A stretch of 64,000 nt of DNA, taken from positions 6,670,001-6,734,000 of the forward strand of contig NZ_JAPEPO010000001.1 in assembly GCF_026340095.1 (NCBI RefSeq), written 5' to 3'. A program made the position numbers and the translations under genes. Positions 1-64,000 of the stretch are shown here, piece after piece; within the stretch, counting starts at the first letter, position 1; each line of letters starts with the position of its first letter. The stretch comes from Streptomyces sp. NBC_01446 (GTDB lineage: Bacteria; Actinomycetota; Actinomycetes; Streptomycetales; Streptomycetaceae). Below the pieces are notes generated by a model, which was given only the letters and a program-made list of their open reading frames with translations, was not told the DNA's origin and made no database searches.

Positions 1-166
1 AGAGGGAGTTGTGCAGCCGGGTACGGCCGATCTCCAGGGCCTCGCCGGTGGTCTCAGCCACCATGACGTCCAGACCGGCGCGGGCGCAGACCTCTGCGAT
101 CCCGGCTCCCATCTGGCCGCAGCCCACCACTCCGACGCGCTGGATGTCCCCCATAGGGTCGGTCAC
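1..166 (-). CDS. 3-hydroxybutyryl-CoA dehydrogenase, N-terminal part (runs off window)
   Basis: Only the first 55 codons lie in the window. They read MTDPMGDIQRVGVVGCGQMG and continue with GIAEVCARAGLDV, the NAD-binding Rossmann fold (GxGxMGxGIA) of 3-hydroxyacyl-CoA dehydrogenases such as PaaH/HbdA, which interconvert 3-hydroxyacyl-CoA and 3-ketoacyl-CoA. I chose the GTG at 166 because AAAGG sits 6 nt upstream; the in-frame ATG at 154 is an alternative. The catalytic part lies outside the window, so the exact substrate class is inferred from the N-terminus alone. Confidence 0.8.
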   Translation of the reverse strand, partial: MTDPMGDIQRVGVVGCGQMGAGIAEVCARAGLDVMVAETTGEALEIGRTRLHNSL

Positions 167-329
167 CTCGTGCCTTTCGCTGTTCTCCGGCCGGCAGGAC
201 CCCCGGGTTCCGGCGCCTGCCTCGGCCCTGCACGTTACTCGGAACCTCCCGTACACGGCGGGCCGGGTCGGGCATGCTGTCCCCAGTGCGGCCCGGAACG
301 GCCGGGCCTGTTGGCCATCGGGTGGGCGG

Positions 330-1538
330 ATGAGGCATTTGTCACGCAGGGGCTTCACAGTCGCGGCGGCGGCCGCGCTGACCGGGCTCGCCGCAGGGGA
401 CGCGGCCGCCGCCGGGTCCCGTCACGCTCCGGTGGCCCGCGACATGCGGGGCATGTGGCTGGCGACGGTGGCCAACCTCGACTGGCCCTCGAAGGCGGGC
501 CTGAGCGCCGCGCAGCAGCGTACGGAGCTCATCGCCCACCTCGACACGGCGGTGGGCAGGCACCTGAACGCCGTGGTCTTCCAGGTACGGCCGACGGCCG
601 ACGCGCTGTGGCCGTCCCCGTACGAGCCCTGGTCGGACGTCCTCACGGGGGTACAGGGCGAGAGTCCGGGCTGGGACCCGCTCGGCACGGCCGTCGCGGA
701 GGCGCACCGGCGCGGGCTCGAACTGCACGCCTGGTTCAACCCCTACCGCATCGCGAACCACACGGACCTCTCCCGCCTCGTGTCCACGCACCCGGCCCGC
801 CGGCACCCCGACTGGGTCGTCCCCTACGGCGGGAAGCTCTACTACAACCCGGGCCTGCCCGACGTTCGCGAGTTCGTCCAGGAAGCGATGCTCGACGCCG
901 TCCGCCGCTACGACATCGACGCCGTGCACTGGGACGACTACTTCTACCCGTATCCGGTCGCGGGCCAGGTCTTCGACGACGACGACGCCTACGCGGCCCA
1001 CGGCGGGAACTTCCCGGACCGGGCCTCATGGCGGCGCGACAACACCGACCGGCTCGTGCGCGAGATGGCCGCGAGCGTGAAGCGGATCAGGCCGCGCACC
1101 CAGTTCGGGATCAGCCCCTTCGGTGTGTGGCGCAACGCCGCGACGGACCCGCTCGGCTCGGACACCCGGGCCGGGGTGCAGACGTACGACGACCTGCACG
1201 CCGACACCCGCAAGTGGGTGCGCGAGCGCTGGATCGACTACATCTGCCCGCAGATCTACTGGAACATCGGCTTCGCCGCCGCGGACTACGCGAAGCTCGT
1301 GCCCTGGTGGTCGGACGTCGCACGTGGGACGGGCGTGCGCCTCTACGCGGGCGAGGCGCTCTACAAGGCGGGCGATCCGGCGCAGCCCGCCGCGTGGCAG
1401 GATCCGGCCGAACTCTCCCGCCACCTCACCTTCGCCGAGCGCTATCCGCAGGTGAACGGACATGTGTTCTTCTCGGCGAAGGAGGTGGGCGCCGACCGGA
1501 TCGGTGCCATGGCCCGGGTGGTCGAGAACCACTACTGA
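330..1538 (+). CDS. Tat-exported family 10 glycoside hydrolase-like protein (GHL10/DUF187)
   Basis: 402 aa. The N-terminus MRHLSRRGFTVAAAAALTGL is a twin-arginine signal (SRRGF followed by a hydrophobic Ala-rich stretch), so export in folded form is likely. The mature part carries hallmarks of the GHL10/DUF187 TIM-barrel family: MRGMWLATVANLDWPS, LHAWFNPYRIA, DAVHWDDYFYPYP and YICPQIYWNIGF. Some relatives, such as E. coli DigH, cleave denuded peptidoglycan glycan strands; that activity here is inferred. The ATG at 330 is chosen because the twin-arginine motif follows directly; the frame is open further upstream but that part has no protein-like sequence. Downstream is a convergent DUF1918 gene. 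Confidence 0.85.
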   Translation: MRHLSRRGFTVAAAAALTGLAAGDAAAAGSRHAPVARDMRGMWLATVANLDWPSKAGLSAAQQRTELIAHLDTAVGRHLNAVVFQVRPTADALWPSPYEPWSDVLTGVQGESPGWDPLGTAVAEAHRRGLELHAWFNPYRIANHTDLSRLVSTHPARRHPDWVVPYGGKLYYNPGLPDVREFVQEAMLDAVRRYDIDAVHWDDYFYPYPVAGQVFDDDDAYAAHGGNFPDRASWRRDNTDRLVREMAASVKRIRPRTQFGISPFGVWRNAATDPLGSDTRAGVQTYDDLHADTRKWVRERWIDYICPQIYWNIGFAAADYAKLVPWWSDVARGTGVRLYAGEALYKAGDPAQPAAWQDPAELSRHLTFAERYPQVNGHVFFSAKEVGADRIGAMARVVENHY

Positions 1539-1553
1539 GAGGGCCGGGTGTGA

Positions 1554-1748
1554 CTAGGGGGCCGGCTCCTCGTGCTGCACGACGGAGTCGGGACCCGGTG
1601 ACATCACCGCCTCGTGGCCGTCCTGGAAGCGGACCCTGAACGGCGGCTCGCCGTCGTGGCCCATGATTTCGACGATTTCCGCGACCTTGTCGTGCTCGCC
1701 CACGGTCCTGCCGTGCACCCGCAGATGGTCGCCCTTGGTGGCTCGCAT
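1554..1748 (-). CDS. DUF1918 domain-containing protein
   Basis: 64 aa. The sequence MRATKGDHLRVHGRTVG, a central EIVEIMGHDGEPPFRVRF and a DGHEAVMSPGPDS tail are typical of the small actinobacterial DUF1918 family, a predicted beta-barrel of unknown function. The start has a good ribosome-binding site, GAGGAGGT, 8 nt upstream. The gene converges on the GHL10 hydrolase with a 15-nt gap and is next to an exporter gene on the same strand. No catalytic motif is visible. Confidence 0.85.
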   Translation of the reverse strand: MRATKGDHLRVHGRTVGEHDKVAEIVEIMGHDGEPPFRVRFQDGHEAVMSPGPDSVVQHEEPAP

Positions 1749-1819
1749 CGTGAGTGACCTCCTCGTCCCTCGTCGACCCGTACCTCAAGGGTAGGACCGG
1801 GTTCCGGGGTTGGGGACCC

Positions 1820-2797
1820 TCAGCCGCGGGATCGTTGGGTCACCGCGATGCACACGAGAACGGCCGCCGCGGTCAGGGGCGCGGCGGGGGAGAGGTGTTC
1901 GCCGAGCAGGAACACCGACCAGACCAGGGTGAGCAGGGGCTGGGCCAGCTGGAGCTGGCTGGCCTTGGGAATGCCGATGACGGCCATGCCGCGGTACCAG
2001 ACGACCAGGCCCACGAACTGCGAGCCCACGGCCACCCAGAGCAGCCCCGCGACGGCGTGCCCCGTCAGGTGCACCGGCTCGTGGCTCAGCGCGACGAGCG
2101 CCCCCGGCACGGTGAGCGGCAGACACATCACGAGTGCCCAGGCGATGACCTGCCAGCCCGGCATCACGCGGGCCAGGCGGCCGCCCTCCGTGTAGCCGGC
2201 GGCGCAGATGAGGAGCGCGCCGAAGAGGTACAGGTCGGCGGTCGTGAGCGTGCCCCCGCTCTGCTGCACGGTGAACGCGATCACGGCGGCGGCGCCCGCG
2301 CACGCCGCGATCCAGAAGCTGCGCGAGGGCCGCGCGCCGGTGCGCAGCGCCGAGAACAGGGCCGTCGTCAGGGGCAGCAGGCCGACGACGACGGCGGAGT
2401 GCGCGGTGGTGGCCGTCTCCAGGGCGAGGGTCGTGAGCAGCGGGAACCCGAGCACGACGCCCGCGCCCACCACGGCGAGACCGGCCCAGTGGCGGCGCTC
2501 GGGGACGGCGACGCGCAGCGCGAGCAGACAGGAGCCGGCGATCACGGCGGCGAGGACGCTCCGCACGGTGACCAGGCTCCAGGGCCCGAACCCTTCGAGT
2601 CCCCAGGCGGTGGCGGGGAAGGTGAGCGAGAAGGCGGTGACGCCGAGCGCGGCGAGGACGGTCCCACCACGGGTCGCCTTCGCGGTGAGGGGAGTGGTGG
2701 GGGTGGGGCCAGGACGTGTCGCGGTGCCCGCGGCGGGGGCCGCGTTCGCGTCAACTGCTATCCGGGTGGCGGTAGTAGCGCTATTCTCTGTCCTCAT
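1820..2797 (-). CDS. EamA/DMT-family membrane exporter
   Basis: 325 aa with about ten hydrophobic segments in two EamA repeats (roughly residues 45-170 and 185-320). The second repeat ends with a typical signature: GIPKASQLQLAQPLLTLVWS followed by LLGEHLSP. Members export metabolites such as amino acids or other small molecules; the substrate here cannot be read from sequence. The first 40 residues are Ala/Thr/Pro-rich and precede the first membrane helix. The ATG overlaps the ATG of the divergent MocR regulator inside a CATG, so no leader is possible if both starts are right. The divergent MocR protein probably controls it. Confidence 0.85.
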   Translation of the reverse strand: MRTENSATTATRIAVDANAAPAAGTATRPGPTPTTPLTAKATRGGTVLAALGVTAFSLTFPATAWGLEGFGPWSLVTVRSVLAAVIAGSCLLALRVAVPERRHWAGLAVVGAGVVLGFPLLTTLALETATTAHSAVVVGLLPLTTALFSALRTGARPSRSFWIAACAGAAAVIAFTVQQSGGTLTTADLYLFGALLICAAGYTEGGRLARVMPGWQVIAWALVMCLPLTVPGALVALSHEPVHLTGHAVAGLLWVAVGSQFVGLVVWYRGMAVIGIPKASQLQLAQPLLTLVWSVFLLGEHLSPAAPLTAAAVLVCIAVTQRSRG

Positions 2798-2808
2798 GCA
2801 TGAGCGTA
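2782..2808. promoter_or_regulatory. Divergent promoter pair for EamA exporter and MocR regulator (leaderless)
   Basis: On the plus strand TATTCT at 2782-2787 lies 8 nt before the MocR ATG at 2796. On the minus strand TACGCT at 2808-2803 lies 5 nt before the exporter ATG at 2797. Both distances place transcription starts on or next to the start codons. No clear -35 elements. Inference from spacing. Confidence 0.4.
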
Positions 2809-4232
2809 GCAGTGTGGGTGAGCTGGCGGAACGGCTGCGGGAGGAGCTGGATCGCTACTCTCCCGGTGGAAAGCTGCCGTCCAGCCGGGCTCTCGTCGAA
2901 CGGTTCAGGGTGAGCCCGGTGACCGTGTCACGCGCGCTCGCGCAGCTCGCCGCGGAGGGCCTTGTCGTGACACGTCCGGGGGCCGGGGCGTTCCGCGCGG
3001 AGCCCCGCGCCGCGACACACCCGGCCGGTGACACCTCCTGGCAGGCGCTGGCGCTGAGCGCCGACTCCGCGACCGAACTGGTGCCGAGGGCCGTGGATGC
3101 CTCCGGAGTCCTGGTCACGCTCTCCGCCCCGCCACCGGGTGTCGTCGAGTTCAACGGCGGCTATCTGCACCCCTCGCTCCAGCCGGAACGCGCCATGGCC
3201 GCAGCTCTGGCCCGCGCGGGCCGCCGCCCCGGCGCGTGGGGTCGGCCCCCGGTCGACGGCATCCCCGAACTGCGCGAGTGGTTCGCCCGCGGCATCGGCG
3301 GCGCCATCACCGCCGCCGAGGTACTGATCGCGTCCGGTGGTCAGTCCGCCCTGGCCACCGCGCTGCGCGCCCTGGCCCCGCCCGGCGCCCCCGTCCTCGT
3401 CGAATCACCGACGTATCCGGGCATGCTGGCGATCGCGCGCGCGGCGGGGCTGCGGCCCGTGCCCGTGCCGGTCGACACGGACGGGGTGCGTCCGGAGCTG
3501 CTCGCCGAGGCGTTCCGGGCGACCGGGGCGCGTGTGTTCGTGTGCCAGCCGCTGTTCCAGAACCCCACGGGCGCGGTCCTCTCCGCTCAGCGGCGCCCCG
3601 AGGTGCTGAGGATCGCGCGCGAGGCCGGTGCGTTCATCATCGAGGACGACTTCGTCCGCCGCCTCGTCCACGAGGACGCGGGACCGCTGCCCAGGCCGCT
3701 GGCCACCGACGACCACGACGGGGTCGTCGTCCATGTCTGCTCCCTGACCAAGGCGACCTCGCCGAGCTTCCGCATCGGCTGCCTCGCCGCGCGCGGCCCC
3801 GTCCTCGAACGGCTGCGCGCGATTCAGGTCGTCGACCACTTCTTCGTGCCGCGCCCGCTCCAGGAGGCCGCCCTCGAACTGGTCGGCTCGCCGGCCTGGC
3901 CGCGCCATCTGCGCACGGTGGCCGCCCACTTGAAGGTGCGCCGCGACACCATGACGGCGGCCCTGCGCACCACCCTGCCCGAACTCACGGTGGGGTACGT
4001 GCCGTTGGGCGGCTATCTGCTGTGGCCGCGGCTGCCCGACGGCACGGACGAGGCGGCGCTCGTCGCGGGGGCGCTGCGCGCGGGCGTCGCCGTCGCGCCC
4101 GGGCGCCCCTACTTCTCCGCCGAGCCACCGGCCCCGCACATCCGGCTGAGCTTCGCGGCGGTCGCCGGGCCCGCGGAGATCACGGAGGGCGTCCGCCGGC
4201 TGCGGACCGCGTGCGACGAGGTATTCGAGTAG
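2796..4232 (+). CDS. MocR/PdxR-type regulator: GntR helix-turn-helix fused to class I aminotransferase domain
   Basis: 478 aa. Residues about 5-75 form a winged helix of GntR type (SVGELAERLREELDRY, KLPSSRALVERFRVSPVTVS). From about residue 115 on it has an aminotransferase class I fold, with ILIASGGQSALATAL-like nucleotide-side motif, a VFVCQPLFQNPTGAVLS stretch, IIEDDFVRRL and the expected PLP lysine region CSLTKATSPSFRIG. MocR proteins bind PLP-amino acid adducts and usually regulate a neighbouring gene; the overlapping divergent EamA exporter is the obvious target. The start shares the tetranucleotide CATG with that exporter's start codon. Confidence 0.88.
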   Translation: MHERSSVGELAERLREELDRYSPGGKLPSSRALVERFRVSPVTVSRALAQLAAEGLVVTRPGAGAFRAEPRAATHPAGDTSWQALALSADSATELVPRAVDASGVLVTLSAPPPGVVEFNGGYLHPSLQPERAMAAALARAGRRPGAWGRPPVDGIPELREWFARGIGGAITAAEVLIASGGQSALATALRALAPPGAPVLVESPTYPGMLAIARAAGLRPVPVPVDTDGVRPELLAEAFRATGARVFVCQPLFQNPTGAVLSAQRRPEVLRIAREAGAFIIEDDFVRRLVHEDAGPLPRPLATDDHDGVVVHVCSLTKATSPSFRIGCLAARGPVLERLRAIQVVDHFFVPRPLQEAALELVGSPAWPRHLRTVAAHLKVRRDTMTAALRTTLPELTVGYVPLGGYLLWPRLPDGTDEAALVAGALRAGVAVAPGRPYFSAEPPAPHIRLSFAAVAGPAEITEGVRRLRTACDEVFE

Positions 4233-4299
4233 GCGACGGGAGGTACCAGCGCCCGAAACCTGCTCGACGGACACCGGCGACGCCTGCAAATCTCGCGTC

Positions 4300-4749
4300 A
4301 TGACCGACACACACACCACGGCCCCCGTGCTCCCCGACGGCTACGAGATCTCGACCGACGCCGCCCGCGTCGACTCCGCCCGCGTGCACCAATGGCTCTC
4401 CACGGACGCCTACTGGGCCATGGGCCGCGCCCGCGAACACCAGGACCGGGCGATCGCGGGCTCGCTGAACTTCGGGGTGTACGACGCCACCTCGGGCGAG
4501 CAGGTCGCGTACGCCCGTGTCGTGACCGACCACGCCACGTTCGCCTGGCTCTGCGACGTCTACGTGGACCGGGCCGTCCGCGGCAAGAACGTGGGCACTG
4601 CGCTCGTCGCCGCCGTCCGCGGCCACCTGGAGCCGCTCGGCCTGCGCCGCATCATGCTCGCCACACGGGACGCGCACGGGGTGTACGACAAGGTGGGCTT
4701 CGCGGCGCTCGCCGAGCCGGAGAACTGGATGGTGCTGACCCTGCGGTGA
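4300..4749 (+). CDS. GNAT family N-acetyltransferase
   Basis: 149 aa. A GNAT fold is visible from FGVYDATSGEQVAYARVVTD through AWLCDVYVDRAVRGKNVGTA, where the VRGKNVGTAL segment is the acetyl-CoA pyrophosphate loop (R/Q-x-x-G-x-G/A). The C-terminus has the usual YDKVGF motif. This sub-branch often acetylates small amines or antibiotics, but no substrate can be assigned. It stands alone between the MocR regulator (67-nt gap) and a phosphatase-fold gene, all on the plus strand. Confidence 0.85.
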   Translation: MTDTHTTAPVLPDGYEISTDAARVDSARVHQWLSTDAYWAMGRAREHQDRAIAGSLNFGVYDATSGEQVAYARVVTDHATFAWLCDVYVDRAVRGKNVGTALVAAVRGHLEPLGLRRIMLATRDAHGVYDKVGFAALAEPENWMVLTLR

Positions 4750-4828
4750 GCGCGCGGCGGGGCGCATGCGGCCGGCATACGCCCCGTGGACTCTTGACCG
4801 CAGCCGTGGCACGCCCCACGATCACCGC

Positions 4829-5404
4829 ATGCCCGTTCGCGTGACGCTTCTCGCCGCCGCGCGCAGCGCCTCGCTGCTCGCCGAGCGCTTCGACGACGAC
4901 CGGCCCCTCGACCACACCGGCCGGCACGAGGTGGAGCTGGCCTCCCCCGCGCTGGTGCCACTCGCCGCGGCGGAGCTGCGCTACTGCGCGCCCACCGCCC
5001 GAAGCCGCGGCACCGCCGAGGCGCTCGGCCTCGCGCCCCTGGCCCAACTCGCCCTCCGGGACTGCGACATGGGCCGCTGGCGCGGGCGCACGCTCGCCGA
5101 GGTGACGGCCGTCGAGCCGGGCGCCGTCGACGCCTGGCTGCGCGACCCGCGAGCGGCGCCGCACGGCGGGGAGTCGCTGCTCGCGTTCATATCGCGGGTC
5201 GGCGGCTGGCTCGACACGCGGCCGAACGACGACGGCGCGACCGTCGTGGCGGTCGCCGAGCCGGCCGTCGTGCGGGCGGCGCTCGTCTACGCGCTCAAGG
5301 CGCCCCCGTCGACGTACTGGAACATCGACGTACGCCCCCTGTCGGCCGCCGTCCTCACGGGGAGCGCGGGCCGCTGGAGCGTGCGGCTCGACGCCGCGGT
5401 GTGA
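4829..5404 (+). CDS. Histidine-phosphatase-fold protein lacking the catalytic histidines
   Basis: 191 aa. The overall layout follows the phosphoglycerate-mutase-like histidine phosphatase family: a short N-terminal strand, a YCAPTARSRGTAEAL segment equivalent to the SxxxRxxxTA motif, a CDMGRWRGRTLAEV helix and a C-terminal VVAVAEPAVVRAAL strand. The catalytic RHG motif near the N-terminus is replaced by AARSA, and the second catalytic SHG by AEP, so both active-site histidines are missing. Phosphatase activity is unlikely; a binding or regulatory role is possible. I chose the ATG at 4829 because it begins the first strand. The gene ends 1 nt before a convergent DUF6314 gene. Confidence 0.7.
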   Translation: MPVRVTLLAAARSASLLAERFDDDRPLDHTGRHEVELASPALVPLAAAELRYCAPTARSRGTAEALGLAPLAQLALRDCDMGRWRGRTLAEVTAVEPGAVDAWLRDPRAAPHGGESLLAFISRVGGWLDTRPNDDGATVVAVAEPAVVRAALVYALKAPPSTYWNIDVRPLSAAVLTGSAGRWSVRLDAAV

Positions 5405-5405
5405 G

Positions 5406-5852
5406 TCAGGGCGCGGCGCGGGTGTACGCGGTGGTGAGCACCAGGTCCTTCGCCGGGCCCCTGACCCGCCACTCCATCCGCCAGTCGTCCGGTCCTGTCA
5501 CCTCGAACGCGCCGCGGTAGAGGTCCGCCGCACAGGGGTGGTCCGCCGTGTGGCGGCCGGTGCGCAGGTCCAGGTCGTGGAAGAAGCGGCCGTCGGAGAA
5601 TCGCACGACGGCCGTGCCGGGAGCGTCGCCCGGCAGGAACAGCAGATTGCGCTCGGCGGGCCGGGCGGTGCCGTGCCACACGAAGGTGCCCGCCTCGTGG
5701 TGCAGCAGCCCGCCCGCGTCGTCGGACGTGAATTGCGTGGTGCCGGAGAAGGTGCCGACCGCGTCGCCTGCGAGGTCCCGCACCGTCCGCTCGACGTGCC
5801 ACCGGCCCGCCAGATGGGCCAGCACGTCGGGAACCGGCCAGGCCTCACTCAT
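5406..5852 (-). CDS. DUF6314 family protein
   Basis: 148 aa, soluble, beginning MSEAWPVPDVLAHLAGRWHV. The pattern LAGRWHVERTV, FSGTTQFT, HEAGTFVWHGT, RFSDGRFFHDLDLRTGR and FEVTGPDDWRMEWRVRGPAKD fits the DUF6314 family, a predicted lipocalin/nitrobindin-like beta-barrel of unknown ligand. The frame extends upstream without protein-like sequence, so the ATG at 5852 (GGTGGGA about 4 nt upstream) is preferred. It converges on the phosphatase-fold gene with practically no gap. Confidence 0.75.
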   Translation of the reverse strand: MSEAWPVPDVLAHLAGRWHVERTVRDLAGDAVGTFSGTTQFTSDDAGGLLHHEAGTFVWHGTARPAERNLLFLPGDAPGTAVVRFSDGRFFHDLDLRTGRHTADHPCAADLYRGAFEVTGPDDWRMEWRVRGPAKDLVLTTAYTRAAP

Positions 5853-6039
5853 GTCGTCCCACCCATCTCGTTGCCCGGGTTCCCCATTTTGCCGCCTGCC
5901 GGGACCGCCCGGCGACGGGGTCGCGCCGCCGGAAATCCCCTGCGCCACCCGCGCGGCCTCTGCCACGCCCTGCCGCATGACGACTGGAAAGGCGGACACC
6001 GCCACCCTCCGGTGAGCCCGGTGACGCGTCCCCGCAGGG

Positions 6040-6420
6040 GACCCTCGAAGATCACGTCCACCCCTCCCCGCTCCTCCGGCGACTCCGGCGAGCGCGTCGA
6101 GCCGGCGCAGATCGCCGCTGCCGACCGGCTCCGCCACGCACTGTCCACGCGCCCCGTCGACCGGGCGCGCGCCGAAGCCGCCGTCACCGGCCTGTACCGC
6201 CGGCTCGGCGTGTCCCGGCGGCCGGGAGCGAGCTCCTGCGCGGCGCCGCTGGCGGCGATCCGCACACCCTCGTCGCGGATGACGGCGCCTGCCTCTGGAC
6301 GGACCGCGTCGCCGACCCCACGGGCCTCGCGCTCGGCATGATCGAGAACACCGCCGTCGCCTGTCTCATCCACCCCGAACACGGCGGCACCGGCATCGCC
6401 CCCGGCCGCGGTGATCACTC
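6040..6420 (+). pseudogene. Possible degraded coding remnants in the gap before argC
   Basis: The 624-nt stretch between the DUF6314 gene and argC has no intact gene. One frame reads AADRLRHALSTRPVDRARAE and AAVTGLYRRLGV (about 6115-6215), which resembles the N-terminus of DUF6745-type proteins. A second frame then reads LVADDGACLWTDRVADPTGL followed by ENTAVACLIHPEHGGTGIAP (about 6265-6400), somewhat like a GNAT core. The two lie in different frames with no start codon or ribosome-binding site. I read this as decayed coding sequence, with low certainty; it could also be chance in GC-rich DNA. Confidence 0.25.
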
Positions 6421-7505
<1,085 letters not shown>

Positions 7506-7593
7506 GCGACGCACGCGCGGCCGCCGGGCCGCAGACGGGTACGAAAGCCGCGCCGCTGTGCCGCGCGGGCGGAGAAGCGAACAAGGAGTCCCA

Positions 7594-8745
7594 GTGAGTG
7601 TGACGGCAGCCAAGGGATTCACGGCCGCGGGCATCGCCGCCGGGATCAAGCAGAACGGCAACCCGGACCTGGCCCTCGTGGTCAACAGCGGGCCCCGCCT
7701 GGCCGCCGCGGGCGTCTTCACCTCCAACCGCGTGAAGGCCGCACCGGTGCTCTGGTCGGAGCAGGTCCTCAAGGGCGGGATCGTGTCCGCCGTCGTCCTC
7801 AACTCCGGTGGCGCCAACGCCTGTACGGGTCCCAAGGGCTTCCAGGACACGCACGCCACGGCGGAGAAGGTCGCGGAGGCGCTCGGCCTGAACGCGGGCG
7901 AGGTCGCCGTCGCCTCGACCGGCCTCATCGGCGAACTGCTCCCCATGGACAAGCTTCTGCCGGGCGTCGACACGGCGGTCGCGCAGCTCGGCCCGCATGG
8001 CGGTGAGAAGGCCGCCGTCGCCATCAAGACCACCGACTCCGTTCACAAGACCGCGGTGTTCGAGGGCGACGGATGGACGGTCGGCGGCATGGCCAAGGGC
8101 GCGGGCATGCTCGCCCCCGGCCTCGCCACCATGCTCGTCGTCCTGACGACGGACGCCGACCTGGAGGCCGACGTCCTGGACAAGGCCCTGCGGGACGCCA
8201 CCAAGGTCACCTTCGACCGCGTCGACTCCGACGGCTGCATGTCGACGAACGACACCGTGCTGCTCCTGGCCTCCGGCGCTGCCGAAGTGACCCCCGAATA
8301 CGCCGAGTTCGCCGAGGCCGTCCGCACGGTCTGCGACGACCTCGGACGGCAGCTCATCGGCGACGCCGAAGGCGCCAGCAAGGACATCAGGGTCGACGTC
8401 ATCAACGCCGCGAGCGAGGACGACGCCGTCGAGGTGGGCCGCTCCATCGCCCGTAACAACCTCCTCAAGTGCGCGATCCACGGGGAGGACCCCAACTGGG
8501 GCCGGGTGCTGTCCGCGATCGGTACGACGTCCGCGGCCTTCGAGCCCGACCAGCTGAACGTCGCCATCAACGGCGTCTGGGTCTGCAAGAACGGCGGCGT
8601 CGGCGAGGACCGCGAGCTCGTCGACATGCGCTTCCGGGAGGTCGTCATCACCGCCGACCTGGCGGCCGGCTCCGAGACCGCGACGATCTGGACGAACGAC
8701 CTGACCGCGGACTACGTCCACGAGAACAGCGCGTACAGCTCATGA
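7594..8745 (+). CDS. argJ: Bifunctional glutamate N-acetyltransferase / amino-acid acetyltransferase
   Basis: 383 aa. ArgJ transfers the acetyl group of N-acetylornithine to glutamate, allowing cyclic arginine synthesis; bifunctional forms also use acetyl-CoA. The GTG at 7594 has AAGGAG upstream, and the protein begins [20 protein letters not shown]. The autocleavage site that produces the alpha and beta chains is visible as [20 protein letters not shown], with Thr of ATML as the nucleophile. SGGANACTG and the C-terminal DWGR-like [13 protein letters not shown] are also typical. The stop overlaps the argB start as ATGA. Confidence 0.96.
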
Positions 8746-9677
8746 GTACGACGCGGAAGCACACCGCGCTGCCCAAGGCACAGATCCTCATCGAGGCGCT
8801 GCCCTGGCTCACCCGGCACCAGGGCAAGACCGTCGTCATCAAGTTCGGCGGCAACGCCATGATCGACGAGGACCTCAAGGCCGCCTTCGCGCAGGACGTC
8901 GTCTTCCTGCACCACGCGGGCCTCAAGCCCGTCGTCGTGCACGGCGGCGGACCGCAGATCAGCAAGGCCCTCGACCGGCACGGCATCGTCAGCGAGTTCA
9001 AGGCGGGTCTGCGGGTCACCACCGAGGACGCGATGGACGTCGTGCGGATGGTGCTGGCCGGCCAGGTGCAGCGCGAGCTCGTCGGGCTCCTCAACGAGCA
9101 CGGCCCGCTCGCCATCGGCCTCACCGGCGAGGACGCGCACACCATCACCGCCACCAAGCACAGGCCCGAGATCGGCGGCGAACTGATCGACATCGGCCGG
9201 GTCGGCGAGATCACCGAGATCGACACCGGCGCCATCGAGGCCCTGCTCGCCGACGGCCGTATCCCGGTCGTCTCCTCGATCGCCCGCTCCCAGGACGACG
9301 GACACGTCTACAACGTCAATGCCGATACGGCGGCTGCGGCCCTCGCTGCGGCGCTGGGCGCCGAGACCCTGATGGTCCTGACCGACGTCGAGGGCCTCTA
9401 CGAGGACTGGCCGAACTCCGACGAGGTCATCAGCAGGCTCACCGCCAAGGAGCTGGAGAAGCTCCTTCCCGAGCTGGCCAGCGGCATGGTGCCCAAGATG
9501 GAAGGCTGCCTGCACGCCGTGCGGGGCGGCGTGACGACCGCCCGCGTCATCGACGGCCGGGTCCCGCACTCGATCCTGCTGGAGATCTTCACCGACGAGG
9601 GCATCGGCACGATGGTCGTGCCGGACGCCCCCGAGGCCACCGACGTGAGCGCCATCGACGTACAGGGGGAGTCATGA
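8742..9677 (+). CDS. argB: Acetylglutamate kinase
   Basis: 311 aa. ArgB phosphorylates N-acetylglutamate and is the usual arginine-feedback step in organisms with ArgJ. Amino-acid-kinase motifs are [10 protein letters not shown] near residue 40, [14 protein letters not shown] near 65, [17 protein letters not shown] and [12 protein letters not shown]. The N-terminal helix of arginine-sensitive enzymes is present. The ATG overlaps the argJ stop and its own stop overlaps argD (ATGA both times), so the genes are translationally coupled. Confidence 0.96.
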
Positions 9678-10876
9678 GCAACCAGGAGCTGACCGCGCGC
9701 TGGCAGGGCGCGCTCATGGACAACTACGGCACGCCCCGGCTGCCCCTCGTCCGCGGCGCGGGCGCCAAGGTGTGGGACGCCGACGGCAAGGAGTACATCG
9801 ACTTCGTCGGCGGCATCGCGGTCAACGCCCTCGGGCACGCGCACCCCGCGGTCGTCCGGGCGGTCACCGAGCAGATCGCCTCCCTCGGCCATGTCTCGAA
9901 CCTCTTCGTCGCCGAGCCGCCCGTCGCGCTCGCCGAACGGCTCCTCCAGCTCTTCGGCCGGTCCGGCCGCGTGTACTTCTGCAACTCGGGCGCCGAGGCC
10001 AACGAGGGCGCCTTCAAGATCGGCCGCCTGACGGGCCGTTCGCACATGGTCGCCACCCAGGGCGGCTTCCACGGCCGGACGATGGGCTCCCTCGCGCTGA
10101 CGGGCCAGCCCGGCAAGCAGGAGCCGTTCGTACCGCTGCCCGGCGACGTCACGCATGTCCCGTACGGCGATGCCGAGGCGCTGCGGGCGGCGGTCACTGA
10201 AGAGACCGCGCTCGTGATCATCGAGCCGATCCAGGGCGAGAACGGTGTCGTCGTGCCGCCCGCCGGCTACCTCAGGGCGGCCAGGGAGATCACCCGGGCC
10301 ACCGGCACCCTCCTCGTCCTCGACGAGGTGCAGACCGGCATCGGCAGGACCGGCCACTGGTTCGCGTACCAGGCGGAGGAAGGCATCGACCCCGATGTCG
10401 TCACGCTCGCCAAGGGGCTCGGCGGCGGACTGCCCATCGGCGCGACCGTCGCGTTCGGCGAGGCGGCCCAGCTGCTCAAGCCCGGTCACCACGGCACGAC
10501 GTTCGGCGGGAACCCCGTCGCCTGCGCGGCCGGCCTCGCGGTGCTCGACACCGTCGCGGGCGAGGGCCTCCTGGACAACGTCAAGCGTGCCGAGGCGCGG
10601 CTGAGGGACGGGATCGCGTCACTCCGGCACCCGCTCGTCGGCCACGTAAGGGGCGCCGGGCTCCTCCTGGGTATCGTGCTCACCGAGCCGCTCGCGCCCC
10701 AGGTGCAGCAGGCGGCTCAGGATGCCGGCCTCCTGGTGAACGCGCCCGCCCCCGATGTCGTACGGCTCATGCCGCCGCTCAACCTCCACGACGACGAGGT
10801 GGACACCCTGCTCCAGGCGCTGCCCGGCGTCCTGGACAAGGCCCTCGAAGGGGCCGACGGGGAAGGACGATCCTGA
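9674..10876 (+). CDS. argD: Acetylornithine aminotransferase
   Basis: 400 aa. ArgD is a PLP-dependent class III aminotransferase converting N-acetylglutamate semialdehyde to N-acetylornithine. Motifs are [62 protein letters not shown] and the PLP-lysine segment [14 protein letters not shown]. It is the fourth gene of the operon, starting in the argB stop codon; argR follows after 17 nt. Confidence 0.96.
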
Positions 10877-10893
10877 GGAATGGGACGACGACG

Positions 10894-11430
10894 ATGAGTC
10901 AGGCGCAGGACAACGAGCACGCCGCGGGACCCGCCGTGCCGCAGACCCGCACCGCGCGCCACCGCCGGATCGTGGACATCCTCAACCGGCAGCCGGTGCG
11001 CTCACAGAGCCAGCTGGCGAAGCTGCTCGCCGACGACGGCCTCACGGTCACGCAGGCGACGCTCTCCCGGGACCTGGACGAGCTGGGCGCGGTCAAGATC
11101 CGCAACACCGGCGGCGAGCTGATCTACGCGGTGCCCAGCGAGGGCGGCTTCCGCACCCCGCAGGCCCCGCTCGGCGGCTCGGCCAAGGAGGAGCGGATGC
11201 GGCGGCTCGCGGGGGAACTGCTGATCTCCGCGGAGGCCTCGGCGAACCTCGTGGTCCTGCGCACCCCGCCCGGCGCCGCCCAGTTCCTCGCGTCGGCGAT
11301 CGACCAGGCGGAACTCCAGGTCATCCTCGGCACGATCGCGGGTGACGACACCTTGATGCTGATCAGCCGCGACCCGGCCGGCGGGCAGGCGCTCGCCGAC
11401 CATCTGCTGCGGCTCGCCCAGAACCACTGA
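10894..11430 (+). CDS. argR: Arginine repressor ArgR/AhrC
   Basis: 178 aa. The N-terminal winged helix is clear ([40 protein letters not shown]), followed by a C-terminal arginine-binding, hexamer-forming domain ending [19 protein letters not shown]. In Streptomyces this protein represses arginine biosynthesis genes by binding ARG boxes when arginine is plentiful. Being last in the operon it represses, it should set up negative feedback. A hairpin directly downstream closes the operon. Confidence 0.95.
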
Positions 11431-11452
11431 GTGCGCTGAATCGTTCGGGCTC

Positions 11453-11493
11453 GCGCCCCGGACCGCCCGGGATTCACGGGTGGTCCGGGGCGC
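11453..11493. terminator. Bidirectional terminator between argR and the BASS transporter
   Basis: A 12-bp perfect stem, GCGCCCCGGACC paired with GGTCCGGGGCGC, with a partly paired loop of 17 nt. It lies 22 nt after the argR stop and 11 nt after the convergent transporter gene, so it can serve both. Confidence 0.75.
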
Positions 11494-11504
11494 TTGCGTG
11501 TTTC

Positions 11505-12512
11505 TCAGGGCTGCTCGGCACGGCGCGCCCGGTACGACATCCAGGCCGCGACCAGGGCGCCCGACACGTTGTGCCAGACGGAGAACACCGCCGCGGGGAG
11601 CGCCGCGAGCGGGCTGAAGTGGGCCGTGGCGAGCGAAGCGGCGAGCCCCGAGTTCTGCATGCCGACCTCGAACGCCATCGCGCGGGACGCGGGCGCCCCG
11701 AGGCGGGCCAGCTTTCCGGCGCCGTAACCGAGTGCGAGGCCGAGGCCGTTGTGGAGGACGACGGCGAGCAGGACGAGCCCGGCCGCCGACTTGATCGCCG
11801 TCGCGCTGCCCGCGACGACCACGGCCACGATGACGGCGATCGTCAGCGCCGAGAGCCAGGGCAGGACGCCGAGCACCCGGTCGACGTACCGGCCGAGGAC
11901 CAGGCGCACGACGAGCCCCGCGATGACCGGCAGCAGCACGGTCTTGAGGATGTCCGTGACCATCGACCCCGCGTCCACGGGCAGGAACTCACCCGCGAGG
12001 AGCAGGGTCAGCGGCGGTGTGACGAGCGGGGCGAGCACGGTCGAGACGGTGGCGACGGAGACGGACAGGGCCACGTCGCCGCGCGCCAGGTAGGTCACCA
12101 CGTTGGAGGCCGTGCCGCTGGGGGCGCAGCCCACGAGGATCACGCCCGCCGCCAACTGGGGCGGCAGGTCCAGGGCGTTGGCTATCAGCCAGCCGAGCCC
12201 CGGCATGATCACGTAGTGCGCGACGAGGCCGAGGCCGACGGCCCACGGCCGCTTCGCGACGCCCTTGAAGTCGTGCGGGGTCATCGTGAGCCCCATGCAG
12301 AACATCACCACACCCAGCAGGTACGGGACGTTCGTCTTCCAGCTCACGAAGGCGTCCGGCAGGGCGAGCCCGATACCGCCCGCCGCGAGCACGAGTACGG
12401 GGAACACGGTCACGGCCAGGCGCGCGGCGCGGTTGCCGGTGTCCGTCGGCTGGGGGATCAACTGTTCGGTCTGCACCGGGCGATGCAACGCCGCCGCCCT
12501 GCGTGCCCGCAA
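11505..12512 (-). CDS. Bile acid:sodium symporter (BASS/ACR3-like) family transporter
   Basis: 335 aa with about ten membrane helices. Family motifs are MFCMGLTMTPHDFKGV, LVGCAPSGTASNVVTYLARG (the helix-crossing cation site) and a C-terminal FEVGMQNSGLAASLATAHFS. BASS proteins import organic anions with sodium; plausible substrates are keto acids or similar carboxylates. The 5' end is uncertain: the open frame begins at TTG 12512, while a GTG at 12476 is another candidate. Two 14-bp direct repeats lie just upstream. Confidence 0.82.
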   Translation of the reverse strand: MRARRAAALHRPVQTEQLIPQPTDTGNRAARLAVTVFPVLVLAAGGIGLALPDAFVSWKTNVPYLLGVVMFCMGLTMTPHDFKGVAKRPWAVGLGLVAHYVIMPGLGWLIANALDLPPQLAAGVILVGCAPSGTASNVVTYLARGDVALSVSVATVSTVLAPLVTPPLTLLLAGEFLPVDAGSMVTDILKTVLLPVIAGLVVRLVLGRYVDRVLGVLPWLSALTIAVIVAVVVAGSATAIKSAAGLVLLAVVLHNGLGLALGYGAGKLARLGAPASRAMAFEVGMQNSGLAASLATAHFSPLAALPAAVFSVWHNVSGALVAAWMSYRARRAEQP

Positions 12513-12529
12513 CTCCGTCTCGTTATGTG

Positions 12530-12562
12530 GTCCCTACATCTTCATGGGGTCCCCACATCTTC
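12530..12562 (-). repeat. 14-bp direct repeat upstream of the BASS transporter gene
   Basis: Read on the minus strand, GAAGATGTGGGGAC and GAAGATGTAGGGAC are spaced 19 bp apart, 18-50 bp upstream of the proposed start. Position and spacing fit an operator for a regulator bound on one DNA face; the protein is unknown. Confidence 0.45.
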
Positions 12563-12572
12563 CCCGCCCTCG

Positions 12573-13304
12573 TCAGGGAGTCACCGACCAGGTCTCCCCG
12601 TCCGCCGTCACCGCGAACGCCGTGACACCGGGCTGCGCCTCCAGCCACGCCCGCGCCCCCGGACCCATCGCGTACGCGGCGGTCGCCCAGGTGTCCGCGT
12701 CGGTGAGCCCCTCGTGGACGACGGTCAGGGAGGCGAGACCGCCGACGGGCGCCTGCCCGGTGTGCGGGTCGACGATGTGGCAGCCGCGCTCCGCGGGACC
12801 CGACGTGGCCACCGCGAGCGCGCCCTGCCGGGACTCGACGACCGCCGCCACCTGACCCGGGCGCAACGGATGCGCGACGCCCACGCGCCACGGGCCGCCG
12901 TGGAGCTGGACGTCGCCGCCGCCGTTCAGGCAGACGCCGGTCGCGCCCGCGGAGAGCAGCGCCTCGGCCGCCCGCTCCACCGCCCACCCCTTGACGAGGC
13001 CACTCGGGTCGAAGCCCCCGGAGTGCCCCGCCGTGAACCAGCCGCCGGTGTGCTCCCGCGCCCGCTCGCACAGTCGCAGCACCTCGCGGACCTCGGGCGC
13101 ACAGTCCTGGGGCGCGAGCTCGCCCCGGGCGATGCGGCTGACCGCGCTGTCCTCGCGGTACGTCGAGAAGACGGCGTCCACGTGACGCAGCCACGCCTCC
13201 GCCTCGTCGAGCGCCCGCGGACCCACGTCCGCGCCGCGCACCGTGATCGAGAACACCGTGCCCATGGTGTGCACGACCCGGTGCAGCCCGGCGGCGTCAC
13301 CCAC
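12573..13304 (-). CDS. apbE: FAD:protein FMN transferase (ApbE family)
   Basis: 243 aa, somewhat short for the family. ApbE transfers FMN from FAD to a threonine of target proteins. Visible motifs are HTMGTVFSITVRG at the N-terminus, VDAVFSTYREDSAVSRI, DPSGLVKGWAVERAAEAL, LNGGGDVQLHG and the C-terminal HIVDPHTGQAP. The last gene of a three-gene unit, it overlaps the FMN-binding protein gene by 8 nt; that protein carries the acceptor motif, so the pair are enzyme and substrate. No clear lipobox is seen, so it may act in the cytoplasm or be membrane-associated. Confidence 0.92.
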   Translation of the reverse strand: MGDAAGLHRVVHTMGTVFSITVRGADVGPRALDEAEAWLRHVDAVFSTYREDSAVSRIARGELAPQDCAPEVREVLRLCERAREHTGGWFTAGHSGGFDPSGLVKGWAVERAAEALLSAGATGVCLNGGGDVQLHGGPWRVGVAHPLRPGQVAAVVESRQGALAVATSGPAERGCHIVDPHTGQAPVGGLASLTVVHEGLTDADTWATAAYAMGPGARAWLEAQPGVTAFAVTADGETWSVTP

Positions 13305-13761
13305 GGGCCTGGTCCAGCGCGCTCTGCAGCGACGTCATGTAGCCCTCACTGGTGAACGTGGCACCGGAGACCGTGTCGATCCGGGCACTCTGGGCGTCCA
13401 GGGTCTCCTGCACGAGTGTCGGGACCGAGGACGAGGCGATGTCCTGGCTGCGCCGGTCGCCCGACGGGGTCTTGACGGCACGGGCGGCGGTGATCTTCGC
13501 GCCGTCGACGGTGATCTCGACCTGGACGGGGCCGTAACGCGTCTGCACGGTCTCGCCGGTGAGAGTCCGCTGTCCGGTCGCGCTGCCGGACCCGGTCCCG
13601 GACCCCGTGCCGCCCGGGACCGACGGGGACTGGCTGGATCTCGGGGCCTGCGGGCCCGCCGTGACCGGCTGTGAGTGCGGCTTGAGCGCGAGCGCCAGCG
13701 TCGTCACGGAGACGGTCGCGACGCAGGTCAGGACGGTACGGCGGATCGGATGGGCTCTCAT
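13297..13761 (-). CDS. Membrane-anchored or exported FMN-binding protein, covalent-flavin acceptor
   Basis: 154 aa. One hydrophobic segment (about residues 8-25) is followed by a Ser/Gly/Thr-rich linker and an FMN-binding domain from about residue 65. The C-terminal IDTVSGATFTSEGYM contains the S-G-A-T flavinylation motif, in which a threonine receives FMN from ApbE. I chose the ATG at 13761; an in-frame GTG at 13773 overlaps the reductase stop codon as GTGA and is an equally plausible coupled start. It lies between the reductase and apbE genes and should be the outside electron carrier. Confidence 0.88.
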   Translation of the reverse strand: MRAHPIRRTVLTCVATVSVTTLALALKPHSQPVTAGPQAPRSSQSPSVPGGTGSGTGSGSATGQRTLTGETVQTRYGPVQVEITVDGAKITAARAVKTPSGDRRSQDIASSSVPTLVQETLDAQSARIDTVSGATFTSEGYMTSLQSALDQARG

Positions 13762-13769
13762 GGCGCGGC

Positions 13770-15137
13770 TCACAGCTCGAAGGACTCGTAGTGGACACGG
13801 GAAGCGGGCACTCCGGCCTCGCGCAGGGCGTCGTACGAGGCGAGTGCGAGGCCGTGCGGCCCGCACAGGTACACGTCGTGGGCCGCGATGTCCGGGAGCA
13901 TCCGGCGCAGACCGTCCGCCGTGACGTCCCTCCGTCCGCCGTCGGCGTCGTTCAGGACGTACACGAGGCGGGCGCCGCGTCCGGCAGCGATCGACTCCAG
14001 TTCACCGCGCAGCGCCAGCTCCTCGGCGGTGCGCGCCCGGTAGAGCAGCGTCAGGTCGCCCGGCGCCGCCGGCAGCGTCTCGAAGAGCGTGCGCAGGGGC
14101 GTGATGCCCGTGCCGCCCGCGAGCAGCAGCACCCGGCGCGAGCGCCGCAGACCCGCCGTGAGCGCCCCGTACGGCCCCTCCGCCCACACCCGCGTGCCCT
14201 GCGTCAGGCCAGCGACGGACGCGCTGTGGTCGCCCAGCGCCTTCACCGTGATCCGCAGGAACCCGCCGCGCGGCACCGCCGACAACGAGTACGGGTGCGA
14301 GGCTCCCCACATGCCGGGCGTGAGGAAGCGCCAGCGGAAGAACTGACCCGGCTTCGCGCCCAGGGCTTCGAGGCGCCGGCCGCTCACCCACACCGACGTC
14401 ACCCCCGGCGCCTCCCGCACGACGGCCTCGACGCGCAGCCGGTGCCGGACGTTGAGCCGCACCGGAACCAGAACCCGGAACCACAGCACGAGCGTGGCCA
14501 CGCCCAGATAGAGGGCGTACCAGGCCGCGCGGGCGGCTGCCCCGCCCGCGAAGTCGGCGCCGAGCGCCAGCTGGTGCCCGAACGCGAGAAAGATCGCCGC
14601 GTACGTCAGGACGTGCAGGTAGTACCAGGTCTCGTACCGCATCCGGCGGCGCACCGCCCGTGCCGACACGAAGCCCACCAGCGCGAGCACGGCCGCGCCC
14701 GCCGTGCCCTTCAGCATCTCGGGGTAGTCGAGGACGATCGTGCCGAGCTCCGACACGGGGTCGGTACGGCTCTGCGCCGCGTATCCGAGAGTGATCAGGA
14801 TGATGTGGCCGAGGAGCAGACCGACCGTCCAGCGGCCGGCCGAGGCGTGCCAGCGCGCCGTCCTGTCGCTGCCCAGCCCCTTCTCCAGAAGCGGCACACG
14901 CGCCATCAGGGCGACGAGGAGCGCGCACATGTAGCCGCACATCAGGCCCAGGATCCGGCCTGCCCCCGTCAGCCAGCCGTCGGCGCCGGACACGACGCCG
15001 GTGCCCTGCCACCACAGGGCGAGCACCGCGGCCCCGCCCGCGCCCGCGGCGGCCAGCAGCGGCACCGCGGGGGAGTGGCGACGCGCCGGGCGCGGGGCGC
15101 GGTGACGCAGCGGCGGTGGGCTGTGCGTGGTGGTCAC
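13770..15137 (-). CDS. Ferric-reductase-like transmembrane flavoprotein (FAD/NAD(P)H-binding)
   Basis: 455 aa. The first half has about six membrane helices with paired histidines typical of haem-binding ferric reductase domains (for example LLLGHIILITLGYA and the YLHVLTYAAIFLAFGHQ helix). The second half is a ferredoxin-NADP reductase module: FRWRFL, HPYSLSAVPRGG for FAD, LLLAGGTGITPLRTLFETLP for NAD(P)H and VYLCGPHGLALASYDALREA. It probably moves electrons from cytoplasmic NAD(P)H across the membrane to the FMN-binding protein encoded next. It is the first gene of the unit, divergent from a two-component system. Confidence 0.88.
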   Translation of the reverse strand: MTTTHSPPPLRHRAPRPARRHSPAVPLLAAAGAGGAAVLALWWQGTGVVSGADGWLTGAGRILGLMCGYMCALLVALMARVPLLEKGLGSDRTARWHASAGRWTVGLLLGHIILITLGYAAQSRTDPVSELGTIVLDYPEMLKGTAGAAVLALVGFVSARAVRRRMRYETWYYLHVLTYAAIFLAFGHQLALGADFAGGAAARAAWYALYLGVATLVLWFRVLVPVRLNVRHRLRVEAVVREAPGVTSVWVSGRRLEALGAKPGQFFRWRFLTPGMWGASHPYSLSAVPRGGFLRITVKALGDHSASVAGLTQGTRVWAEGPYGALTAGLRRSRRVLLLAGGTGITPLRTLFETLPAAPGDLTLLYRARTAEELALRGELESIAAGRGARLVYVLNDADGGRRDVTADGLRRMLPDIAAHDVYLCGPHGLALASYDALREAGVPASRVHYESFEL

Positions 15138-15202
15138 CGGAGCGGCTCCTCGTCGGATCGGGGTCGGGCGGGCCGGACAGAACGCAACTCTGCGGCCCGA
15201 AC

Positions 15203-15247
15203 CTCTGAGCGGGCTCTGAACGGGAGGCGCCGCCCGTTGTTCAGAGC
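15203..15247. promoter_or_regulatory. Direct and inverted CTCTGA repeats between reductase operon and two-component genes
   Basis: CTCTGAGCGG (15203-15212) and CTCTGAACGG (15214-15223) form an 11-bp-spaced direct repeat, the usual arrangement for OmpR-family regulators. The second copy is also the left arm of an inverted repeat, GCTCTGAACGGG pairing with CCCGTTGTTCAGAGC, ending at 15247. The element is 36 bp before the response regulator start and 66 bp before the reductase start. It is a good candidate target of that regulator (inference). Confidence 0.55.
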
Positions 15248-15282
15248 GAACTCACAGCAATCCGAGAGAGTCTTGGGACGAG

Positions 15283-16011
15283 ATGAACGAACGCACCGCA
15301 CTCACCCGCCCCGACGGCACCCCCGTGCGCGTCCTCGTCGTCGACGACGAACCCGACATCGCCGAGGTCGTGACGGGAGTCCTGCGCTACGAGGGCTGGG
15401 ACGTCCGCACCGCCGGGACCGGCCGTGACGCCGTGCGCGAAGGACTCGACTTCCGTCCCGACGCCGTCGTCCTCGACATCATGCTGCCGGACCGCGACGG
15501 CCTGTCCGTCCTGCGCGAACTGCGCGCCGCGCAGCCGCACGTCTGTGTGCTCTTCCTCACGGCCCGCGACACCGTCGAGGACCGGGTCACCGGCATCACC
15601 GCGGGCGGCGACGACTACGTGACCAAGCCGTTCAGCCTGGAGGAACTGGTGGCCCGGCTGCGCGGCCTGCTGCGCCGCGCCGGCATGACCAGAGATCTCG
15701 CCGAGAGCGCCCAGCTCACCGTCGGCGACCTGGTGATGGACGAGGACGCCCGCGAGGTCACGCGCGGCGGCACGGGCATCGACCTGTCGCCGACCGAGTT
15801 CGAGCTCCTGCGCTGCCTGATGCGCAACCCCCGCCGCGTCCTCAGCAAGACCCAGCTCCTCGACCGCGTCTGGTCCTACGACTTCGGCGGCCAGGCCCAT
15901 GTCGTCGAGCTCTACGTCTCCTACCTCCGCAAGAAGATCGACGCGGGCCGTGAACCCATGATCCACACGGTGCGCGGAGCCGGGTACGTCCTGAAGCCGG
16001 CCGGCCGATGA
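15283..16011 (+). CDS. OmpR/PhoB-family response regulator
   Basis: 242 aa. The receiver domain (about 15-130) has VLVVDDEPDIAEVV with acidic residues, the phospho-acceptor D65 in AVVLDIMLPDRDG, T93 and K115 in YVTKPF. A winged-helix output domain follows (DLSPTEFELLRCLMRNPRRV, GYVLKP at the end). It is read divergently from the flavin-transfer operon and overlaps the sensor kinase gene by 4 nt (ATGA). The natural hypothesis is that it controls the reductase operon through the CTCTGA repeats between them. Confidence 0.93.
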   Translation: MNERTALTRPDGTPVRVLVVDDEPDIAEVVTGVLRYEGWDVRTAGTGRDAVREGLDFRPDAVVLDIMLPDRDGLSVLRELRAAQPHVCVLFLTARDTVEDRVTGITAGGDDYVTKPFSLEELVARLRGLLRRAGMTRDLAESAQLTVGDLVMDEDAREVTRGGTGIDLSPTEFELLRCLMRNPRRVLSKTQLLDRVWSYDFGGQAHVVELYVSYLRKKIDAGREPMIHTVRGAGYVLKPAGR

Positions 16012-17477
16012 ACCGGCCGCGCCCGCGCGTCCCGCACACCCTGCGCGCCCGGCTCACCGCCGGGCTCGTCCTGCTGCTCGCCGTCAGCTGCGCGGCCGTC
16101 GGCGTGGCCGCGGTCGTCGAGCTGCGCGGCTTCCTCACCGGGCGCCTCGACCAGCAGCTCCACGACGCCGGGAGCGCCCTGCCGGAGAGCCTCGAACACA
16201 GCGGCCGCGGGCCCGACGACCACGACGGCGACGAGCACGCCGACACCCGCCGCCAGGCCACCGGCACCCTCGGGGTCCGGCTCGTCGGCGGCGCCGTCAC
16301 CAGCGCCGCCGTCGTCCGGGCGGGCTCCGACCCGGCCGACCTGGGCGTGCGCCTGTCCGACGCGGACCGCAGGACCCTCGCCCGCCTGCCCGTCGACGGG
16401 CGCGGTCACACCGTCCGGCTGGCGTCCCTGGACCGCTACCGGGTCGAGGCCTCCGAGGGGAGGGACGGCGACGTCCTCGTCACGGGCCTGCCGCTGGAAC
16501 CCCTGGAAGCCACCGTGCGCCGCCTCGAACTCGTCGCGGCGGGCGTCTTCGGGATCGCGCTCGCCGCCACCGGCGTCGCCGGCGCACTCTGGGTGCGCTG
16601 GTCCCTGCGCCCGCTGAGCCGGGTCGCCGCCACCGCCACCCGTGTCAGCGAACTGTCGCTCGCGAGCGGCGCGGTGGTCCTGCCGCCGCGCGCCCCCGAG
16701 TCCGACCCGCGCAGCGAGGTCGGCCAGGTGGCGTCCGCCTTCAACCGCATGCTCGGCCACGTCGAGGACGCGCTCACCCGACGGCACGCCTCCGAGGAAC
16801 GCCTGCGCAGCTTCTCCGCCGACGCCAGCCACGAGCTGCGCACCCCCGTCGCCTCCATCCGCGGCCACGCGGAACTCGCTCTCCTGCACCGGGGGCCCGT
16901 ACCCGCCGAGGTCCGCCGTGCGCTGGAGCGCATCGCCGCGGAGTCCGGACGGATGGGCGAGGTGGTCGAGGACCTGCTCCTGCTCGCCCGCCTGGACGCG
17001 GGCCGGCCCCTGGAACGCGAGCCGGTCGACCTCACGCGCCTCGTGCTCGACGCGGTCACCGACGCCCGGGCGGCAGGCCCGGACCACCGCTGGGCCATGG
17101 AGCTCCCGGAGGAACCGGTCACCGTAACGGGCGACGCGCACCGCCTCCACCAGGCCGTCGCCAACCTCCTGGCCAACGCCCGCCTGCACACCCCGCACGG
17201 CACCCGTGTCACCGCCCGCATCGACGCCGACGAGCTAGGGGTGTCGCTGTCGGTACGGGACGACGGCCCCGGCGTCCCGGAGGAGATCCGTGACGGGATC
17301 TTCGAACGCTTCACCCACGGCGACCGGCCCAGGCAGGCCGGGGCGGGCGGCGGCACCGGACTCGGCCTCGCCATCGTCACGGCGGTCGCGGAGGCGCACG
17401 GCGGCACCGCGACGCTGCGCAGCGAGCCCGGCGAGACCGTGTTCACGGTCCACCTTCCGAAGGCGCCGCCTCAGTAG
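16008..17477 (+). CDS. Sensor histidine kinase partner of the OmpR-type regulator
   Basis: 489 aa. A membrane helix at about residues 14-36, an extracytoplasmic sensing region of about 130 residues with a His/Asp-rich stretch (GPDDHDGDEHADTRRQ), a second helix near 175-195 and a HAMP region follow in order. The H-box is SADASHELRTPVASIRGH, the N-box NLLANARLHTP, the G-boxes DDGPGVPEEI and GGGTGLGLAIV. The His/Asp-rich loop suggests metal or redox-related sensing, but that is speculative. Its last 7 nt overlap the convergent L,D-transpeptidase gene. Confidence 0.93.
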   Translation: MNRPRPRVPHTLRARLTAGLVLLLAVSCAAVGVAAVVELRGFLTGRLDQQLHDAGSALPESLEHSGRGPDDHDGDEHADTRRQATGTLGVRLVGGAVTSAAVVRAGSDPADLGVRLSDADRRTLARLPVDGRGHTVRLASLDRYRVEASEGRDGDVLVTGLPLEPLEATVRRLELVAAGVFGIALAATGVAGALWVRWSLRPLSRVAATATRVSELSLASGAVVLPPRAPESDPRSEVGQVASAFNRMLGHVEDALTRRHASEERLRSFSADASHELRTPVASIRGHAELALLHRGPVPAEVRRALERIAAESGRMGEVVEDLLLLARLDAGRPLEREPVDLTRLVLDAVTDARAAGPDHRWAMELPEEPVTVTGDAHRLHQAVANLLANARLHTPHGTRVTARIDADELGVSLSVRDDGPGVPEEIRDGIFERFTHGDRPRQAGAGGGTGLGLAIVTAVAEAHGGTATLRSEPGETVFTVHLPKAPPQ

Positions 17478-18181
17478 CGCGTGATCGCGGTCGAGCCGCT
17501 CGCCGTTCCGATCGCGATGTGCGGCCGCCGGCCGGGCTCGGCCCAGCGCAGGATGCGCCGCATCGCGTCCGCCGGGACCGACACGCACCCGGCCGTCGCC
17601 CCGCGCCCGTTCACATGCAGGAAGATCCCCGCGCCGCGCCCGCGCACCGGCCGGTCGTAGTTGTAGGCGATGACGAAGGCGTGCGCGTACTGGGTCGCGT
17701 ACGACACGAGGTGCTCGGACTCGGCGGCGCGGCAGTCGGCCGGACGCGGCTCGGTCCAGCGGTTGTAGGACCGCGAGTCGTTGTCCTGGCACCACCAGGA
17801 GTCCTGGTGCACGCGCCGGTAGGGGGCGGTCGTGCCGGCCGGCGCGGGTTCGATCCCGAAGGCGTAGGGCAGGCCGTACAGACCCGTGGGTGTCGTGTAC
17901 GTGCCCTGCTTGCGCGAGCCGCCGTCGGCGAGGCCCTTCGCGCCGAACCGCGCCGCCGCCGAACCCGCCGCGACCCACCGGCCGCCGCGTCGGTCCCACC
18001 AGGTGACGGTGCCGGTGGTGGAGCCCGTGCCGGCGGCCTGCGCGGTGACGAGCTGGGAGCCGCCGCCCGTGTCGGCCATCCGCTCGGGCAGCGGCGCGGG
18101 CCCGCCGGGCGGTGCCGCGCCCAGGATCAGCAGGGCGATCGCCGCGATCAGGGACGCGATGGTGACGGCTCGTGAGCGCAT
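17471..18181 (-). CDS. Secreted L,D-transpeptidase family protein
   Basis: 236 aa. An N-terminal hydrophobic segment (RAVTIASLIAAIALLILGAA) acts as signal peptide or anchor. The C-terminal catalytic core shows FLHVNGRGATAGCVSVP, the YkuD-type arrangement of conserved histidine and nucleophilic cysteine. Such enzymes make 3-3 cross-links in peptidoglycan or attach proteins to it. WWCQDNDSRSYNRWTEP and SYATQYAHAFVIAYNYDRP are typical of the actinobacterial branch. The gene begins 3 nt after the upstream flavin-binding gene, so both are likely co-transcribed. Confidence 0.85.
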   Translation of the reverse strand: MRSRAVTIASLIAAIALLILGAAPPGGPAPLPERMADTGGGSQLVTAQAAGTGSTTGTVTWWDRRGGRWVAAGSAAARFGAKGLADGGSRKQGTYTTPTGLYGLPYAFGIEPAPAGTTAPYRRVHQDSWWCQDNDSRSYNRWTEPRPADCRAAESEHLVSYATQYAHAFVIAYNYDRPVRGRGAGIFLHVNGRGATAGCVSVPADAMRRILRWAEPGRRPHIAIGTASGSTAITRY

Positions 18182-18184
18182 GTG

Positions 18185-18772
18185 TCAGACGGTAGTCGGG
18201 GGCAGCGGGAGCGGCAGCCCCGGAAGTCCGTCGATGCTGCGCTCGATGTGCTCCTTCTTCTTGAAGTACTCGCTCAGGGAGGTGTCGTCCTCGCGCGCGA
18301 ACCGCTTCCCGTGCAGGTCGCGGTCGGCGTCGTACGACATGAAGGGCACCGCGTATCCGCAGCTGTCGCGGATGAGGTCGGCGGTCACGACGACGATCGC
18401 GCGCAGCCCGTGGAGGCTGGGGTCGATATCGGGGAAGTGTTCGAGCAGGTCCTTGAACCGTGGGTCGTCACGGAAGACGGGTTCTCCGTGGCCGTGCACC
18501 CGGACGATGTTCGGAGGGCCCTGGAAGGCGCACCACATGAGGGTGATGCGGCCGTTCTCGCGCAGGTGCGCGATGGTCTCGGCGGTGCTGCCGGCGAAGT
18601 CGAGATAGGCGACGGTCCGCTCGTCGAGCACGGCGAAGGATCCCGTCAGCCCTTTGGGTGAGAGGTTCACAGTGCCGTCCCCGGAGAGAGGTGCGGTCGC
18701 GGTGAAGAACATCGGCTGCTCCTCGATGAAGGTGCGGAGCCTGCCGTCTATGCGTTCGTAGGTCTTTCCCAT
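18185..18772 (-). CDS. Pyridoxamine 5'-phosphate oxidase-like flavin-binding protein
   Basis: 195 aa. The split-barrel fold is recognisable from FFTATAPLSGDGTVNLSPKG, VAYLDFAGSTAETIAHLREN, RITLMWCAFQGPPNIVRVHG and a C-terminal CGYAVPFMSYDADRD. Members of this branch bind FMN or F420 and reduce diverse substrates or sequester cofactor; the physiological substrate is unknown. It is the first gene of a two-gene minus-strand unit with the L,D-transpeptidase. Its start faces the argH promoter region. Confidence 0.83.
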   Translation of the reverse strand: MGKTYERIDGRLRTFIEEQPMFFTATAPLSGDGTVNLSPKGLTGSFAVLDERTVAYLDFAGSTAETIAHLRENGRITLMWCAFQGPPNIVRVHGHGEPVFRDDPRFKDLLEHFPDIDPSLHGLRAIVVVTADLIRDSCGYAVPFMSYDADRDLHGKRFAREDDTSLSEYFKKKEHIERSIDGLPGLPLPLPPTTV

Positions 18773-18847
18773 GGTTCTGGATTATCGGCCCGATATCGTT
18801 CGCCTGTCTAAGGATTTCGCGCGCGTCTCGGTCCGTGGAGGGATCGA

Positions 18848-18881
18848 TTGACGAATCATGCAGTGCAATGCATACTCATGC

Positions 18882-18884
<3 letters not shown>
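18848..18884 (+). promoter_or_regulatory. argH promoter overlapped by an ARG-box-like ArgR site
   Basis: TTGACG (18848-18853), a 17-bp spacer and CATACT (18871-18876) predict a transcription start at about 18882-18884. The spacer and downstream part are filled with TGCA-containing half-sites (AATCATGCAGTGCAATGCAT, then ACTCATGCATGA). This matches the element before argC, so ArgR control is likely. Confidence 0.65.
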
Positions 18885-20443
<1,559 letters not shown>

Positions 20444-20454
20444 CCTGCCTTTTG

Positions 20455-20486
20455 TGTGGCCCGGCCCTTCAAGGGGCTGGGCCACA
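20455..20486 (+). terminator. argH terminator
   Basis: TGTGGCCC (20455-20462) pairs with GGGCCACA (20479-20486), with an inner GCCC/GGGC stem and a short loop. It begins 11 nt after the argH stop. Confidence 0.7.
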
Positions 20487-20627
20487 TCGCGTCAATGTCA
20501 GTGGCTGCCTCTAAAGAAGGGCGCCGTCGCCGCCGTCCGCAGTCTCGATGGGCTTGCCGGGTCCGAGGGCCCGGACGACGCCCGCGTTCTGGTCGAACTC
20601 GCGCGGCGCGCCGACGTGTTCGGGGGA

Positions 20628-22829
20628 ATGCGGCTCGCTGACTCGCTGGCGCGGCTGGCCGACGGAGGCACGCCGCTCATGCGGGGCGCCGCGGCCGCAG
20701 TGCGCGTTCTGCTCGGGTACACCCCGGCCACCGCCCTCGGCGCACGCGCGGCGTCCTGGGTCGACACGGCCACCGACCCCGGTACTCGCGCGGAACTCAC
20801 CGCCCGGCTGACCGGCCTGCTCACCGCCACCGGATCCCTCCTGGAGACCGCTCCCGAGGCGCTCGCCCCGCTGCTCGACCGCGTCGGCGAACCGCCCGAC
20901 AGCCCCTTCCTCGAACGGCTCCCCGCCCTGCGCGGCGGATTCGACACGCTCAGCCCGGCCGCCCGCGACCGGCTGCTCACCGTCATCGAGGAACGCATCG
21001 ACGGCACCCTCGATGCCGACCTCCCCCCGGACACGGACGCGCGGACATTGGCGGCGTGGACCACCGCGGACCTCGCCGCCCGCGAGGCGCTGGCCGCGCT
21101 CGGCCTCCTGCCCACGGCGCCGGACACGTCCGGCCGGCCTCACCCCGCATCCCCGTCCGCTCCCGCCCCCGTTCCCGCCCCACCGGCCGGCGACGCCCGC
21201 ATCGCCGCCGCCGAGCGGTGGCGTCTCGTCCTCGGCCGGCGAGGGGATCAACTTCCGCGACACATCGCCCCGTTGGCGACCGCTTTGGACGAGCTGTACG
21301 GGAAGGGCCGCGGTGAAGGAGCGCGCGGCGATCTGCCCGGCGGCGCGGTCGGCCGGGGCGGGCGAGAGGCGCCGTACCCCGGCGTACGCGAATGGGCCGA
21401 GGAACTCACGGCGCTCTTCGGCCCCGGCATCCGCGAGGAGGTCCTCGCCGCCGCGGCCACCTGTGGCCGCACGGACGTCGTGTCCGCGCTCGACCCCGAA
21501 GCCGTACGCCCCTCCGTGGAACTGCTGCGCACCGTGCTCCAGCACGCGGGCGGCCTGCCCGAGGCCAAGCTCGCCGCCCTGCGACCCCTCGTACGGCGCC
21601 TCGTCGACGAGCTGACCCGTACTCTCGCCACCCGCCTGCGCCCCGCACTCACCGGCGCGGCGACCGCCCGCCCGACCCGGCGCCCCGGCGGCAGACTCGA
21701 CCTCGCCCGCACCCTGCGCGCCAACCTCGCCACGGCCCGGCGCACCGACGACGGACGTATCCACGTCACCCCCGAGCACCCCGTGTTCCACGGCAGGGCC
21801 CAGCGTTCGGCGGACTGGCGGCTGATCATCCTCACGGACGTGTCCGGCTCGATGGAGGCCTCCACCATCTGGTCGGCGCTCACCGCGTCGGTCCTGGCCG
21901 GCGTGCCCGCGCTGTCCACGCACTTCCTGGCGTTCTCGACGACGGTCCTCGACCTGACCGAACACGTCCACGACCCTCTGGCCCTCCTCCTGGAGGCCCG
22001 TGTCGGCGGAGGCACCCACATCGCCGCCGGACTGCGCCACGCGCGCACGCTCGTCACCGCGCCCTCGCGCACCCTCGTCGTCGTGGTCAGCGACTTCGAG
22101 GAGGGCTACCCCGTCGGCGGAATGCTCGCCGAGGTACGCGAACTCGTCGGCGCGGGCTGCCATGTACTGGGCTGCGCGAGCCTCGACGACGCCGGGCGCC
22201 CCCGCTACTCCACCGGCATCGCGGGACAGCTCGTCGCCGCGGGCATGCCGGTCGCCGCACTCAGCCCGCTCGAACTCGCCCGCTGGGTATGGGGAGAAGA
22301 TCCGTTGACTCCGACGCACTCTCAGCCGCCGTCTCACCCGACGCCGCAGCTTCCTCCGGTACCGCCCGAGGTCACCGCCGCCGTCGTGGCCGCACTCTCC
22401 CCACGCCTGCGCAAGCGCCTCGACGCGGCCGTCGAGAAGCTCGCCGCGCGACCGGTGACGTCCGACGGCGGCATCTGCCGTATCGCGGTGGACGACGAGA
22501 CCTTCGTCGAACTGCACGCTCCCGGCGGCACGGTCACGGCCGAGGGCGCGATCCGCTGCGGCTGCCTGCTCGCCCCGGCCTGCGTCCACCGGGCCGCGGC
22601 GGCGACCCTCGCACCGATCGCGGACGACACCCTCACGCCGGCCCCCTCCGACGCGCCCGATCAGCCGCCCCCGCCGACCCCGGACGAGGTGGACACCACC
22701 ACACCCCCCACCGAGCCGACCGAAGCCCGCACCTCTCCGCCGCCCACCACCCCGCCCCAAGCCGCCGCCGCCGAAGCCCTGTGGCAGGCCTATATCCAGC
22801 CACCTATGAGACGCCCACGCCCTGCATGA
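20628..22829 (+). CDS. VWA-domain protein fused to a truncated SWIM module; likely fusion/deletion product
   Basis: Up to 733 aa from ATG 20628; the open frame reaches back into the argH terminator, and no start has a convincing ribosome-binding site. The N-terminal about 140 residues resemble the C-terminal end of DUF5682-type proteins. The middle is a von Willebrand A domain, with the metal site LTDVSGSMEASTIWSALTAS, GGGTHIAAGL and VVVVSDFEEGYPV. The end (PPVPPEVTAAVV, SPRLRKRLDAA, then IRCGCLLAPACVHRAAA) is the zinc-binding CxC...CxH start of a SWIM protein, cut short by a Pro/Thr-rich tail. In other Streptomyces I recall these as separate neighbouring genes. Function unknown. Confidence 0.65.
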   Translation: MRLADSLARLADGGTPLMRGAAAAVRVLLGYTPATALGARAASWVDTATDPGTRAELTARLTGLLTATGSLLETAPEALAPLLDRVGEPPDSPFLERLPALRGGFDTLSPAARDRLLTVIEERIDGTLDADLPPDTDARTLAAWTTADLAAREALAALGLLPTAPDTSGRPHPASPSAPAPVPAPPAGDARIAAAERWRLVLGRRGDQLPRHIAPLATALDELYGKGRGEGARGDLPGGAVGRGGREAPYPGVREWAEELTALFGPGIREEVLAAAATCGRTDVVSALDPEAVRPSVELLRTVLQHAGGLPEAKLAALRPLVRRLVDELTRTLATRLRPALTGAATARPTRRPGGRLDLARTLRANLATARRTDDGRIHVTPEHPVFHGRAQRSADWRLIILTDVSGSMEASTIWSALTASVLAGVPALSTHFLAFSTTVLDLTEHVHDPLALLLEARVGGGTHIAAGLRHARTLVTAPSRTLVVVVSDFEEGYPVGGMLAEVRELVGAGCHVLGCASLDDAGRPRYSTGIAGQLVAAGMPVAALSPLELARWVWGEDPLTPTHSQPPSHPTPQLPPVPPEVTAAVVAALSPRLRKRLDAAVEKLAARPVTSDGGICRIAVDDETFVELHAPGGTVTAEGAIRCGCLLAPACVHRAAAATLAPIADDTLTPAPSDAPDQPPPPTPDEVDTTTPPTEPTEARTSPPPTTPPQAAAAEALWQAYIQPPMRRPRPA

Positions 22830-22864
22830 GACAGACATGTCTCACATGGTCTACCCTTGTCTCA
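22827..22864 (+). promoter_or_regulatory. TetR autoregulatory operator and promoter
   Basis: TGAGACA-gaca-TGTCTCA (22827-22844) is a perfect 7-bp inverted repeat, and a third half-site TGTCTCA (22858-22864) runs into the start codon. GAGACA (22829-22834), 17 bp and TACCCT (22852-22857) form a plausible promoter whose start would fall at the ATG, giving a leaderless mRNA. The operator covers the promoter, so the TetR protein probably represses itself and the efflux gene. Confidence 0.65.
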
Positions 22865-23415
22865 TGTCAGTCGACCGAGACCAGGTGCTGCGCACCGCAG
22901 CTGCCCTGCTCACCCGCAAGGCCACGGCCACGATGGACGAGGTGGCCAGGGCAGCCGGTCTCAGCCGCGCCACGCTGCACCGGCACTTCGCGGGCCGGGA
23001 CGCACTCGTCAGGGCCCTCGAGGAATTGGGGATCCAGGAGTGCGAGGCGGCTCTCGACGCCGCCCGGCTCGACGAGGGCAGCGCGGACGACGCCGTACGC
23101 CGGCTCGTGTCGGAGATCCAGCCGTGCGCCGGACTCCTCGCCTTCCTCGTCACGGAGAACCAGCTCTTCGAGGGCGAGTCGCAGAACGAGGGCTGGGCCC
23201 GGCTCGACGCCCGTATCGCCGGGCTGTTCACGCGCGGCCAGCAGCGCGGCGAGTTCCGTATCGACCTGACACCCGCGTGGCTCACGGAGGCGCTCTACAG
23301 CCTGATCGGCGGGGGTGCCTGGGCCGTACAGGACGGCCGGGTGGCCGCCAAGGACTTCCAACACATGATCGTCGAGCTTCTGCTCGGCGGCGCCAGACGG
23401 AGAGTGGAACCATGA
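22864..23415 (+). CDS. TetR/AcrR-family transcriptional repressor
   Basis: 183 aa. The N-terminal helix-turn-helix reads LRTAAALLTRKATATMDEVA then AGLSRATLHRHFAGRDALVR, a classical TetR DNA-binding domain; the remainder is a helical ligand-binding domain with YSLIGGGAWAV near the end. Its stop codon overlaps the MFS transporter start (ATGA), making transporter control very likely. The operator just upstream contains three TGTCTCA half-sites. The inducing ligand is probably a transported drug or metabolite. Confidence 0.92.
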   Translation: MSVDRDQVLRTAAALLTRKATATMDEVARAAGLSRATLHRHFAGRDALVRALEELGIQECEAALDAARLDEGSADDAVRRLVSEIQPCAGLLAFLVTENQLFEGESQNEGWARLDARIAGLFTRGQQRGEFRIDLTPAWLTEALYSLIGGGAWAVQDGRVAAKDFQHMIVELLLGGARRRVEP

Positions 23416-24962
23416 CCAGCACACACCAGCGCACATTCGCGGCGGAGGTGGAGCCGAGGCCCGGACGAGGACGATGGCTCGCGCTCTCCGTCCTCGTGCT
23501 CGCGGTGCTCCTGGTCGCGGTCGACGCGACGGTGCTCGGTCTCGCGACGCCGTACATCAGCGAGGACCTGGAGCCGACAGGTACGCAGCTCCTGTGGATC
23601 GGCGACGTCTACTCGTTCGTGATCGCGGGACTCCTGGTCTCCATGGGCAGCCTCGGCGACCGCATCGGCCGTAAGAAGCTGCTGCTCACCGGCGCGGTCG
23701 CGTTCGGTGCCGTCTCGGTGCTCAACGCGTACGCGACGAGCCCCGAAATGATGATCCTGGCCCGCGCCCTGCTCGGCGTCGCGGGTGCCACCCTGATGCC
23801 CTCGACCCTCGCCCTGATCCGCAACATCTTCACCGACCCGCGCGAGCGTTCCCTCGCCGTCGGCATCTGGGGTGCGGCGGCGTCCGCGGGCGCGGCCGTG
23901 GGTCCCGTCGTCGGCGGTTTCCTGCTCGAACACTTCTGGTGGGGCTCGGTCTTCCTGATCAACCTGCCCGTGATGGCGGTCCTCGTCGTCGTCGGCGTGA
24001 AGCTGCTGCCCGAGTCGAAGAACCCGGCGGGCGGGCCGTGGGACCTGATCAGCGTCGTCCTGTCCCTCGTCGGCATGATCGGCGTCGTCTACGCGGTCAA
24101 GGAGGCCGCGTCGCACGGCTTCGGCTGGCAGGTGCTTGCGTCCGGCGTGCTCGGACTGGCCGATCTGGCGTGGTTCGTCCGACGCCAGCTCACGCTGCCC
24201 GCGCCGCTCCTCGACATGCGTCTGTTCCGCCACCGCGGATTCTCGGCCGCGGTCCTCGCCGACCTGCTCACCATCCTCGGCCTTTCGGGCCTGGTGTTCT
24301 TCCTCTCCCAGTTCCTGCAACTGGTCCAGGGGCGCGGCCCGTTCGAGGCCGGTCTCGCCGAACTGCCCGCCGCCATCGGCGCGGTGGCGGCCGGACTGGT
24401 CGCCGGCAGGGTCGCGCGCCGGTTCTCCGTGCGCTCCGTCGTCGCGGGCGGCCTCGCCGCGGTGGGCCTCGCCCTGGCCGGGCTGACGGGGCTCAGTCAG
24501 TCGACCGGCTATCCGCTGCTCGGGTCGGTGCTCCTGATCGTCGGCGTCGGCGCAGGGTTCTCGTTCACCGTCACGGCCGACGTGATCCTCTCCAACGTGC
24601 CGAAGGAGCAGGCGGGCTCGGCCTCGGCGGTCTCCGAGACGGCGTACGAGCTGGGCGCGGCCCTCGGTATCGCCCTGCTCGGCTCCATCGTCACGGGCGT
24701 CTACCGGGACTTCACGGCCCCGGCCGGCACCCCGCCCGAGGTGGCGTCGGCCGCCCACGAATCCCTGGGCGGCGCGGTCGATTCCGTCTCGGCGCTGCCC
24801 GCGCACACCGCGAGCGAACTGATCTCGGCGGCGCAGAACGCCTTCGTCGACGGGCTGCGGGCGGCCGCGGGGGTCGGCGCGGCGGTACTCCTCGCGACGG
24901 CGGTGGCGGCGTGGTTCCTGCTGCGCGGCCAGAAGCTGGAGGACGGCGTCGAACACCCGTGA
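23412..24962 (+). CDS. MFS drug-efflux transporter (DHA2 type, 14 helices)
   Basis: 516 aa. A 14-helix pattern of the QacA/DHA2 branch: VAVDATVLGLATPYISEDL in helix 1, the conserved loop GSLGDRIGRKKLL, ARALLGVAGATLMPSTLALI (motif C-like region) and WGAAASAGAAVGPVVGGFLL. Proton-driven export of cationic drugs or antibiotics is typical of this family; the substrate here is not known. It is co-transcribed with the overlapping TetR gene. A strong hairpin separates it from the convergent acyltransferase gene. Confidence 0.92.
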   Translation: MTSTHQRTFAAEVEPRPGRGRWLALSVLVLAVLLVAVDATVLGLATPYISEDLEPTGTQLLWIGDVYSFVIAGLLVSMGSLGDRIGRKKLLLTGAVAFGAVSVLNAYATSPEMMILARALLGVAGATLMPSTLALIRNIFTDPRERSLAVGIWGAAASAGAAVGPVVGGFLLEHFWWGSVFLINLPVMAVLVVVGVKLLPESKNPAGGPWDLISVVLSLVGMIGVVYAVKEAASHGFGWQVLASGVLGLADLAWFVRRQLTLPAPLLDMRLFRHRGFSAAVLADLLTILGLSGLVFFLSQFLQLVQGRGPFEAGLAELPAAIGAVAAGLVAGRVARRFSVRSVVAGGLAAVGLALAGLTGLSQSTGYPLLGSVLLIVGVGAGFSFTVTADVILSNVPKEQAGSASAVSETAYELGAALGIALLGSIVTGVYRDFTAPAGTPPEVASAAHESLGGAVDSVSALPAHTASELISAAQNAFVDGLRAAAGVGAAVLLATAVAAWFLLRGQKLEDGVEHP

Positions 24963-24968
24963 CGGACG

Positions 24969-25005
24969 CGGCCGTACGGATGACGACACGGCCGTACGGA
25001 TGACG
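24969..25005. repeat. 17-bp tandem repeat after the MFS gene
   Basis: CGGCCGTACGGATGACG occurs at 24969-24985 and again at 24989-25005. It lies just after the transporter stop codon and before the terminator hairpin; no function is evident. Confidence 0.5.
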
Positions 25006-25038
25006 CGCCTTCACCGGGCGTCGAGGCGTCCGTACGCG

Positions 25039-25076
25039 TGACGAAGGGCCGCACCCACCGGGTGCGGCCCTTCGTC
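25039..25076. terminator. Bidirectional terminator between the MFS and acyltransferase genes
   Basis: A near-ideal hairpin: 18 bp (TGACGAAGGGCCGCACCC with its exact complement) around a 2-nt centre, midway between the convergent genes. Confidence 0.85.
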
Positions 25077-25095
25077 ATGTCCAAGTGCGACCCGC

Positions 25096-25767
25096 TCAGG
25101 CGGCCTTCGCCTTGGTCGCGTACATGTCCACGTATTCCTGGCCGGACAGGCGCATGACCTCCGCCATCACCGAGTCCGTCACGGCGCGCAGCACGTAGCG
25201 GTCGCGGCCCATGCCGTCGTAGCGGGAGAACTCCATCGGCTCGCCGAAGCGGACGGTGACGCGGCCGGGCCGCGGGAGGCCACTGCCGCCCGGCTGGAGC
25301 TTGTCCGTGCCGATCATCGCGAACGGGACGACGGGCGCGCCCGTCATCAGGGTCAGCCGGGCGATGCCGGTGCGGCCGCGGTAGAGCCGGCCGTCGGGGG
25401 AGCGGGTGCCCTCGGGGTAGATGCCGAAGACCTGGCCCTCCTCCAGGACGCGACGGCCCGTCATGAGCGCCGCGACACCGCCGTTCGCGCCGTCCCGGTC
25501 TACGGGGATCATGCCGACGCCGGTGAAGAACCACGCCATGACACGGCCCTTGATGCCCTTGCCGGTGACGTACTCGTCCTTGCCGATGAACAGGACCTGA
25601 CGGTCACACACGATCGGCAGCACGATCGAGTCGATGAAGGTCAGGTGGTTGCCCGCGAGAATGACCGGACCGGTGCCCGGGATGTTCTCGGCGCCCTCCA
25701 CCCGGGGGCGGAACATCAGGCGCATGATCGGTGAGAGCACTGCCTTGATGAACGCGAAACGGGACAA
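25096..25767 (-). CDS. 1-acyl-sn-glycerol-3-phosphate acyltransferase (PlsC-like)
   Basis: 223 aa from the TTG at 25767. It adds the second acyl chain to lysophosphatidic acid in phospholipid synthesis. The four acyltransferase motifs are visible: AGNHLTFID (HX4D), GMIPVDRDG, IYPEGTRSPDG (EGTR) and APVVPFAMIG. The frame is open to 25878, but the upstream part is low in coding character, while TTG 25767 has GGAGGG 4 nt upstream and matches the usual N-terminus SRFAFIKAVLSPIMRLMFRP. It is divergent from the glycerophosphodiesterase gene, which recycles the same lipid head groups. Confidence 0.88.
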   Translation of the reverse strand: MSRFAFIKAVLSPIMRLMFRPRVEGAENIPGTGPVILAGNHLTFIDSIVLPIVCDRQVLFIGKDEYVTGKGIKGRVMAWFFTGVGMIPVDRDGANGGVAALMTGRRVLEEGQVFGIYPEGTRSPDGRLYRGRTGIARLTLMTGAPVVPFAMIGTDKLQPGGSGLPRPGRVTVRFGEPMEFSRYDGMGRDRYVLRAVTDSVMAEVMRLSGQEYVDMYATKAKAA

Positions 25768-26053
25768 CGGGCCCTCCGGTGTCAAGGGGTGGCGGCCTAA
25801 GCCGTGGCTGGATGAGCTGAAGTCTGTGCAGGTGAGGACGATACTCGCGGCCCCCGGCCCGTTGCACATCGGGTTCACGCACTCGATACGCAGTGTTGAC
25901 CCGCATTTACGCTCCGTTGGCCCTCATCCGGCGCACAGGAGTCACCCCGCATCACCCTTCCGTTCGGCCCAGGGTCTCCCATTGGTCACTCCCGCACACC
26001 TACGATCGGTGCGCTTTGACAGGTGCAAGGCAGCGATGTGGGAGGAGTGCTCA

Positions 26054-27235
26054 ATGGGGATGCGGAAGTCACAGGAGTCCCGGGGGTCGCAGCTCGGCCG
26101 CCGTTCGGTACTGGGTGCGGCGGTGCTCGGAGCGGGCGGAGCCGTCCTGGGCGCGCCCGGCGTGGCGAGCGCCGACGAGCGGAGTGGTGGCGGACATCAC
26201 GGTGGCGGTGGCTACAAGAGCCTGCCTGTGCCGACCGTCATCGCCCACCGGGGCACGAGCGGCTACCGGCCGGAGCACACCTTCGGTTCGTACCAGCTGG
26301 CCCTGGAGATGGGCGCGCACGTCATCGAGGCGGGCGACCTCGTGCCCACCAAGGACGGTCACCTCGTATGCCGTCACGAGCCGGAAATCGGCGGGACGAC
26401 CGACGTCTCCGCGCACCCCGAGTTCGCCGGCCGCAAGACCACGAAGAGCCTCGACGGGGTCGCCACGACCGGTTGGTTCACCGAGGACTTCACGCTCGCC
26501 GAGCTGAAGACCCTGCGCGCCAAGGAGCGCATCCCGGCCAACCGCCAGCGCAACACCCTCTACGACGGCCGCTGGGAGATCCCCACGTTCGAAGAGGTCC
26601 TCAAGTGGCGTGAGCGGCAGAGCCGCGAGCGCGGCAAGGAGGTGTGGATCCATGTCGAGACCAAGCACCCCACCTACTTCCGCAAGCTCGGCCTCGGCCT
26701 GGAGGAGCGCGTCGCCACGCTCCTGCGCAAGTACGGCGTCAACAAGAAGAACTCGCCGGTCTTCCTCCAGTCCTTCGAACCGACCAGCATCCAGCGCCTG
26801 AACAAGCTGGTCGACAACCCGCTCGTCGTGCTCCTGTCGACCGCGAGCTCCCGCCCCTGGGACTTCGTCGACGCAGGTGACCCGCGCACCGTCGCCGACC
26901 TCATCACCCCCAAGGGCCTCGACGAGATCGCCTCGTACGCCCAGGGCATCGGCCCCACGCTCGACCTCGTCATCCCCAAGGACAAGGACGGCAAGCTCCT
27001 CGCGCCCACCACGCTCGTCAAGGACGCGCACGCCGCGGGCCTGATCCTGCACCCGTACACGATGCGCAACGAGAACACCTTCCTGCCCGCCGACTTCAAG
27101 AAGGGCACCGACCCGAACGCCTACGGCGACGCGTTCGGCGCCTTCAAGGCCTACCTGGCCACCGGTATCGACGGCATCTTCTCGGACAACTGCGACACGG
27201 CGCTCCTCGCCCGCGAGGACTTCCTGAAGGCCTGA
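26054..27235 (+). CDS. Tat-exported glycerophosphodiester phosphodiesterase
   Basis: 393 aa. The signal GRRSVLGAAVLGAGGAVLGA is of twin-arginine type, ending near APGVASA. The GDPD catalytic pattern follows: VIAHRGTSGYRPEHTFGSY, VIEAGDLVPTKDGHLVCRHE, IGGTTDVSAHPEF, WIHVETKHPTYF and FLQSFEPTSI. GlpQ-type enzymes release glycerol-3-phosphate from phospholipid head groups or teichoic acids, often for phosphate supply. A His/Gly-rich linker (GGGHHGGGGYK) follows the cleavage site. GGAGGAG precedes the ATG at 26054; the in-frame ATG 6 nt later is an alternative. Confidence 0.92.
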   Translation: MGMRKSQESRGSQLGRRSVLGAAVLGAGGAVLGAPGVASADERSGGGHHGGGGYKSLPVPTVIAHRGTSGYRPEHTFGSYQLALEMGAHVIEAGDLVPTKDGHLVCRHEPEIGGTTDVSAHPEFAGRKTTKSLDGVATTGWFTEDFTLAELKTLRAKERIPANRQRNTLYDGRWEIPTFEEVLKWRERQSRERGKEVWIHVETKHPTYFRKLGLGLEERVATLLRKYGVNKKNSPVFLQSFEPTSIQRLNKLVDNPLVVLLSTASSRPWDFVDAGDPRTVADLITPKGLDEIASYAQGIGPTLDLVIPKDKDGKLLAPTTLVKDAHAAGLILHPYTMRNENTFLPADFKKGTDPNAYGDAFGAFKAYLATGIDGIFSDNCDTALLAREDFLKA

Positions 27236-27337
27236 CCTCCGTCAGCACGCCGTCAACACCGCGCACCCCGGCCCCGGTTGGGGTGACGCGCGGCCGCCCC
27301 GGCAACCACACGCCCGGGCGGCCGCGTCCCGCCCGGC

Positions 27338-27856
27338 ATGACGTACGACCTGGTCATCGACACCCTGCGCCCGCTCATCGCCGCCGAGGTCTCGGCGGAG
27401 GCCCACGCCGGCGCGGGCGAACCCGGCGACCTCGAACAGGCCGTCTGGCTGCGCCTGCTGGAGCGCATCGACACCGACGGCCCGCCCGCCGACCCCGCCG
27501 CCTGGCTCACCGCCGCCGTCAGATCCGAGGCCCGCCGTACCCGCCACGCCGGGCTGCGGGAGATCCCGTACGTCACCGAGCCCGCCGACGACTTCGAACA
27601 CGGCCCGGAACAGCGGGCGCTGGCCGGCGACCGCCACCGCGCGCTGCACGCCGCCGTGCGCCGACTGCCCGGGCGCTGCCCCCGCGTCGTGGCCGCCTTC
27701 CTGTCGCCGCAGGACCTCACCTACCGAGAGATCGCAGGCGAGTTGGGTATCTCACAGGGCAGCCTCGGTCCGGAACGTTCCAGATGTCTGGGATGCCTGC
27801 GCAGAATGCTGGCAGCAGAGGTTGCGGCTCCTGAACCCTGGGGAATGGAGCGGTAG
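27338..27856 (+). CDS. Small sigma-factor-like protein (region 2/4 homology)
   Basis: 172 aa. The layout resembles ECF sigma factors: an N-terminal helical part with GDLEQAVWLRLLERIDTDGP (region 2-like), a linker, and ALHAAVRRLPGRCPRVVAAF plus LTYREIAGELGISQGSLGPE, a region-4 helix-turn-helix. The middle SEARRTRHAG and the C-terminal CRCLGCLRRML-like segment are usual for this Streptomyces family. Region 2 is weak, so it may be a divergent or non-classical regulator. No anti-sigma gene is adjacent. Confidence 0.72.
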   Translation: MTYDLVIDTLRPLIAAEVSAEAHAGAGEPGDLEQAVWLRLLERIDTDGPPADPAAWLTAAVRSEARRTRHAGLREIPYVTEPADDFEHGPEQRALAGDRHRALHAAVRRLPGRCPRVVAAFLSPQDLTYREIAGELGISQGSLGPERSRCLGCLRRMLAAEVAAPEPWGMER

Positions 27857-27893
27857 ACAACCGGCGGAGCAGGTGAGCGGGAGGCATGCACAC

Positions 27894-28391
27894 ATGGGCA
27901 TGAGCGTGATCATCTCTGCGGCGACCGAGCAGGACGCCGAGAAGATCCTCAAACTTCAGTACCTGTGCTACCAGAGCGAGGCCGAGCTCTACGGCGACTA
28001 CTCGATCGAGCCGCTGACGGAACCGCTCGACTCGGTCAGGGCCGAACTCGCGGGCGGCACGGTCCTGGTGGCCCGGCTCGGGGAGGAGGTCGTGGCCGCG
28101 GTGCGGGGCGCCATGGACGCGGACGGCACGGCCCGGATAGGCAAGCTCGTCGTGCACCCGCGCATGCAGCGCCACGGCCTGGGCGGGCGGCTGCTCGACG
28201 CCGTCGAGACCAAGCTCGGCGCGGACGGCGCCGCCAAGCGCTTCCAGCTGTTCACCGGTCACCGCAGCGAGCACAACCTGCGTCTCTACCGGAAGCACGG
28301 CTATGCGGCCGTGTCCACGAAGCGCGTCGACGAGCGGCTCACCGTGGTGACGCTCGCCAAGGACGCGGAAGCGGGCGCCTTCGTCGCTTAG
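27894..28391 (+). CDS. GNAT family N-acetyltransferase
   Basis: 165 aa. The fold is evident from ISAATEQDAEKILKLQYLCY through ARIGKLVVHPRMQRHGLGGR, the acetyl-CoA loop, to LFTGHRSEHNLRLYRKHGY at the C-terminus. Substrate unknown. GGGAGG lies 9 nt before the ATG at 27894; an ATG two codons later is also possible. The IS element begins 46 nt after the stop, leaving this gene intact. Confidence 0.87.
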   Translation: MGMSVIISAATEQDAEKILKLQYLCYQSEAELYGDYSIEPLTEPLDSVRAELAGGTVLVARLGEEVVAAVRGAMDADGTARIGKLVVHPRMQRHGLGGRLLDAVETKLGADGAAKRFQLFTGHRSEHNLRLYRKHGYAAVSTKRVDERLTVVTLAKDAEAGAFVA

Positions 28392-28433
28392 GGGGCCGGC
28401 GGGTGGCAGACGCCTGGGGCTTGCCGACAAGCC

Positions 28434-28456
28434 CTAGAAGACTCATGAAGATCTTG
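28434..28456. repeat. IS left inverted repeat with CTAG target copy
   Basis: CTAG followed by AAGACTCATGAAGATCTTG; the exact reverse complement is at 30128-30150. Confidence 0.9.
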
Positions 28457-28460
28457 GGTT

Positions 28461-28490
28461 CTGGCCCCGCCGCGTGAGCGGCGGGGCCAG
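28461..28490 (+). terminator. Hairpin inside the IS left end
   Basis: A perfect 13-bp stem, CTGGCCCCGCCGC with its complement, around the loop GTGA. It lies between the inverted repeat and the transposase start. Such structures can stop transcription entering from outside and thus limit transposition. Confidence 0.65.
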
Positions 28491-28506
28491 ACTGTTTGTT
28501 GTGGTG

Positions 28507-30087
28507 ATGGGGGAATGGGCCGGGGAGACGATCGGGCCGGATGTATGGGAGACCTGCCGGGATTTGATCCCGGCAGGGAGTGTGTTCGCGTTCCTGGCCG
28601 AGCATCGCAGCGCGCTGTTCGAAGCGGAGATGTTTGCGGACATGTACCCGTCGGCGAACGGGCGGCCGAGCATGCCGCCGCAGATCCTGGCCGCTTCGAT
28701 CACGCTACAGGCCCTGCACGGGCTTTCGGACTTCGAGACGGTCCAGGAGCTGCGGTGCGACCTGCGGTGGAAGGCCGCCTGTGGACTGGGCCTTCATGAC
28801 ATGGCGTTCGATCCGTCGTTGCTGGCCTACTTCCGCCGCCGGCTGGCCCGTTCCGCCCGGCCGAACCGGGTATTCGAGGCTGTGCGTGAGGTCGTGAAGG
28901 CCACCGGTGTCCTCAAGGGCAAGCACCGCCGGGCGCTGGATTCCACTGTGCTGGACGACGCGGTGGCCACCCAGGACACCGTCACCCAGATCATCGCCGC
29001 CATCCGGGCGGTGATCCGGGAAGTCCCCGGGGCCGGCGAGGTGGCAGCCGTGCAGTGCACCGCGCACGACTACAACGACCCGGGCAAGCCGAGGATCGCC
29101 TGGAACGACGAGCAGGCCCGTGCCGACCTGGTCGACGCCCTGGTCGGTGACGCACTGCGGCTGCTGGGCCATCTGCCCGAGCAGCAGCTCGACGAGAAGG
29201 CCGCGAACGCGGTCGGCATCCTGGCCCTGGTCGCAGGTCAGGACGTGGAGCCCGCCGAGGACTCCGACGGCCGCGACGGGCGCTGGCGCATCACCCAGGG
29301 CACCGCACCAAACCGGATGGTCTCCACTGTCGACCCCGAAGCCCGGCACGTGCACAAGACCCGCACCCACCAACAGGATGGCTTCAAGGCCCACCTCGCC
29401 ATGGAGCCCGAGACCGGGTTATACACCGCCGTCGCCCTGCGGCCCGGAGCCGGTCCCGAGCACCACGAGGCGATGGTCGGAATCGACCTGCTCACCGACG
29501 AGGACGAGCCCGTTGACGCCTTCGGTGACACCGCCTACTCCACCGGCGACGCCCGCCACAGCCTCGAAACTGCCGGTCACCGGCTGTTCCTCAAACCCGC
29601 ACCACTGCGGCCCGCCGTCCCTGGCGGCTTCACCCTCGACGACTTCATCATCGACACCGGCGCCGCCACCGTGACCTGCCCCGCCGGACACACCGTCCCT
29701 TTATCCGCTCCCGCCGGGCAGCACCACCAGCGCAAAGCCTCGTTCAAGGACGTGTGCGCCGGATGCCCCCTTCGTGAGCGGTGCACCAAGGCCAAGGCCG
29801 GGCGGATCCTGACCATCCGTCCGCACCACGACCTGCTCGCCGCCGCTCGCCACCAGACCGCCACCGATCCCGACTGGCAGGCTGACTACCGGCGCTGGAG
29901 ACCACCAGTCGAACGCGCCGTCGCCTGGCTCGTCCACCACAACAACCGCAAACTCCGCTACCGCGGCACCATCAAGAACGACGCCTGGCTCCACACCCGA
30001 GCAGCCGCCCTCAACCTCCGCCGACTGATCAACCTCGGACTCACCCGAACCAACGGAACCTGGCACCTCACCCCGGTCAATACATAG
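28507..30087 (+). CDS. IS1182-family DDE transposase
   Basis: 526 aa from ATG 28507. The N-terminal domain (AEMFADMYPSANGRPSMPPQ, LRWKAACGLGLHDMAFDPSL, YFRRRLARS) is the DUF772-type region of IS1182/IS5-like transposases. The DDE core follows: ALDSTVLDDAVAT, VDAFGDTAYSTGDARHS and a C-terminal VERAVAWLVHHNNRKLRYRG. A cysteine cluster, CAGCPLRERCTKAKAGR, is typical of the family. A GTG at 28474 in the same frame lies in the loop of a hairpin and is judged less likely. No frameshift or internal stop is seen. Confidence 0.93.
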   Translation: MGEWAGETIGPDVWETCRDLIPAGSVFAFLAEHRSALFEAEMFADMYPSANGRPSMPPQILAASITLQALHGLSDFETVQELRCDLRWKAACGLGLHDMAFDPSLLAYFRRRLARSARPNRVFEAVREVVKATGVLKGKHRRALDSTVLDDAVATQDTVTQIIAAIRAVIREVPGAGEVAAVQCTAHDYNDPGKPRIAWNDEQARADLVDALVGDALRLLGHLPEQQLDEKAANAVGILALVAGQDVEPAEDSDGRDGRWRITQGTAPNRMVSTVDPEARHVHKTRTHQQDGFKAHLAMEPETGLYTAVALRPGAGPEHHEAMVGIDLLTDEDEPVDAFGDTAYSTGDARHSLETAGHRLFLKPAPLRPAVPGGFTLDDFIIDTGAATVTCPAGHTVPLSAPAGQHHQRKASFKDVCAGCPLRERCTKAKAGRILTIRPHHDLLAAARHQTATDPDWQADYRRWRPPVERAVAWLVHHNNRKLRYRGTIKNDAWLHTRAAALNLRRLINLGLTRTNGTWHLTPVNT

Positions 30088-30127
30088 CCGGAGGGGCCGC
30101 CCGGCCTGCGGCCGGACAACCCCTCAG

Positions 30128-30150
30128 CAAGATCTTCATGAGTCTTCTAG
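30128..30150. repeat. IS right inverted repeat with CTAG target copy
   Basis: Exact reverse complement of 28434-28456. The CTAG copy supplies the TAG stop codon of the neighbouring minus-strand gene. Confidence 0.9.
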
Positions 30151-30578
30151 GCGGCAGCCCTGCGCGCCTTGTTGAGCCAGAACATGGCAGTCACCGGGAG
30201 CAGTACCGGAATGAACAGATAGCCCATGCCGTAGTCCGACCAGACCGTGGCGTCCGGGAACGCCGACGGGTCCGCCAGCGTCCACGTCCCCACGGTCAGT
30301 ACGCCCAGGAGCTCGGCGGCGCAGCACACCAGCGCCGCCCTGCGGGCCTTCTCCCCGCCGCGCACGAGGGAGTACGTGATGAAGCCGTACACGATGCCCG
30401 CGAGCGCCGACAGCGAGTAGGCGAGCGGCGCGTGGCCGAACTCCGTCGAGATCTGGACGGCCGAGCGCGAGACCGCGCCGACCACCATCACGCCGTACAG
30501 CCACACCAGCAGCGTGCCGGGGCCGCTGGTCAGTTTCTGCGGCTTGATGCCGCTCTCGCTCTGTGAGGTCACGGACAC
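30147..30578 (-). CDS. Small integral membrane protein
   Basis: 143 aa with four predicted membrane helices (about residues 22-42, 52-70, 82-100 and 118-136), for example LLVWLYGVMVVGAVSR and YGMGYLFIPVLLPVTAMFWL. No functional motif is recognised. The GTG start lies 1 nt after the stop of the upstream membrane gene, so the two form an operon and may work together. The TAG stop lies inside the CTAG target of the IS element; the insertion therefore left the protein unchanged but changed its 3' flank. Confidence 0.75.
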   Translation of the reverse strand: MSVTSQSESGIKPQKLTSGPGTLLVWLYGVMVVGAVSRSAVQISTEFGHAPLAYSLSALAGIVYGFITYSLVRGGEKARRAALVCCAAELLGVLTVGTWTLADPSAFPDATVWSDYGMGYLFIPVLLPVTAMFWLNKARRAAA

Positions 30579-30579
30579 C

Positions 30580-30939
30580 TCAGCCTCCCCAGATGTCGTA
30601 GAGCCGCACTTGCAGGACGGCCAGCACGATGCCGCCGGCCGCCACCGTCACCGAACCCCAGCGGGTGCGCTCGGCGAGCGACATGAAGCCGGCCGCCGGG
30701 ATGCACGCGAACGCGCCGATCAGATAGGCCACGAAGATCGTCGTGCCCTGGTCGGGTTTCTCGCCGCGCGCCAGCAGCACGATGCCGACGATCAGCTGGA
30801 CCGTGGCGAGCAGTGACACCACCGCCATACCGATGAAGTGCCAGTCCTTGGTCGGCTGGTCGCGGTAGGCGGCGAAGCCGCACCAGGCGGCGAGCGCGAG
30901 CGCGGCGACAGCGGTCGCGACCGTCAGGGCATCAAGCAT
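30580..30939 (-). CDS. Small integral membrane protein
   Basis: 119 aa with four predicted helices; sequences such as DALTVATAVAALALAAWCGF and AVVSLLATVQLIVGIVLLAR are strongly hydrophobic. No family is recognised. It is the first gene of a two-gene unit. TAGGGT ends 6 nt before the ATG, suggesting a leaderless transcript. It is divergent from the metNIQ leader region. Confidence 0.75.
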   Translation of the reverse strand: MLDALTVATAVAALALAAWCGFAAYRDQPTKDWHFIGMAVVSLLATVQLIVGIVLLARGEKPDQGTTIFVAYLIGAFACIPAAGFMSLAERTRWGSVTVAAGGIVLAVLQVRLYDIWGG

Positions 30940-31120
30940 GCCGAGACCCTATTACGGCCGAAAAGGCCCGCTGCGCGCGGCCCCGCCACCGTGGCGTTGG
31001 CCACAGCGCGGCGCGCGCCGGGCCGGGCGTGGACGACGGCGGGAACCACCTCCTGCCCCTGCCCGCACTGGCCGCACTGCTCACTCGGGCGGCGTGCGGG
31101 CCGGGCGTCCACCGTCCAGG

Positions 31121-31141
31121 GCTGTCCGCTATTCGGACAGC
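31121..31141. promoter_or_regulatory. Inverted repeat upstream of the met leader peptide
   Basis: GCTGTCCG-CTATT-CGGACAGC is a perfect 8-bp inverted repeat 40 nt before the leader ATG, where an operator for the met operon could sit. The rest of the 240-nt gap from 30940 shows nothing I can assign. Confidence 0.4.
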
Positions 31142-31180
31142 GGTTCGGGGATCCGGGCGCACTTCTGCTTTACTTTTCGC

Positions 31181-31267
31181 ATGACCACGACGAGCAGCCG
31201 CACCCTTGCGACCGAGGCGACGATGACGCCCGGTGCTCGTTGTATGTGTCGAATGTGCGCCTTCTGA
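31181..31267 (+). CDS. Cys/Met-rich leader peptide upstream of metNIQ
   Basis: 28 codons: MTTTSSRTLATEATMTPGAR followed by CMCRMCAF and stop. The codons TGT-ATG-TGT-CGA-ATG-TGC place three cysteines and two methionines in six positions, right at the end. TACTTT ends 4-5 nt before the ATG, suggesting a leaderless mRNA, as known for cysteine-codon leader ORFs in mycobacteria that attenuate sulfur genes. The reading frame is followed by a 197-nt leader and a methionine ABC importer, so sensing of Cys- or Met-tRNA charging is the natural reading. The peptide is too short for homology, so this rests on codon content and context. Confidence 0.55.
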   Translation: MTTTSSRTLATEATMTPGARCMCRMCAF

Positions 31268-31464
31268 GGGCCCCCGCACCGCCTGTTTCTCGCGCCCCGA
31301 AGCGAAACGCCGCGCCCTGTCCGTGCTTGTGCCGTACGTGACCGGGCCGCCCCGCGCACAGTCTCCCCCCGGTTCCACCGCCACAGCGAGAACCGTGCTG
31401 CGTCCAGGCCGATCCCGACCATGAATGCCCGCCGCAGGCGCTCACCCGCGCCGCGCAATCGACA

Positions 31465-32517
31465 GTGACGGAATCCCACGTGATCACCACCCAGGGCCTC
31501 ACCAAGGTCTACCGCTCGCGCGGTCGAGAGGTCACCGCCCTCGACGGCGTCGATCTGCATGTCCGCGAGGGCGAGGTGTACGGCGTCATCGGCCAGTCCG
31601 GCGCCGGCAAGTCCTCCCTCATCCGCTGCGTCAACCTCCTGGAGCGTCCCACCTCCGGCACCGTGACGGTCGCCGGGCAGGACCTCACCGCCCTCGTCGG
31701 CCGCGGCTCCCGCGCCGGCAAGGAGCTGCGCGAGGCCCGCAGCCGCATCGGCATGGTCTTCCAGCACTTCAACCTGCTGTCGTCGCGCACGGTCCAGGAC
31801 AACATCGAGCTGCCGCTCGAAATCCTCGGCAAGTCGGGGAACGAGCGGTCCCGCAAGGCCCTGGAACTTCTCGACCTGGTCGGGCTCGCCGACAAGGCCA
31901 AGTCCTACCCGGCCCAGCTCTCCGGCGGCCAGAAGCAGCGCGTCGGTATCGCCCGCGCCCTGGCCGGCGACCCGAAGGTGCTGCTCTCCGACGAGGCCAC
32001 CAGCGCCCTCGACCCCGAGACCACCCGCTCGATACTCCAGCTCCTGCGCGACCTCAACCAGCAGCTCGGCCTGACCGTCCTGCTCATCACGCACGAGATG
32101 GACGTCGTCAAGACGGTCTGCGACTCCGCCGCCCTCATGGAGCGCGGACGGATCGTCGAGTCCGGCACCGTCGGCGAGCTGCTCGCGACGCCCGGCTCCG
32201 AGCTCGCCGCCGCGCTCTTCCCGGTCAGCGGCGACGCCTCCGGCGCGGACCGTACGGTCATCGACGTCACCTTTCACGGGGAGTCGACGACCCAGCCGGT
32301 CATCTCGCAGCTGTCGCGCACGTACAACATCGACATCTCGATCCTCGGCGCCGCGATGGACACCGTCGCGGGCAAGCAGGTCGGCCGCATGCGCATCGAG
32401 CTGCCCGGCCGCTTCGACGAGAACGTCGTCCCGATCGGCTTCCTGCGCGAGCAGGGCCTCCAGGTCGAGATCCAGGGTCACGAGCCCGTACTGCTGAAGG
32501 AAGGTGTCACCAAGTGA
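31465..32517 (+). CDS. metN: Methionine ABC transporter ATP-binding protein
   Basis: 350 aa. Walker A GQSGAGKSSLIRCVNLLERP, signature LSGGQKQRVGIARAL and Walker B VLLSDEATSALDPETT mark the ATPase. The C-terminal about 80 residues (VIDVTFHGESTTQPVISQLS onward) are the NIL domain, which binds methionine and inhibits transport when internal methionine is high. The GTG at 31465 has no ribosome-binding site but overlaps (GTGA) the stop of a 15-codon ORF beginning at 31421 (MNARRRRSPAPRNRQ); the GTG at 31480 is an alternative. Its own stop overlaps metI. Confidence 0.93.
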   Translation: MTESHVITTQGLTKVYRSRGREVTALDGVDLHVREGEVYGVIGQSGAGKSSLIRCVNLLERPTSGTVTVAGQDLTALVGRGSRAGKELREARSRIGMVFQHFNLLSSRTVQDNIELPLEILGKSGNERSRKALELLDLVGLADKAKSYPAQLSGGQKQRVGIARALAGDPKVLLSDEATSALDPETTRSILQLLRDLNQQLGLTVLLITHEMDVVKTVCDSAALMERGRIVESGTVGELLATPGSELAAALFPVSGDASGADRTVIDVTFHGESTTQPVISQLSRTYNIDISILGAAMDTVAGKQVGRMRIELPGRFDENVVPIGFLREQGLQVEIQGHEPVLLKEGVTK

Positions 32518-33257
32518 CCTGGTCGGAGATGCAGCCGCTGCTGTCCCAGGCGTGTTGGGACACCCTTTACATGGTCGGCTGGTCGACGCTGATCGCCGTC
32601 GTCGGCGGTCTTCCGCTCGGCATCCTGCTGGTCCTGACGGACCGCGGCGGCCTGCTGCAGAACGCCGTGGTGAACAAGATCATCGGGCAGATCGTGAACA
32701 TCGTCCGCTCGATGCCCTTCATCATCCTGATGGTCGCCCTGATCGGCTTCACACGCGCGATCGTCGGCACCACCATCGGCCGCGAGGCCGCCATCGTGCC
32801 GCTGGCCATCGGCGCCATCCCGTTCTTCGCGCGCCTCGTCGAGACCTCCGTACGCGAGGTCGACGGCGGCCTGATCGAGGCCGTGCAGTCGATGGGCGGC
32901 AACACCTGGACCGTCGTACGCAAGGTGCTCGTGCCCGAGTCGCTGCCCTCGCTGATCTCGGCGACCACCACGACGATCGTCGCCATCATCGGCTACTCCG
33001 CCATGGCCGGCACCGTCGGCGCGGGCGGCCTCGGCGACCTCGCGATCCGCTACGGCTACCAGCGCTTCGAGACCGGGATGATGTGGACCATCGTGGCGAT
33101 CCTCGCCGTCGTCATCGCGATCATCCAGTTCGGCGGCGACAGCGGTGCCCGCGTCCTGCACCGCCGCGCGGGCAAGGGCGGCGAGCCGCTCCGCTTCAGC
33201 CTCTTCGTCGGCCGGCCGGCCGTGAGTACCGCGGGCGCCACCACCAAGACCCGCTGA
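32514..33257 (+). CDS. metI: Methionine ABC transporter permease
   Basis: 247 aa with about five to six helices. It starts with GTG overlapping the metN stop (GTGA). The conserved permease loop that contacts the ATPase is seen at GGLIEAVQSMGGNTWTVVRK with LVPESLPSLISATTTTIVAI; MAGTVGAGGLGDLAIRYGYQ is typical of MetI. MetI forms the membrane channel of MetNIQ. The last 25 residues are a Gly/Arg/Thr-rich tail. The metQ gene follows after 58 nt. Confidence 0.93.
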   Translation: MTWSEMQPLLSQACWDTLYMVGWSTLIAVVGGLPLGILLVLTDRGGLLQNAVVNKIIGQIVNIVRSMPFIILMVALIGFTRAIVGTTIGREAAIVPLAIGAIPFFARLVETSVREVDGGLIEAVQSMGGNTWTVVRKVLVPESLPSLISATTTTIVAIIGYSAMAGTVGAGGLGDLAIRYGYQRFETGMMWTIVAILAVVIAIIQFGGDSGARVLHRRAGKGGEPLRFSLFVGRPAVSTAGATTKTR

Positions 33258-33315
33258 CCCCTGTCTCCCCGCCCCGACCGGCGGGTTGCACCACCCATGG
33301 AGAAAGGCACTTTTC

Positions 33316-34146
33316 GTGCGTAACACCACCAAGATCACCGCTGCTGTCCTCGCCACCGGCGCCCTCACGCTGGGCCTGACCGCCTGCGGCTCCGACAAGG
33401 GCGACACCAAGGCCAAGGCGTCCGACCCGCTCGTCGTCGCGGCGACCCCCGTCCCGCACGCCGAGATCCTCGAGTACGTGAAGGCCCACCTGGCGAAGAA
33501 GGCCGGCCTCAACCTCGAGGTCAAGGAGTTCACCGACTACGTCACGCCGAACACGGCGACCGAGGACGGGTCCGTGGACGCCAACTACTTCCAGACCCAG
33601 CCGTACCTGGAAGACTTCAACAAGAAGAACGCCACGCACCTCGAGTCGGTCGCCACGGTCCACCTCGAGCCGCTCGGCCTCTACTCCCAGAAGGCCAAGG
33701 CGCTCGGCGACCTGAAGAAGGGCGGCACCATCGCCCTCCCGAACGACGCCGACAACGAGAGCCGCGCCCTGCGCTTCCTCGCCGCCAACAAGCTCATCAC
33801 GCTCAAGAGCGGCTCCGAGGCCACCGCGACCCCGCAGGACATCGCGAAGAACCCGAAGGACCTCCAGTTCAAGGAGGTCGAGGCGGCCCAGACCCCGCGC
33901 TCCCTGCAGGACGTCGACGCCGCGGTGATCAACGGCAACTACGCGATCGGTGCCCACCTCAATCCCGCCAAGGACTCCCTCGCCCTGGAGTCCACGAAGA
34001 ACAACGCGTACAACAACGTCCTCGCCGTGAAGAAGGGCAACGAGGACGACCCGCGCGTGAAGAAGCTCGCGAAGCTGCTGACGTCGCCCGAGGTGAAGAA
34101 GTTCATCGAGGACAAGTACAAGGGCTCCGTGCTCCCCTCCTTCTGA
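33316..34146 (+). CDS. metQ: Methionine-binding lipoprotein MetQ (first copy)
   Basis: 276 aa. The signal ITAAVLATGALTLGLTACGS has a lipobox LTAC, so it is lipid-anchored outside. The NlpA/MetQ fold shows LVVAATPVPHAEILEYVK, EFTDYVTPNTATEDGSVDAN, YFQTQPYLEDFN, IALPNDADNESRALRFLA and VDAAVINGNYAIGA. It captures methionine and hands it to MetI. The GTG 33316 has AGAAAGG 8 nt upstream. A second, clearly related metQ gene follows 22 nt later. Confidence 0.92.
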   Translation: MRNTTKITAAVLATGALTLGLTACGSDKGDTKAKASDPLVVAATPVPHAEILEYVKAHLAKKAGLNLEVKEFTDYVTPNTATEDGSVDANYFQTQPYLEDFNKKNATHLESVATVHLEPLGLYSQKAKALGDLKKGGTIALPNDADNESRALRFLAANKLITLKSGSEATATPQDIAKNPKDLQFKEVEAAQTPRSLQDVDAAVINGNYAIGAHLNPAKDSLALESTKNNAYNNVLAVKKGNEDDPRVKKLAKLLTSPEVKKFIEDKYKGSVLPSF

Positions 34147-34168
34147 TCCGGGACACGAGTACCTACTG

Positions 34169-35002
34169 ATGCGCACCGTCACGATTCCCGCAGCCGTCAT
34201 CGCCGGAGCCCTCGCGCTCGGCCTGACGGCCTGCGGGTCCGGCGACTCGGGGTCCGGCTCCGGCGACAGGAGCGGCAAGCTCGTCGTCGGCGCCACCCCG
34301 ACGCCGGCCGGCGAAGTCCTCACGTACGTACAGCAGCACCTGGCGAAGAAGGCCGGACTCGACCTGGAGATCAAGGAGTTCACGGACTACGTCCTGCCGG
34401 ACACCGCCCTCCAGGACGGCGCCCTCGACGCCAACCTGTACCAGCACAAGCCCTACCTGGACGACTTCAACAAGTCCAAGGGCACCACCCTGAGCGCGGT
34501 CACCGAGGTGTACCTGCCGCCCATGGGGGTCTACTCCAAGAAGGTCGACGACGTCACCGAGCTCCGTGACGGGGCGACCGTGGCGCTGCCGAACGACACC
34601 ACCAACGAGGGCAGAGCGCTCGAACTCCTGGCCTCCAAGGGCGTCATCGGGCTCAGCAAGGGCGCCGGCGCGAACGCGAGCCCGCAGGACATCGCGTCCA
34701 ACCCGAAGAAGCTCGTCTTCAAGGAGCTCGAACCGGCCCAGCTGCCCCGCTCGTTGGGCGACGTCGACGCGGCCGTCATCAACAACAACTACGCGCTCGA
34801 CGCGGACCTGAGCCCCAAGAGGGACGCCATCCTCGTGGAGTCGGCGAAGGGCAACCCGTACAACAACGTCCTCGCCGTCAAGAAGGGCAACGAGGGCGAC
34901 CCCCGGGTCAAGAAGCTTGCCACGCTGCTGACTTCGCCCGAGGTCAGGAAGTTCATCGAGGACGAGTACCAGGGCTCGGTGCTTCCGGTCGCCGCCGGCT
35001 GA
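34169..35002 (+). CDS. metQ: Methionine-binding lipoprotein MetQ (second copy)
   Basis: 277 aa, a close paralogue of the preceding protein over its full length: both share HLAKKAGL, EFTDYV, PYL(E/D)DFNK, ALPND and NPYNNVLAVKKGNEGDPRV-like blocks. The lipobox is LTACGSGDSG. The substrate-facing residues differ in places (NYALDADL against NYAIGAHL), so it may prefer another form such as D-methionine or methionine sulfoxide (inference). Located 22 nt after the first copy and ended by a strong hairpin. Confidence 0.9.
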   Translation: MRTVTIPAAVIAGALALGLTACGSGDSGSGSGDRSGKLVVGATPTPAGEVLTYVQQHLAKKAGLDLEIKEFTDYVLPDTALQDGALDANLYQHKPYLDDFNKSKGTTLSAVTEVYLPPMGVYSKKVDDVTELRDGATVALPNDTTNEGRALELLASKGVIGLSKGAGANASPQDIASNPKKLVFKELEPAQLPRSLGDVDAAVINNNYALDADLSPKRDAILVESAKGNPYNNVLAVKKGNEGDPRVKKLATLLTSPEVRKFIEDEYQGSVLPVAAG

Positions 35003-35026
35003 CACCACCCGCAGCCGCCGCACCTT

Positions 35027-35063
35027 CACGGGGTCCTCTTCCACATCGGGAGAGGACCCCGTG
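35027..35063 (+). terminator. Terminator of the metNIQQ operon
   Basis: CACGGGGTCCTCT (35027-35039) pairs exactly with AGAGGACCCCGTG (35051-35063), an 11-nt loop between them, 24 nt after the second metQ. Confidence 0.85.
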
Positions 35064-35132
35064 GTGCAGTTACGTGCCTTCATGCTGCATGCTGGGCACT
35101 TCACCAGGCCATGAAGGTTACGGAGCGGCGCC

Positions 35133-35780
35133 ATGACTACTGGTACTCGGGGCTTCCCGGACATCTCCATCAGCACGGAGCGGCTGGTCCTGCGCGCCCT
35201 CGAGGAGGACGACGCCCCCGCCCTCGCCGAGATGATGAACGACGAGATGGTCGCCGCCTGGACCTCGGTGCCCCAGCCCTTCGGTGAGGACCAGGCCCGC
35301 ACCTGGATCACCCAGTACGCCCCCACCGAGCGCATCGCGGGCCGCGGCCTCGACCTGGCCGTCACCGAGTTCCTCACCCAGCGCCTGGTCGGCATCGTCC
35401 AGCTCGGCAAGACGAACTGGCACGTGGGCTCCACGGAGCTGTCGTACATCATCGCGCCCTGGGCCCGCGGCGAGGGCTACGCCTCCGAGGCGGCGCTCGC
35501 CACCGCACGCTGGCTCTTCCGCGAGCAGGGCCTGGAGCGCCTTGAGCTGCGCACCGCGGCCGACAACACCGCCTCACAGCAGGTCGCCCAGAAGATCGGC
35601 TGCATCAGCGAGGGCGTCCTGCGCAACGCGTGCATAGCGCGTACCCGTACCGAGGACGGCGGCTGGGAGGACCTGCGGACCGACTTCATCGTGTGGAGCC
35701 TGCTGCCCGAGGACCTCGACGGCGTCTCCGACGAGTTCGCCGAGACCGGCGGATACACGGCCTTCTCGGACTGGAACTGA
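35133..35780 (+). CDS. GNAT acetyltransferase, RimJ/RimL type
   Basis: 215 aa. The order ISTERLVLRALEEDDAPALA, RLVGIVQLGKTNWHVGSTEL, YIIAPWARGEGYASEAALAT and ADNTASQQVAQKIGCISEGV is the RimJ/RimL-type GNAT architecture, which acetylates protein N-termini or small amines. The acetyl-CoA loop is in ARGEGYASEA. Monocistronic between the met terminator and cobL (81 nt). Substrate unknown. Confidence 0.87.
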   Translation: MTTGTRGFPDISISTERLVLRALEEDDAPALAEMMNDEMVAAWTSVPQPFGEDQARTWITQYAPTERIAGRGLDLAVTEFLTQRLVGIVQLGKTNWHVGSTELSYIIAPWARGEGYASEAALATARWLFREQGLERLELRTAADNTASQQVAQKIGCISEGVLRNACIARTRTEDGGWEDLRTDFIVWSLLPEDLDGVSDEFAETGGYTAFSDWN

Positions 35781-35861
35781 CCCCAAAGGCCGCACCCAGG
35801 TACACCAGGTACGCTCACCGAGCCCGTTCGACCCGCGAGAACCCCCAGGAGACTGACGACG

Positions 35862-37073
35862 ATGGCCGACCGGGTCACGGTGATCGGCTGGGACGGCTCG
35901 CCCCTGACCGCGACGGCACGCTCCGCCCTCGGCGCCGCCACCCTCGTGGCGGGCGCGGGCCACCACCTCGCGCTTCCCCAGGTCCCGGGCCGCGCCGAGC
36001 GGATCAGGCTCGGCAGCGTTTCGCTCGCCGCCCGCCGCATCGCCGCCCACCGCGGCACCGCCGTCGTCCTCGCCGACGGAGACCCCGGCTTCTTCGGAGT
36101 CGTACGCACGCTGCGCGCGCCCGAGTTCGGCCTCGAGGTCGAAGTGGTCCCCGCCGTCTCCTCCGTGGCCCAGGCCTTCGCCCGTGCCGGGATGCCCTGG
36201 GACGACGCCCAGGTCGTCGTCGCCCAGCGCCGCACCCTGCGCCGCGCCGTCAACGTCTGCCGCGCCCACCCCAAGGTCGCCGTCCTCACCTCGCCCGGAG
36301 CGGGCCCCGCCGAACTCGGACTGCTGCTCGACGGCGTCCACCGCACCTTCGTCATCTGCGAGGAACTCGGCACCGACCGCGAGCAGGTCACCGTTGTGAC
36401 GAGCGACAACGCCGCCGACCACACCTGGCGCGACCCGAACGTCGTCATCGTCATCGGCGGCCCGGCCGCCCCGTCCGACGACAGCGCCTGGCTCGCCGGA
36501 GGCGCCCCCTCGGCCGCCCCGCGCGGCTGGGCACTGCCCGCCGCCGAGTACGGCGGCCGCCTCGGCGAGGGCGAGACCGAGCCCCTGCGCGCCGCCCAAC
36601 TCGCCCGCACCGGACCGCGCGTGGGTGACCTCGTCTGGGACATCGGCTGCGGCAACGGAGCCTTCACCGCGGAGGCCGCCCGCTTCGGCGCCGCCGTCAT
36701 CGCCGTCGACCGCGACCCCGACGCCTGCGCCCGCACCCTCGCCACCGCCCGCCGCTTCGGAGTGCAGCCGCAGATCGTGCACGGCACGGCGCCCCACATC
36801 CTCGAAGACCTGCCCGAACCCGATGTCGTACGCATCGGGGGCGGGGGAGCGGCCGTCGTCTCCGCCGTCGCCGACCGGCGTCCCGAACGCATCGTGACGC
36901 ACGCCGCGACACGCGATGCCGCCGAACTCATCGGCAGGGACCTGACGGAGCACGGCTACCGGGTCGAGTGTTCGCTCCTGCAGTCCGTCGAGCTGGACAC
37001 TCGCGCCTGGACCGAGAAGGAGCGGACCGTGGGGTTCCTGCTCTCCGGGGAGTTGCCCGACCGCAACCCGTGA
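35862..37073 (+). CDS. cobL: Precorrin-6Y C5,15-methyltransferase (decarboxylating), CbiE-CbiT fusion
   Basis: 403 aa. The first half (about 1-220) is a CbiE-type tetrapyrrole methylase (VTVIGWDGSPLTATARSALG, LADGDPGFFGVVRTL, VVPAVSSVAQAFARAGMPWD). The second half is a Rossmann-type CbiT (VGDLVWDIGCGNGAFTAEAA, VIAVDRDPDACARTLATARR, PDVVRIGGGGAAVV). Together they methylate C5 and C15 and decarboxylate the acetate side chain in corrin synthesis. It precedes the bluB-cobT fusion by 355 nt in the same direction. Confidence 0.93.
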   Translation: MADRVTVIGWDGSPLTATARSALGAATLVAGAGHHLALPQVPGRAERIRLGSVSLAARRIAAHRGTAVVLADGDPGFFGVVRTLRAPEFGLEVEVVPAVSSVAQAFARAGMPWDDAQVVVAQRRTLRRAVNVCRAHPKVAVLTSPGAGPAELGLLLDGVHRTFVICEELGTDREQVTVVTSDNAADHTWRDPNVVIVIGGPAAPSDDSAWLAGGAPSAAPRGWALPAAEYGGRLGEGETEPLRAAQLARTGPRVGDLVWDIGCGNGAFTAEAARFGAAVIAVDRDPDACARTLATARRFGVQPQIVHGTAPHILEDLPEPDVVRIGGGGAAVVSAVADRRPERIVTHAATRDAAELIGRDLTEHGYRVECSLLQSVELDTRAWTEKERTVGFLLSGELPDRNP

Positions 37074-37428
37074 CCACGTCGCTCCGGGGCGCGCTGTAGG
37101 CTGGCCGATCGTTGTACTGCACCCGGACGTCCGGCTTTCCGTCGGTCAATGTCCGGAAAACGCGCCACTTTTGGGGTGCGTGTGGTACGGCAGGACCGGA
37201 GGATGCGCAACGTGGCGCAGTCCACAGCGGGCCGTGCCCGATCCAGGTGCGGTGGCAGCCGGCCGACCGGGACAATACCTGTTGTCCTCAGCCGGCTCGT
37301 GCCGCACGGCACTCACGCTCGTTCTTCATGACGGGCGGTCGGTGCGCCGCTCCGGTCACTGGGGTCGCATCCCCGGCCGACGGCCGGGGGCTGCCGAAGA
37401 AGCACTAACCGATGGGCGAGGGGTACGC
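37074..37428 (+). other. 355-nt gene-free leader before the bluB-cobT fusion
   Basis: TAGGCT at 37097-37102 suggests transcription from about 37109, giving a leader of about 320 nt. It holds several short hairpins: GGACAA/TTGTCC (37270-37287), GTGCCG/CGGCAC (37299-37312) and CCCCGGCC/GGCCGGGG (37371-37389). Small frames at 37149-37331 and 37328-37408 are open but weakly coding. I do not see the conserved B12 box of a cobalamin riboswitch. Confidence 0.4.
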
Positions 37429-40400
37429 ATGACCGACACCGGCCAGGTTCCGGGCGAGGGGCTGCCGGAGAACGCAGGCACGGTGGAACAGCCGGGCGTC
37501 CCCGCCCCGGGTGCGTACACCTTCCTCGACCCCTCCGAAACCCCCGCCGAAGACGACGATCTGCTGCTGATGCCGGGTTCGCAGGGCGCCTGGGGCGAGC
37601 CGCAGGCCGCCCCGATGCCCGCCCCGCACGAGCCGGGCCCGCACGAGACGGCGGGCCGGGACAGCGGCCAGGTCGACCTGAACGGCGTCCGAGTGCCGGG
37701 GCCCTCGCCCGCCCCGCACCCCGGGCCCGCGCGTCGTCCGCTGCACATGGGTCCGCCGGTGCCGGACGGCACGGGCAGCCCTGTCCGTTCGCTCGCCGAC
37801 CGGGGCCCCGCGCACACACCGCCGAACCCCATGCCGGTACGTCAGGCGGGCCCGCCCACCACGGAGCCCGAGTACCTCGACATCCCGCGCGACGAGACGG
37901 GCGCCCCGGTGCCGCAGCCCGGTGAGATCCCGCCGCAGGGCGCCGCTCCCTGGGGCGCACAGGCTCCGCAGCAGGGCTTCGAGGCACCCGCCGCAGAGGT
38001 CGCACAGGAGCTCGCCCCAGAGGTCGCAGCAGAAACGGTCGTCCCGGACGCCACTCCCGTCACACCGGCCGCCCCGACGCGGCGGACCGTCGGCGACGCC
38101 CCCGTGTTCGCCCAGGCGCCCCAGCATCAGCAGCATCAGCAGCATCTGCAGGACGTGCAGGACCCGCACGCCGTGCAGGCCGAGCAGACGCCGGAGGGCG
38201 CGGTGGCCCCGGAGTTCGCCGTCCCGGAGAAGGTGCCGGTGTACGCGGCGGCTCCCGACGGTGTGCTGTTCGCCGAGGAGCAGGCCGCGCCGGCCGAGTA
38301 CGCCGTCGACTACTCCTCCGCCCCGAACGGTGTGCAGTTCGCGCCGCAGGGCCCCGAGAACGCGCAGTTCGCGGTGCAGCCCGAGCCGGTGGCCGCCTAC
38401 GCAGGGCATCAGCAGATGGCCGCGCACCCCGTTGAACTGCCCGTCGACCCGCACTCCGGCCAGTTCGCCATGGCGCCCGAGGCGGTTCAGGGCCAGCACT
38501 TCCCGCAGGCTCCCGCCGAGGGTCCGGCGGACCAGGCGGCGCAGCCGCTCGGCCAGTTCGTGCCCGTCGAGGGGACGATCCCCACCACGCCGCACCTGGC
38601 GCCGACGCCGCCGCAGCACATGGTCGTGCCACCGCTGCCCGAGCCCGCGGCCGAGTTGCCCGAACCGGTGGCGCCCGCCGCCCCGGCCCCCGTCCTCATC
38701 GACGAGGCCCCCGAAACACCCGACGCGGACCAGGTCCCCCAAGCGCAAGAAGCACACGAAGTCCACGTGGTACCCGAGACACACGAAGCGCACGCGGTCG
38801 ACGACGCGGCGCACGCGATGAACGAAACGCACGCGACGAACGAGCCGCAGGCGACGCACGAAGCCTCTGAAGCCCCCGAGGTGGCTGAGATCCCCGAGGC
38901 GGCTGAGCTCTCCGGGACCGCCGCGGCGAACGAGGCACCCGAGGCGTTCGAGGCGCCCGCCGAGGTCTCTCCCGTGCTCCCCGACGCCGTCGTCGAGACC
39001 CCCGTCCCGGCCGAGGCGCAGCCGGAGACCGCTCCCGAGGCCGCCGAGCCCGTGGCGGAGACGGAGCAGGCGTTCGTGGAGGCTGAGCCGGAGACCCTCG
39101 TCCCCGCCCCCCGCGAGGCCGACCCCGCCCTCCAGGACGTGACGGACGCGGCGCCCGAGACGCTGCCGGCCCCGGCCGGCGACCTCGCGGGCCCGGCCGC
39201 TCCCGGCTACGACGACGCCGAGCGCGAGGCCGTCCTGCGCGTCATGCGCGAGCGCCGCGACATCCGTAACGGCTTCCGCAGCGACCCGATCCCGCACGAC
39301 GTGCTGCTCCGTGTCCTGGAGGCCGCCCACACGGCGCCGTCCGTCGGCCACTCGCAGCCCTGGGACTTCGTCGTCATCCGCTCCGCGGAGACCCGGCGCA
39401 CGATGCACGAACTGGCCATGCGCCAGAAGGACGCGTATGCCAAGTCCCTGCCCAAGGGCCGCGCGAAGCAGTTCAAGGAACTGAAGATCGAGGCCATCCT
39501 CGACACCCCGGTGAACATCGTCGTCACCGCCGACCCGACGCGCGGCGGCCGCCACACGCTCGGCCGCCACACACAGCCGCAGATGGCCCCGTACTCCTCC
39601 GCGCTCGCCGTCGAGAACCTGTGGCTCGCGGCCCGCGCCGAGGGTCTCGGCGTCGGCTGGGTCAGCTTCTTCGACGAGCGCGAGATGGTCCGCACCCTCG
39701 GCCTGCCCGACCACCTCGAGGTCGTCGCCTACCTCTGCGTGGGCTACGTCGACGAGTTCCCGGACGAGCCCGAGCTGATGCAGGCCGGCTGGTCCAAGCG
39801 ACGCCCGCTGTCCTGGGTCGTCCACGAGGAGACGTACGGCCGCCGCGCCCTGCCCGGCGAGGACCCGCACGACCTGCTCGCCGAGACCGTCTCCAACATC
39901 CGCCCGCTGGACGCCAAGGCGCTCGGCGAGGCGTGGGAGCGGCAGAAGCGGATGACGAAGCCGGCCGGCGCGCTCGGCATGCTGGAGATCATCTCGGCCC
40001 AGCTCTCCGGCCTGTCCCGGATGTGCCCGCCCCCGATCCCCGAGCCCGCGGCCGTCGCGATCTTCGCGGGCGACCACGGCGTGCACGCCCAGGGCGTCAC
40101 CCCGTGGCCGCAGGAGGTCACGGCCCAGATGGTCGCCAACTTCCTGGGCGGCGGCGCGGTCTGCAACGCGTTCGCGAACCAGGTCGGCGCCGAGGTCTGC
40201 GTCATCGACGTGGGCGTGGCGAGCGAACTCCCGGCGACCCCGGGCCTGCTGCCCCGCAAGGTCCGGGCCGGCACCGCCGACATGACCACGGGGCCCGCCC
40301 TGAGCCGTGAAGACGTCAAGGCGGCCATCGAGGTCGGCATCGAGACGGCCCGTGACCTCGTCGCGGCCGGCAACAAGGCGCTCCTCACCGGCGAGATGGG

Positions 40401-40923
40401 CATCGCCAACACCACGGCGTCGGCCGCTCTGATCTCGGTCTACACGGGCGTCGACCCGTCCGAGGTGACCGGCCGCGGCACGGGCATCAACGACGAGACC
40501 CACGCCCGCAAGGTCGAGGTCGTCCGACGCGCGCTCGACCTCCACCAGCCGGACCCCGCCGACCCGATCGGCGTCCTGGCCGCAGTCGGCGGTCTGGAGC
40601 ACGCGGCGATGGTCGGTCTCCTCCTGGGCGGCGCGTCGCTGCGCACCCCGGTGATCCTGGACGGCGTCAGCGCCGGAGCGGCCGCCCTCGTCGCCCGCGC
40701 CGTCGCCCCCGAGGTCCTCGCGGCCTGCATCGCGGGCCACCGCAGCGCGGAGCCCGGCCATGTGGCGGCCCTGAACAAGCTGGGCCTGCGCCCCCTGATC
40801 GACCTGGACCTCCGCCTCGGCGAGGGCACGGGAGCGCTCCTGGCCCTGCCGATCGTCCAGAGCGCGGCCCGTGCGATGCACGAGGTGGCGACGTTCGACT
40901 CGGCGGGCGTCACGGAGAAGTAG
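37429..40923 (+). CDS. cobT: Fusion: disordered N-terminus + BluB-type nitroreductase + CobT phosphoribosyltransferase
   Basis: 1164 aa. Residues 1 to about 590 are a low-complexity Ala/Pro/Glu/Gln-rich region without folded motifs. From about 595 to 810 follows a nitroreductase of BluB type (VLRVMRERRDIRNGFRSDPI, APSVGHSQPWDFVVIRS, VENLWLAARAEGLGVGWVSF), which makes the lower ligand 5,6-dimethylbenzimidazole from FMN. From about 850 to the end is CobT (IFAGDHGVHAQGVTPWPQEV, LTGEMGIANTTASAALISVY, LDLRLGEGTGALLALPIV with catalytic E1132), which activates that base with nicotinate mononucleotide. Consecutive steps are thus in one chain. ATG 37429 is preceded by GGGCGAGGGG. Confidence 0.9.
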   Translation: MTDTGQVPGEGLPENAGTVEQPGVPAPGAYTFLDPSETPAEDDDLLLMPGSQGAWGEPQAAPMPAPHEPGPHETAGRDSGQVDLNGVRVPGPSPAPHPGPARRPLHMGPPVPDGTGSPVRSLADRGPAHTPPNPMPVRQAGPPTTEPEYLDIPRDETGAPVPQPGEIPPQGAAPWGAQAPQQGFEAPAAEVAQELAPEVAAETVVPDATPVTPAAPTRRTVGDAPVFAQAPQHQQHQQHLQDVQDPHAVQAEQTPEGAVAPEFAVPEKVPVYAAAPDGVLFAEEQAAPAEYAVDYSSAPNGVQFAPQGPENAQFAVQPEPVAAYAGHQQMAAHPVELPVDPHSGQFAMAPEAVQGQHFPQAPAEGPADQAAQPLGQFVPVEGTIPTTPHLAPTPPQHMVVPPLPEPAAELPEPVAPAAPAPVLIDEAPETPDADQVPQAQEAHEVHVVPETHEAHAVDDAAHAMNETHATNEPQATHEASEAPEVAEIPEAAELSGTAAANEAPEAFEAPAEVSPVLPDAVVETPVPAEAQPETAPEAAEPVAETEQAFVEAEPETLVPAPREADPALQDVTDAAPETLPAPAGDLAGPAAPGYDDAEREAVLRVMRERRDIRNGFRSDPIPHDVLLRVLEAAHTAPSVGHSQPWDFVVIRSAETRRTMHELAMRQKDAYAKSLPKGRAKQFKELKIEAILDTPVNIVVTADPTRGGRHTLGRHTQPQMAPYSSALAVENLWLAARAEGLGVGWVSFFDEREMVRTLGLPDHLEVVAYLCVGYVDEFPDEPELMQAGWSKRRPLSWVVHEETYGRRALPGEDPHDLLAETVSNIRPLDAKALGEAWERQKRMTKPAGALGMLEIISAQLSGLSRMCPPPIPEPAAVAIFAGDHGVHAQGVTPWPQEVTAQMVANFLGGGAVCNAFANQVGAEVCVIDVGVASELPATPGLLPRKVRAGTADMTTGPALSREDVKAAIEVGIETARDLVAAGNKALLTGEMGIANTTASAALISVYTGVDPSEVTGRGTGINDETHARKVEVVRRALDLHQPDPADPIGVLAAVGGLEHAAMVGLLLGGASLRTPVILDGVSAGAAALVARAVAPEVLAACIAGHRSAEPGHVAALNKLGLRPLIDLDLRLGEGTGALLALPIVQSAARAMHEVATFDSAGVTEK

Positions 40924-41090
40924 CAGGGCCGAGGGCGGCAGCCCTCACTGCCACAGGGGCGGGCCGGGACACGGGTCCCGCCCGCGCCGTACGCTGAACC
41001 CGCACGTCAAAGGCCCGCTCCAGCGCCGAAGCGAGCCTCGTACAGGCATCACCCGTCACACGCGCCACCCGCACGAGGAGCCGCACGCCC

Positions 41091-42326
41091 ATGGCCGCAG
41101 AACACCCCGCGTACCCCGTAGGCCTCCGTCTCACCGGCCGCCGCGTAGTCGTGCTCGGCGGCGGCCAGGTCGCCCAGCGCCGTCTCCCGGCCCTCATCGC
41201 GGCGGGCGCCGACATCCACCTGGTCTCGCCCACCGCGACGCCTTCGGTGGAGGCCATGGCGGACGGCGGTGAACTCACCTGGTCGCGGCGCCCGTACGCG
41301 GACGGGGACCTGGCCGAGGCCTGGTACGCCCTCATCGCCACCGGCGACCGCACAGCGAACGAGGCGGCCTCCGCCGAGGCCGAGCGCCACCGTGTCTGGT
41401 GCGTCCGCTCCGACGACGCCGACGCGGCCACCGCCTGGACGCCGGCCACCGGCCGCTCCGAGGGTGTCACGGTCGCCGTCCTGACCACCGACGCCGCCGG
41501 CCGCGACCCCCGCCACACGGCGGCCGTGCGCGACGCGATCGTCGAGGGCCTGCGCGACGGCACGCTCGTCGCCCCGCACCACCGCACCCGCACCACCGGC
41601 GTCTCCCTGGTCGGCGGCGGACCCGGCGACCCCGACCTGATCACCGTCCGCGGCCGCCGTCTTCTCGCCGAGGCGGACGTCGTCATCGCGGACCGGCTCG
41701 GCCCCCGCGACCTGCTCGACGAACTCCCGCCGCACGTCGAGGTGATCGACGCGGCCAAGATCCCCTACGGGCGCTACATGGCCCAGGAGGCCATCAACAA
41801 CGCGCTCGTCGAGCACGCCAAGCAGGGCAAGGCCGTCGTACGCCTCAAGGGCGGCGACCCGTACGTCTTCGGCCGCGGCATGGAGGAGGCCCTCGCGCTG
41901 GAGGCCGAGGGCATTCCGTACACGGTCGTCCCCGGCATCTCCAGCTCGATCTCCGTGCCCGGCGCGGCCGGCATCCCCGTCACCCACCGTGGCGTCGCCC
42001 ATGAGTTCACCGTGGTCAGCGGCCATGTCGCGCCCGACGACGAGCGCTCTCTCGTCGACTGGCCCGCCCTCGCGAAGCTGCGCGGCACCCTCGTCGTCCT
42101 CATGGGCGTCGACAAGATCGGCAGGATCGCCGAGACCCTCATCGCGCACGGCAGGTCCGCGCAGACGCCGGTCGCCCTGGTCCAGGAGGGCACCACGGCC
42201 GCCCAGCGCCGCGTGGACGCGACCCTGGAGACGGTCGAGGAAGCCGTCCGCACCCACGAGGTGAGGCCCCCGGCCGTCATCGTCGTCGGCGACGTCGTCA
42301 CGGTGGGCCCGCAGCACACCGTGTGA
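41091..42326 (+). CDS. cobA: Uroporphyrinogen-III C-methyltransferase with siroheme-synthase N-domain
   Basis: 411 aa. Residues about 1-160 resemble the NAD-binding precorrin-2 dehydrogenase part of CysG (LTGRRVVVLGGGQVAQRRLP, ADIHLVSPTAT, CVRSDDADAATAWTPA). The rest is a SUMT: GVSLVGGGPGDPDLITVRGR, VVIADRLG, KIPYGRYMAQEAINNALVEH, VVRLKGGDPYVFGRG and VPGISSSISVPGAAGIPVTH. It makes precorrin-2 by two SAM methylations, feeding both siroheme and cobalamin. The dehydrogenase domain lacks the full CysG architecture, so cobA is the safer name. Confidence 0.93.
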   Translation: MAAEHPAYPVGLRLTGRRVVVLGGGQVAQRRLPALIAAGADIHLVSPTATPSVEAMADGGELTWSRRPYADGDLAEAWYALIATGDRTANEAASAEAERHRVWCVRSDDADAATAWTPATGRSEGVTVAVLTTDAAGRDPRHTAAVRDAIVEGLRDGTLVAPHHRTRTTGVSLVGGGPGDPDLITVRGRRLLAEADVVIADRLGPRDLLDELPPHVEVIDAAKIPYGRYMAQEAINNALVEHAKQGKAVVRLKGGDPYVFGRGMEEALALEAEGIPYTVVPGISSSISVPGAAGIPVTHRGVAHEFTVVSGHVAPDDERSLVDWPALAKLRGTLVVLMGVDKIGRIAETLIAHGRSAQTPVALVQEGTTAAQRRVDATLETVEEAVRTHEVRPPAVIVVGDVVTVGPQHTV

Positions 42327-42414
42327 CCCGTCACGCCCCCCCACACGTAACCAGCGGTAACAGAACTCGCTCCGAGCCGTTGGCACCGCACCCAGGACAA
42401 GGCAGTATCAACCT

Positions 42415-43242
42415 GTGGCTGAAGCTCAAGGTCTCATCACCATCGAAGATCCCGACGACCCGCGCCTGCGCGACTACACGGGCCTGACCGACGTCGAGCT
42501 CCGCCGCAGGCGCGAGCCCGCCGAGGGCCTCTTCATCGCCGAGGGCGAGAAGGTGATCAGACGGGCCAAGCAGGCCGGGTACGAGATGCGCTCCATGCTG
42601 CTCTCCGCCAAGTGGGTCGACGTCATGCGCGACGTCATCGACGAGGTCCCGGCCCCGGTCTACGCCGTGAGCCCGGACCTCGCCGAGCGCGTCACCGGCT
42701 ACCACGTGCACCGCGGCGCCCTCGCCTCGATGCAGCGCAAGCCCCTCCCGACCGCCGACGAACTCCTCGCCACGCAGCGCCGCGTCGTCGTCATGGAAGC
42801 GGTGAACGACCACACGAACATCGGCGCCATCTTCCGCAGCGCGGCCGCGCTCGGCATGGACGCGGTCCTGCTCTCCCCGGACTGCGCCGACCCGCTCTAC
42901 CGCCGCTCGGTGAAGGTCTCCATGGGCGCCGTCTTCTCGGTCCCGTACGCGCGCCTCGAATCCTGGCCCAAGTCCCTGGAGTCGGTGCGCGAGGCGGGCT
43001 TCAGCCTGCTCGCGCTCACCCCCGACGAGAAGGCGAAGAGCCTCGACGAGGTGGCGCCGCACAAGATGGACCGCGTGGCCCTGATGCTCGGCGCCGAGGG
43101 CGACGGCCTCTCCACCCAGGCCCTGGTCGCCGCCGACGAATGGGTGCGCATCCCGATGGCCCACGGCGTCGACTCGCTCAATGTGGGAGCGGCGGCCGCG
43201 GTCGCGTTCTACGCGGTGGCCACCGGCCGCCCCCGGTCCTGA
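42415..43242 (+). CDS. TrmH/SpoU-family RNA 2'-O-methyltransferase
   Basis: 275 aa. An N-terminal substrate-binding domain (GLFIAEGEKVIRRAKQAGYE) is followed by the knotted SPOUT core: VMEAVNDHTNIGAIFRSAAA (motif 1), ALMLGAEGDGLSTQALVAAD (motif 2) and SLNVGAAAAVAFYAVA (motif 3). Such enzymes methylate ribose in rRNA or tRNA, and in actinomycetes some give antibiotic resistance; the target here is not assignable. The GTG at 42415 has no visible ribosome-binding site, so the mRNA may be leaderless. Confidence 0.9.
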   Translation: MAEAQGLITIEDPDDPRLRDYTGLTDVELRRRREPAEGLFIAEGEKVIRRAKQAGYEMRSMLLSAKWVDVMRDVIDEVPAPVYAVSPDLAERVTGYHVHRGALASMQRKPLPTADELLATQRRVVVMEAVNDHTNIGAIFRSAAALGMDAVLLSPDCADPLYRRSVKVSMGAVFSVPYARLESWPKSLESVREAGFSLLALTPDEKAKSLDEVAPHKMDRVALMLGAEGDGLSTQALVAADEWVRIPMAHGVDSLNVGAAAAVAFYAVATGRPRS

Positions 43243-43249
43243 CCGGACC

Positions 43250-44515
43250 TCAGAGGTAGGGGCGGGGCAGCGTCTCCTGCGCGTGCACACCGTCGCGCGG
43301 CTCACCGAGCCCGCGCGACGGCCCCTGGCAGCCCTGTGCCGCCGCGATCCCGAGCGCCACGAGCAGCGTCACCACCACGAACACGAAGAGCCGCTGGCGC
43401 AGCAGCCGCGGATTGGCGGGCCGGCGCTTCCCCGTCCCCGTCGTACGCGGACCCTGCCGCCCGCCGTTGCTGCGGGGCGCGGGGCGCGAGCCCGAACGCG
43501 TCGTGTTGCGGGGCGCGCCCGGCCGCGTGCTGCCGCCGGTCCGTGAGGAACCGTTGCTCGGCCGGGGCGGGGGAGTGCCCTGCGGAGCGCGGCGCTGCGT
43601 GCGCTGTTCCGCGTACTGCTCGGCGAGCCGGCCCGTGGGCCGGTCGGTGTCCCCGCGCGGGGCGGGCGGCCTGGCGTCGCCGAGGCCCTGCGCCTCGCGG
43701 GCCGCGATCTCCTTGAGCCGCAGCGACAGTTGGAGCGTGCTGGGGCGCTCCTGGGGGTCCTTGGCGAGGCAGGCCCGGATCAGCGGGGACAGGGCGTCCG
43801 GTACGCCGTGCAGCTGGGCCTCCTCGTGCACGACCCGGTAGAGCATCACTTCGGAACTGCCGTGCCCGAAGGGCGAGTCGGCCATCGCCGCGTACGCGAG
43901 GGTGGCGCCGAGGGCGAAGACGTCCGTGGCGGGCGTGACGGCGGCGCCCCGCACCTGCTCGGGGGCGAGGAACCCGGGGGAGCCGACGGCCGTACCGACA
44001 TGGGTGAGCGTGGAGGCGCCGGTCGCCCAGGCGATGCCGAAGTCGATGATGCGCGGGCCCTTGGGCGACAGCAGGATGTTCGACGGCTTGAGGTCGCGGT
44101 GCACGACGCCCGCCTCGTGCACGGCGACGAGCCCCTCGGACAGCGCCGCACCGACCGCGGCCACGTCGGAGGCGGCCAGCGGCCCCTCCTCGGCGACCTT
44201 GTCGTGCAGCGAGGGCCCGGGGACGTACTGGGTGGCGAACCACGGCTTGTCGGTGTCGAGATCGGCCGCGACCAGGCGGGCCGTGCAGCCGCCCCTGATC
44301 CTGCGGGCCGCGGAGACCTCGCGCGCGAAGCGCGACCTGAACTCCTGGTCCTCCGCGAGATCGGGCCGGATCACCTTCAGCGCGACCCGCTGGCCACGGC
44401 GGTCGGAGCCCAGATAGACGACGCCCATCCCGCCCGCGCCGAGCCGCCGGTGAATCCTGAACGAGCCGACGACACGCGGGTCCTCGCGCCTCAGGCGCAT
44501 CATCGCCATGTCCAT
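43250..44515 (-). CDS. Membrane-anchored serine/threonine protein kinase
   Basis: 421 aa. The kinase domain (about 15-280) has RRLGAGGMGVVYLG, VALKVIR, the catalytic loop VVHRDLKPSNILL, DFG in IIDFGIAW and APEQVRGAAVTPATDVFALG. A Pro/Arg/Gly-rich linker of about 90 residues leads to one membrane helix (LFVFVVVTLLVALGIAAAQG) with a short outside tail; there is no PASTA sensor domain. It resembles the many Streptomyces Hanks-type kinases of unknown targets. Convergent with the TrmH gene at a 7-nt distance. Confidence 0.92.
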   Translation of the reverse strand: MDMAMMRLRREDPRVVGSFRIHRRLGAGGMGVVYLGSDRRGQRVALKVIRPDLAEDQEFRSRFAREVSAARRIRGGCTARLVAADLDTDKPWFATQYVPGPSLHDKVAEEGPLAASDVAAVGAALSEGLVAVHEAGVVHRDLKPSNILLSPKGPRIIDFGIAWATGASTLTHVGTAVGSPGFLAPEQVRGAAVTPATDVFALGATLAYAAMADSPFGHGSSEVMLYRVVHEEAQLHGVPDALSPLIRACLAKDPQERPSTLQLSLRLKEIAAREAQGLGDARPPAPRGDTDRPTGRLAEQYAEQRTQRRAPQGTPPPRPSNGSSRTGGSTRPGAPRNTTRSGSRPAPRSNGGRQGPRTTGTGKRRPANPRLLRQRLFVFVVVTLLVALGIAAAQGCQGPSRGLGEPRDGVHAQETLPRPYL

Positions 44516-44711
44516 CCCCGCTGCCCGGTCCGTTTGACGAGCGACAGCTTACGTTTCCACGGCCGGGTGCGCGCATAGGCCGCGCCCTCGCGATCCGATC
44601 GATTGTCAGTGCCCGGTGGGAAACTTGAGAGGTGGTCAGGGAAAGCGGGAGCGGTGCGGCCCGCGCCTGCCCTGATCGCCAACCATCCGTCGTAGAAGGG
44701 GGATTGGGCCT

Positions 44712-44987
44712 GTGAAGGGTGACCGAGTGGAGATAGTCGTGGACGCGGGGGACACGACGCGCACGTACGAGGTGGTGGCGAGCCGGGCGGGCCGCCGGGT
44801 CGAGACGGCGGTCCGCAGGGGCGTGGTGGAAGTGAGCGAAGTCACCCGCTCCGGCTCTGTCGTGCGTACGGCACGATTCATGGCGACCCGGGTACTCGCC
44901 CTGGTCGAGCAGCCGGTACCCAGGGAGGAGCCCTCGGAGGCGGCGGCCCGCGCCGCGCGTCCCCTCCGGGAAGACCCCGAGACCTAG
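44712..44987 (+). CDS. Conserved small hypothetical protein
   Basis: 91 aa, soluble: VKGDRVEIVVDAGDTTRTYE, VVASRAGRRVETAVRRGVVE and VSEVTRSGSVVRTARFMATR, with a charged Glu/Arg C-terminal tail. I recall near-identical proteins annotated as hypothetical in many Streptomyces. The GTG at 44712 has AAGGGGGA about 9 nt upstream. No function can be assigned. Confidence 0.72.
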   Translation: MKGDRVEIVVDAGDTTRTYEVVASRAGRRVETAVRRGVVEVSEVTRSGSVVRTARFMATRVLALVEQPVPREEPSEAAARAARPLREDPET

Positions 44988-45111
44988 CCCGAGACCTAGG
45001 TCCTCTTCTCCACCCAGGGGAGTAGGCGAGGGAGTGGCGGTCATCCTCCGGGAGGCCCGGCAATCGGTACGAGGGCATGACGACCGTGGCTCCTGACGCG
45101 CCTAGATTTGA

Positions 45112-45192
45112 GGTCAAGCGGCGGGTGCAAGCACTCGTCCCCCGAGGTCAGGTACCCGCCGCTGCCAAACCGAAGATCTTGACCGGGAGAGG
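45112..45192 (+). ncRNA. Candidate structured 5' leader (riboswitch-like) of the small membrane protein gene
   Basis: GGTCAAG (45112-45118) pairs with CTTGACC (45178-45184); nested inside, CGGCGGGT (45119-45126) pairs with ACCCGCCG (45154-45161), and the apical part can form CTCG/CGAG (45134-45146). A 15-nt A-rich single-stranded stretch separates inner and outer right arms, and the ribosome-binding site GGGAGAGGA follows directly. TAGATT at 45103-45108 is a possible -10. No known riboswitch class is recognised. Confidence 0.4.
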
Positions 45193-45196
45193 AACC

Positions 45197-45403
45197 ATGG
45201 CGGACACGGCACCGCGGACGATGGTCCGCACGCAGGGACGCAGGGCATTCGCCGCGTTCGGCGGCCGTCGTTCCGAGCGCCGTCACCCCTTGGTGGCGAC
45301 GGCCATGGTTCTTCCCCTGGCGGCCCTGCTCGTAGTCGTCTTCGGCGGCTGGGAAGCAGTGGTCACACAAGCGTCGTCCGTGGGCGTGATGCTGGGGCGC
45401 TGA
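45197..45403 (+). CDS. Small single-span membrane protein
   Basis: 68 aa. A basic N-terminus (RTMVRTQGRRAFAAFGGRRS) is followed by one membrane helix (LVATAMVLPLAALLVVVFGG) and a short C-terminal WEAVVTQASSVGVMLGR. GGGAGAGGAA lies directly before the ATG. An in-frame ATG at 45077 is open, but the intervening codons have weak third-position bias and overlap the paired leader, so I reject it. No family is recognised. Confidence 0.65.
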   Translation: MADTAPRTMVRTQGRRAFAAFGGRRSERRHPLVATAMVLPLAALLVVVFGGWEAVVTQASSVGVMLGR

Positions 45404-45603
45404 GCGGCGCCCCAGGCCCGGAAGAGCGGTCCGGGCGGGGACATCCGGCCATGAAACCCCGTGGGGACGGGGGTGCGGCGGACGGCACATGATGGCCGCG
45501 CAGCTGGGGAGCTGCGCGGCCATTGTTCTGCCCGCGCACCGGTAGGACCCACCCGCCGATTTCTGCGTACGCTCGCGGTGACACCACCCGGGGGGAACCA
45601 CCA

Positions 45604-46551
45604 ATGACCGCATCCGTCCTGCTGTCCGCACTCACCGCCACGGCACGCGGCGCGGCGCACCCCGGCCAGGGGCCCTGCGCCTGCCCGGCCGCGGGCGCCG
45701 TACTCGCCGACCGGGCGGACGGCACGGTCGTGCGCCACGGAGACATCGTCGCCAAGGCCCACGCCCCCGGCACGGATCCCGCCGAGCTCAACGCCCGCCT
45801 CGCCGCGGCGGCCGCGCTCCCCGGCATCCTGCTGCCGCCCCTCACGCCGGTCGCGGCGGATCTGCACGACCGGCTCGTCACGTTCTGGCCGCACGGCAGC
45901 CCCGTGGACCCCGACGCCCCCGAACGCGCGCCGTGGGAGGACGCGGCCACGCTCCTGGCCCGCCTCCACGCGGTGCCCACGGCGCAACTCCCGGGCCCAC
46001 TCCCGCCGATGCGCGGCCCGGCCAAGGCGGCCCTCGCCGTCGCGCGGCTCCTGGCCGCCGGCCCTCACGCGGCGTCCGCCCCGATCCTGCGCGCCTGGTC
46101 GGGCCTGCCGCCCTGGGCCCGCGCCGAGACCCCCGGCGGGCACGTGTCGGCCCTGTGCCACGGTGACCTGCACCTCGGTCAGCTCGTCCGCCGCCCCGCC
46201 GGCACCGGCCCCTGGCTCCTGATCGACGTCGACGATCTCGGCACCGGAGACCCGGCCTGGGACCTCGCCCGCCCCGCCGCGTGGTTCGCGTGCGGCCTGC
46301 TTCCGGCACAGGAGTGGACGAGGTTCCTCACCGCGTACCAGGAGGCGGGCGGCGCACCGTCGCTCCAGGGCGACCCGTGGCCCGCTCTCGACGCCCCGGC
46401 CCGCGCCCTCACCGTCCAGACCGCGGCCCTCGCCGTGGCCAAGGCCGTCGCGGCCGGCCGGGTACTCGACGAGGCAGAGGAGGCATTGGTCGACGCCTGT
46501 GACCGAATGGCAGCGGTACCGGCCGAGTTGGCACACGGCGTGGCGAAGTAG
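45604..46551 (+). CDS. Aminoglycoside phosphotransferase-fold (APH) kinase
   Basis: 315 aa. The C-terminal lobe has the APH/choline-kinase catalytic motifs VSALCHGDLHLGQLV (Brenner motif HGDLH) and LIDVDDLGTGDPAWDLARPA (metal-binding DxD). The N-lobe (VRHGDIVAKAHAPGTDPAEL) contains the ATP-binding lysine. Members phosphorylate small molecules, often antibiotics, sugars or macrolides; the substrate is unknown. GGGGGGAA precedes the ATG. Confidence 0.83.
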   Translation: MTASVLLSALTATARGAAHPGQGPCACPAAGAVLADRADGTVVRHGDIVAKAHAPGTDPAELNARLAAAAALPGILLPPLTPVAADLHDRLVTFWPHGSPVDPDAPERAPWEDAATLLARLHAVPTAQLPGPLPPMRGPAKAALAVARLLAAGPHAASAPILRAWSGLPPWARAETPGGHVSALCHGDLHLGQLVRRPAGTGPWLLIDVDDLGTGDPAWDLARPAAWFACGLLPAQEWTRFLTAYQEAGGAPSLQGDPWPALDAPARALTVQTAALAVAKAVAAGRVLDEAEEALVDACDRMAAVPAELAHGVAK

Positions 46552-46620
46552 GGTGCAACGGACCGGTGCCGGGAAGTTTTCCGGCGAAGAAGTGCCGAAC
46601 GGCGAGGAGTTGAGCCGACC

Positions 46621-46908
46621 ATGCAGTGCCCCAAGTGTCATGCACCGATGCACACGTACAACCGCAATGGCGTCCAGATCGAGCAGTGCAGCGGCTGCCG
46701 GGGGATATTCCTCGACTACGGCGAGCTGGAGTCCTTGACACGCCTCGAGTCCCAGTGGCAGCAGCAGGTGCCGCCGGCGCCTCCGGCCCCGCAGGCGTAC
46801 CCGTCGGCCCCCGCCCCGGCCTGGGGTGCCCCGCACCATGGCGGGCACCACGGCGGTCACCACGGCCACCACAAGGGCGGCTTCGGCCGGATGCTCTTCT
46901 CCTCCTGA
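46621..46908 (+). CDS. TFIIB-type zinc-ribbon domain protein
   Basis: 95 aa. The N-terminus MQCPKCHAPMHTYNRNGVQI then EQCSGCRGIFLDYGELE is the zf-TFIIB ribbon (CPxC...CxxCxGxFxDxGEL). The C-terminal half is Pro/Ala-rich, then His/Gly-rich (GGHHGGHHGHHKGGFGRM), which may bind metal. Function unknown; such proteins are widespread in actinomycetes. A strong hairpin ends the transcript. Confidence 0.85.
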   Translation: MQCPKCHAPMHTYNRNGVQIEQCSGCRGIFLDYGELESLTRLESQWQQQVPPAPPAPQAYPSAPAPAWGAPHHGGHHGGHHGHHKGGFGRMLFSS

Positions 46909-46923
46909 GCCGCCCAGCACATG

Positions 46924-46957
46924 AAGAAGCCCCCAGCCGAAAGGCCGGGGGCTTCTT
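46924..46957. terminator. Terminator between the zinc-ribbon gene and the tRNA cluster
   Basis: AAGAAGCCCCC pairs exactly with GGGGGCTTCTT around a 12-nt partly paired loop. It can serve the plus-strand gene and the minus-strand tRNAs. Confidence 0.85.
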
Positions 46958-46962
46958 GAGTG

Positions 46963-47034
46963 TGCGCGATACTGGGATTGAACCAGTGACCTCTTCCGTG
47001 TCAGGGAAGCGCTCTCCCGCTGAGCTAATCGCGC
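46963..47034 (-). tRNA. tRNA-Val (GAC)
   Basis: 72 nt. Acceptor stem GCGCGAT/ATCGCGC, D-arm TAGCTCAGCGGGAGAGC, anticodon stem CTTCC/GGAAG with loop CTGACAC (anticodon GAC), T-loop GGTTCAATCC. CCA is not encoded. Confidence 0.97.
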
Positions 47035-47076
47035 GGGACGGACCAGACTGTATCAGGACCCGTGAGTGGTACTGCG

Positions 47077-47148
47077 TGCGCGATACTGGGATTGAACCAG
47101 TGACCTCTTCCGTGTCAGGGAAGCGCTCTCCCGCTGAGCTAATCGCGC
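47077..47148 (-). tRNA. tRNA-Val (GAC), second copy
   Basis: 72 nt, identical to the copy at 46963-47034, including loop CTGACAC (anticodon GAC). The spacer between them is 42 nt. Confidence 0.97.
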
Positions 47149-47191
47149 GGGGTTTCGGACCGTCGGAAAGGTGATCTTCGCGATGATCCAG

Positions 47192-47263
47192 TGGACGATA
47201 CTGGGATTGAACCAGTGACCTCTTCCGTGTCAGGGAAGCGCTCTCCCGCTGAGCTAATCGTCC
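47192..47263 (-). tRNA. tRNA-Val (GAC), third copy with variant acceptor stem
   Basis: 72 nt. The core equals the other two copies, but the acceptor stem is GGACGAT/ATCGTCC with compensating changes on both sides. Anticodon GAC. Confidence 0.96.
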
Positions 47264-47267
47264 TTGG

Positions 47268-47338
47268 AGGTGGAGACGGGATTTGAACCCGTGTAGACGG
47301 CTTTGCAGGCCGTTGCCTCGCCTCTCGGCCACTCCACC
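47268..47338 (-). tRNA. tRNA-Cys (GCA)
   Basis: 71 nt. Acceptor stem GGTGGAG/CTCCACC with U discriminator, anticodon stem ACGGC/GCCGT and loop CTGCAAA (anticodon GCA), T-loop GGTTCAAATCC. Only 4 nt separate it from tRNA-Val. Confidence 0.96.
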
Positions 47339-47375
47339 AGGAGTGTGGGGGTTCGGGAAGATCCCCCACTTCCTG

Positions 47376-47448
47376 AGCGGACGACCAGGTTCGAACTGGC
47401 GACCTCAACCTTGGCAAGGTTGCGCTCTACCAACTGAGCTACGTCCGC
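47376..47448 (-). tRNA. tRNA-Gly (GCC)
   Basis: 73 nt. Acceptor stem GCGGACG/CGTCCGC with U discriminator, anticodon stem CAACC/GGTTG and loop TTGCCAA (anticodon GCC). Probably first in a minus-strand Gly-Cys-Val-Val-Val transcript. Confidence 0.96.
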
Positions 47449-47593
47449 TTGTCGTTTCCGTTTCGCTTGCGCGTCCCGGCGACGTGTTGAACTCTAGCGG
47501 ATTCCTGGGCCAGTACAAAAACGCGTTTGCGCAGCGTGCTGCGGTGCGACCACCCCAGGTCACGCGGGGGACACCCGCCATAGACTCGAAGAC

Positions 47594-48649
47594 GTGCGCG
47601 ACCTCCCTCACGACCTGCCCCCTCTGGCCCGCTTCGGCGGTCTCGTAGCGACCGAGTTGCGCGACGTGACCAGCGATCCCGAGGCCCTGGACTCCGCCGG
47701 CTTCTGGGCCGTGTCCGCGGACTTCGAGGGCCGCCTTGTGTGTGCCCGCTTCGACTCCGTACGGGAGGAGCCCGTGCCCGCCCCGGTCCCCGGGGCCTGG
47801 CAGGGGCCCGCGGCCGGTGACTGGACGTCGTCCCTCGACCGGGCCGCGTACACCGACGGCGTCCGCAGGATCCGCGACCGCATCGCGGCCGGCGACGTCT
47901 ACCAGGCCAACCTCTGCCGTGTCCTGTCCGCGCCCCTTCCCCCGCGCGCGGACGTGGACGCACTCACGGCGCTCCTCGCGCGCGGCAACCCGGCCCCCTA
48001 CGCGGGGACCATCCGCCTTCCCGAGCACGGCGTGGAGATAGCCACCGCGTCCCCGGAGCTCTTCCTGAGCCGCACCGGCCGGACCGTCGAGTCCGGGCCG
48101 ATCAAGGGCACGGGCCGGACCGAGGCGGACCTCCTGGAGAAGGACTACGCGGAGAACGTGATGATCGTGGACCTGGTCCGCAACGATCTCGGACGCGTCT
48201 GCGCGACCGGTTCCGTGACCGTCCCGGAGCTGTGCGTCGTCGAGAAGCACCCGGGCCTCGTCCACCTTGTCTCCACCGTCCGCGGTGAACTGTGCGACGG
48301 CGCGGGCTGGCGTGACCTGCTCGCCGCCGCGTTCCCGCCCGGCTCGGTCACCGGAGCGCCCAAGTCCAGCGCCCTGCGCATCATCGACGCCCTGGAGACG
48401 GCGCCCCGAGGTCCGTACTGCGGCGGCATCGGCTGGGTCGACGCCGACCGGGGCACAGGCGAGCTGGCCGTCGGCATCCGCACGTTCTGGGCCGACCGGG
48501 CCGAGGGCGTCCTGCGGTTCGGCACGGGCGCCGGAATCACCTGGGGATCGGACCCCGAAGGTGAGTGGCGGGAGACCGAACTGAAGGCTTCTCGGCTGCT
48601 AGCGGTAGCGTCGGGTACGTACCAGGAAAGTGGAGGGATCCCTACGTGA
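47594..48649 (+). CDS. pabB: Aminodeoxychorismate synthase component I-like, chorismate-binding enzyme
   Basis: 351 aa. The chorismate-binding domain shows YTDGVRRIRDRIAAGDVYQA then NLCRVL, IATASPELFLSRTGRTVESG, PIKGTGRTEADLLEKDYAEN, MIVDLVRNDLGRVC and FPPGSVTGAPKSSALRIIDA. It forms 4-amino-4-deoxychorismate for folate. It lacks the N-terminal domain of full PabB/TrpE, and no glutamine amidotransferase is adjacent. TAGACT ends 7 nt before the GTG, suggesting a leaderless transcript. The stop overlaps the following lyase gene (GTGA). Confidence 0.85.
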   Translation: MRDLPHDLPPLARFGGLVATELRDVTSDPEALDSAGFWAVSADFEGRLVCARFDSVREEPVPAPVPGAWQGPAAGDWTSSLDRAAYTDGVRRIRDRIAAGDVYQANLCRVLSAPLPPRADVDALTALLARGNPAPYAGTIRLPEHGVEIATASPELFLSRTGRTVESGPIKGTGRTEADLLEKDYAENVMIVDLVRNDLGRVCATGSVTVPELCVVEKHPGLVHLVSTVRGELCDGAGWRDLLAAAFPPGSVTGAPKSSALRIIDALETAPRGPYCGGIGWVDADRGTGELAVGIRTFWADRAEGVLRFGTGAGITWGSDPEGEWRETELKASRLLAVASGTYQESGGIPT

Positions 48650-49467
48650 AGATCTGGCTCGACGGCACACTGCAGGACCTCGAGGCCGCCCGTGTCTCGG
48701 TGTTCGACCACGGCCTGACCGTGGGCGACGGCATTTTCGAGACGGTGAAGTCGGTCGACGGGAAGCCGTTCGCGCTGACCCGCCACCTGGACCGGCTCGC
48801 CCGCTCCGCGCGCGGTCTCGGTCTGCCCGAGCCCGACCTCGACGAGGTGCGCCGGGCCTGCGACGCCGTCCTCGAGGCCAACCCGATGCCGCTCGGCCGG
48901 CTGCGGATCACGTACACTGGAGGGCTCTCCCCGCTGGGGTCCGACCGCGGTGAGCACGGGCCCACGCTGGTGGTCGCCCTCGGCGAGGCCGCCCGGCGCC
49001 CCGACTCCACCGCCACGGTCACGGTCCCGTGGACGCGCAACGAACGCGGCGCGCTCACCGGTCTGAAGACCACCTCGTACGCGGAGAACGTCGTCGCGCT
49101 CGCCCGCGCGCGCGAACAGGGAGCTTCCGAGGCGCTGTTCGCCAACACGGTGGGTCAGCTCTGCGAGGGCACGGGGTCGAACGTCTTCGTCGTCCTGGAC
49201 GGCGAGATCCACACCCCGCCGGTAGCCTCCGGCTGCCTGGCGGGCATCACCCGCGCGCTGACCGCCGAGTGGACCGGCGCCAAGGAGACCGATCTGCCGC
49301 TGGACGTCCTGGAGCGGGCCGACGAGATCTTCCTGACGTCCACGCTGCGCGACGTGCAGGGCGTGCATCGGGTCGACGGGCGCGAGCTGCCTGGCGCGCC
49401 TGGGCCCGTCACCGCCAAGGCGATGCGCGTCTTCGACGAGCGCGCGGCGGACGACCTCGACCCGTAG
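48646..49467 (+). CDS. pabC: Aminotransferase class IV / 4-amino-4-deoxychorismate lyase
   Basis: 273 aa. The fold-type IV PLP enzyme is evident from SVFDHGLTVGDGIFETVKSV, GRLRITYTGG, LTGLKTTSYAENVVALARAR (with the PLP lysine) and SEALFANTVGQLCEGTGSNV and FVVLDGEI. Coupling to the chorismate-binding gene by a GTGA overlap points to ADC lyase (p-aminobenzoate formation) rather than a branched-chain or D-amino-acid enzyme, though the family is hard to split by sequence. Confidence 0.82.
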   Translation: MKIWLDGTLQDLEAARVSVFDHGLTVGDGIFETVKSVDGKPFALTRHLDRLARSARGLGLPEPDLDEVRRACDAVLEANPMPLGRLRITYTGGLSPLGSDRGEHGPTLVVALGEAARRPDSTATVTVPWTRNERGALTGLKTTSYAENVVALARAREQGASEALFANTVGQLCEGTGSNVFVVLDGEIHTPPVASGCLAGITRALTAEWTGAKETDLPLDVLERADEIFLTSTLRDVQGVHRVDGRELPGAPGPVTAKAMRVFDERAADDLDP

Positions 49468-49525
49468 ACAGGACGACCCCTAATCCGGGTGACGCGGTGG
49501 TCACAGGGCGGGTAGAACACCCCTG

Positions 49526-50350
49526 ATGACCACCACTCTGCGGCCGACCGAGCCGCTTCAGCGCGATGCCGACGGGACGCGGTCACGCCACTACCAGGTG
49601 TGCGTGAACAGCCGCCCCGTCGGCGAGCTGCGTCTGGGCACCCACCCCGTCTACGGCGAGGGGGTGGCCCGGATCCGTGATCTGCGGATCGACGAGGAGG
49701 ACCGCGGGCGGGGCCGCGGCACCGTCGCCGCGCTCGCCGCCGAGGAGGTGGCGCGCGGCTGGGGCTGCGGCCGGATGGAGGTCTCGATCCCCGCGCCGGC
49801 GGAGCGTGCCCTCGCCCTGGCCACCGCCCTCGGCTACGTCGAGCGCAACCGGAACATGGAGAAGGAGCTCCCGGCCGAGCCCCCCACGCTCCCGGCGGGC
49901 AGCGCGGGACGGCGCATGACCGGCCCCGAGTTCACCGCGTGGGAGACGCACACGCAGGCTGGTTACGTGCGCACCCTGGTCGAGCGGGGCGTCCCGGAGG
50001 CCCAGGCACGCTCCAAGGCCGAGGCCGATCACGCGGCGACGCTCGCGGAAGGGCTCGCCACACGGGACGCGGTCCTGAGCGTGCTCGAGACGGACGGCGC
50101 GGTCGTGGGCACGCTGTGGGTGGCGCTGCGCGGCGAGAGCGCCTACGTCTACGACGTCGAGGTCGCGGCCGAGCACCGCGGGCACGGCCACGGGCGGTCG
50201 CTGATGCTCCTCGCGGAGGCCGAGTCGCACGCCGCGGGCGTCGCCCGCCTGGGGCTCAACGTCTTCGCGGGCAACATCCCGGCCGTCCGGCTGTACGAGT
50301 CACTCGGATACCGGGCGACCGAGTTCCACCTGTACAAGCCGCTGCTCTGA
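49526..50350 (+). CDS. Tandem GNAT acetyltransferase (two GNAT modules)
   Basis: 274 aa with two GNAT-like halves. The first has VARIRDLRIDEEDRGRGRGT and an ALATALGYVERNRNMEK end; the second, complete half has GTLWVALRGESAYVYDVEVA, EHRGHGHGRSLMLLAEAESH (the acetyl-CoA loop) and NVFAGNIPAVRLYESLGYRA. TAGAAC ends 8 nt before the ATG, so the mRNA may be leaderless. Substrate unknown. Confidence 0.83.
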   Translation: MTTTLRPTEPLQRDADGTRSRHYQVCVNSRPVGELRLGTHPVYGEGVARIRDLRIDEEDRGRGRGTVAALAAEEVARGWGCGRMEVSIPAPAERALALATALGYVERNRNMEKELPAEPPTLPAGSAGRRMTGPEFTAWETHTQAGYVRTLVERGVPEAQARSKAEADHAATLAEGLATRDAVLSVLETDGAVVGTLWVALRGESAYVYDVEVAAEHRGHGHGRSLMLLAEAESHAAGVARLGLNVFAGNIPAVRLYESLGYRATEFHLYKPLL

Positions 50351-50369
50351 GCGGCCCGCGGGTCGCCGG

Positions 50370-50891
50370 CTACGAGCCGAGCAGCCGGTCGGCGATCTCC
50401 TCGACGCGCTCGCGCAGGCCGTTCTGGCTCTTGCCGCCGTCGAGCCGCTCGCCGTCGATGACGTACGTGGGTGTGCCCGTGACGCCGATCGCCGTGCCCT
50501 CGGCCTGGTCCGCGTCGACGATCAGGATGTGCCTGCCGTCGATGAGTGCGGTGTCGAACTCCTCGGCGTCCAGGCCGAGTTCACGCGCGACCTCGACGAG
50601 GAACGGCTCGCCCTTGCGGTCGAGCTCCTCGACCCGGCCGAGCACCGCCTCCACGTACGGCCAGCCCTTCCCCTGCTCGAAGGCCTCCTCCGCGGCCTGC
50701 GCGCCGGCGAAGGCGTGCTTGTGCTTCTCCAGCGGGAAGTGCCGCAGACGCAGGTCGATGCGGTCGCCGTAGCGGGCCCGCAGCGCGCGCACGTCGTCGA
50801 GAGCGGTGCGGCAGTCGGGGCACTGGAGCTCGCACCAGACGTCGAGGACGGGGCGGCCCTGAGGGGCTGAGGCGGGAGAGGCGTCGTTCAT
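50370..50891 (-). CDS. DsbA-family thioredoxin-fold protein
   Basis: 173 aa. The active-site motif CPDC lies in VLDVWCELQCPDCRTALDDV, followed by a helical insertion (EKHKHAFAGAQAAEEAFEQG) and the cis-proline strand IGVTGTPTYVIDGERLDGG. There is no signal peptide, so it should work in the cytoplasm as a reductase or isomerase. The frame is open to 50927, but the ATG 50891 gives a typical N-terminus. Convergent with the tandem GNAT gene. Confidence 0.83.
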   Translation of the reverse strand: MNDASPASAPQGRPVLDVWCELQCPDCRTALDDVRALRARYGDRIDLRLRHFPLEKHKHAFAGAQAAEEAFEQGKGWPYVEAVLGRVEELDRKGEPFLVEVARELGLDAEEFDTALIDGRHILIVDADQAEGTAIGVTGTPTYVIDGERLDGGKSQNGLRERVEEIADRLLGS

Positions 50892-51120
50892 GGGACCAGT
50901 CTTCCAGCAGGGCGCCGGGGACCCCAACCGGCACCTGCGACAGACCCCTGATCAGACCCTGGCAGGACCCCTGACAGGCACCGGACCGGCACCTGCGGAG
51001 GAGGCCGTACCCGGAAATGTCCCTGAGGTCGGGCTGGACCGTGGCTTCCCGACCCCGGGGCGGTGCACGATGGAGAGGACGGAATGCTCCGTCGCCCGCT
51101 GCCCACGCCAGGAGGACCGG

Positions 51121-51558
51121 ATGATTGCCGAGACCGTCTGTTCCGCCGTTTCCGTGGCCGGGCTGGGCATCGCCGCGGTCACCGCGTACCGGAAGCGTTT
51201 CCTCACGGCCGCGCGCATAGCGGCGTATTCGCTGGTGCCGATCGGTCTGGTGATGACCGGTGCGGTCGGCTGGCTGGCGGACACCGCGTTCAGCCCCACG
51301 GCGTGGGCCGGATTCGTCGTGCTCGGCGGCGCCTGGCTCCTGTTCATGGTGACCCGCGCGCTGGAGCGCCGCAGCGGCGGCACCCGTAAGGAGCGCAAGG
51401 CGGCGAAGGCCGCCGCCGAGACCCAGGCCGTGGCACCCGCGGCCTCCGCCCCCTCGCTGGGGCAGACCGCCCGGCCCGCGGCGGCCGGCCCTGCCGCGAA
51501 GCCCGCCTCCGAGGACTTCAGCGACATCGAGGCGATTCTGAAGAAGCACGGGATCTGA
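51121..51558 (+). CDS. Small membrane protein with charged C-terminal tail
   Basis: 145 aa. Three hydrophobic segments (about 3-20, 30-52 and 58-78, for example ARIAAYSLVPIGLVMTGAVG) are followed by a Lys/Arg/Ala-rich cytoplasmic tail ending DFSDIEAILKKHGI. The ending is a short conserved acidic-basic motif often seen in Streptomyces membrane proteins. CAGGAGGACCGG precedes the ATG. Function unknown. Confidence 0.75.
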   Translation: MIAETVCSAVSVAGLGIAAVTAYRKRFLTAARIAAYSLVPIGLVMTGAVGWLADTAFSPTAWAGFVVLGGAWLLFMVTRALERRSGGTRKERKAAKAAAETQAVAPAASAPSLGQTARPAAAGPAAKPASEDFSDIEAILKKHGI

Positions 51559-51726
51559 CCCGAGGAATCTCTCAGGCGGTCGGTCGACTCCGGTCGGAAA
51601 GCGGAAGCCGCCGGACTCTTCCCGGTCGACCTCGTACCACCCACGTCACGGGATCCGGCGAACTCCCGCTTCTTTTGAGCGTGTTGATCGACTGCGGTGT
51701 GCCGGCTGCGTCATCATCGCCGCGAG

Positions 51727-51906
51727 ATGCTGGACACAACACAGGGCGGTTCCGCCCCGCAGGCCGACGAGCGACACGACGCCCTCATGGCCGACGAACG
51801 CCGAGGCTGCCTCTTCGCACTGTCACAGCCGCCTTTGATGATCTTTCTGGCGGTGATCGGCTGCCTGCTGCTCCTGGCTTCGCTGCACGATCTGTTCCTG
51901 CTGTGA
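51727..51906 (+). CDS. Possible small membrane protein
   Basis: 59 aa from ATG 51727. A polar N-terminus (LDTTQGGSAPQADERHDALM, then ADERRGCLFALSQ) is followed by one helix, LMIFLAVIGCLLLLASLHDL. The open frame begins earlier, at 51697. Codon use is moderately GC-biased and no ribosome-binding site is clear, so the gene is likely but not certain. Confidence 0.5.
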   Translation: MLDTTQGGSAPQADERHDALMADERRGCLFALSQPPLMIFLAVIGCLLLLASLHDLFLL

Positions 51907-51919
51907 TGCCCCGGGCGGG

Positions 51920-52480
51920 TCAGCCCGCCGCTTCCTTGCGGCGCGCCCGGTATGCCGCCACGTGCAAGCGGTTTCCGCAGGTGCGGCTGTCGCAGTACCT
52001 GCGCGACCGGTTACGGGAGAGGTCCACGAAGGCCCGTCGGCAGTCCGGGGCCTCGCACCGCCGCAGCCGCTCCTGCTCCCCGGCGACCACGAAGAAGGCG
52101 AGCGCCATCCCGCAGTCGGCCGCCAGGTGGTCGGCCACGGACGCGCCGGGTGCGAAGTAGTGCACGTGCCAGTCGTAGCCGTCGTGGTCCGTCAGGCGCG
52201 GCGTGGTGCCCGCGGCGGCGACCAGCTCGTTGATGAGCGAGGCAGCGGCGTGCGGGTCGGGCGCCGCGAACACGGCGGCGAACCGTCCCCTCACACTCTG
52301 TACGCCGTCGAGGTCACGTTCCGTGAGCACCCCGACGTCACTGATGTCGTTCCTTCGTACGAACTCGCCCAGGGCTGCCACATCGGCCAGCCCGTCGACG
52401 GCCTGCTCGTCGTCCGGTGCGGTGTTCACCAGATCGACCACGGTGTCGAGGGCGCACCGGGTGTCGTGGGTGATCAGCAC
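51920..52480 (-). CDS. CGNR zinc-finger domain protein (regulator)
   Basis: 186 aa. The N-terminal part is an ABATE-type domain (ITHDTRCALDTVVDLVNTAP, LGEFVRRNDISDVG) and the C-terminus is the CGNR zinc finger: LRRCEAPDCRRAFVDLSRNR, then SRRYCDSRTCGNRLHVAAYR. Such proteins are probable transcription regulators responding to stress. GTG 52480 has AGGGAG 7 nt upstream; the longer frame to 52678 runs through a large hairpin and is rejected. Confidence 0.88.
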   Translation of the reverse strand: MLITHDTRCALDTVVDLVNTAPDDEQAVDGLADVAALGEFVRRNDISDVGVLTERDLDGVQSVRGRFAAVFAAPDPHAAASLINELVAAAGTTPRLTDHDGYDWHVHYFAPGASVADHLAADCGMALAFFVVAGEQERLRRCEAPDCRRAFVDLSRNRSRRYCDSRTCGNRLHVAAYRARRKEAAG

Positions 52481-52588
52481 GATTTGCTCCCTGGCCTGGG
52501 GGTCGGGCCTGTGCCCGCCGATGCTGGCCGATGTTATAGGTCCGCCCGTCCGCGTGGCGCCTGGCCGCCGGCCCATGGACGCGCCGAT

Positions 52589-52619
52589 GCCGCCGCCGTG
52601 GGATCCCCACGGCGGCGGC
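52589..52619. terminator. Large hairpin between ssgB and the CGNR gene
   Basis: GCCGCCGCCGTGGG and CCCACGGCGGCGGC form a 14-bp perfect stem with a 3-nt loop. It lies 115 nt after the ssgB stop on the minus strand, where it probably ends that transcript. Confidence 0.65.
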
Positions 52620-52733
52620 GCCGGTGTATGCCATATGCAGTTGTTGTGGCTCGGTCCGTCTCCCCGAGTGGACGGCATCGAGCGGCTCTCGCGGTGCGTG
52701 ACTCCGGCGGTGTGCCGGCGTCGGCTCCAGGCC

Positions 52734-53147
52734 TTAGCTTTCGGCCAGGATGTGTGAGAGCTCCGTGTCGAGATCGAAGTGGCGGTGTTCCGTGCCGGGT
52801 GGCACGGCCGCGTCGGTCCTCTTCAGGAACGACTCCAGCGCCCTCGCAGGGGCTTCGAGCAGAGCCTCGCCCTCAGGGGAACTCAGAGCGATGCAGACGA
52901 CGCCTTGGCCGTGACTACGGGATGGCCAGACTCGGACGTCGCCGGTGCCGGTGGGCCGGTGCAGGCCCTCGGCGAGCAGATCGCGGGCGAACACCCACTC
53001 GACCGTCTCTTCTGCTCCTGTGTGGAAGGTGGCGTGCACGGCGTAGGGATCGGCCGTGTCATACCGCAGTCCTGCGGGTACAGGCAGTGAGGATTCGCTC
53101 GACACAACGAGGCGCAGGTGCAGCTCGCAGCTGACCGTGGTGTTCAT
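52734..53147 (-). CDS. ssgB: Sporulation-specific cell division regulator SsgB
   Basis: 137 aa, matching from memory the S. coelicolor SsgB nearly residue for residue (MNTTVSCELHLRLVVSSESS, LPVPAGLRYDTADPYAVHAT, VFARDLLAEGLHRPTGTGDV, RHFDLDTELSHILAES). SsgB marks division sites during sporulation and recruits FtsZ with SsgA. The frame extends upstream to 53213, but ATG 53147 matches the known protein start. In S. coelicolor the gene is under the stress sigma factor SigH; a candidate site is upstream. Confidence 0.97.
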   Translation of the reverse strand: MNTTVSCELHLRLVVSSESSLPVPAGLRYDTADPYAVHATFHTGAEETVEWVFARDLLAEGLHRPTGTGDVRVWPSRSHGQGVVCIALSSPEGEALLEAPARALESFLKRTDAAVPPGTEHRHFDLDTELSHILAES

Positions 53148-53205
53148 AAGCGCCAGGGCCTTTCGCTCAGTGTGCGCTCGGGGATTCGCACGTCGGCGAA
53201 ATCGA

Positions 53206-53232
53206 CATGCCACCTACGGTGCCGTTGTAAAC
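53206..53232 (-). promoter_or_regulatory. Candidate SigH-type promoter of ssgB
   Basis: On the minus strand GTTTAC (53232-53227) and GTGGCAT (53212-53206) are separated by 14 nt, close to the SigH/SigB pattern GTTT-N14-17-GGGTAT. It lies about 60 nt before the ssgB start. Confidence 0.4.
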
Positions 53233-53337
53233 CCCTCTGAGTGTTTTGAGTGCGTTTAGGTAGCTCGGACGGCGGAGTGTTTCTCGGTCCGGAGCGTCCA
53301 TTCCGGTGACGGGATTCCGTCGGGTAGGTTTGGTTGT

Positions 53338-53784
53338 ATGAATACGGGGAGTGACGAGGCGGCCGAGTCTGAATCCGGGGCCGCGACGACGGGGGGCGGG
53401 GCGAAGGTCGAGCCGGAGCTCGGCTCGCGGGCGCCGGAGTTCATCAAGGCCCGCAGAGCCCTGCATCTGAGCTGGCAGGTCGGCGTCTTCGTGGTCGGGC
53501 TCGCGGTGGTGGTGGCGGGCGTGATCATGCTGCCGCTGCCGGGCCCGGGCTGGCTGGTGATCTTCGGCGGCATGGCGATCTGGGCGACCGAGTTCGTCTG
53601 GGCGCAGCTCGTGCTCCGCTGGACGAAGCGCAAGGTCACCGAGGCCACGCGGCGCGCGCTCGACCCCGCGGTGCGCCGGCGGAACATCATCCTGACGTCG
53701 GTCGGCGTGGTGATCATCGCGGTGCTCGTGGCGATCTACGTGTGGAAGTTCGGCTTCGAGATGCCGTGGAAGATCAAGGAGTGA
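53338..53784 (+). CDS. TIGR02611-family membrane protein (PGPGW motif)
   Basis: 148 aa. Two close hydrophobic segments flank the family hallmark: GVIMLPLPGPGWLVIFGGMA then IWATEFVWAQLVLRWTKRK; a third helix, ILTSVGVVIIAVLVAIYVWK, lies near the C-terminus. Function unknown; the family is conserved in actinobacteria. TAGGTT ends 7 nt before the ATG and there is no ribosome-binding site, suggesting a leaderless transcript. Divergent from ssgB. Confidence 0.9.
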   Translation: MNTGSDEAAESESGAATTGGGAKVEPELGSRAPEFIKARRALHLSWQVGVFVVGLAVVVAGVIMLPLPGPGWLVIFGGMAIWATEFVWAQLVLRWTKRKVTEATRRALDPAVRRRNIILTSVGVVIIAVLVAIYVWKFGFEMPWKIKE

Positions 53785-53869
53785 GCGGGGTGGCCCGCGA
53801 GGGTCGCGCCGGGGGTGTCAGGGCTGGTCGGAGCACCTGCTGACATGCGGTAATGTTCTCTCTGCGCCC

Positions 53870-53941
53870 GGGCGATTAGCTCAGTGGGAGAGCGCTTCGT
53901 TCACACCGAAGAGGTCACTGGTTCGAACCCAGTATCGCCCA
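53870..53941 (+). tRNA. tRNA-Val (CAC)
   Basis: 72 nt. Acceptor stem GGGCGAT/ATCGCCC, anticodon stem CTTCG/CGAAG with loop TTCACAC (anticodon CAC), T-loop GGTTCGAACCC, discriminator A; CCA not encoded (CCC follows). Confidence 0.97.
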
Positions 53942-53949
53942 CCCCGGAC

Positions 53950-53986
53950 CGAGTGCCCCGGAGGCTTCAAGCCTCCGGGGCACTCG
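53950..53986 (+). terminator. Terminator of the first tRNA-Val (CAC)
   Basis: CGAGTGCCCCGGAGGC pairs exactly with GCCTCCGGGGCACTCG around TTCAA, 9 nt after the tRNA. Confidence 0.85.
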
Positions 53987-54268
53987 GCGTTTCCGCGTCC
54001 GGCCGCCATGATCTGCAAGCGCTTTCTGGCTGCGGCGCGCTCCTGGTGTCCGGCGACCGGAACAGGAATCCCATAATCCGTACGGATGCCTGGGATATAA
54101 ATCCCCGCGGGCCCCTTCGGTAATTCGATGGGTGGGCGGACCTGACCCCGTTTCAGAGTTTCCGGACTTCACCGGGAATCCGGAAGTTCTGACGGTGAAT
54201 CAATGACCGTCGGCATCAGGCCAATTCACGTTCAGGTGAGTCACCGCGTAACGGGGGAGACTCGCACC

Positions 54269-54715
54269 ATGGACTGGAACCACTACCGCTTCCGCAGTGT
54301 CTGGGACCTGCCCGAGGAGCCCGCCGACGTGTTCGCGGCCCTGGAGCGCGCCGAGGACTACCCCCTGTGGTGGCCCCAAGTGCGCGAGGCGACACCCCTT
54401 GACGAGCGCCGCGGCACCGCCCGCTTCCGCTCGCTCCTCCCGTACGACCTGTTCGTGACGGCCACCGCCCTGCGCCGTGACACCGAGGCCGGGGTCCTGG
54501 AGATCACCGTTTCCGGCGACCTGGAGGGCTGGGTGCGGTGGACCGTGCGCGCGCAAGAGGGCGGGACGCGCGCGGTGTACGAGCAGGAGGTGGAGGTGTG
54601 CAAACCCCTGTTGCGGCGGTTCGCCCTCGTCGGCAGGCCGGTGTTCCTCGTCAACCACGCGCTGATGATGCGGGGTGGGCGGCGCGGGCTCGTCGCGCAT
54701 CTGCGGCGGCGGTGA
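54269..54715 (+). CDS. SRPBCC-fold (START/polyketide cyclase-like) protein
   Basis: 148 aa. The sequence MDWNHYRFRSVWDLPEEPAD, VFAALERAEDYPLWWPQVRE and the alternating strands LEITVSGDLEGWVRWTVRAQ fit a SRPBCC barrel, a hydrophobic ligand-binding fold (aromatase/cyclase, coenzyme Q-binding and similar). Ligand unknown. GGGGGAG lies 9 nt before ATG 54269; the in-frame ATG 54203 is upstream of that and less likely. It sits between two identical tRNA-Val(CAC) genes. Confidence 0.8.
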   Translation: MDWNHYRFRSVWDLPEEPADVFAALERAEDYPLWWPQVREATPLDERRGTARFRSLLPYDLFVTATALRRDTEAGVLEITVSGDLEGWVRWTVRAQEGGTRAVYEQEVEVCKPLLRRFALVGRPVFLVNHALMMRGGRRGLVAHLRRR

Positions 54716-54768
54716 CCGAACCGGTTTGTTGGAAACCCGCCGGGGCCTGTATGGTTCAACCCGTTCCC

Positions 54769-54840
54769 GGGCGATTAGCTCAGTGGGAGAGCGCTTCGTT
54801 CACACCGAAGAGGTCACTGGTTCGAACCCAGTATCGCCCA
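54769..54840 (+). tRNA. tRNA-Val (CAC), second copy
   Basis: 72 nt, identical to 53870-53941 with loop TTCACAC (anticodon CAC). Confidence 0.97.
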
Positions 54841-54848
54841 CCCGGAAG

Positions 54849-54880
54849 AAAGCCGGTCCGTCAGCAGACGGACCGGCTTT
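54849..54880. terminator. Terminator of the second tRNA-Val (CAC)
   Basis: AAAGCCGGTCCGT pairs exactly with ACGGACCGGCTTT around CAGCAG, followed by T-rich sequence; it may also serve the convergent exonuclease gene. Confidence 0.85.
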
Positions 54881-54915
54881 TCTGCGCCCCGGCCCTGAGC
54901 CCGTACGGGCAACTG

Positions 54916-55641
54916 TCAGGCGGCCTCCCGCAGTTCCGTGCGCATCGGCCACGCCGGATCCACCGTCTCCGGATTGCCGCTGCGCGCGAACCACGCCTGC
55001 AGCCCACGCGCCTGCGCGGCATGCCACACCGCCTGAAGCGTGTGCAGCTCGGCGGGGGACAGACGCTCCAGGCGGGACGCGAAGCGGCGCCCCACGGCCC
55101 GTACGACATCCAGGGAGGCCTGCGCGTCCGCGGCCGCGTCGTGCGCGCCTTCCAGCTCCACCTCGTAGTGCGCGCACAGGTCCGTCAGGGTGCGGCGGCC
55201 CTTGCGGTAGCGGTCCAGGTGTTTGTCGAGGACGCGCGGATCGAGGACGCACAGCGACGAGCTCTCCATGTAGCGGCCGAGCGCGGAGGCGCGATGTCGC
55301 CGCAACTCCCGGTCCAGGAGCGTCAGATCGAACGGCGCGTTCATCACCACGAGCGGGCGGCCCGCCGCCGCCTGCTCGCCCAGCAGCCGGGCTATCTCCT
55401 CCATGACGGGTGCGGGCCAGCGGCCGTTGCGCTGGAGGTGCTCGTCCGTCAGGCCGTGCACCTCAGTCGCCCCGGCCGGCACCGGCACTCCCGGATTCAC
55501 GAGCCAGCGTGAGACCCGCGGCCGGCTGCCCGCGGCGTCCTGCACCACGATCGCGGCCGACACGATGCGATCGCTCTCCACGTCCACGCCGGTGGTCTCG
55601 GTGTCGAAGGCGGCCAGAGGACCCTCGTACCAGCACGTCAT
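54916..55641 (-). CDS. DnaQ-like 3'-5' exonuclease (DEDDh)
   Basis: 241 aa. The exonuclease motifs are ExoI LAAFDTETTGVDVESD, ExoII VVMNAPFDLTLLDREL and ExoIII GAHDAAADAQASLDVV (H and D). This is the DEDDh type found in the epsilon subunit of DNA polymerase III and in stand-alone nucleases that process RNA or DNA ends. As an independent gene with a Trp/Ala-rich C-terminus, it is probably accessory rather than replicative. Confidence 0.88.
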   Translation of the reverse strand: MTCWYEGPLAAFDTETTGVDVESDRIVSAAIVVQDAAGSRPRVSRWLVNPGVPVPAGATEVHGLTDEHLQRNGRWPAPVMEEIARLLGEQAAAGRPLVVMNAPFDLTLLDRELRRHRASALGRYMESSSLCVLDPRVLDKHLDRYRKGRRTLTDLCAHYEVELEGAHDAAADAQASLDVVRAVGRRFASRLERLSPAELHTLQAVWHAAQARGLQAWFARSGNPETVDPAWPMRTELREAA

Positions 55642-55810
55642 GTCAATGCAACTCCTCGTTCACACCTGGCAGATGGCCCCTCGCTGCTGCCCGTTTCGGT
55701 GATACCCGGGCTGTTTGCGTCGTACGCCGACCGGAGACAACACAGATACGGGTCACGGCAGTTCAGCGGCCCGCCCAGGGAATTCATCTGTTTCGGAAGG
55801 TCAGTTGGAC

Positions 55811-56377
55811 ATGGCGCTCGCGCAGCCCGAACAGGGTGGGCTGCTGCCCGAGGGGATCGCACCGCCGCGCGGCACACTCGCCACCACCGCCTGCATGGAG
55901 ACACTCCAGGTGGGCTATCTGCACGCCGTAGCGGCAGCCGCGGGCTGTTCGCTCTCTCAGCCGTTCCCTGACAACGGAATCGACTGGCACGTCAGCCACA
56001 GCGCCCCCGGGCACACGGTCGACGACGAGGTCACCATCAAGGTGCAGCTCAAGTGCACGTACCAGCTCCCGCCGAAGCCGCCGGGGCCGTCCTTCTCCTT
56101 CACGCTCGACAACGCACACCTGGAGAAGCTCGCCCGCACGCCGGTGTCGGTGCACAAGATCCTGGTCGTGATGATCGTGCCGCGTTCGCAGGACGACTGG
56201 CTGCGGGCCGGCCACGACCGGCTCGACCTGCGGCACTGCTGCTACTGGACCAACCTGGCCGGCCACCCCGTGACAGGACGGCGCCGCACCACCGTGCGCA
56301 TCCCGACCTCGCGGATCTTCGACGACCGTGCGCTCTGCGAGATCATGACGCGGATCGGGACGGGCGGAAGGCCCTGA
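55811..56377 (+). CDS. DUF4365 family protein (nuclease-like)
   Basis: 188 aa from ATG 55811. DUF4365 is a PD-(D/E)xK-like domain; here FPDNGIDWHVSHSA supplies the conserved D58 and IKVQLKCTYQL the Q79-x-K81 pair, a known variant of the nuclease core. The C-terminus KILVVMIVPRSQDDWLRAGH then RLDLRHCCYWTNLAGHPV is typical. It might cleave or bind nucleic acid; no target is known. The frame is open from 55715, but GGAAGG lies 10 nt before the ATG chosen. It is followed after 63 nt by an unknown 405-aa protein in the same direction. Confidence 0.8.
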   Translation: MALAQPEQGGLLPEGIAPPRGTLATTACMETLQVGYLHAVAAAAGCSLSQPFPDNGIDWHVSHSAPGHTVDDEVTIKVQLKCTYQLPPKPPGPSFSFTLDNAHLEKLARTPVSVHKILVVMIVPRSQDDWLRAGHDRLDLRHCCYWTNLAGHPVTGRRRTTVRIPTSRIFDDRALCEIMTRIGTGGRP

Positions 56378-56421
56378 AGGACGCGGGAGGCCCTGACGGG
56401 CAACGCGCGAGGCCCTGACGG
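56369..56421. repeat. Three copies of AGGCCCTGACGG
   Basis: AGGCCCTGA(A/C)GG occurs at 56369-56380, 56388-56399 and 56410-56421; the first copy contains the stop codon of the DUF4365 gene. Minor tandem duplication within the intergenic spacer. Confidence 0.5.
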
Positions 56422-56440
56422 ACAGGGAGGGAGACCCCTG

Positions 56441-57658
56441 ATGCAGCACCGCCCGACCGACGATCGCCTTCGCGCCCTGAACACCGCCCGATCCCACCCC
56501 GCCGACCTCGAAGGCCCCGGACCGGAGCAGGTCGACCCGGTCGTGCTCAACGCACTGCTCGACCGGCACGGCTGGGAACGCCGCGGCGGCGCCACCGGGC
56601 GCTATGTGCGCTGGACGCTGCCCGGCGCCTCCGGGCGCACCAGCCTGCTCGTGCCGGAGACCCGCGCCTTTCCCGACAGCGACGACCTGCTCGGCGAGGC
56701 GCTCGAGGCCCTGGAGCGCAGCGGGTCGCCCTCCGCGCGGGAGGTCCTCGTCTCGCTCGCCGTGCCGAGCGACGAGATCCGCTGGTGGCGCGATGTGCCG
56801 GCCGGGCCCGCGGGCAGCGCCGCGTGGCCGGTGGAGGAGCAACTGCGCGCCGCCGCCCGGCGGATGCTGCTCGCCGCCGCGCTCGCCGCCCGCGGCAGGG
56901 CCGGCTACTACGGCGCCCGCCACCGCAGGCCCGCCGCCGCGTCGCTGGAGACCGTCCTCGTCGGTGACGCCCCCGGCGGCCGCAGGCTCACCGCGTTCGT
57001 GCCCGTCGCCGCGGGACGCGCGCTCGCAGTCCGTCTCCACCAGGCGCTGTACGCGGCCCGCGAGGCCATCGACTACCGGCGGGCCACCGGCGGCATGGAC
57101 GCCTTCGACGGCGCGGTCGAGGCGGGGGTGAGCCACGAGCTCGTCGAAGCGCTCGTCGCCCTCGTCCGCGGTACGGAGGGAGCCCGGGTCGGCGTCGAGT
57201 GGTCACCGGCGGCCGGGGTGCCCGACGAGTGCACGGCCGGGGACGCGCCCGTCGAGTTCTCGCCCGGCGACCTGGCCGTCCTGCGGGAGGCGAGCGCCCG
57301 CTATCTGCAGGCCGAGCCGTCCATCGCCGTCCGCGTCACCGGGACCGTCGTGCGCATGCGCAGATCGGGGCCGCGCGGAGAGGGTACGGTGCGGCTGCAC
57401 GTCATAGGGGGCGCCGATGTGCCGCACGTCCGGATGACGCTGGACGAGGAGGCGTACCGGACGGCGGGGCACGCGCATCTCGTGGGGCTGCCGATCAGGG
57501 TGCACGGGCGGCTGGAGAGCCGGGGCGGCTTCCGGCGGCTGACCGGGGCGAGCGAGGTGGTGCCCGTACAGGTGGAGGAGGCCGAGCGGGACCGGCTGAT
57601 GAAGTCGCTCCAGGAGAATCTGGACTTCTTCGAGGAGGCGTGCAGCGGGGACGACTGA
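56441..57658 (+). CDS. Unknown protein downstream of the DUF4365 gene
   Basis: 405 aa, soluble. No family is recognised with confidence. The N-terminal 120 residues are acidic (ADLEGPGPEQVDPVVLNALL, DRHGWERRGGATGRYVRWTL), the middle is Ala/Arg-rich and helical, and residues about 290-400 form alternating strands (AVRVTGTVVRMRRSGPRGEG, TVRLHVIGGADVPHVRMTLD, LVGLPIRVHGRLESRGGFRR) reminiscent of an OB-fold, ending with an acidic helix. Its place 63 nt behind the DUF4365 gene suggests the two are made together. GGGAGGGAG lies before the ATG. Confidence 0.6.
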   Translation: MQHRPTDDRLRALNTARSHPADLEGPGPEQVDPVVLNALLDRHGWERRGGATGRYVRWTLPGASGRTSLLVPETRAFPDSDDLLGEALEALERSGSPSAREVLVSLAVPSDEIRWWRDVPAGPAGSAAWPVEEQLRAAARRMLLAAALAARGRAGYYGARHRRPAAASLETVLVGDAPGGRRLTAFVPVAAGRALAVRLHQALYAAREAIDYRRATGGMDAFDGAVEAGVSHELVEALVALVRGTEGARVGVEWSPAAGVPDECTAGDAPVEFSPGDLAVLREASARYLQAEPSIAVRVTGTVVRMRRSGPRGEGTVRLHVIGGADVPHVRMTLDEEAYRTAGHAHLVGLPIRVHGRLESRGGFRRLTGASEVVPVQVEEAERDRLMKSLQENLDFFEEACSGDD

Positions 57659-57821
57659 GCTCACTGGCTCGTGAGCAGGGGGTTCCCGGCGTGTGCACGG
57701 GGATCGCGGCGCGGGCCGCGTTGATGCCGTTTCGCGAGTCGGGCCCCGGGCTCGGTACGATCCCCTGTGTATTGCGCGCGTGGCCAGATCATCGCGTGCC
57801 CCCTTCAGGCAGGAGAGTCCG

Positions 57822-59798
57822 GTGTCAGACGTCCGTGTGATCATCCAACGCGATTCCGAGCGGGAAGAGCGCGTGGTGACGACGGGCACTACGGCCGCCG
57901 AGCTCTTCGCCGGCGAGCGCACCATCGTCGCCGCCCGTGTGGCCGGCGAGCTGAAGGACCTCGCGTACGCCGTGCGGGACGGCGAGGAGGTCGAGCCCGT
58001 CGAGATCTCCTCCGAGGACGGCCTGGCCATCCTGCGCCACTCCACCGCCCACGTGATGGCGCAGGCCGTGCAGGAGCTGTTCCCCGACGCCAAGCTGGGC
58101 ATCGGCCCGCCGGTCAAGGACGGTTTCTACTACGACTTCGACGTGGAGAAGCCCTTCACGCCCGAGGATCTCAAGGCCATCGAGAAGAAGATGCAGGAGA
58201 TCCAGAAGCGCGGGCAGCGCTTCTCGCGCCGTGTCGTCACCGACGCGGCCGCCCGCGAGGAGCTGGCCGACGAGCCGTACAAGCTGGAGCTCATCGGCAT
58301 CAAGGGCTCCGCGTCCACCGACGACGGTGCGAATGTCGAGGTGGGCGGCGGCGAGCTGACCATCTACGACAACCTCGACGCCAAGACCGGTGACCTGTGC
58401 TGGAAGGACCTCTGCCGCGGTCCCCACCTGCCCACCACCCGCAACATCCCCGCGTTCAAGCTGATGCGGAACGCGGCGGCGTACTGGCGCGGCAGCGAGA
58501 AGAACCCGATGCTCCAGCGCATCTACGGCACCGCCTGGCCGTCGAAGGACGAGCTGAAGGCGCACCTGGAGTTCCTCGCCGAGGCCGAGAAGCGCGACCA
58601 CCGCAAGCTGGGCAACGAGCTGGACCTGTTCTCCATCCCCGACCAGATCGGTTCCGGTCTGGCCGTCTTCCACCCCAAGGGCGGCATCATCCGCCGGGTC
58701 ATGGAGGACTACTCGCGCCGCCGGCACGAGGAGGAGGGCTACGAGTTCGTCTACACCCCCCACGCCACGAAGGGGAAGCTCTTCGAGACCTCGGGCCACC
58801 TGGACTGGTACGCCGACGGCATGTACCCGCCCATGCAGCTCGACGAGGGCGTGGACTACTACCTCAAGCCCATGAACTGCCCGATGCACAACCTGATCTT
58901 CGATGCGCGCGGGCGTTCCTACCGTGAACTGCCGCTGCGCCTCTTCGAGTTCGGCACCGTGTACCGGTACGAGAAGTCGGGCGTCGTGCACGGCCTCACC
59001 CGCGCCCGCGGCTTCACGCAGGACGACGCGCACATCTACTGCACCAAGGAGCAGATGGCGGAGGAGCTCGACAAGACGCTCACCTTCGTCCTCGGCCTGC
59101 TGCGCGACTACGGCCTCACCGACTTCTACCTGGAGCTGTCCACCAAGGACCCGGAGAAGTTCGTCGGCTCGGACGAGGTCTGGGAAGAGGCCACCGAGAC
59201 GCTGCGCCAGGTCGCCGAGAAGCAGGGCCTCCCGCTGGTCCCGGACCCGGGCGGCGCCGCGTTCTACGGCCCGAAGATCTCCGTCCAGGCGAAGGACGCC
59301 ATCGGCCGCACCTGGCAGATGTCGACCGTGCAGCTCGACTTCAACCTGCCGGAGCGCTTCAACCTGGAGTACACCGGCCCCGACGGCACCAAGCAGCGCC
59401 CGGTCATGATCCACCGTGCGCTGTTCGGCTCCATCGAGCGGTTCTTCGCGGTGCTCCTCGAGCACTACGCGGGTGCCTTCCCGGCCTGGCTCGCGCCGGT
59501 GCAGGCGGTCGGCATCCCGATCGGCGACGCGCACATCCCGTACCTCGAGGAGTTCGCGGCCAAGGCGAAGCGGAAGGGGCTGCGCGTCGACGTGGACTCT
59601 TCGTCGGACCGTATGCAGAAGAAGATCAGGAACGCGCAGAAGCAGAAGGTGCCGTTCATGATCATCGCGGGCGACGAGGACATGGCGGCCGGCGCCGTCT
59701 CCTTCCGCTACCGCGACGGCTCGCAGGAGAACGGCATCCCCGTCGACGAGGCGATCGAGAAGATCGTCAAGGTCGTCGAGGAGCGCGTGCAGGTCTGA
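57822..59798 (+). CDS. thrS: Threonyl-tRNA synthetase
   Basis: 658 aa. An N-terminal TGS domain (about 1-60) and the second additional (editing) domain with [20 protein letters not shown] are followed by the class II core: motif 2 region [16 protein letters not shown], zinc-ligand KPMNCPMHN, and motif 3 [20 protein letters not shown]. The anticodon-binding domain ends the protein. The GTG at 57822 has AGGAGAG 4 nt upstream. TACGAT (57756-57761) is a likely -10, giving a short leader without a T-box. Convergent with a K+ channel gene through an overlapping terminator. Confidence 0.96.
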
Positions 59799-59829
59799 CG
59801 CCCGCCGCTGACGGCAGCGACGTACGACA

Positions 59830-60498
59830 TCAAGAGGCCCCCGGGAATTCTCCCGGGGGCCTCTCGTCGTCGTCGCGCCGGAACACCTGGAACATCCAGG
59901 ACGAGAACGAGCCCGTGATCGCTCCGAGCAGCGCCAGACCGCACGCCATCAGCGCCACCGCCACCAGACGCCCGAGTGGGGTCACCGGCACCACGTCCCC
60001 GTATCCGACCGTCGCCAGCGTCGAGCAGGCCCACCACACGGAGTCCCCGAAGGTACGGATCGTGGCGTGCGGCTGCCCGCGCTCGACCTGGTACACGGCC
60101 AGCGCCGCCGCGAATCCGAGCAGCGTGGCGGACATCCCGGCGTACGTCGCCACGCGCGCGTGCAGGCTGAGCCGCGGTTGTTCGTGCCGCCGCCGCACGG
60201 CGTCGTAGGTCCGCACGACCTGCAGTGGGCGCAGCAGCGGCAGCGCCACGACCACCGCGTCCAGCCAGTGGTGGCGCACGAACGAGAGCCCCTTGCCGCT
60301 GTGGCGCCATCGGATGGCGAAGTCCAGCACGAAGACGGCCCAGGCGGCGGAGGTCACCGCGAGACACGCGTCGCGCACCGCGTCCGGGAGCCCGCGCCCC
60401 AGGACTCTGACCGCGTACGACGCGAGGAACAGCAGGGCCGCCAGCGTCAGCGGGGTCTCCATCCGGTGCTCCCACGGCGTGCGCCGTCTCTCGTCCAT
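59830..60498 (-). CDS. Voltage-gated-type potassium channel
   Basis: 222 aa with about five to six membrane helices, an arginine-containing S4-like segment (VRTYDAVRRRHEQPRL) and the selectivity filter CSTLATVGYGDVVPV (TVGYGD). A K+ channel subunit without a regulatory RCK domain. Its last codons overlap the thrS terminator hairpin, so the coding sequence and the terminator share the same bases. Confidence 0.9.
   Translation of the reverse strand: MDERRRTPWEHRMETPLTLAALLFLASYAVRVLGRGLPDAVRDACLAVTSAAWAVFVLDFAIRWRHSGKGLSFVRHHWLDAVVVALPLLRPLQVVRTYDAVRRRHEQPRLSLHARVATYAGMSATLLGFAAALAVYQVERGQPHATIRTFGDSVWWACSTLATVGYGDVVPVTPLGRLVAVALMACGLALLGAITGSFSSWMFQVFRRDDDERPPGEFPGAS
59834..59863. terminator. 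thrS terminator overlapping the channel gene 3' end
   Basis: GAGGCCCCCGGGA pairs exactly with TCCCGGGGGCCTC around ATTC. It lies 35 nt after thrS and within the last 12 codons of the channel gene. Confidence 0.8.
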
Positions 60499-60576
60499 CG
60501 GTCAAGGATCACGGGCGGGGGCCGGGACCTGCCCCGCCGACACGCTCCGAACGGGCGAAGCCATATGCTGCATCTC

Positions 60577-61131
60577 ATGACGAGTGAGCCGGAGCAGCAC
60601 ACGGGGCCGGTGGGTGAGCCGGACGGGTTCGGGCGCCTTTGGACGCCGCACCGGATGGCCTACATTCAGGGGGAGAACAAGCCGACCGGACCGGGAGCCG
60701 ACGACGGCTGTCCGTTCTGCGCCGCACCCGGCATGACCGACGAGGAAGCGCTGATCGTGGCGCGCGGCGCGAGCGTCTACGCGATCCTCAACCTCTATCC
60801 GTACAACGGCGGCCACTTGATGGTGCTGCCGTACCGGCACGTCGCCGACTACACGGATCTGGACGACGGCGAGACCGCCGAGCTGGCCCTCTTCACCAAG
60901 CGCGCGATGGCCGCGCTGCGCACCGCGTCCGGGGCGCACGGCTTCAACATCGGCATGAACCAGGGCGCGGTGGCGGGGGCCGGTATCGCCGCGCACCTGC
61001 ACCAGCACATCGTTCCGCGCTGGGGCGGCGACACCAATTTCATGCCCGTGGTGGGTCACACCAAGGTGCTGCCGCAGCTGCTCGGCGACACCAGGACCGC
61101 GCTGGCCAAGGCCTGGCCGGACGCCGGCTGA
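60577..61131 (+). CDS. HIT-family nucleotide-binding protein
   Basis: 184 aa. The histidine triad HLHQHIVPRW (HxHxH) near the C-terminus, together with PFCAAPGMTDEEALIVARGA and NLYPYNGGHLMVLPYRHV, marks a branch-1 HIT hydrolase/transferase acting on nucleoside polyphosphates or AMP conjugates. TATGCT ends 7 nt before ATG 60577, suggesting a leaderless transcript; ATG 60565 in the same frame would then lie in the promoter. Divergent from the channel gene. Confidence 0.85.
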   Translation: MTSEPEQHTGPVGEPDGFGRLWTPHRMAYIQGENKPTGPGADDGCPFCAAPGMTDEEALIVARGASVYAILNLYPYNGGHLMVLPYRHVADYTDLDDGETAELALFTKRAMAALRTASGAHGFNIGMNQGAVAGAGIAAHLHQHIVPRWGGDTNFMPVVGHTKVLPQLLGDTRTALAKAWPDAG

Positions 61132-61184
61132 GCCGATCGTGACCGGCCGGCCGGGCGCTTACGTCCCGGGCCGGCCGCGCCCGG

Positions 61185-62852
61185 CTACGCGTCGTACACG
61201 TCGGCTGTCGTGGGCGTCGGGGCCTGGACCAGGTTGCTGAGGAACGACGAGCGCGTACCGAACTTCTCCGCGTCCACGCCGTTCTCCTCAAGCACCTTGA
61301 TCGCCGCCGCGTGCACCACGCGCAGGACCGGGGTGGCTGTGCGCAGTGCGTCGTCCGCCATGAAGCGGTGCCGCCACGGCTTGTCCGCCCAGGCGTGCCG
61401 CAGTCCGAAGGGCTCGGGCAGGATCAGCTTGCCGCCGATGAAGTCCAGGAGCGGCGGGTACCAGGTGAAGGGCGCGCGCACCGCGAGGCGGACCACCTCG
61501 TCGGGCTCGATGAGGGGGAGCTTCTTCTCCACCGTCTCCCAGAACTTGATGGCCTTGGCGACTTCCTTCGTCTTCGGCTCGGGCTTCGTCGTGAACAGGG
61601 AGTGCACCGGGCCGAGCGCATGGCCCGTGATCTCGATGCGCAGCGTCTCGTGCAGCACCGTCACCGTGATCAGCATCGTGATGACCAACTGGCCGTCCCA
61701 GAGCGTGAACTGCACGCCCAGGTAGTGGCGGTCGCCGCTGCCGAACTGCTGCTCGTTGCAGATCCGCTGTATCTCGTGGTTCTTGATCTGGAAGGCCTCG
61801 ACGTCGGTGCCGCTGGGGCGGGCCACCTTCTTCGCGTTCTCCCCGATCGGCGAGACGATCCAGTGCTTGATCGACGGCGTCGGGAATCCGCCCGTGTGCA
61901 GCGGGCCGCGCTCCAGGAGCCGCAGCTTGTCGTGGACCGCCCGTATGACGTCCCAGCTGCGGAACGGGTGGATCTCCGCGCCCTCGTCGCGGGGAATCAG
62001 CTCCTCGGCGAGCTGCCAGCTGCCCCAGCGGGTGCCCATGCCGAGGATGCCCTTGGGGCCCGCGTAGAACACTGCGTTCGACTGCTGCTCGGCGGTCAGC
62101 TTGGCGAGGCTCTGGCGCAGCCGCTCGGCGGCCGTCTCGCCGGGGCTGCCGGGCACCGCCTCGGGGATCTTGGCGCCGATGCCGCCGCCCGCGAGCAGGC
62201 TGTCCCAGCGCTCCCGCATGTCCTGTGCCGTGCGCTCGCAGATCTGCCGGGCCCACAGCCAGCCGACCACGGGCGCCACGATCGCCGCCCGCAGATACCA
62301 GGCCCAGAAGCCGGTGAACGGCAGCCGGACCAGGAAGATCACGGCGACGGCCGCGACCGCCACCATCAGCGCCGTGAACAGGGCGGCCGTGCGCTTGTTC
62401 GCGTGTTTGCCGATCATGCGGCGGATCTGGAAGACGAGCAGCCACGCGATCAGGCCGGGCAGGAAGAGCAGGCCGCACAGCGCCGTCACGGCCGTCAGCC
62501 AGCTGTCCCGCTGCTTACGGATCCGGTTCGCCGCGAGACAGTGCTCGACGACGACCTGCGGCTCGGTGCCGAAGGACTGGATGAGCGGCTTGCGGGCGCC
62601 GCCGAGCAGCCGGCCCTGGACGGCCCGCGAGAACGCCTCGCCCAGATTCGGCGCGGCCAGCGACCAAATGCCCTTCTTCACTTCGGACTTGTGCCACTCG
62701 CTGTTGGCGGCGAGCAGATCGTCCACCTTCGCGTCCCGGTACGCCGCCGAAGCGAGGGCGTACGTGGCCGCGGTCTGGCCCGCGGAGCCGTGCAGCGGCA
62801 CCTGCGCTCCGGGCCTGAAGTCGAATACGTCGTCCGCCACTGCCGCCCCCAT
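61185..62852 (-). CDS. Large membrane protein of unknown function
   Basis: 555 aa. A helical N-terminal domain (ADDVFDFRPGAQVPLHGSAG, KVDDLLAANSEWHKSEVKKG) is followed by two or three membrane segments around residues 125-200 (LTAVTALCGLLFLPGLIAWL, TALMVAVAAVAVIFLV) and a large soluble part rich in strands (QLVITMLITVTVLHETLRIE, WYPPLLDFIGGKLILPEPFG). No family is recognised; I recall homologues as hypothetical in many Streptomyces. ATG 62852 is preferred over the further open frame. A tandem 17-bp repeat lies upstream. Confidence 0.6.
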   Translation of the reverse strand: MGAAVADDVFDFRPGAQVPLHGSAGQTAATYALASAAYRDAKVDDLLAANSEWHKSEVKKGIWSLAAPNLGEAFSRAVQGRLLGGARKPLIQSFGTEPQVVVEHCLAANRIRKQRDSWLTAVTALCGLLFLPGLIAWLLVFQIRRMIGKHANKRTAALFTALMVAVAAVAVIFLVRLPFTGFWAWYLRAAIVAPVVGWLWARQICERTAQDMRERWDSLLAGGGIGAKIPEAVPGSPGETAAERLRQSLAKLTAEQQSNAVFYAGPKGILGMGTRWGSWQLAEELIPRDEGAEIHPFRSWDVIRAVHDKLRLLERGPLHTGGFPTPSIKHWIVSPIGENAKKVARPSGTDVEAFQIKNHEIQRICNEQQFGSGDRHYLGVQFTLWDGQLVITMLITVTVLHETLRIEITGHALGPVHSLFTTKPEPKTKEVAKAIKFWETVEKKLPLIEPDEVVRLAVRAPFTWYPPLLDFIGGKLILPEPFGLRHAWADKPWRHRFMADDALRTATPVLRVVHAAAIKVLEENGVDAEKFGTRSSFLSNLVQAPTPTTADVYDA

Positions 62853-62906
62853 CGCCGCGCGCCTTCGCTCCTGCGGCTTTCCCGACTTCCTTGCCCCGCA
62901 CACCTG

Positions 62907-62940
62907 TTGATCAGGTCATCGGCTTGATCAGGTCATCAGC
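62907..62940. repeat. 17-bp tandem repeat upstream of the membrane protein gene
   Basis: TTGATCAGGTCATCGGC and TTGATCAGGTCATCAGC follow each other directly, differing at one position, and each contains the palindrome TGATCA. Lying 55-88 bp before the gene on the minus strand, it fits a two-site operator. Confidence 0.5.
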
Positions 62941-62979
62941 GTATCCGGGCACACCGACATCTGTCAGAGGACGGCCGAA

Positions 62980-63012
62980 GCCGCCCGCCCGGAAGGGGAC
63001 CGGGCGGGCGGC
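62980..63012 (-). terminator. Terminator of the EF-G2-like gene
   Basis: GCCGCCCGCCCGG pairs exactly with CCGGGCGGGCGGC around AAGGGGA, 30 nt after the stop codon. Confidence 0.8.
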
Positions 63013-63042
63013 CTGGCCGTCGGGTGGCCGGGGGACGGTCAA

Positions 63043-64000
63043 CTACGAGACGCCCTGCGCCTGTTCGCGCATCCTGTCGCCCAGTTGCGAAGGCATCGGC
63101 TCGTGCCGCGCGTACGCCCGGCTGAAGCGCCCCGTGCCGTGCGACAGCGACCGCAGGTCCACCGCGTACCGGCCGATCTCGATCTCCGGGATCTCGGCAC
63201 GTACGAGTGTGCGAGACCCCGGCGTCTGTTCCGTGCCGACCACACGGCCGCGCCGCCCCGACAGGTCGCTCATCACCGCGCCCACGTAGTCGTCCGCGAC
63301 GAGCACCTGCACCTCGGCGACCGGCTCCAGGAGATGGATCTTCGCGTCCGCCGCCGCCTCCCGCAGCGCCAGCGCGCCCGCCGTCTGGAACGCCGCGTCG
63401 GAGGAGTCCACCGAGTGCGCCTTGCCGTCGAGCAGCGTGATCCGCACATCGATGAGGGGATAGCCCGCGGCCACGCCCTTCGCGGCCTGTGTCCGTACGC
63501 CCTTCTCCACGGACGGGATGAACTGCCGCGGCACCGCGCCGCCGACGACCTTGTCCACGAACTCGATGCCGGAGCCGTTCGGCAGCGGCTCCACCTCGAT
63601 CTCGCAGATCGCGAACTGCCCGTGCCCGCCGGACTGCTTCACATGGCGCCCGCGCCCTGCCGACCTGTCGGCGAACGTCTCCCGCAGCGAGACCTTGTGG
63701 GGGACGACGTCGACCTGGACGCCGTACCGGTTGCGCAGCCGCTCCAGGGCGACGTCCGCGTGCGCCTCACCGAGGCACCACAGGACGACCTGGTGGGTGG
63801 CCTGGTTCTGTTCGAGCCGCATCGTCGGGTCCTCGGCGACCAGCCGGGACAGGCCCTGCGAGAGCTTGTCCTCGTCCGGTTTGCTGTGTGCCTGGATCGC
63901 CAGCGGCAGCAGTGGGTCCGGCATGTCCCACGGCTCCATGAGGAGCGGGTCGTCCTTGGCGGAGAGGGTGTCGCCGGTCTCCGCCCTGCCGAGCTTGGCC
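63043..64000 (-). CDS. Elongation factor G-like protein (EF-G2), C-terminal part
   Basis: The last 318 residues lie here and the gene continues beyond the window. The segment covers EF-G domains III-V: MEPWDMPDPLLPLAIQAHSK, LVAEDPTMRLEQNQATHQVV, domain IV with GRGRHVKQSGGHGQFAICEI and EFVDKVVGGAVPRQFIPSVE, and domain V with EPVAEVQVLVADDYVGAVMS then RRGRVVGT. The DKVVGGAVPRQ loop and divergence from canonical EF-G point to the EF-G2 paralogue of actinobacteria, a translocation-like GTPase of uncertain role. The GTPase domain is outside the window. Confidence 0.88.
   Translation of the reverse strand, partial: AKLGRAETGDTLSAKDDPLLMEPWDMPDPLLPLAIQAHSKPDEDKLSQGLSRLVAEDPTMRLEQNQATHQVVLWCLGEAHADVALERLRNRYGVQVDVVPHKVSLRETFADRSAGRGRHVKQSGGHGQFAICEIEVEPLPNGSGIEFVDKVVGGAVPRQFIPSVEKGVRTQAAKGVAAGYPLIDVRITLLDGKAHSVDSSDAAFQTAGALALREAAADAKIHLLEPVAEVQVLVADDYVGAVMSDLSGRRGRVVGTEQTPGSRTLVRAEIPEIEIGRYAVDLRSLSHGTGRFSRAYARHEPMPSQLGDRMREQAQGVS

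Follow-up and report, generated by a model that had tools for sequence, protein, structure and literature searches.

Organization of the metNIQ locus

The DNA analysed here, a 64,000-nt stretch of the Streptomyces sp. NBC_01446 genome (the window), contains an importer operon preceded by a short reading frame. The features of the locus are as follows.

31121–31141, no strand assigned: perfect palindrome GCTGTCCG-N5-CGGACAGC, its centre 50 bp upstream of the leader ATG
31164–31174, plus strand: promoter-like element TCTGCTTTACT; its TTTACT ends 6 nt before the ATG, a leaderless spacing
31181–31267, plus strand: leader ORF, MTTTSSRTLATEATMTPGARCMCRMCAF, 28 codons and stop, orthologue of S. lividans metL
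31186–31246, plus strand: leader-internal helices 31186–31195/31235–31246 and hairpin 31211–31219/31227–31234, from consensus folds
31241–31258, plus strand: putative sensing codons 21–26, Cys-Met-Cys-Arg-Met-Cys (TGT ATG TGT CGA ATG TGC)
31266–31306, plus strand: post-stop element, GAGGGCCC (31266–31273) and hairpin CTCGC-GCCCCGAA-GCGA (31289–31305), conserved and present in consensus folds
31268–31464, plus strand: spacer to metN, C 45% and G 28%, by composition a possible Rho loading region
31453–31464, plus strand: GCGCAATCGACA, partly complementary to the Cys-Arg-Met-Cys codons (31247–31260), candidate long-range helix
31480–32517, plus strand: metN, ABC ATPase with C-terminal NIL domain (Pfam ABC_tran, NIL), start GTG 31480
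32514–33257, plus strand: metI, permease (BPD_transp_1)
33286–34146, plus strand: metQ-like lipoprotein 1 (Lipoprotein_9)
34169–35002, plus strand: metQ-like lipoprotein 2 (Lipoprotein_9)

By domain content, the downstream genes encode a MetNIQ-type importer, with methionine as its likely substrate. We grade the substrate as likely because the scores fall below the NCBIfam cut-offs, with 377.1 bits for metN against TIGR02314 (cut-off 499.7) and 172.4 bits for the first metQ-like lipoprotein against TIGR00363 (cut-off 228.85). The operon carries two tandem NlpA/MetQ-like lipoprotein genes (33286–35002). Elsewhere in the window, a DDE transposase gene (28474–30087, Pfam DDE_Tnp_1_6) lies about 1.1 kb upstream of the leader, and five tRNA genes are clustered on the minus strand at 46963–47448.

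The original prediction gave the distance from leader to metN as 197 nt, which is correct from the leader stop to a GTG at 31465. The likelier start is GTG 31480, because in related loci the GTG equivalent to 31465 falls out of frame (L026) or is lost (L048), while GTGATCACC is kept there. An SD-like GACGGAA is located upstream of metN at 31467–31473.

The leader reading frame

The predicted frame was confirmed, with its ATG at 31181 and a TGA stop at 31265–31267, as were the codons TGT 31241, ATG 31244, TGT 31247, CGA 31250, ATG 31253 and TGC 31256. The end of the window leader is thus a mixture of Cys, Met and Arg, with no contiguous Cys run. None of 5000 dinucleotide shuffles of 31001–31480 gave a comparable ORF, defined as 12–50 codons from ATG or GTG with at least three Cys and two Met within six codons, and across both strands of the whole window the Cys/Met criterion picked out the leader ORF and its own inner start alone. 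The leader ORF at 31181–31267 is not a product of chance. An inner ATG at 31223, preceded by GAGG, is an alternative possible start of the frame; we rejected it as the main start, with codon 15 being ATG in just 59 of 137 related leaders, a count that omits leaders with ATG one codon earlier. No NCBIfam model matched the leader peptide.

The original prediction knew of no description of such a leader for metNIQ in Streptomyces, which is superseded by a published case. Droste et al. 2021 (PMC8079986) report metL (SLIV_29928) in S. lividans TK24 as a leaderless metNIQ leader of 29 residues with termination unclear; they class it as methionine-dependent and note that it has several methionines and threonines. 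Their metL passages do not treat cysteine, conservation or pairing with metN. By eye, the leader of one of our loci (L038) is identical to the published peptide, MSTTSDRTPATEATTTPGARCMCRRMCAF, and the window peptide matches it end to end, with one Arg fewer and a few substitutions.

Conservation of the leader in Streptomycetaceae

The DNA of 31100–31500 was matched in 237 of 246 Streptomyces genomes, own genome included; this match alone is no proof of a leader, because the query takes in the first metN bases. Seven of the nine genomes without a match also lack metN at E 1e-100. In the other two, one metN match starts at contig base 3 and one is partial. We inspected 70 Streptomyces loci, including the window's own; 69 have a Cys-bearing frame, and the 70th (L072) has the same frame, with CMGRMRAF. 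A family-wide search with 31160–31320 matched 86 of 150 genomes, covering 14 of the 17 genera, although some of the matches span short stretches only.

In total, 152 loci were examined, 144 passed a parser, and 137 distinct leaders remained after removal of seven repeats. The parser demanded an ATG, 23–36 codons, an M[TSN]x[TM]-like beginning and two Cys among the last 12 residues. Three loci were dropped before the counts for a partial metN match (L128, L143, L145), and five because they failed the parser, their displayed sequence having at most one Cys among the final 12 residues (L072, L130, L163, L169, L170). In seven of these eight the frame is open over the displayed stretch, with Cys fewer or displaced in most. 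Conservation of the frame, which the original prediction had proposed as its check, was found across Streptomyces and in the 137 distinct Streptomycetaceae leaders. As loci were chosen by DNA match, it is conservation among matches, and the counts concern related rather than independent sequences.

The leaders are 26–34 residues long, and all 137 keep their Arg-Met end in frame. Changes in length preserve the frame (for example CMCRRMC, CMCPCRMC and CMCRLMCRMC), and some of the insertions duplicate Cys-Met units (CRLMCRMC, CRMCRMC). By peptide motif we divided the leaders into groups S (PGA with ATEA, n = 95), K (PGV or PGI, n = 24) and O (the rest, n = 18, to which L164 belongs by the motif rule). 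Kitasatospora and Streptacidiphilus are presumably among the genera in this set.

The Arg-Met pair, used as the alignment anchor and not required by the parser, is present in all 137 leaders. Its Arg codon is CGA in 95/95 S, 24/24 K and 15/18 O leaders (CGA-ATG in 134/137). A Cys stands immediately before the pair in 122 of 137 leaders (87/95 S, 23/24 K, 12/18 O) and immediately after it in 118 (76/95 S, 24/24 K, 18/18 O), counts that are subject to the parser's demand for two Cys among the final 12 residues. The residue after Arg-Met is Arg rather than Cys in 19 of the 95 group S leaders. These position counts make Met more constant than any single Cys, and Cys enriched but movable; individual Cys codons are dispensable across leaders. 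Some other family leaders, few overall and mostly of group O, do contain CC or CCC.

Among distinct peptides, with the start excluded and the Cys share subject to the parser's two-Cys demand, Cys accounts for 12.1% (S), 11.1% (K) and 16.2% (O) of leader codons and Met for 9.3%, 8.3% and 7.4%, compared with 0.5% Cys and 1.4% Met in five neighbouring genes. Thr (21–24%) and Arg (12–20%) are also high. The mixture of Cys and Met codons that the original prediction had seen before a methionine importer is therefore conserved, with Arg-Met among Cys codons throughout.

Promoter spacing and upstream palindrome

The TACTTT originally taken as the promoter signal is present at 31171–31176; the conserved hexamer is instead TTTACT, at 31169–31174, six bases before the ATG. 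TT[TA]AC[TG], which was no parser requirement, ends 6 or 7 nt upstream of the ATG in all 137 leaders, and TCTGnTT[TA]AC is found upstream in 131. An ATG equivalent to 31181 is the start in 137 of 137, the parser having demanded an ATG and the M[TSN]x[TM]-like beginning. SD-like letters occur within the 13 bases from −16 to −4 of the leader ATG in 20 of 137. The predicted leaderless arrangement fits this promoter spacing in all 137 leaders, and in S. lividans the start has been reported as leaderless (PMC8079986). From the 6–7 nt spacing, we infer a transcription start at or next to ATG 31181. A sigma-70 consensus scan found no promoter at the leader start.

The palindrome at 31121–31141 occupies conserved columns in an alignment of 70 loci and occurs as a single exact copy in its own genome; with two mismatches allowed, there are 20 further copies, compared with 10 for a reversed-pattern control. 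Of the 137 leaders, 129 come with 95 nt or more of upstream sequence, and 90 of the 137 are preceded by TGTCC-N6..9-GGAC. The palindrome may be a regulator site for the leader promoter.

Association with metN and leaders outside Streptomycetaceae

A GTDB genome scan with the motif TGTCGAATGTG-N4..12-GAGGGCCC gave at least 119 stretches, 80 of which were listed: 78 from Streptomyces and two from Actinomadura records. Among these 80, all 76 that could be checked have a metN match no more than 600 nt downstream, the remaining four being cut off by the locus end. The Actinomadura leaders (MTAVRPCQPRRPQTMRVMGCMSACRMCDR in L278) keep the CRMC end, and both loci (L278 and L307) keep GAGGGCCC and a CTCGC-GCCCCGAA-GCGAG hairpin. 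We take Actinomadura to belong to a third actinobacterial family.

At E 1e-100, a class-wide MetN search gave hits in 43 of 246 genomes, including 22 from the window's own genus, and a search in a second family, f17, which may be Pseudonocardiaceae, found 101 of 200 genomes at E 1e-110. The resulting set comprises 50 loci (48 distinct, 46 of them f17). In many, a frame is read from a putative GTG start, such as VNVADDVGMTPQGRVMCKGMCQDVRMRAICDMCAMGRMCPMR in L225, and the TTTACT element was not seen before these leaders. With a threshold set after inspection of the second-family leaders, 17 of the 50 upstream regions (15/48 without repeats) passed a Cys+Met test; shuffles predict 0.01, and none of the 50 passed on the opposite strand. 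Twenty-four second-family leaders total 801 codons, of which 115 are Met and 85 are Cys, proportions that are inflated because most of these leaders were found by composition. No Met/Cys-rich leader was read in 24 of the 50 rows. One second-family locus (L196) has a Streptomyces-type post-stop element with one extra C.

A second small conserved frame, with the core LRR[LF][SG]HLPF[HP]PG, lies between leader and metN in 23 f17 rows (two repeats); it was seen among rows L197–L243 and, with a beginning similar by eye, in the two Actinomadura loci. In five rows (L232–L235 and L237), the stop of this frame and the start of metN overlap.

RNA structure of the leader and post-stop element

In RNAalifold consensus folds, the 3' arm of the leader-internal helices ends within the first Cys-Met codons. 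Over the whole consensus structure of 137 sequences, standard pairs fill 92.0% of the cells, compared with 89.9% in shuffles, and two-sided changes (for example GC to AT at 31194/31236) number 79 cells, compared with 18.9 in shuffles (maximum 30) and 17–56 in slid versions of the structure; these shuffles do not preserve relatedness. Further pair types show no excess (26, compared with 26.8 in shuffles). Support for the consensus leader structure is modest, and the RNA of the window leader is not unusually stable (z −0.56).

L133, L137 and L158 are among the few family members in which the post-stop element deviates. The loop GCCCCGAA of its hairpin is present in most Streptomycetaceae loci read and in the two Actinomadura loci, and nearly so in L196. 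Searches of the leader region against Rfam gave no match at gathering scores; at E up to 10, two microRNA families alone were returned, far below their cut-offs, with mir-1909 (E 0.04) over the leader. We rejected a riboswitch, with no Rfam gathering-score match here or in 20 loci outside the family.

Candidate pairing of the sensing codons with the metN ribosome-binding region

The candidate helix between the Cys-Arg-Met-Cys codons and GCGCAATCGACA would end 2 nt before the SD-like GACGGAA, and its strands are able to pair in most Streptomyces. Pairing of 31247–31252 with 31459–31464 appears both in the minimum-energy fold of the window and in a 70-sequence consensus. The typical pairing joins TGTCGA-AT-GTGCGC with GCGCAC-TCGACA, with the A of the ATG codon left unpaired and often its T as well.

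In group S, no other part of the leader shows as much excess complementarity to the spacer as the Cys-Arg-Met-Cys codons do (mean z −1.37, with 44% below −1.5), other leader windows ranging from −0.76 to +0.79. The same stretch gave z −0.58 in K and −0.10 in O, where the excess is largest at another leader position (offset −45, z −1.03). The codon stretch has its best partner no more than 25 nt from the counterpart of position 31465 in 84/95 S, 15/24 K and 5/18 O leaders. In single-sequence tests, based on shuffles of the metN-proximal 48 nt, p was 0.060 for the window and had a median of 0.14 over 32 representatives; it was below 0.05 in 3/10 S, 2/12 K and 1/10 O, the partner sometimes not being the TCGACA segment.

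Folding simulations of the 137 leaders do not support simple equilibrium freeing of the metN start: with a simulated ribosome on the Cys codons, accessibility of the start was not raised (mean change −0.005 to −0.022). Opening energies were computed for 53 of the 137 leaders with six ribosome positions. The region before metN is 1.6–2.4 kcal/mol easier to open with a ribosome on the codons in group K (12 leaders). In group S, −35..−16 opens by about 1.1–1.3 kcal/mol, equally with the ribosome elsewhere, and −30..+12 is harder to open with the ribosome on the codons. The energies do not favour a switch in group O. Given these mixed results from complementarity, single tests and folding, we treat the codon–metN helix as a candidate, best seen in Streptomyces. 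A similar long-range pairing was rejected for the second family, where the smallest p among 19 leaders was 0.010, as best of several windows, and none was convincing.

Discussion

The arrangement suggests a leaderless leader-peptide attenuator of the metNIQ operon, transcribed from at or next to ATG 31181. Conservation of the frame points to translation of the leader by a ribosome, which, when charged tRNA-Met or tRNA-Cys is scarce, would stall on the Cys-Met-Cys-Arg-Met-Cys codons. A ribosome stalled there would, in Streptomyces, mask the codon segment and block its pairing before the metN ribosome-binding site, so that metN is translated; with amino acids plentiful, the ribosome would depart, the pairing would form and expression would drop, making this a candidate switch. 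Because Met and Cys codons adjoin, shortage of either amino acid could derepress the importer.

We consider it probable that a translated leader, by stalling at Met and/or Cys codons, controls metNIQ. That it senses both amino acids falls somewhat short of an even chance, and translational control of metN as the output is slightly less likely again. These gradings overlap, because readings with a Rho-dependent output, or with Met or Cys as the single signal, share the same stalling-leader core. The most far-reaching reading is a two-input sensor, in which shortage of Met or Cys would open the importer and the Streptomyces codons would also serve as the metN-silencing strand, the arrangement recurring in at least three actinobacterial families, one with different peptides; we hold this with a little less than even confidence.

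The same sensing leader might instead act through tna-like Rho-dependent termination in the untranslated C-rich spacer, a stalled ribosome masking the loading site by the stop. This somewhat unlikely reading draws on a spacer that is C-rich and G-poor in every group (fractions of C and G: S, 0.46 and 0.28; K, 0.46 and 0.29; O, 0.47 and 0.29; second family, 0.43 and 0.24), a composition that is suggestive at most. The metN upstream region has a C/G ratio of 1.57 over 150 nt, and one of 18 upstream regions in the window, metN's included, exceeds 1.6, these regions being set by simple script gene calls. It would also agree with the conserved GAGGGCCC and hairpin directly after the leader stop, with a consensus scan of 31000–31600 that found no intrinsic terminator (GC hairpin with U run), and with the output proposed for mycobacterial cys leaders (Seliverstov et al. 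2005, PMC1262725), but it leaves unexplained the conserved block adjoining metN (CTCGACAGTGACGG).

Which amino acid is sensed divides two further readings. A leader that senses methionine alone, as in Droste et al., its Cys codons due to RNA pairing needs or history, is improbable in our judgement. It would account for the Arg-Met of every leader, for Arg in place of the following Cys in a fifth of group S, for the CMGRMRAF of L072, and for a downstream methionine-type importer with a NIL domain, but not readily for a Cys share of 11–16% of leader codons in every group (the parser demanding two Cys), for in-frame insertions that repeat Cys-Met units, or for second-family leaders that are Cys-rich too. 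Feather is a cystine-rich, methionine-poor substrate. Higher metNIQ expression has been reported in feather-grown Streptomyces (PMC7181669), which has many possible causes and weakly favours methionine sensing. Sensing of cysteine alone, which would make this a Streptomyces member of the mycobacterial polycysteine attenuators, is less probable still: the leaderless spacing, Cys close to the stop codon and sulfur-related genes downstream are as expected, but the window has no contiguous Cys run, few other leaders do, and Met is more constant than Cys. The reading we judge least credible takes the conserved DNA as a structured RNA or riboswitch with an incidental reading frame. Strong nucleotide conservation, synonymous sites included, and some two-sided changes in helices fit it; the in-frame indels, fixed start spacing and lack of an Rfam match at gathering scores do not.

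Among known systems, the closest is S. lividans metL, with an orthologous peptide before the same operon, a leaderless start and no clear terminator (PMC8079986). The leader itself is thus already known through this orthologue, described in 2021 as a methionine leader; what is added here is the Cys-Met mixture across families and the candidate codon–metN pairing. A literature search, with most subscription journals outside it, returned nothing on the leader's cysteine codons or conservation and, for metNIQ with a leader peptide, an E. coli/fluoride paper besides Droste et al. The terms leader peptide, uORF and SCO155 were not found in a study of heat-shock translation in Streptomyces coelicolor (PMC6009599).

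Candidate Cys leaders of cys/cbs operons were described in Mycobacterium, Propionibacterium and Bifidobacterium (PMC1262725); as here, they are short ORFs with Cys codons near the stop and no terminator, with Rho suggested, and the passages on methionine operons report no conserved RNA structure before them. SAM riboswitches and the Streptomyces-metH/metK RNAs, listed for S. lividans (PMC8079986), likewise control sulfur amino acid genes in cis, but the leader region matches no such Rfam family at gathering score. The locus differs from a classical attenuator in lacking an intrinsic terminator between leader and metN in the stretch scanned, and resembles the tna-type Rho-dependent attenuator in the composition of the RNA after the leader. 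Leaderless polycysteine short ORFs reportedly precede mycobacterial sulfur genes, for which Canestrari et al. 2020 are said to have proposed translational attenuation. The present leader is similar in being a short ORF with Cys codons and leaderless spacing before a sulfur-related operon, but its Cys alternates with Met and Arg, and a methionine-type importer lies downstream.

If the two-input reading is true, one peptide would sense two linked amino acids through translation, and leaderless cysteine attenuation would extend beyond mycobacteria. The Streptomyces metL annotation would gain a testable mechanism, and the leader would be a compact, conserved reporter of sulfur amino acid status.
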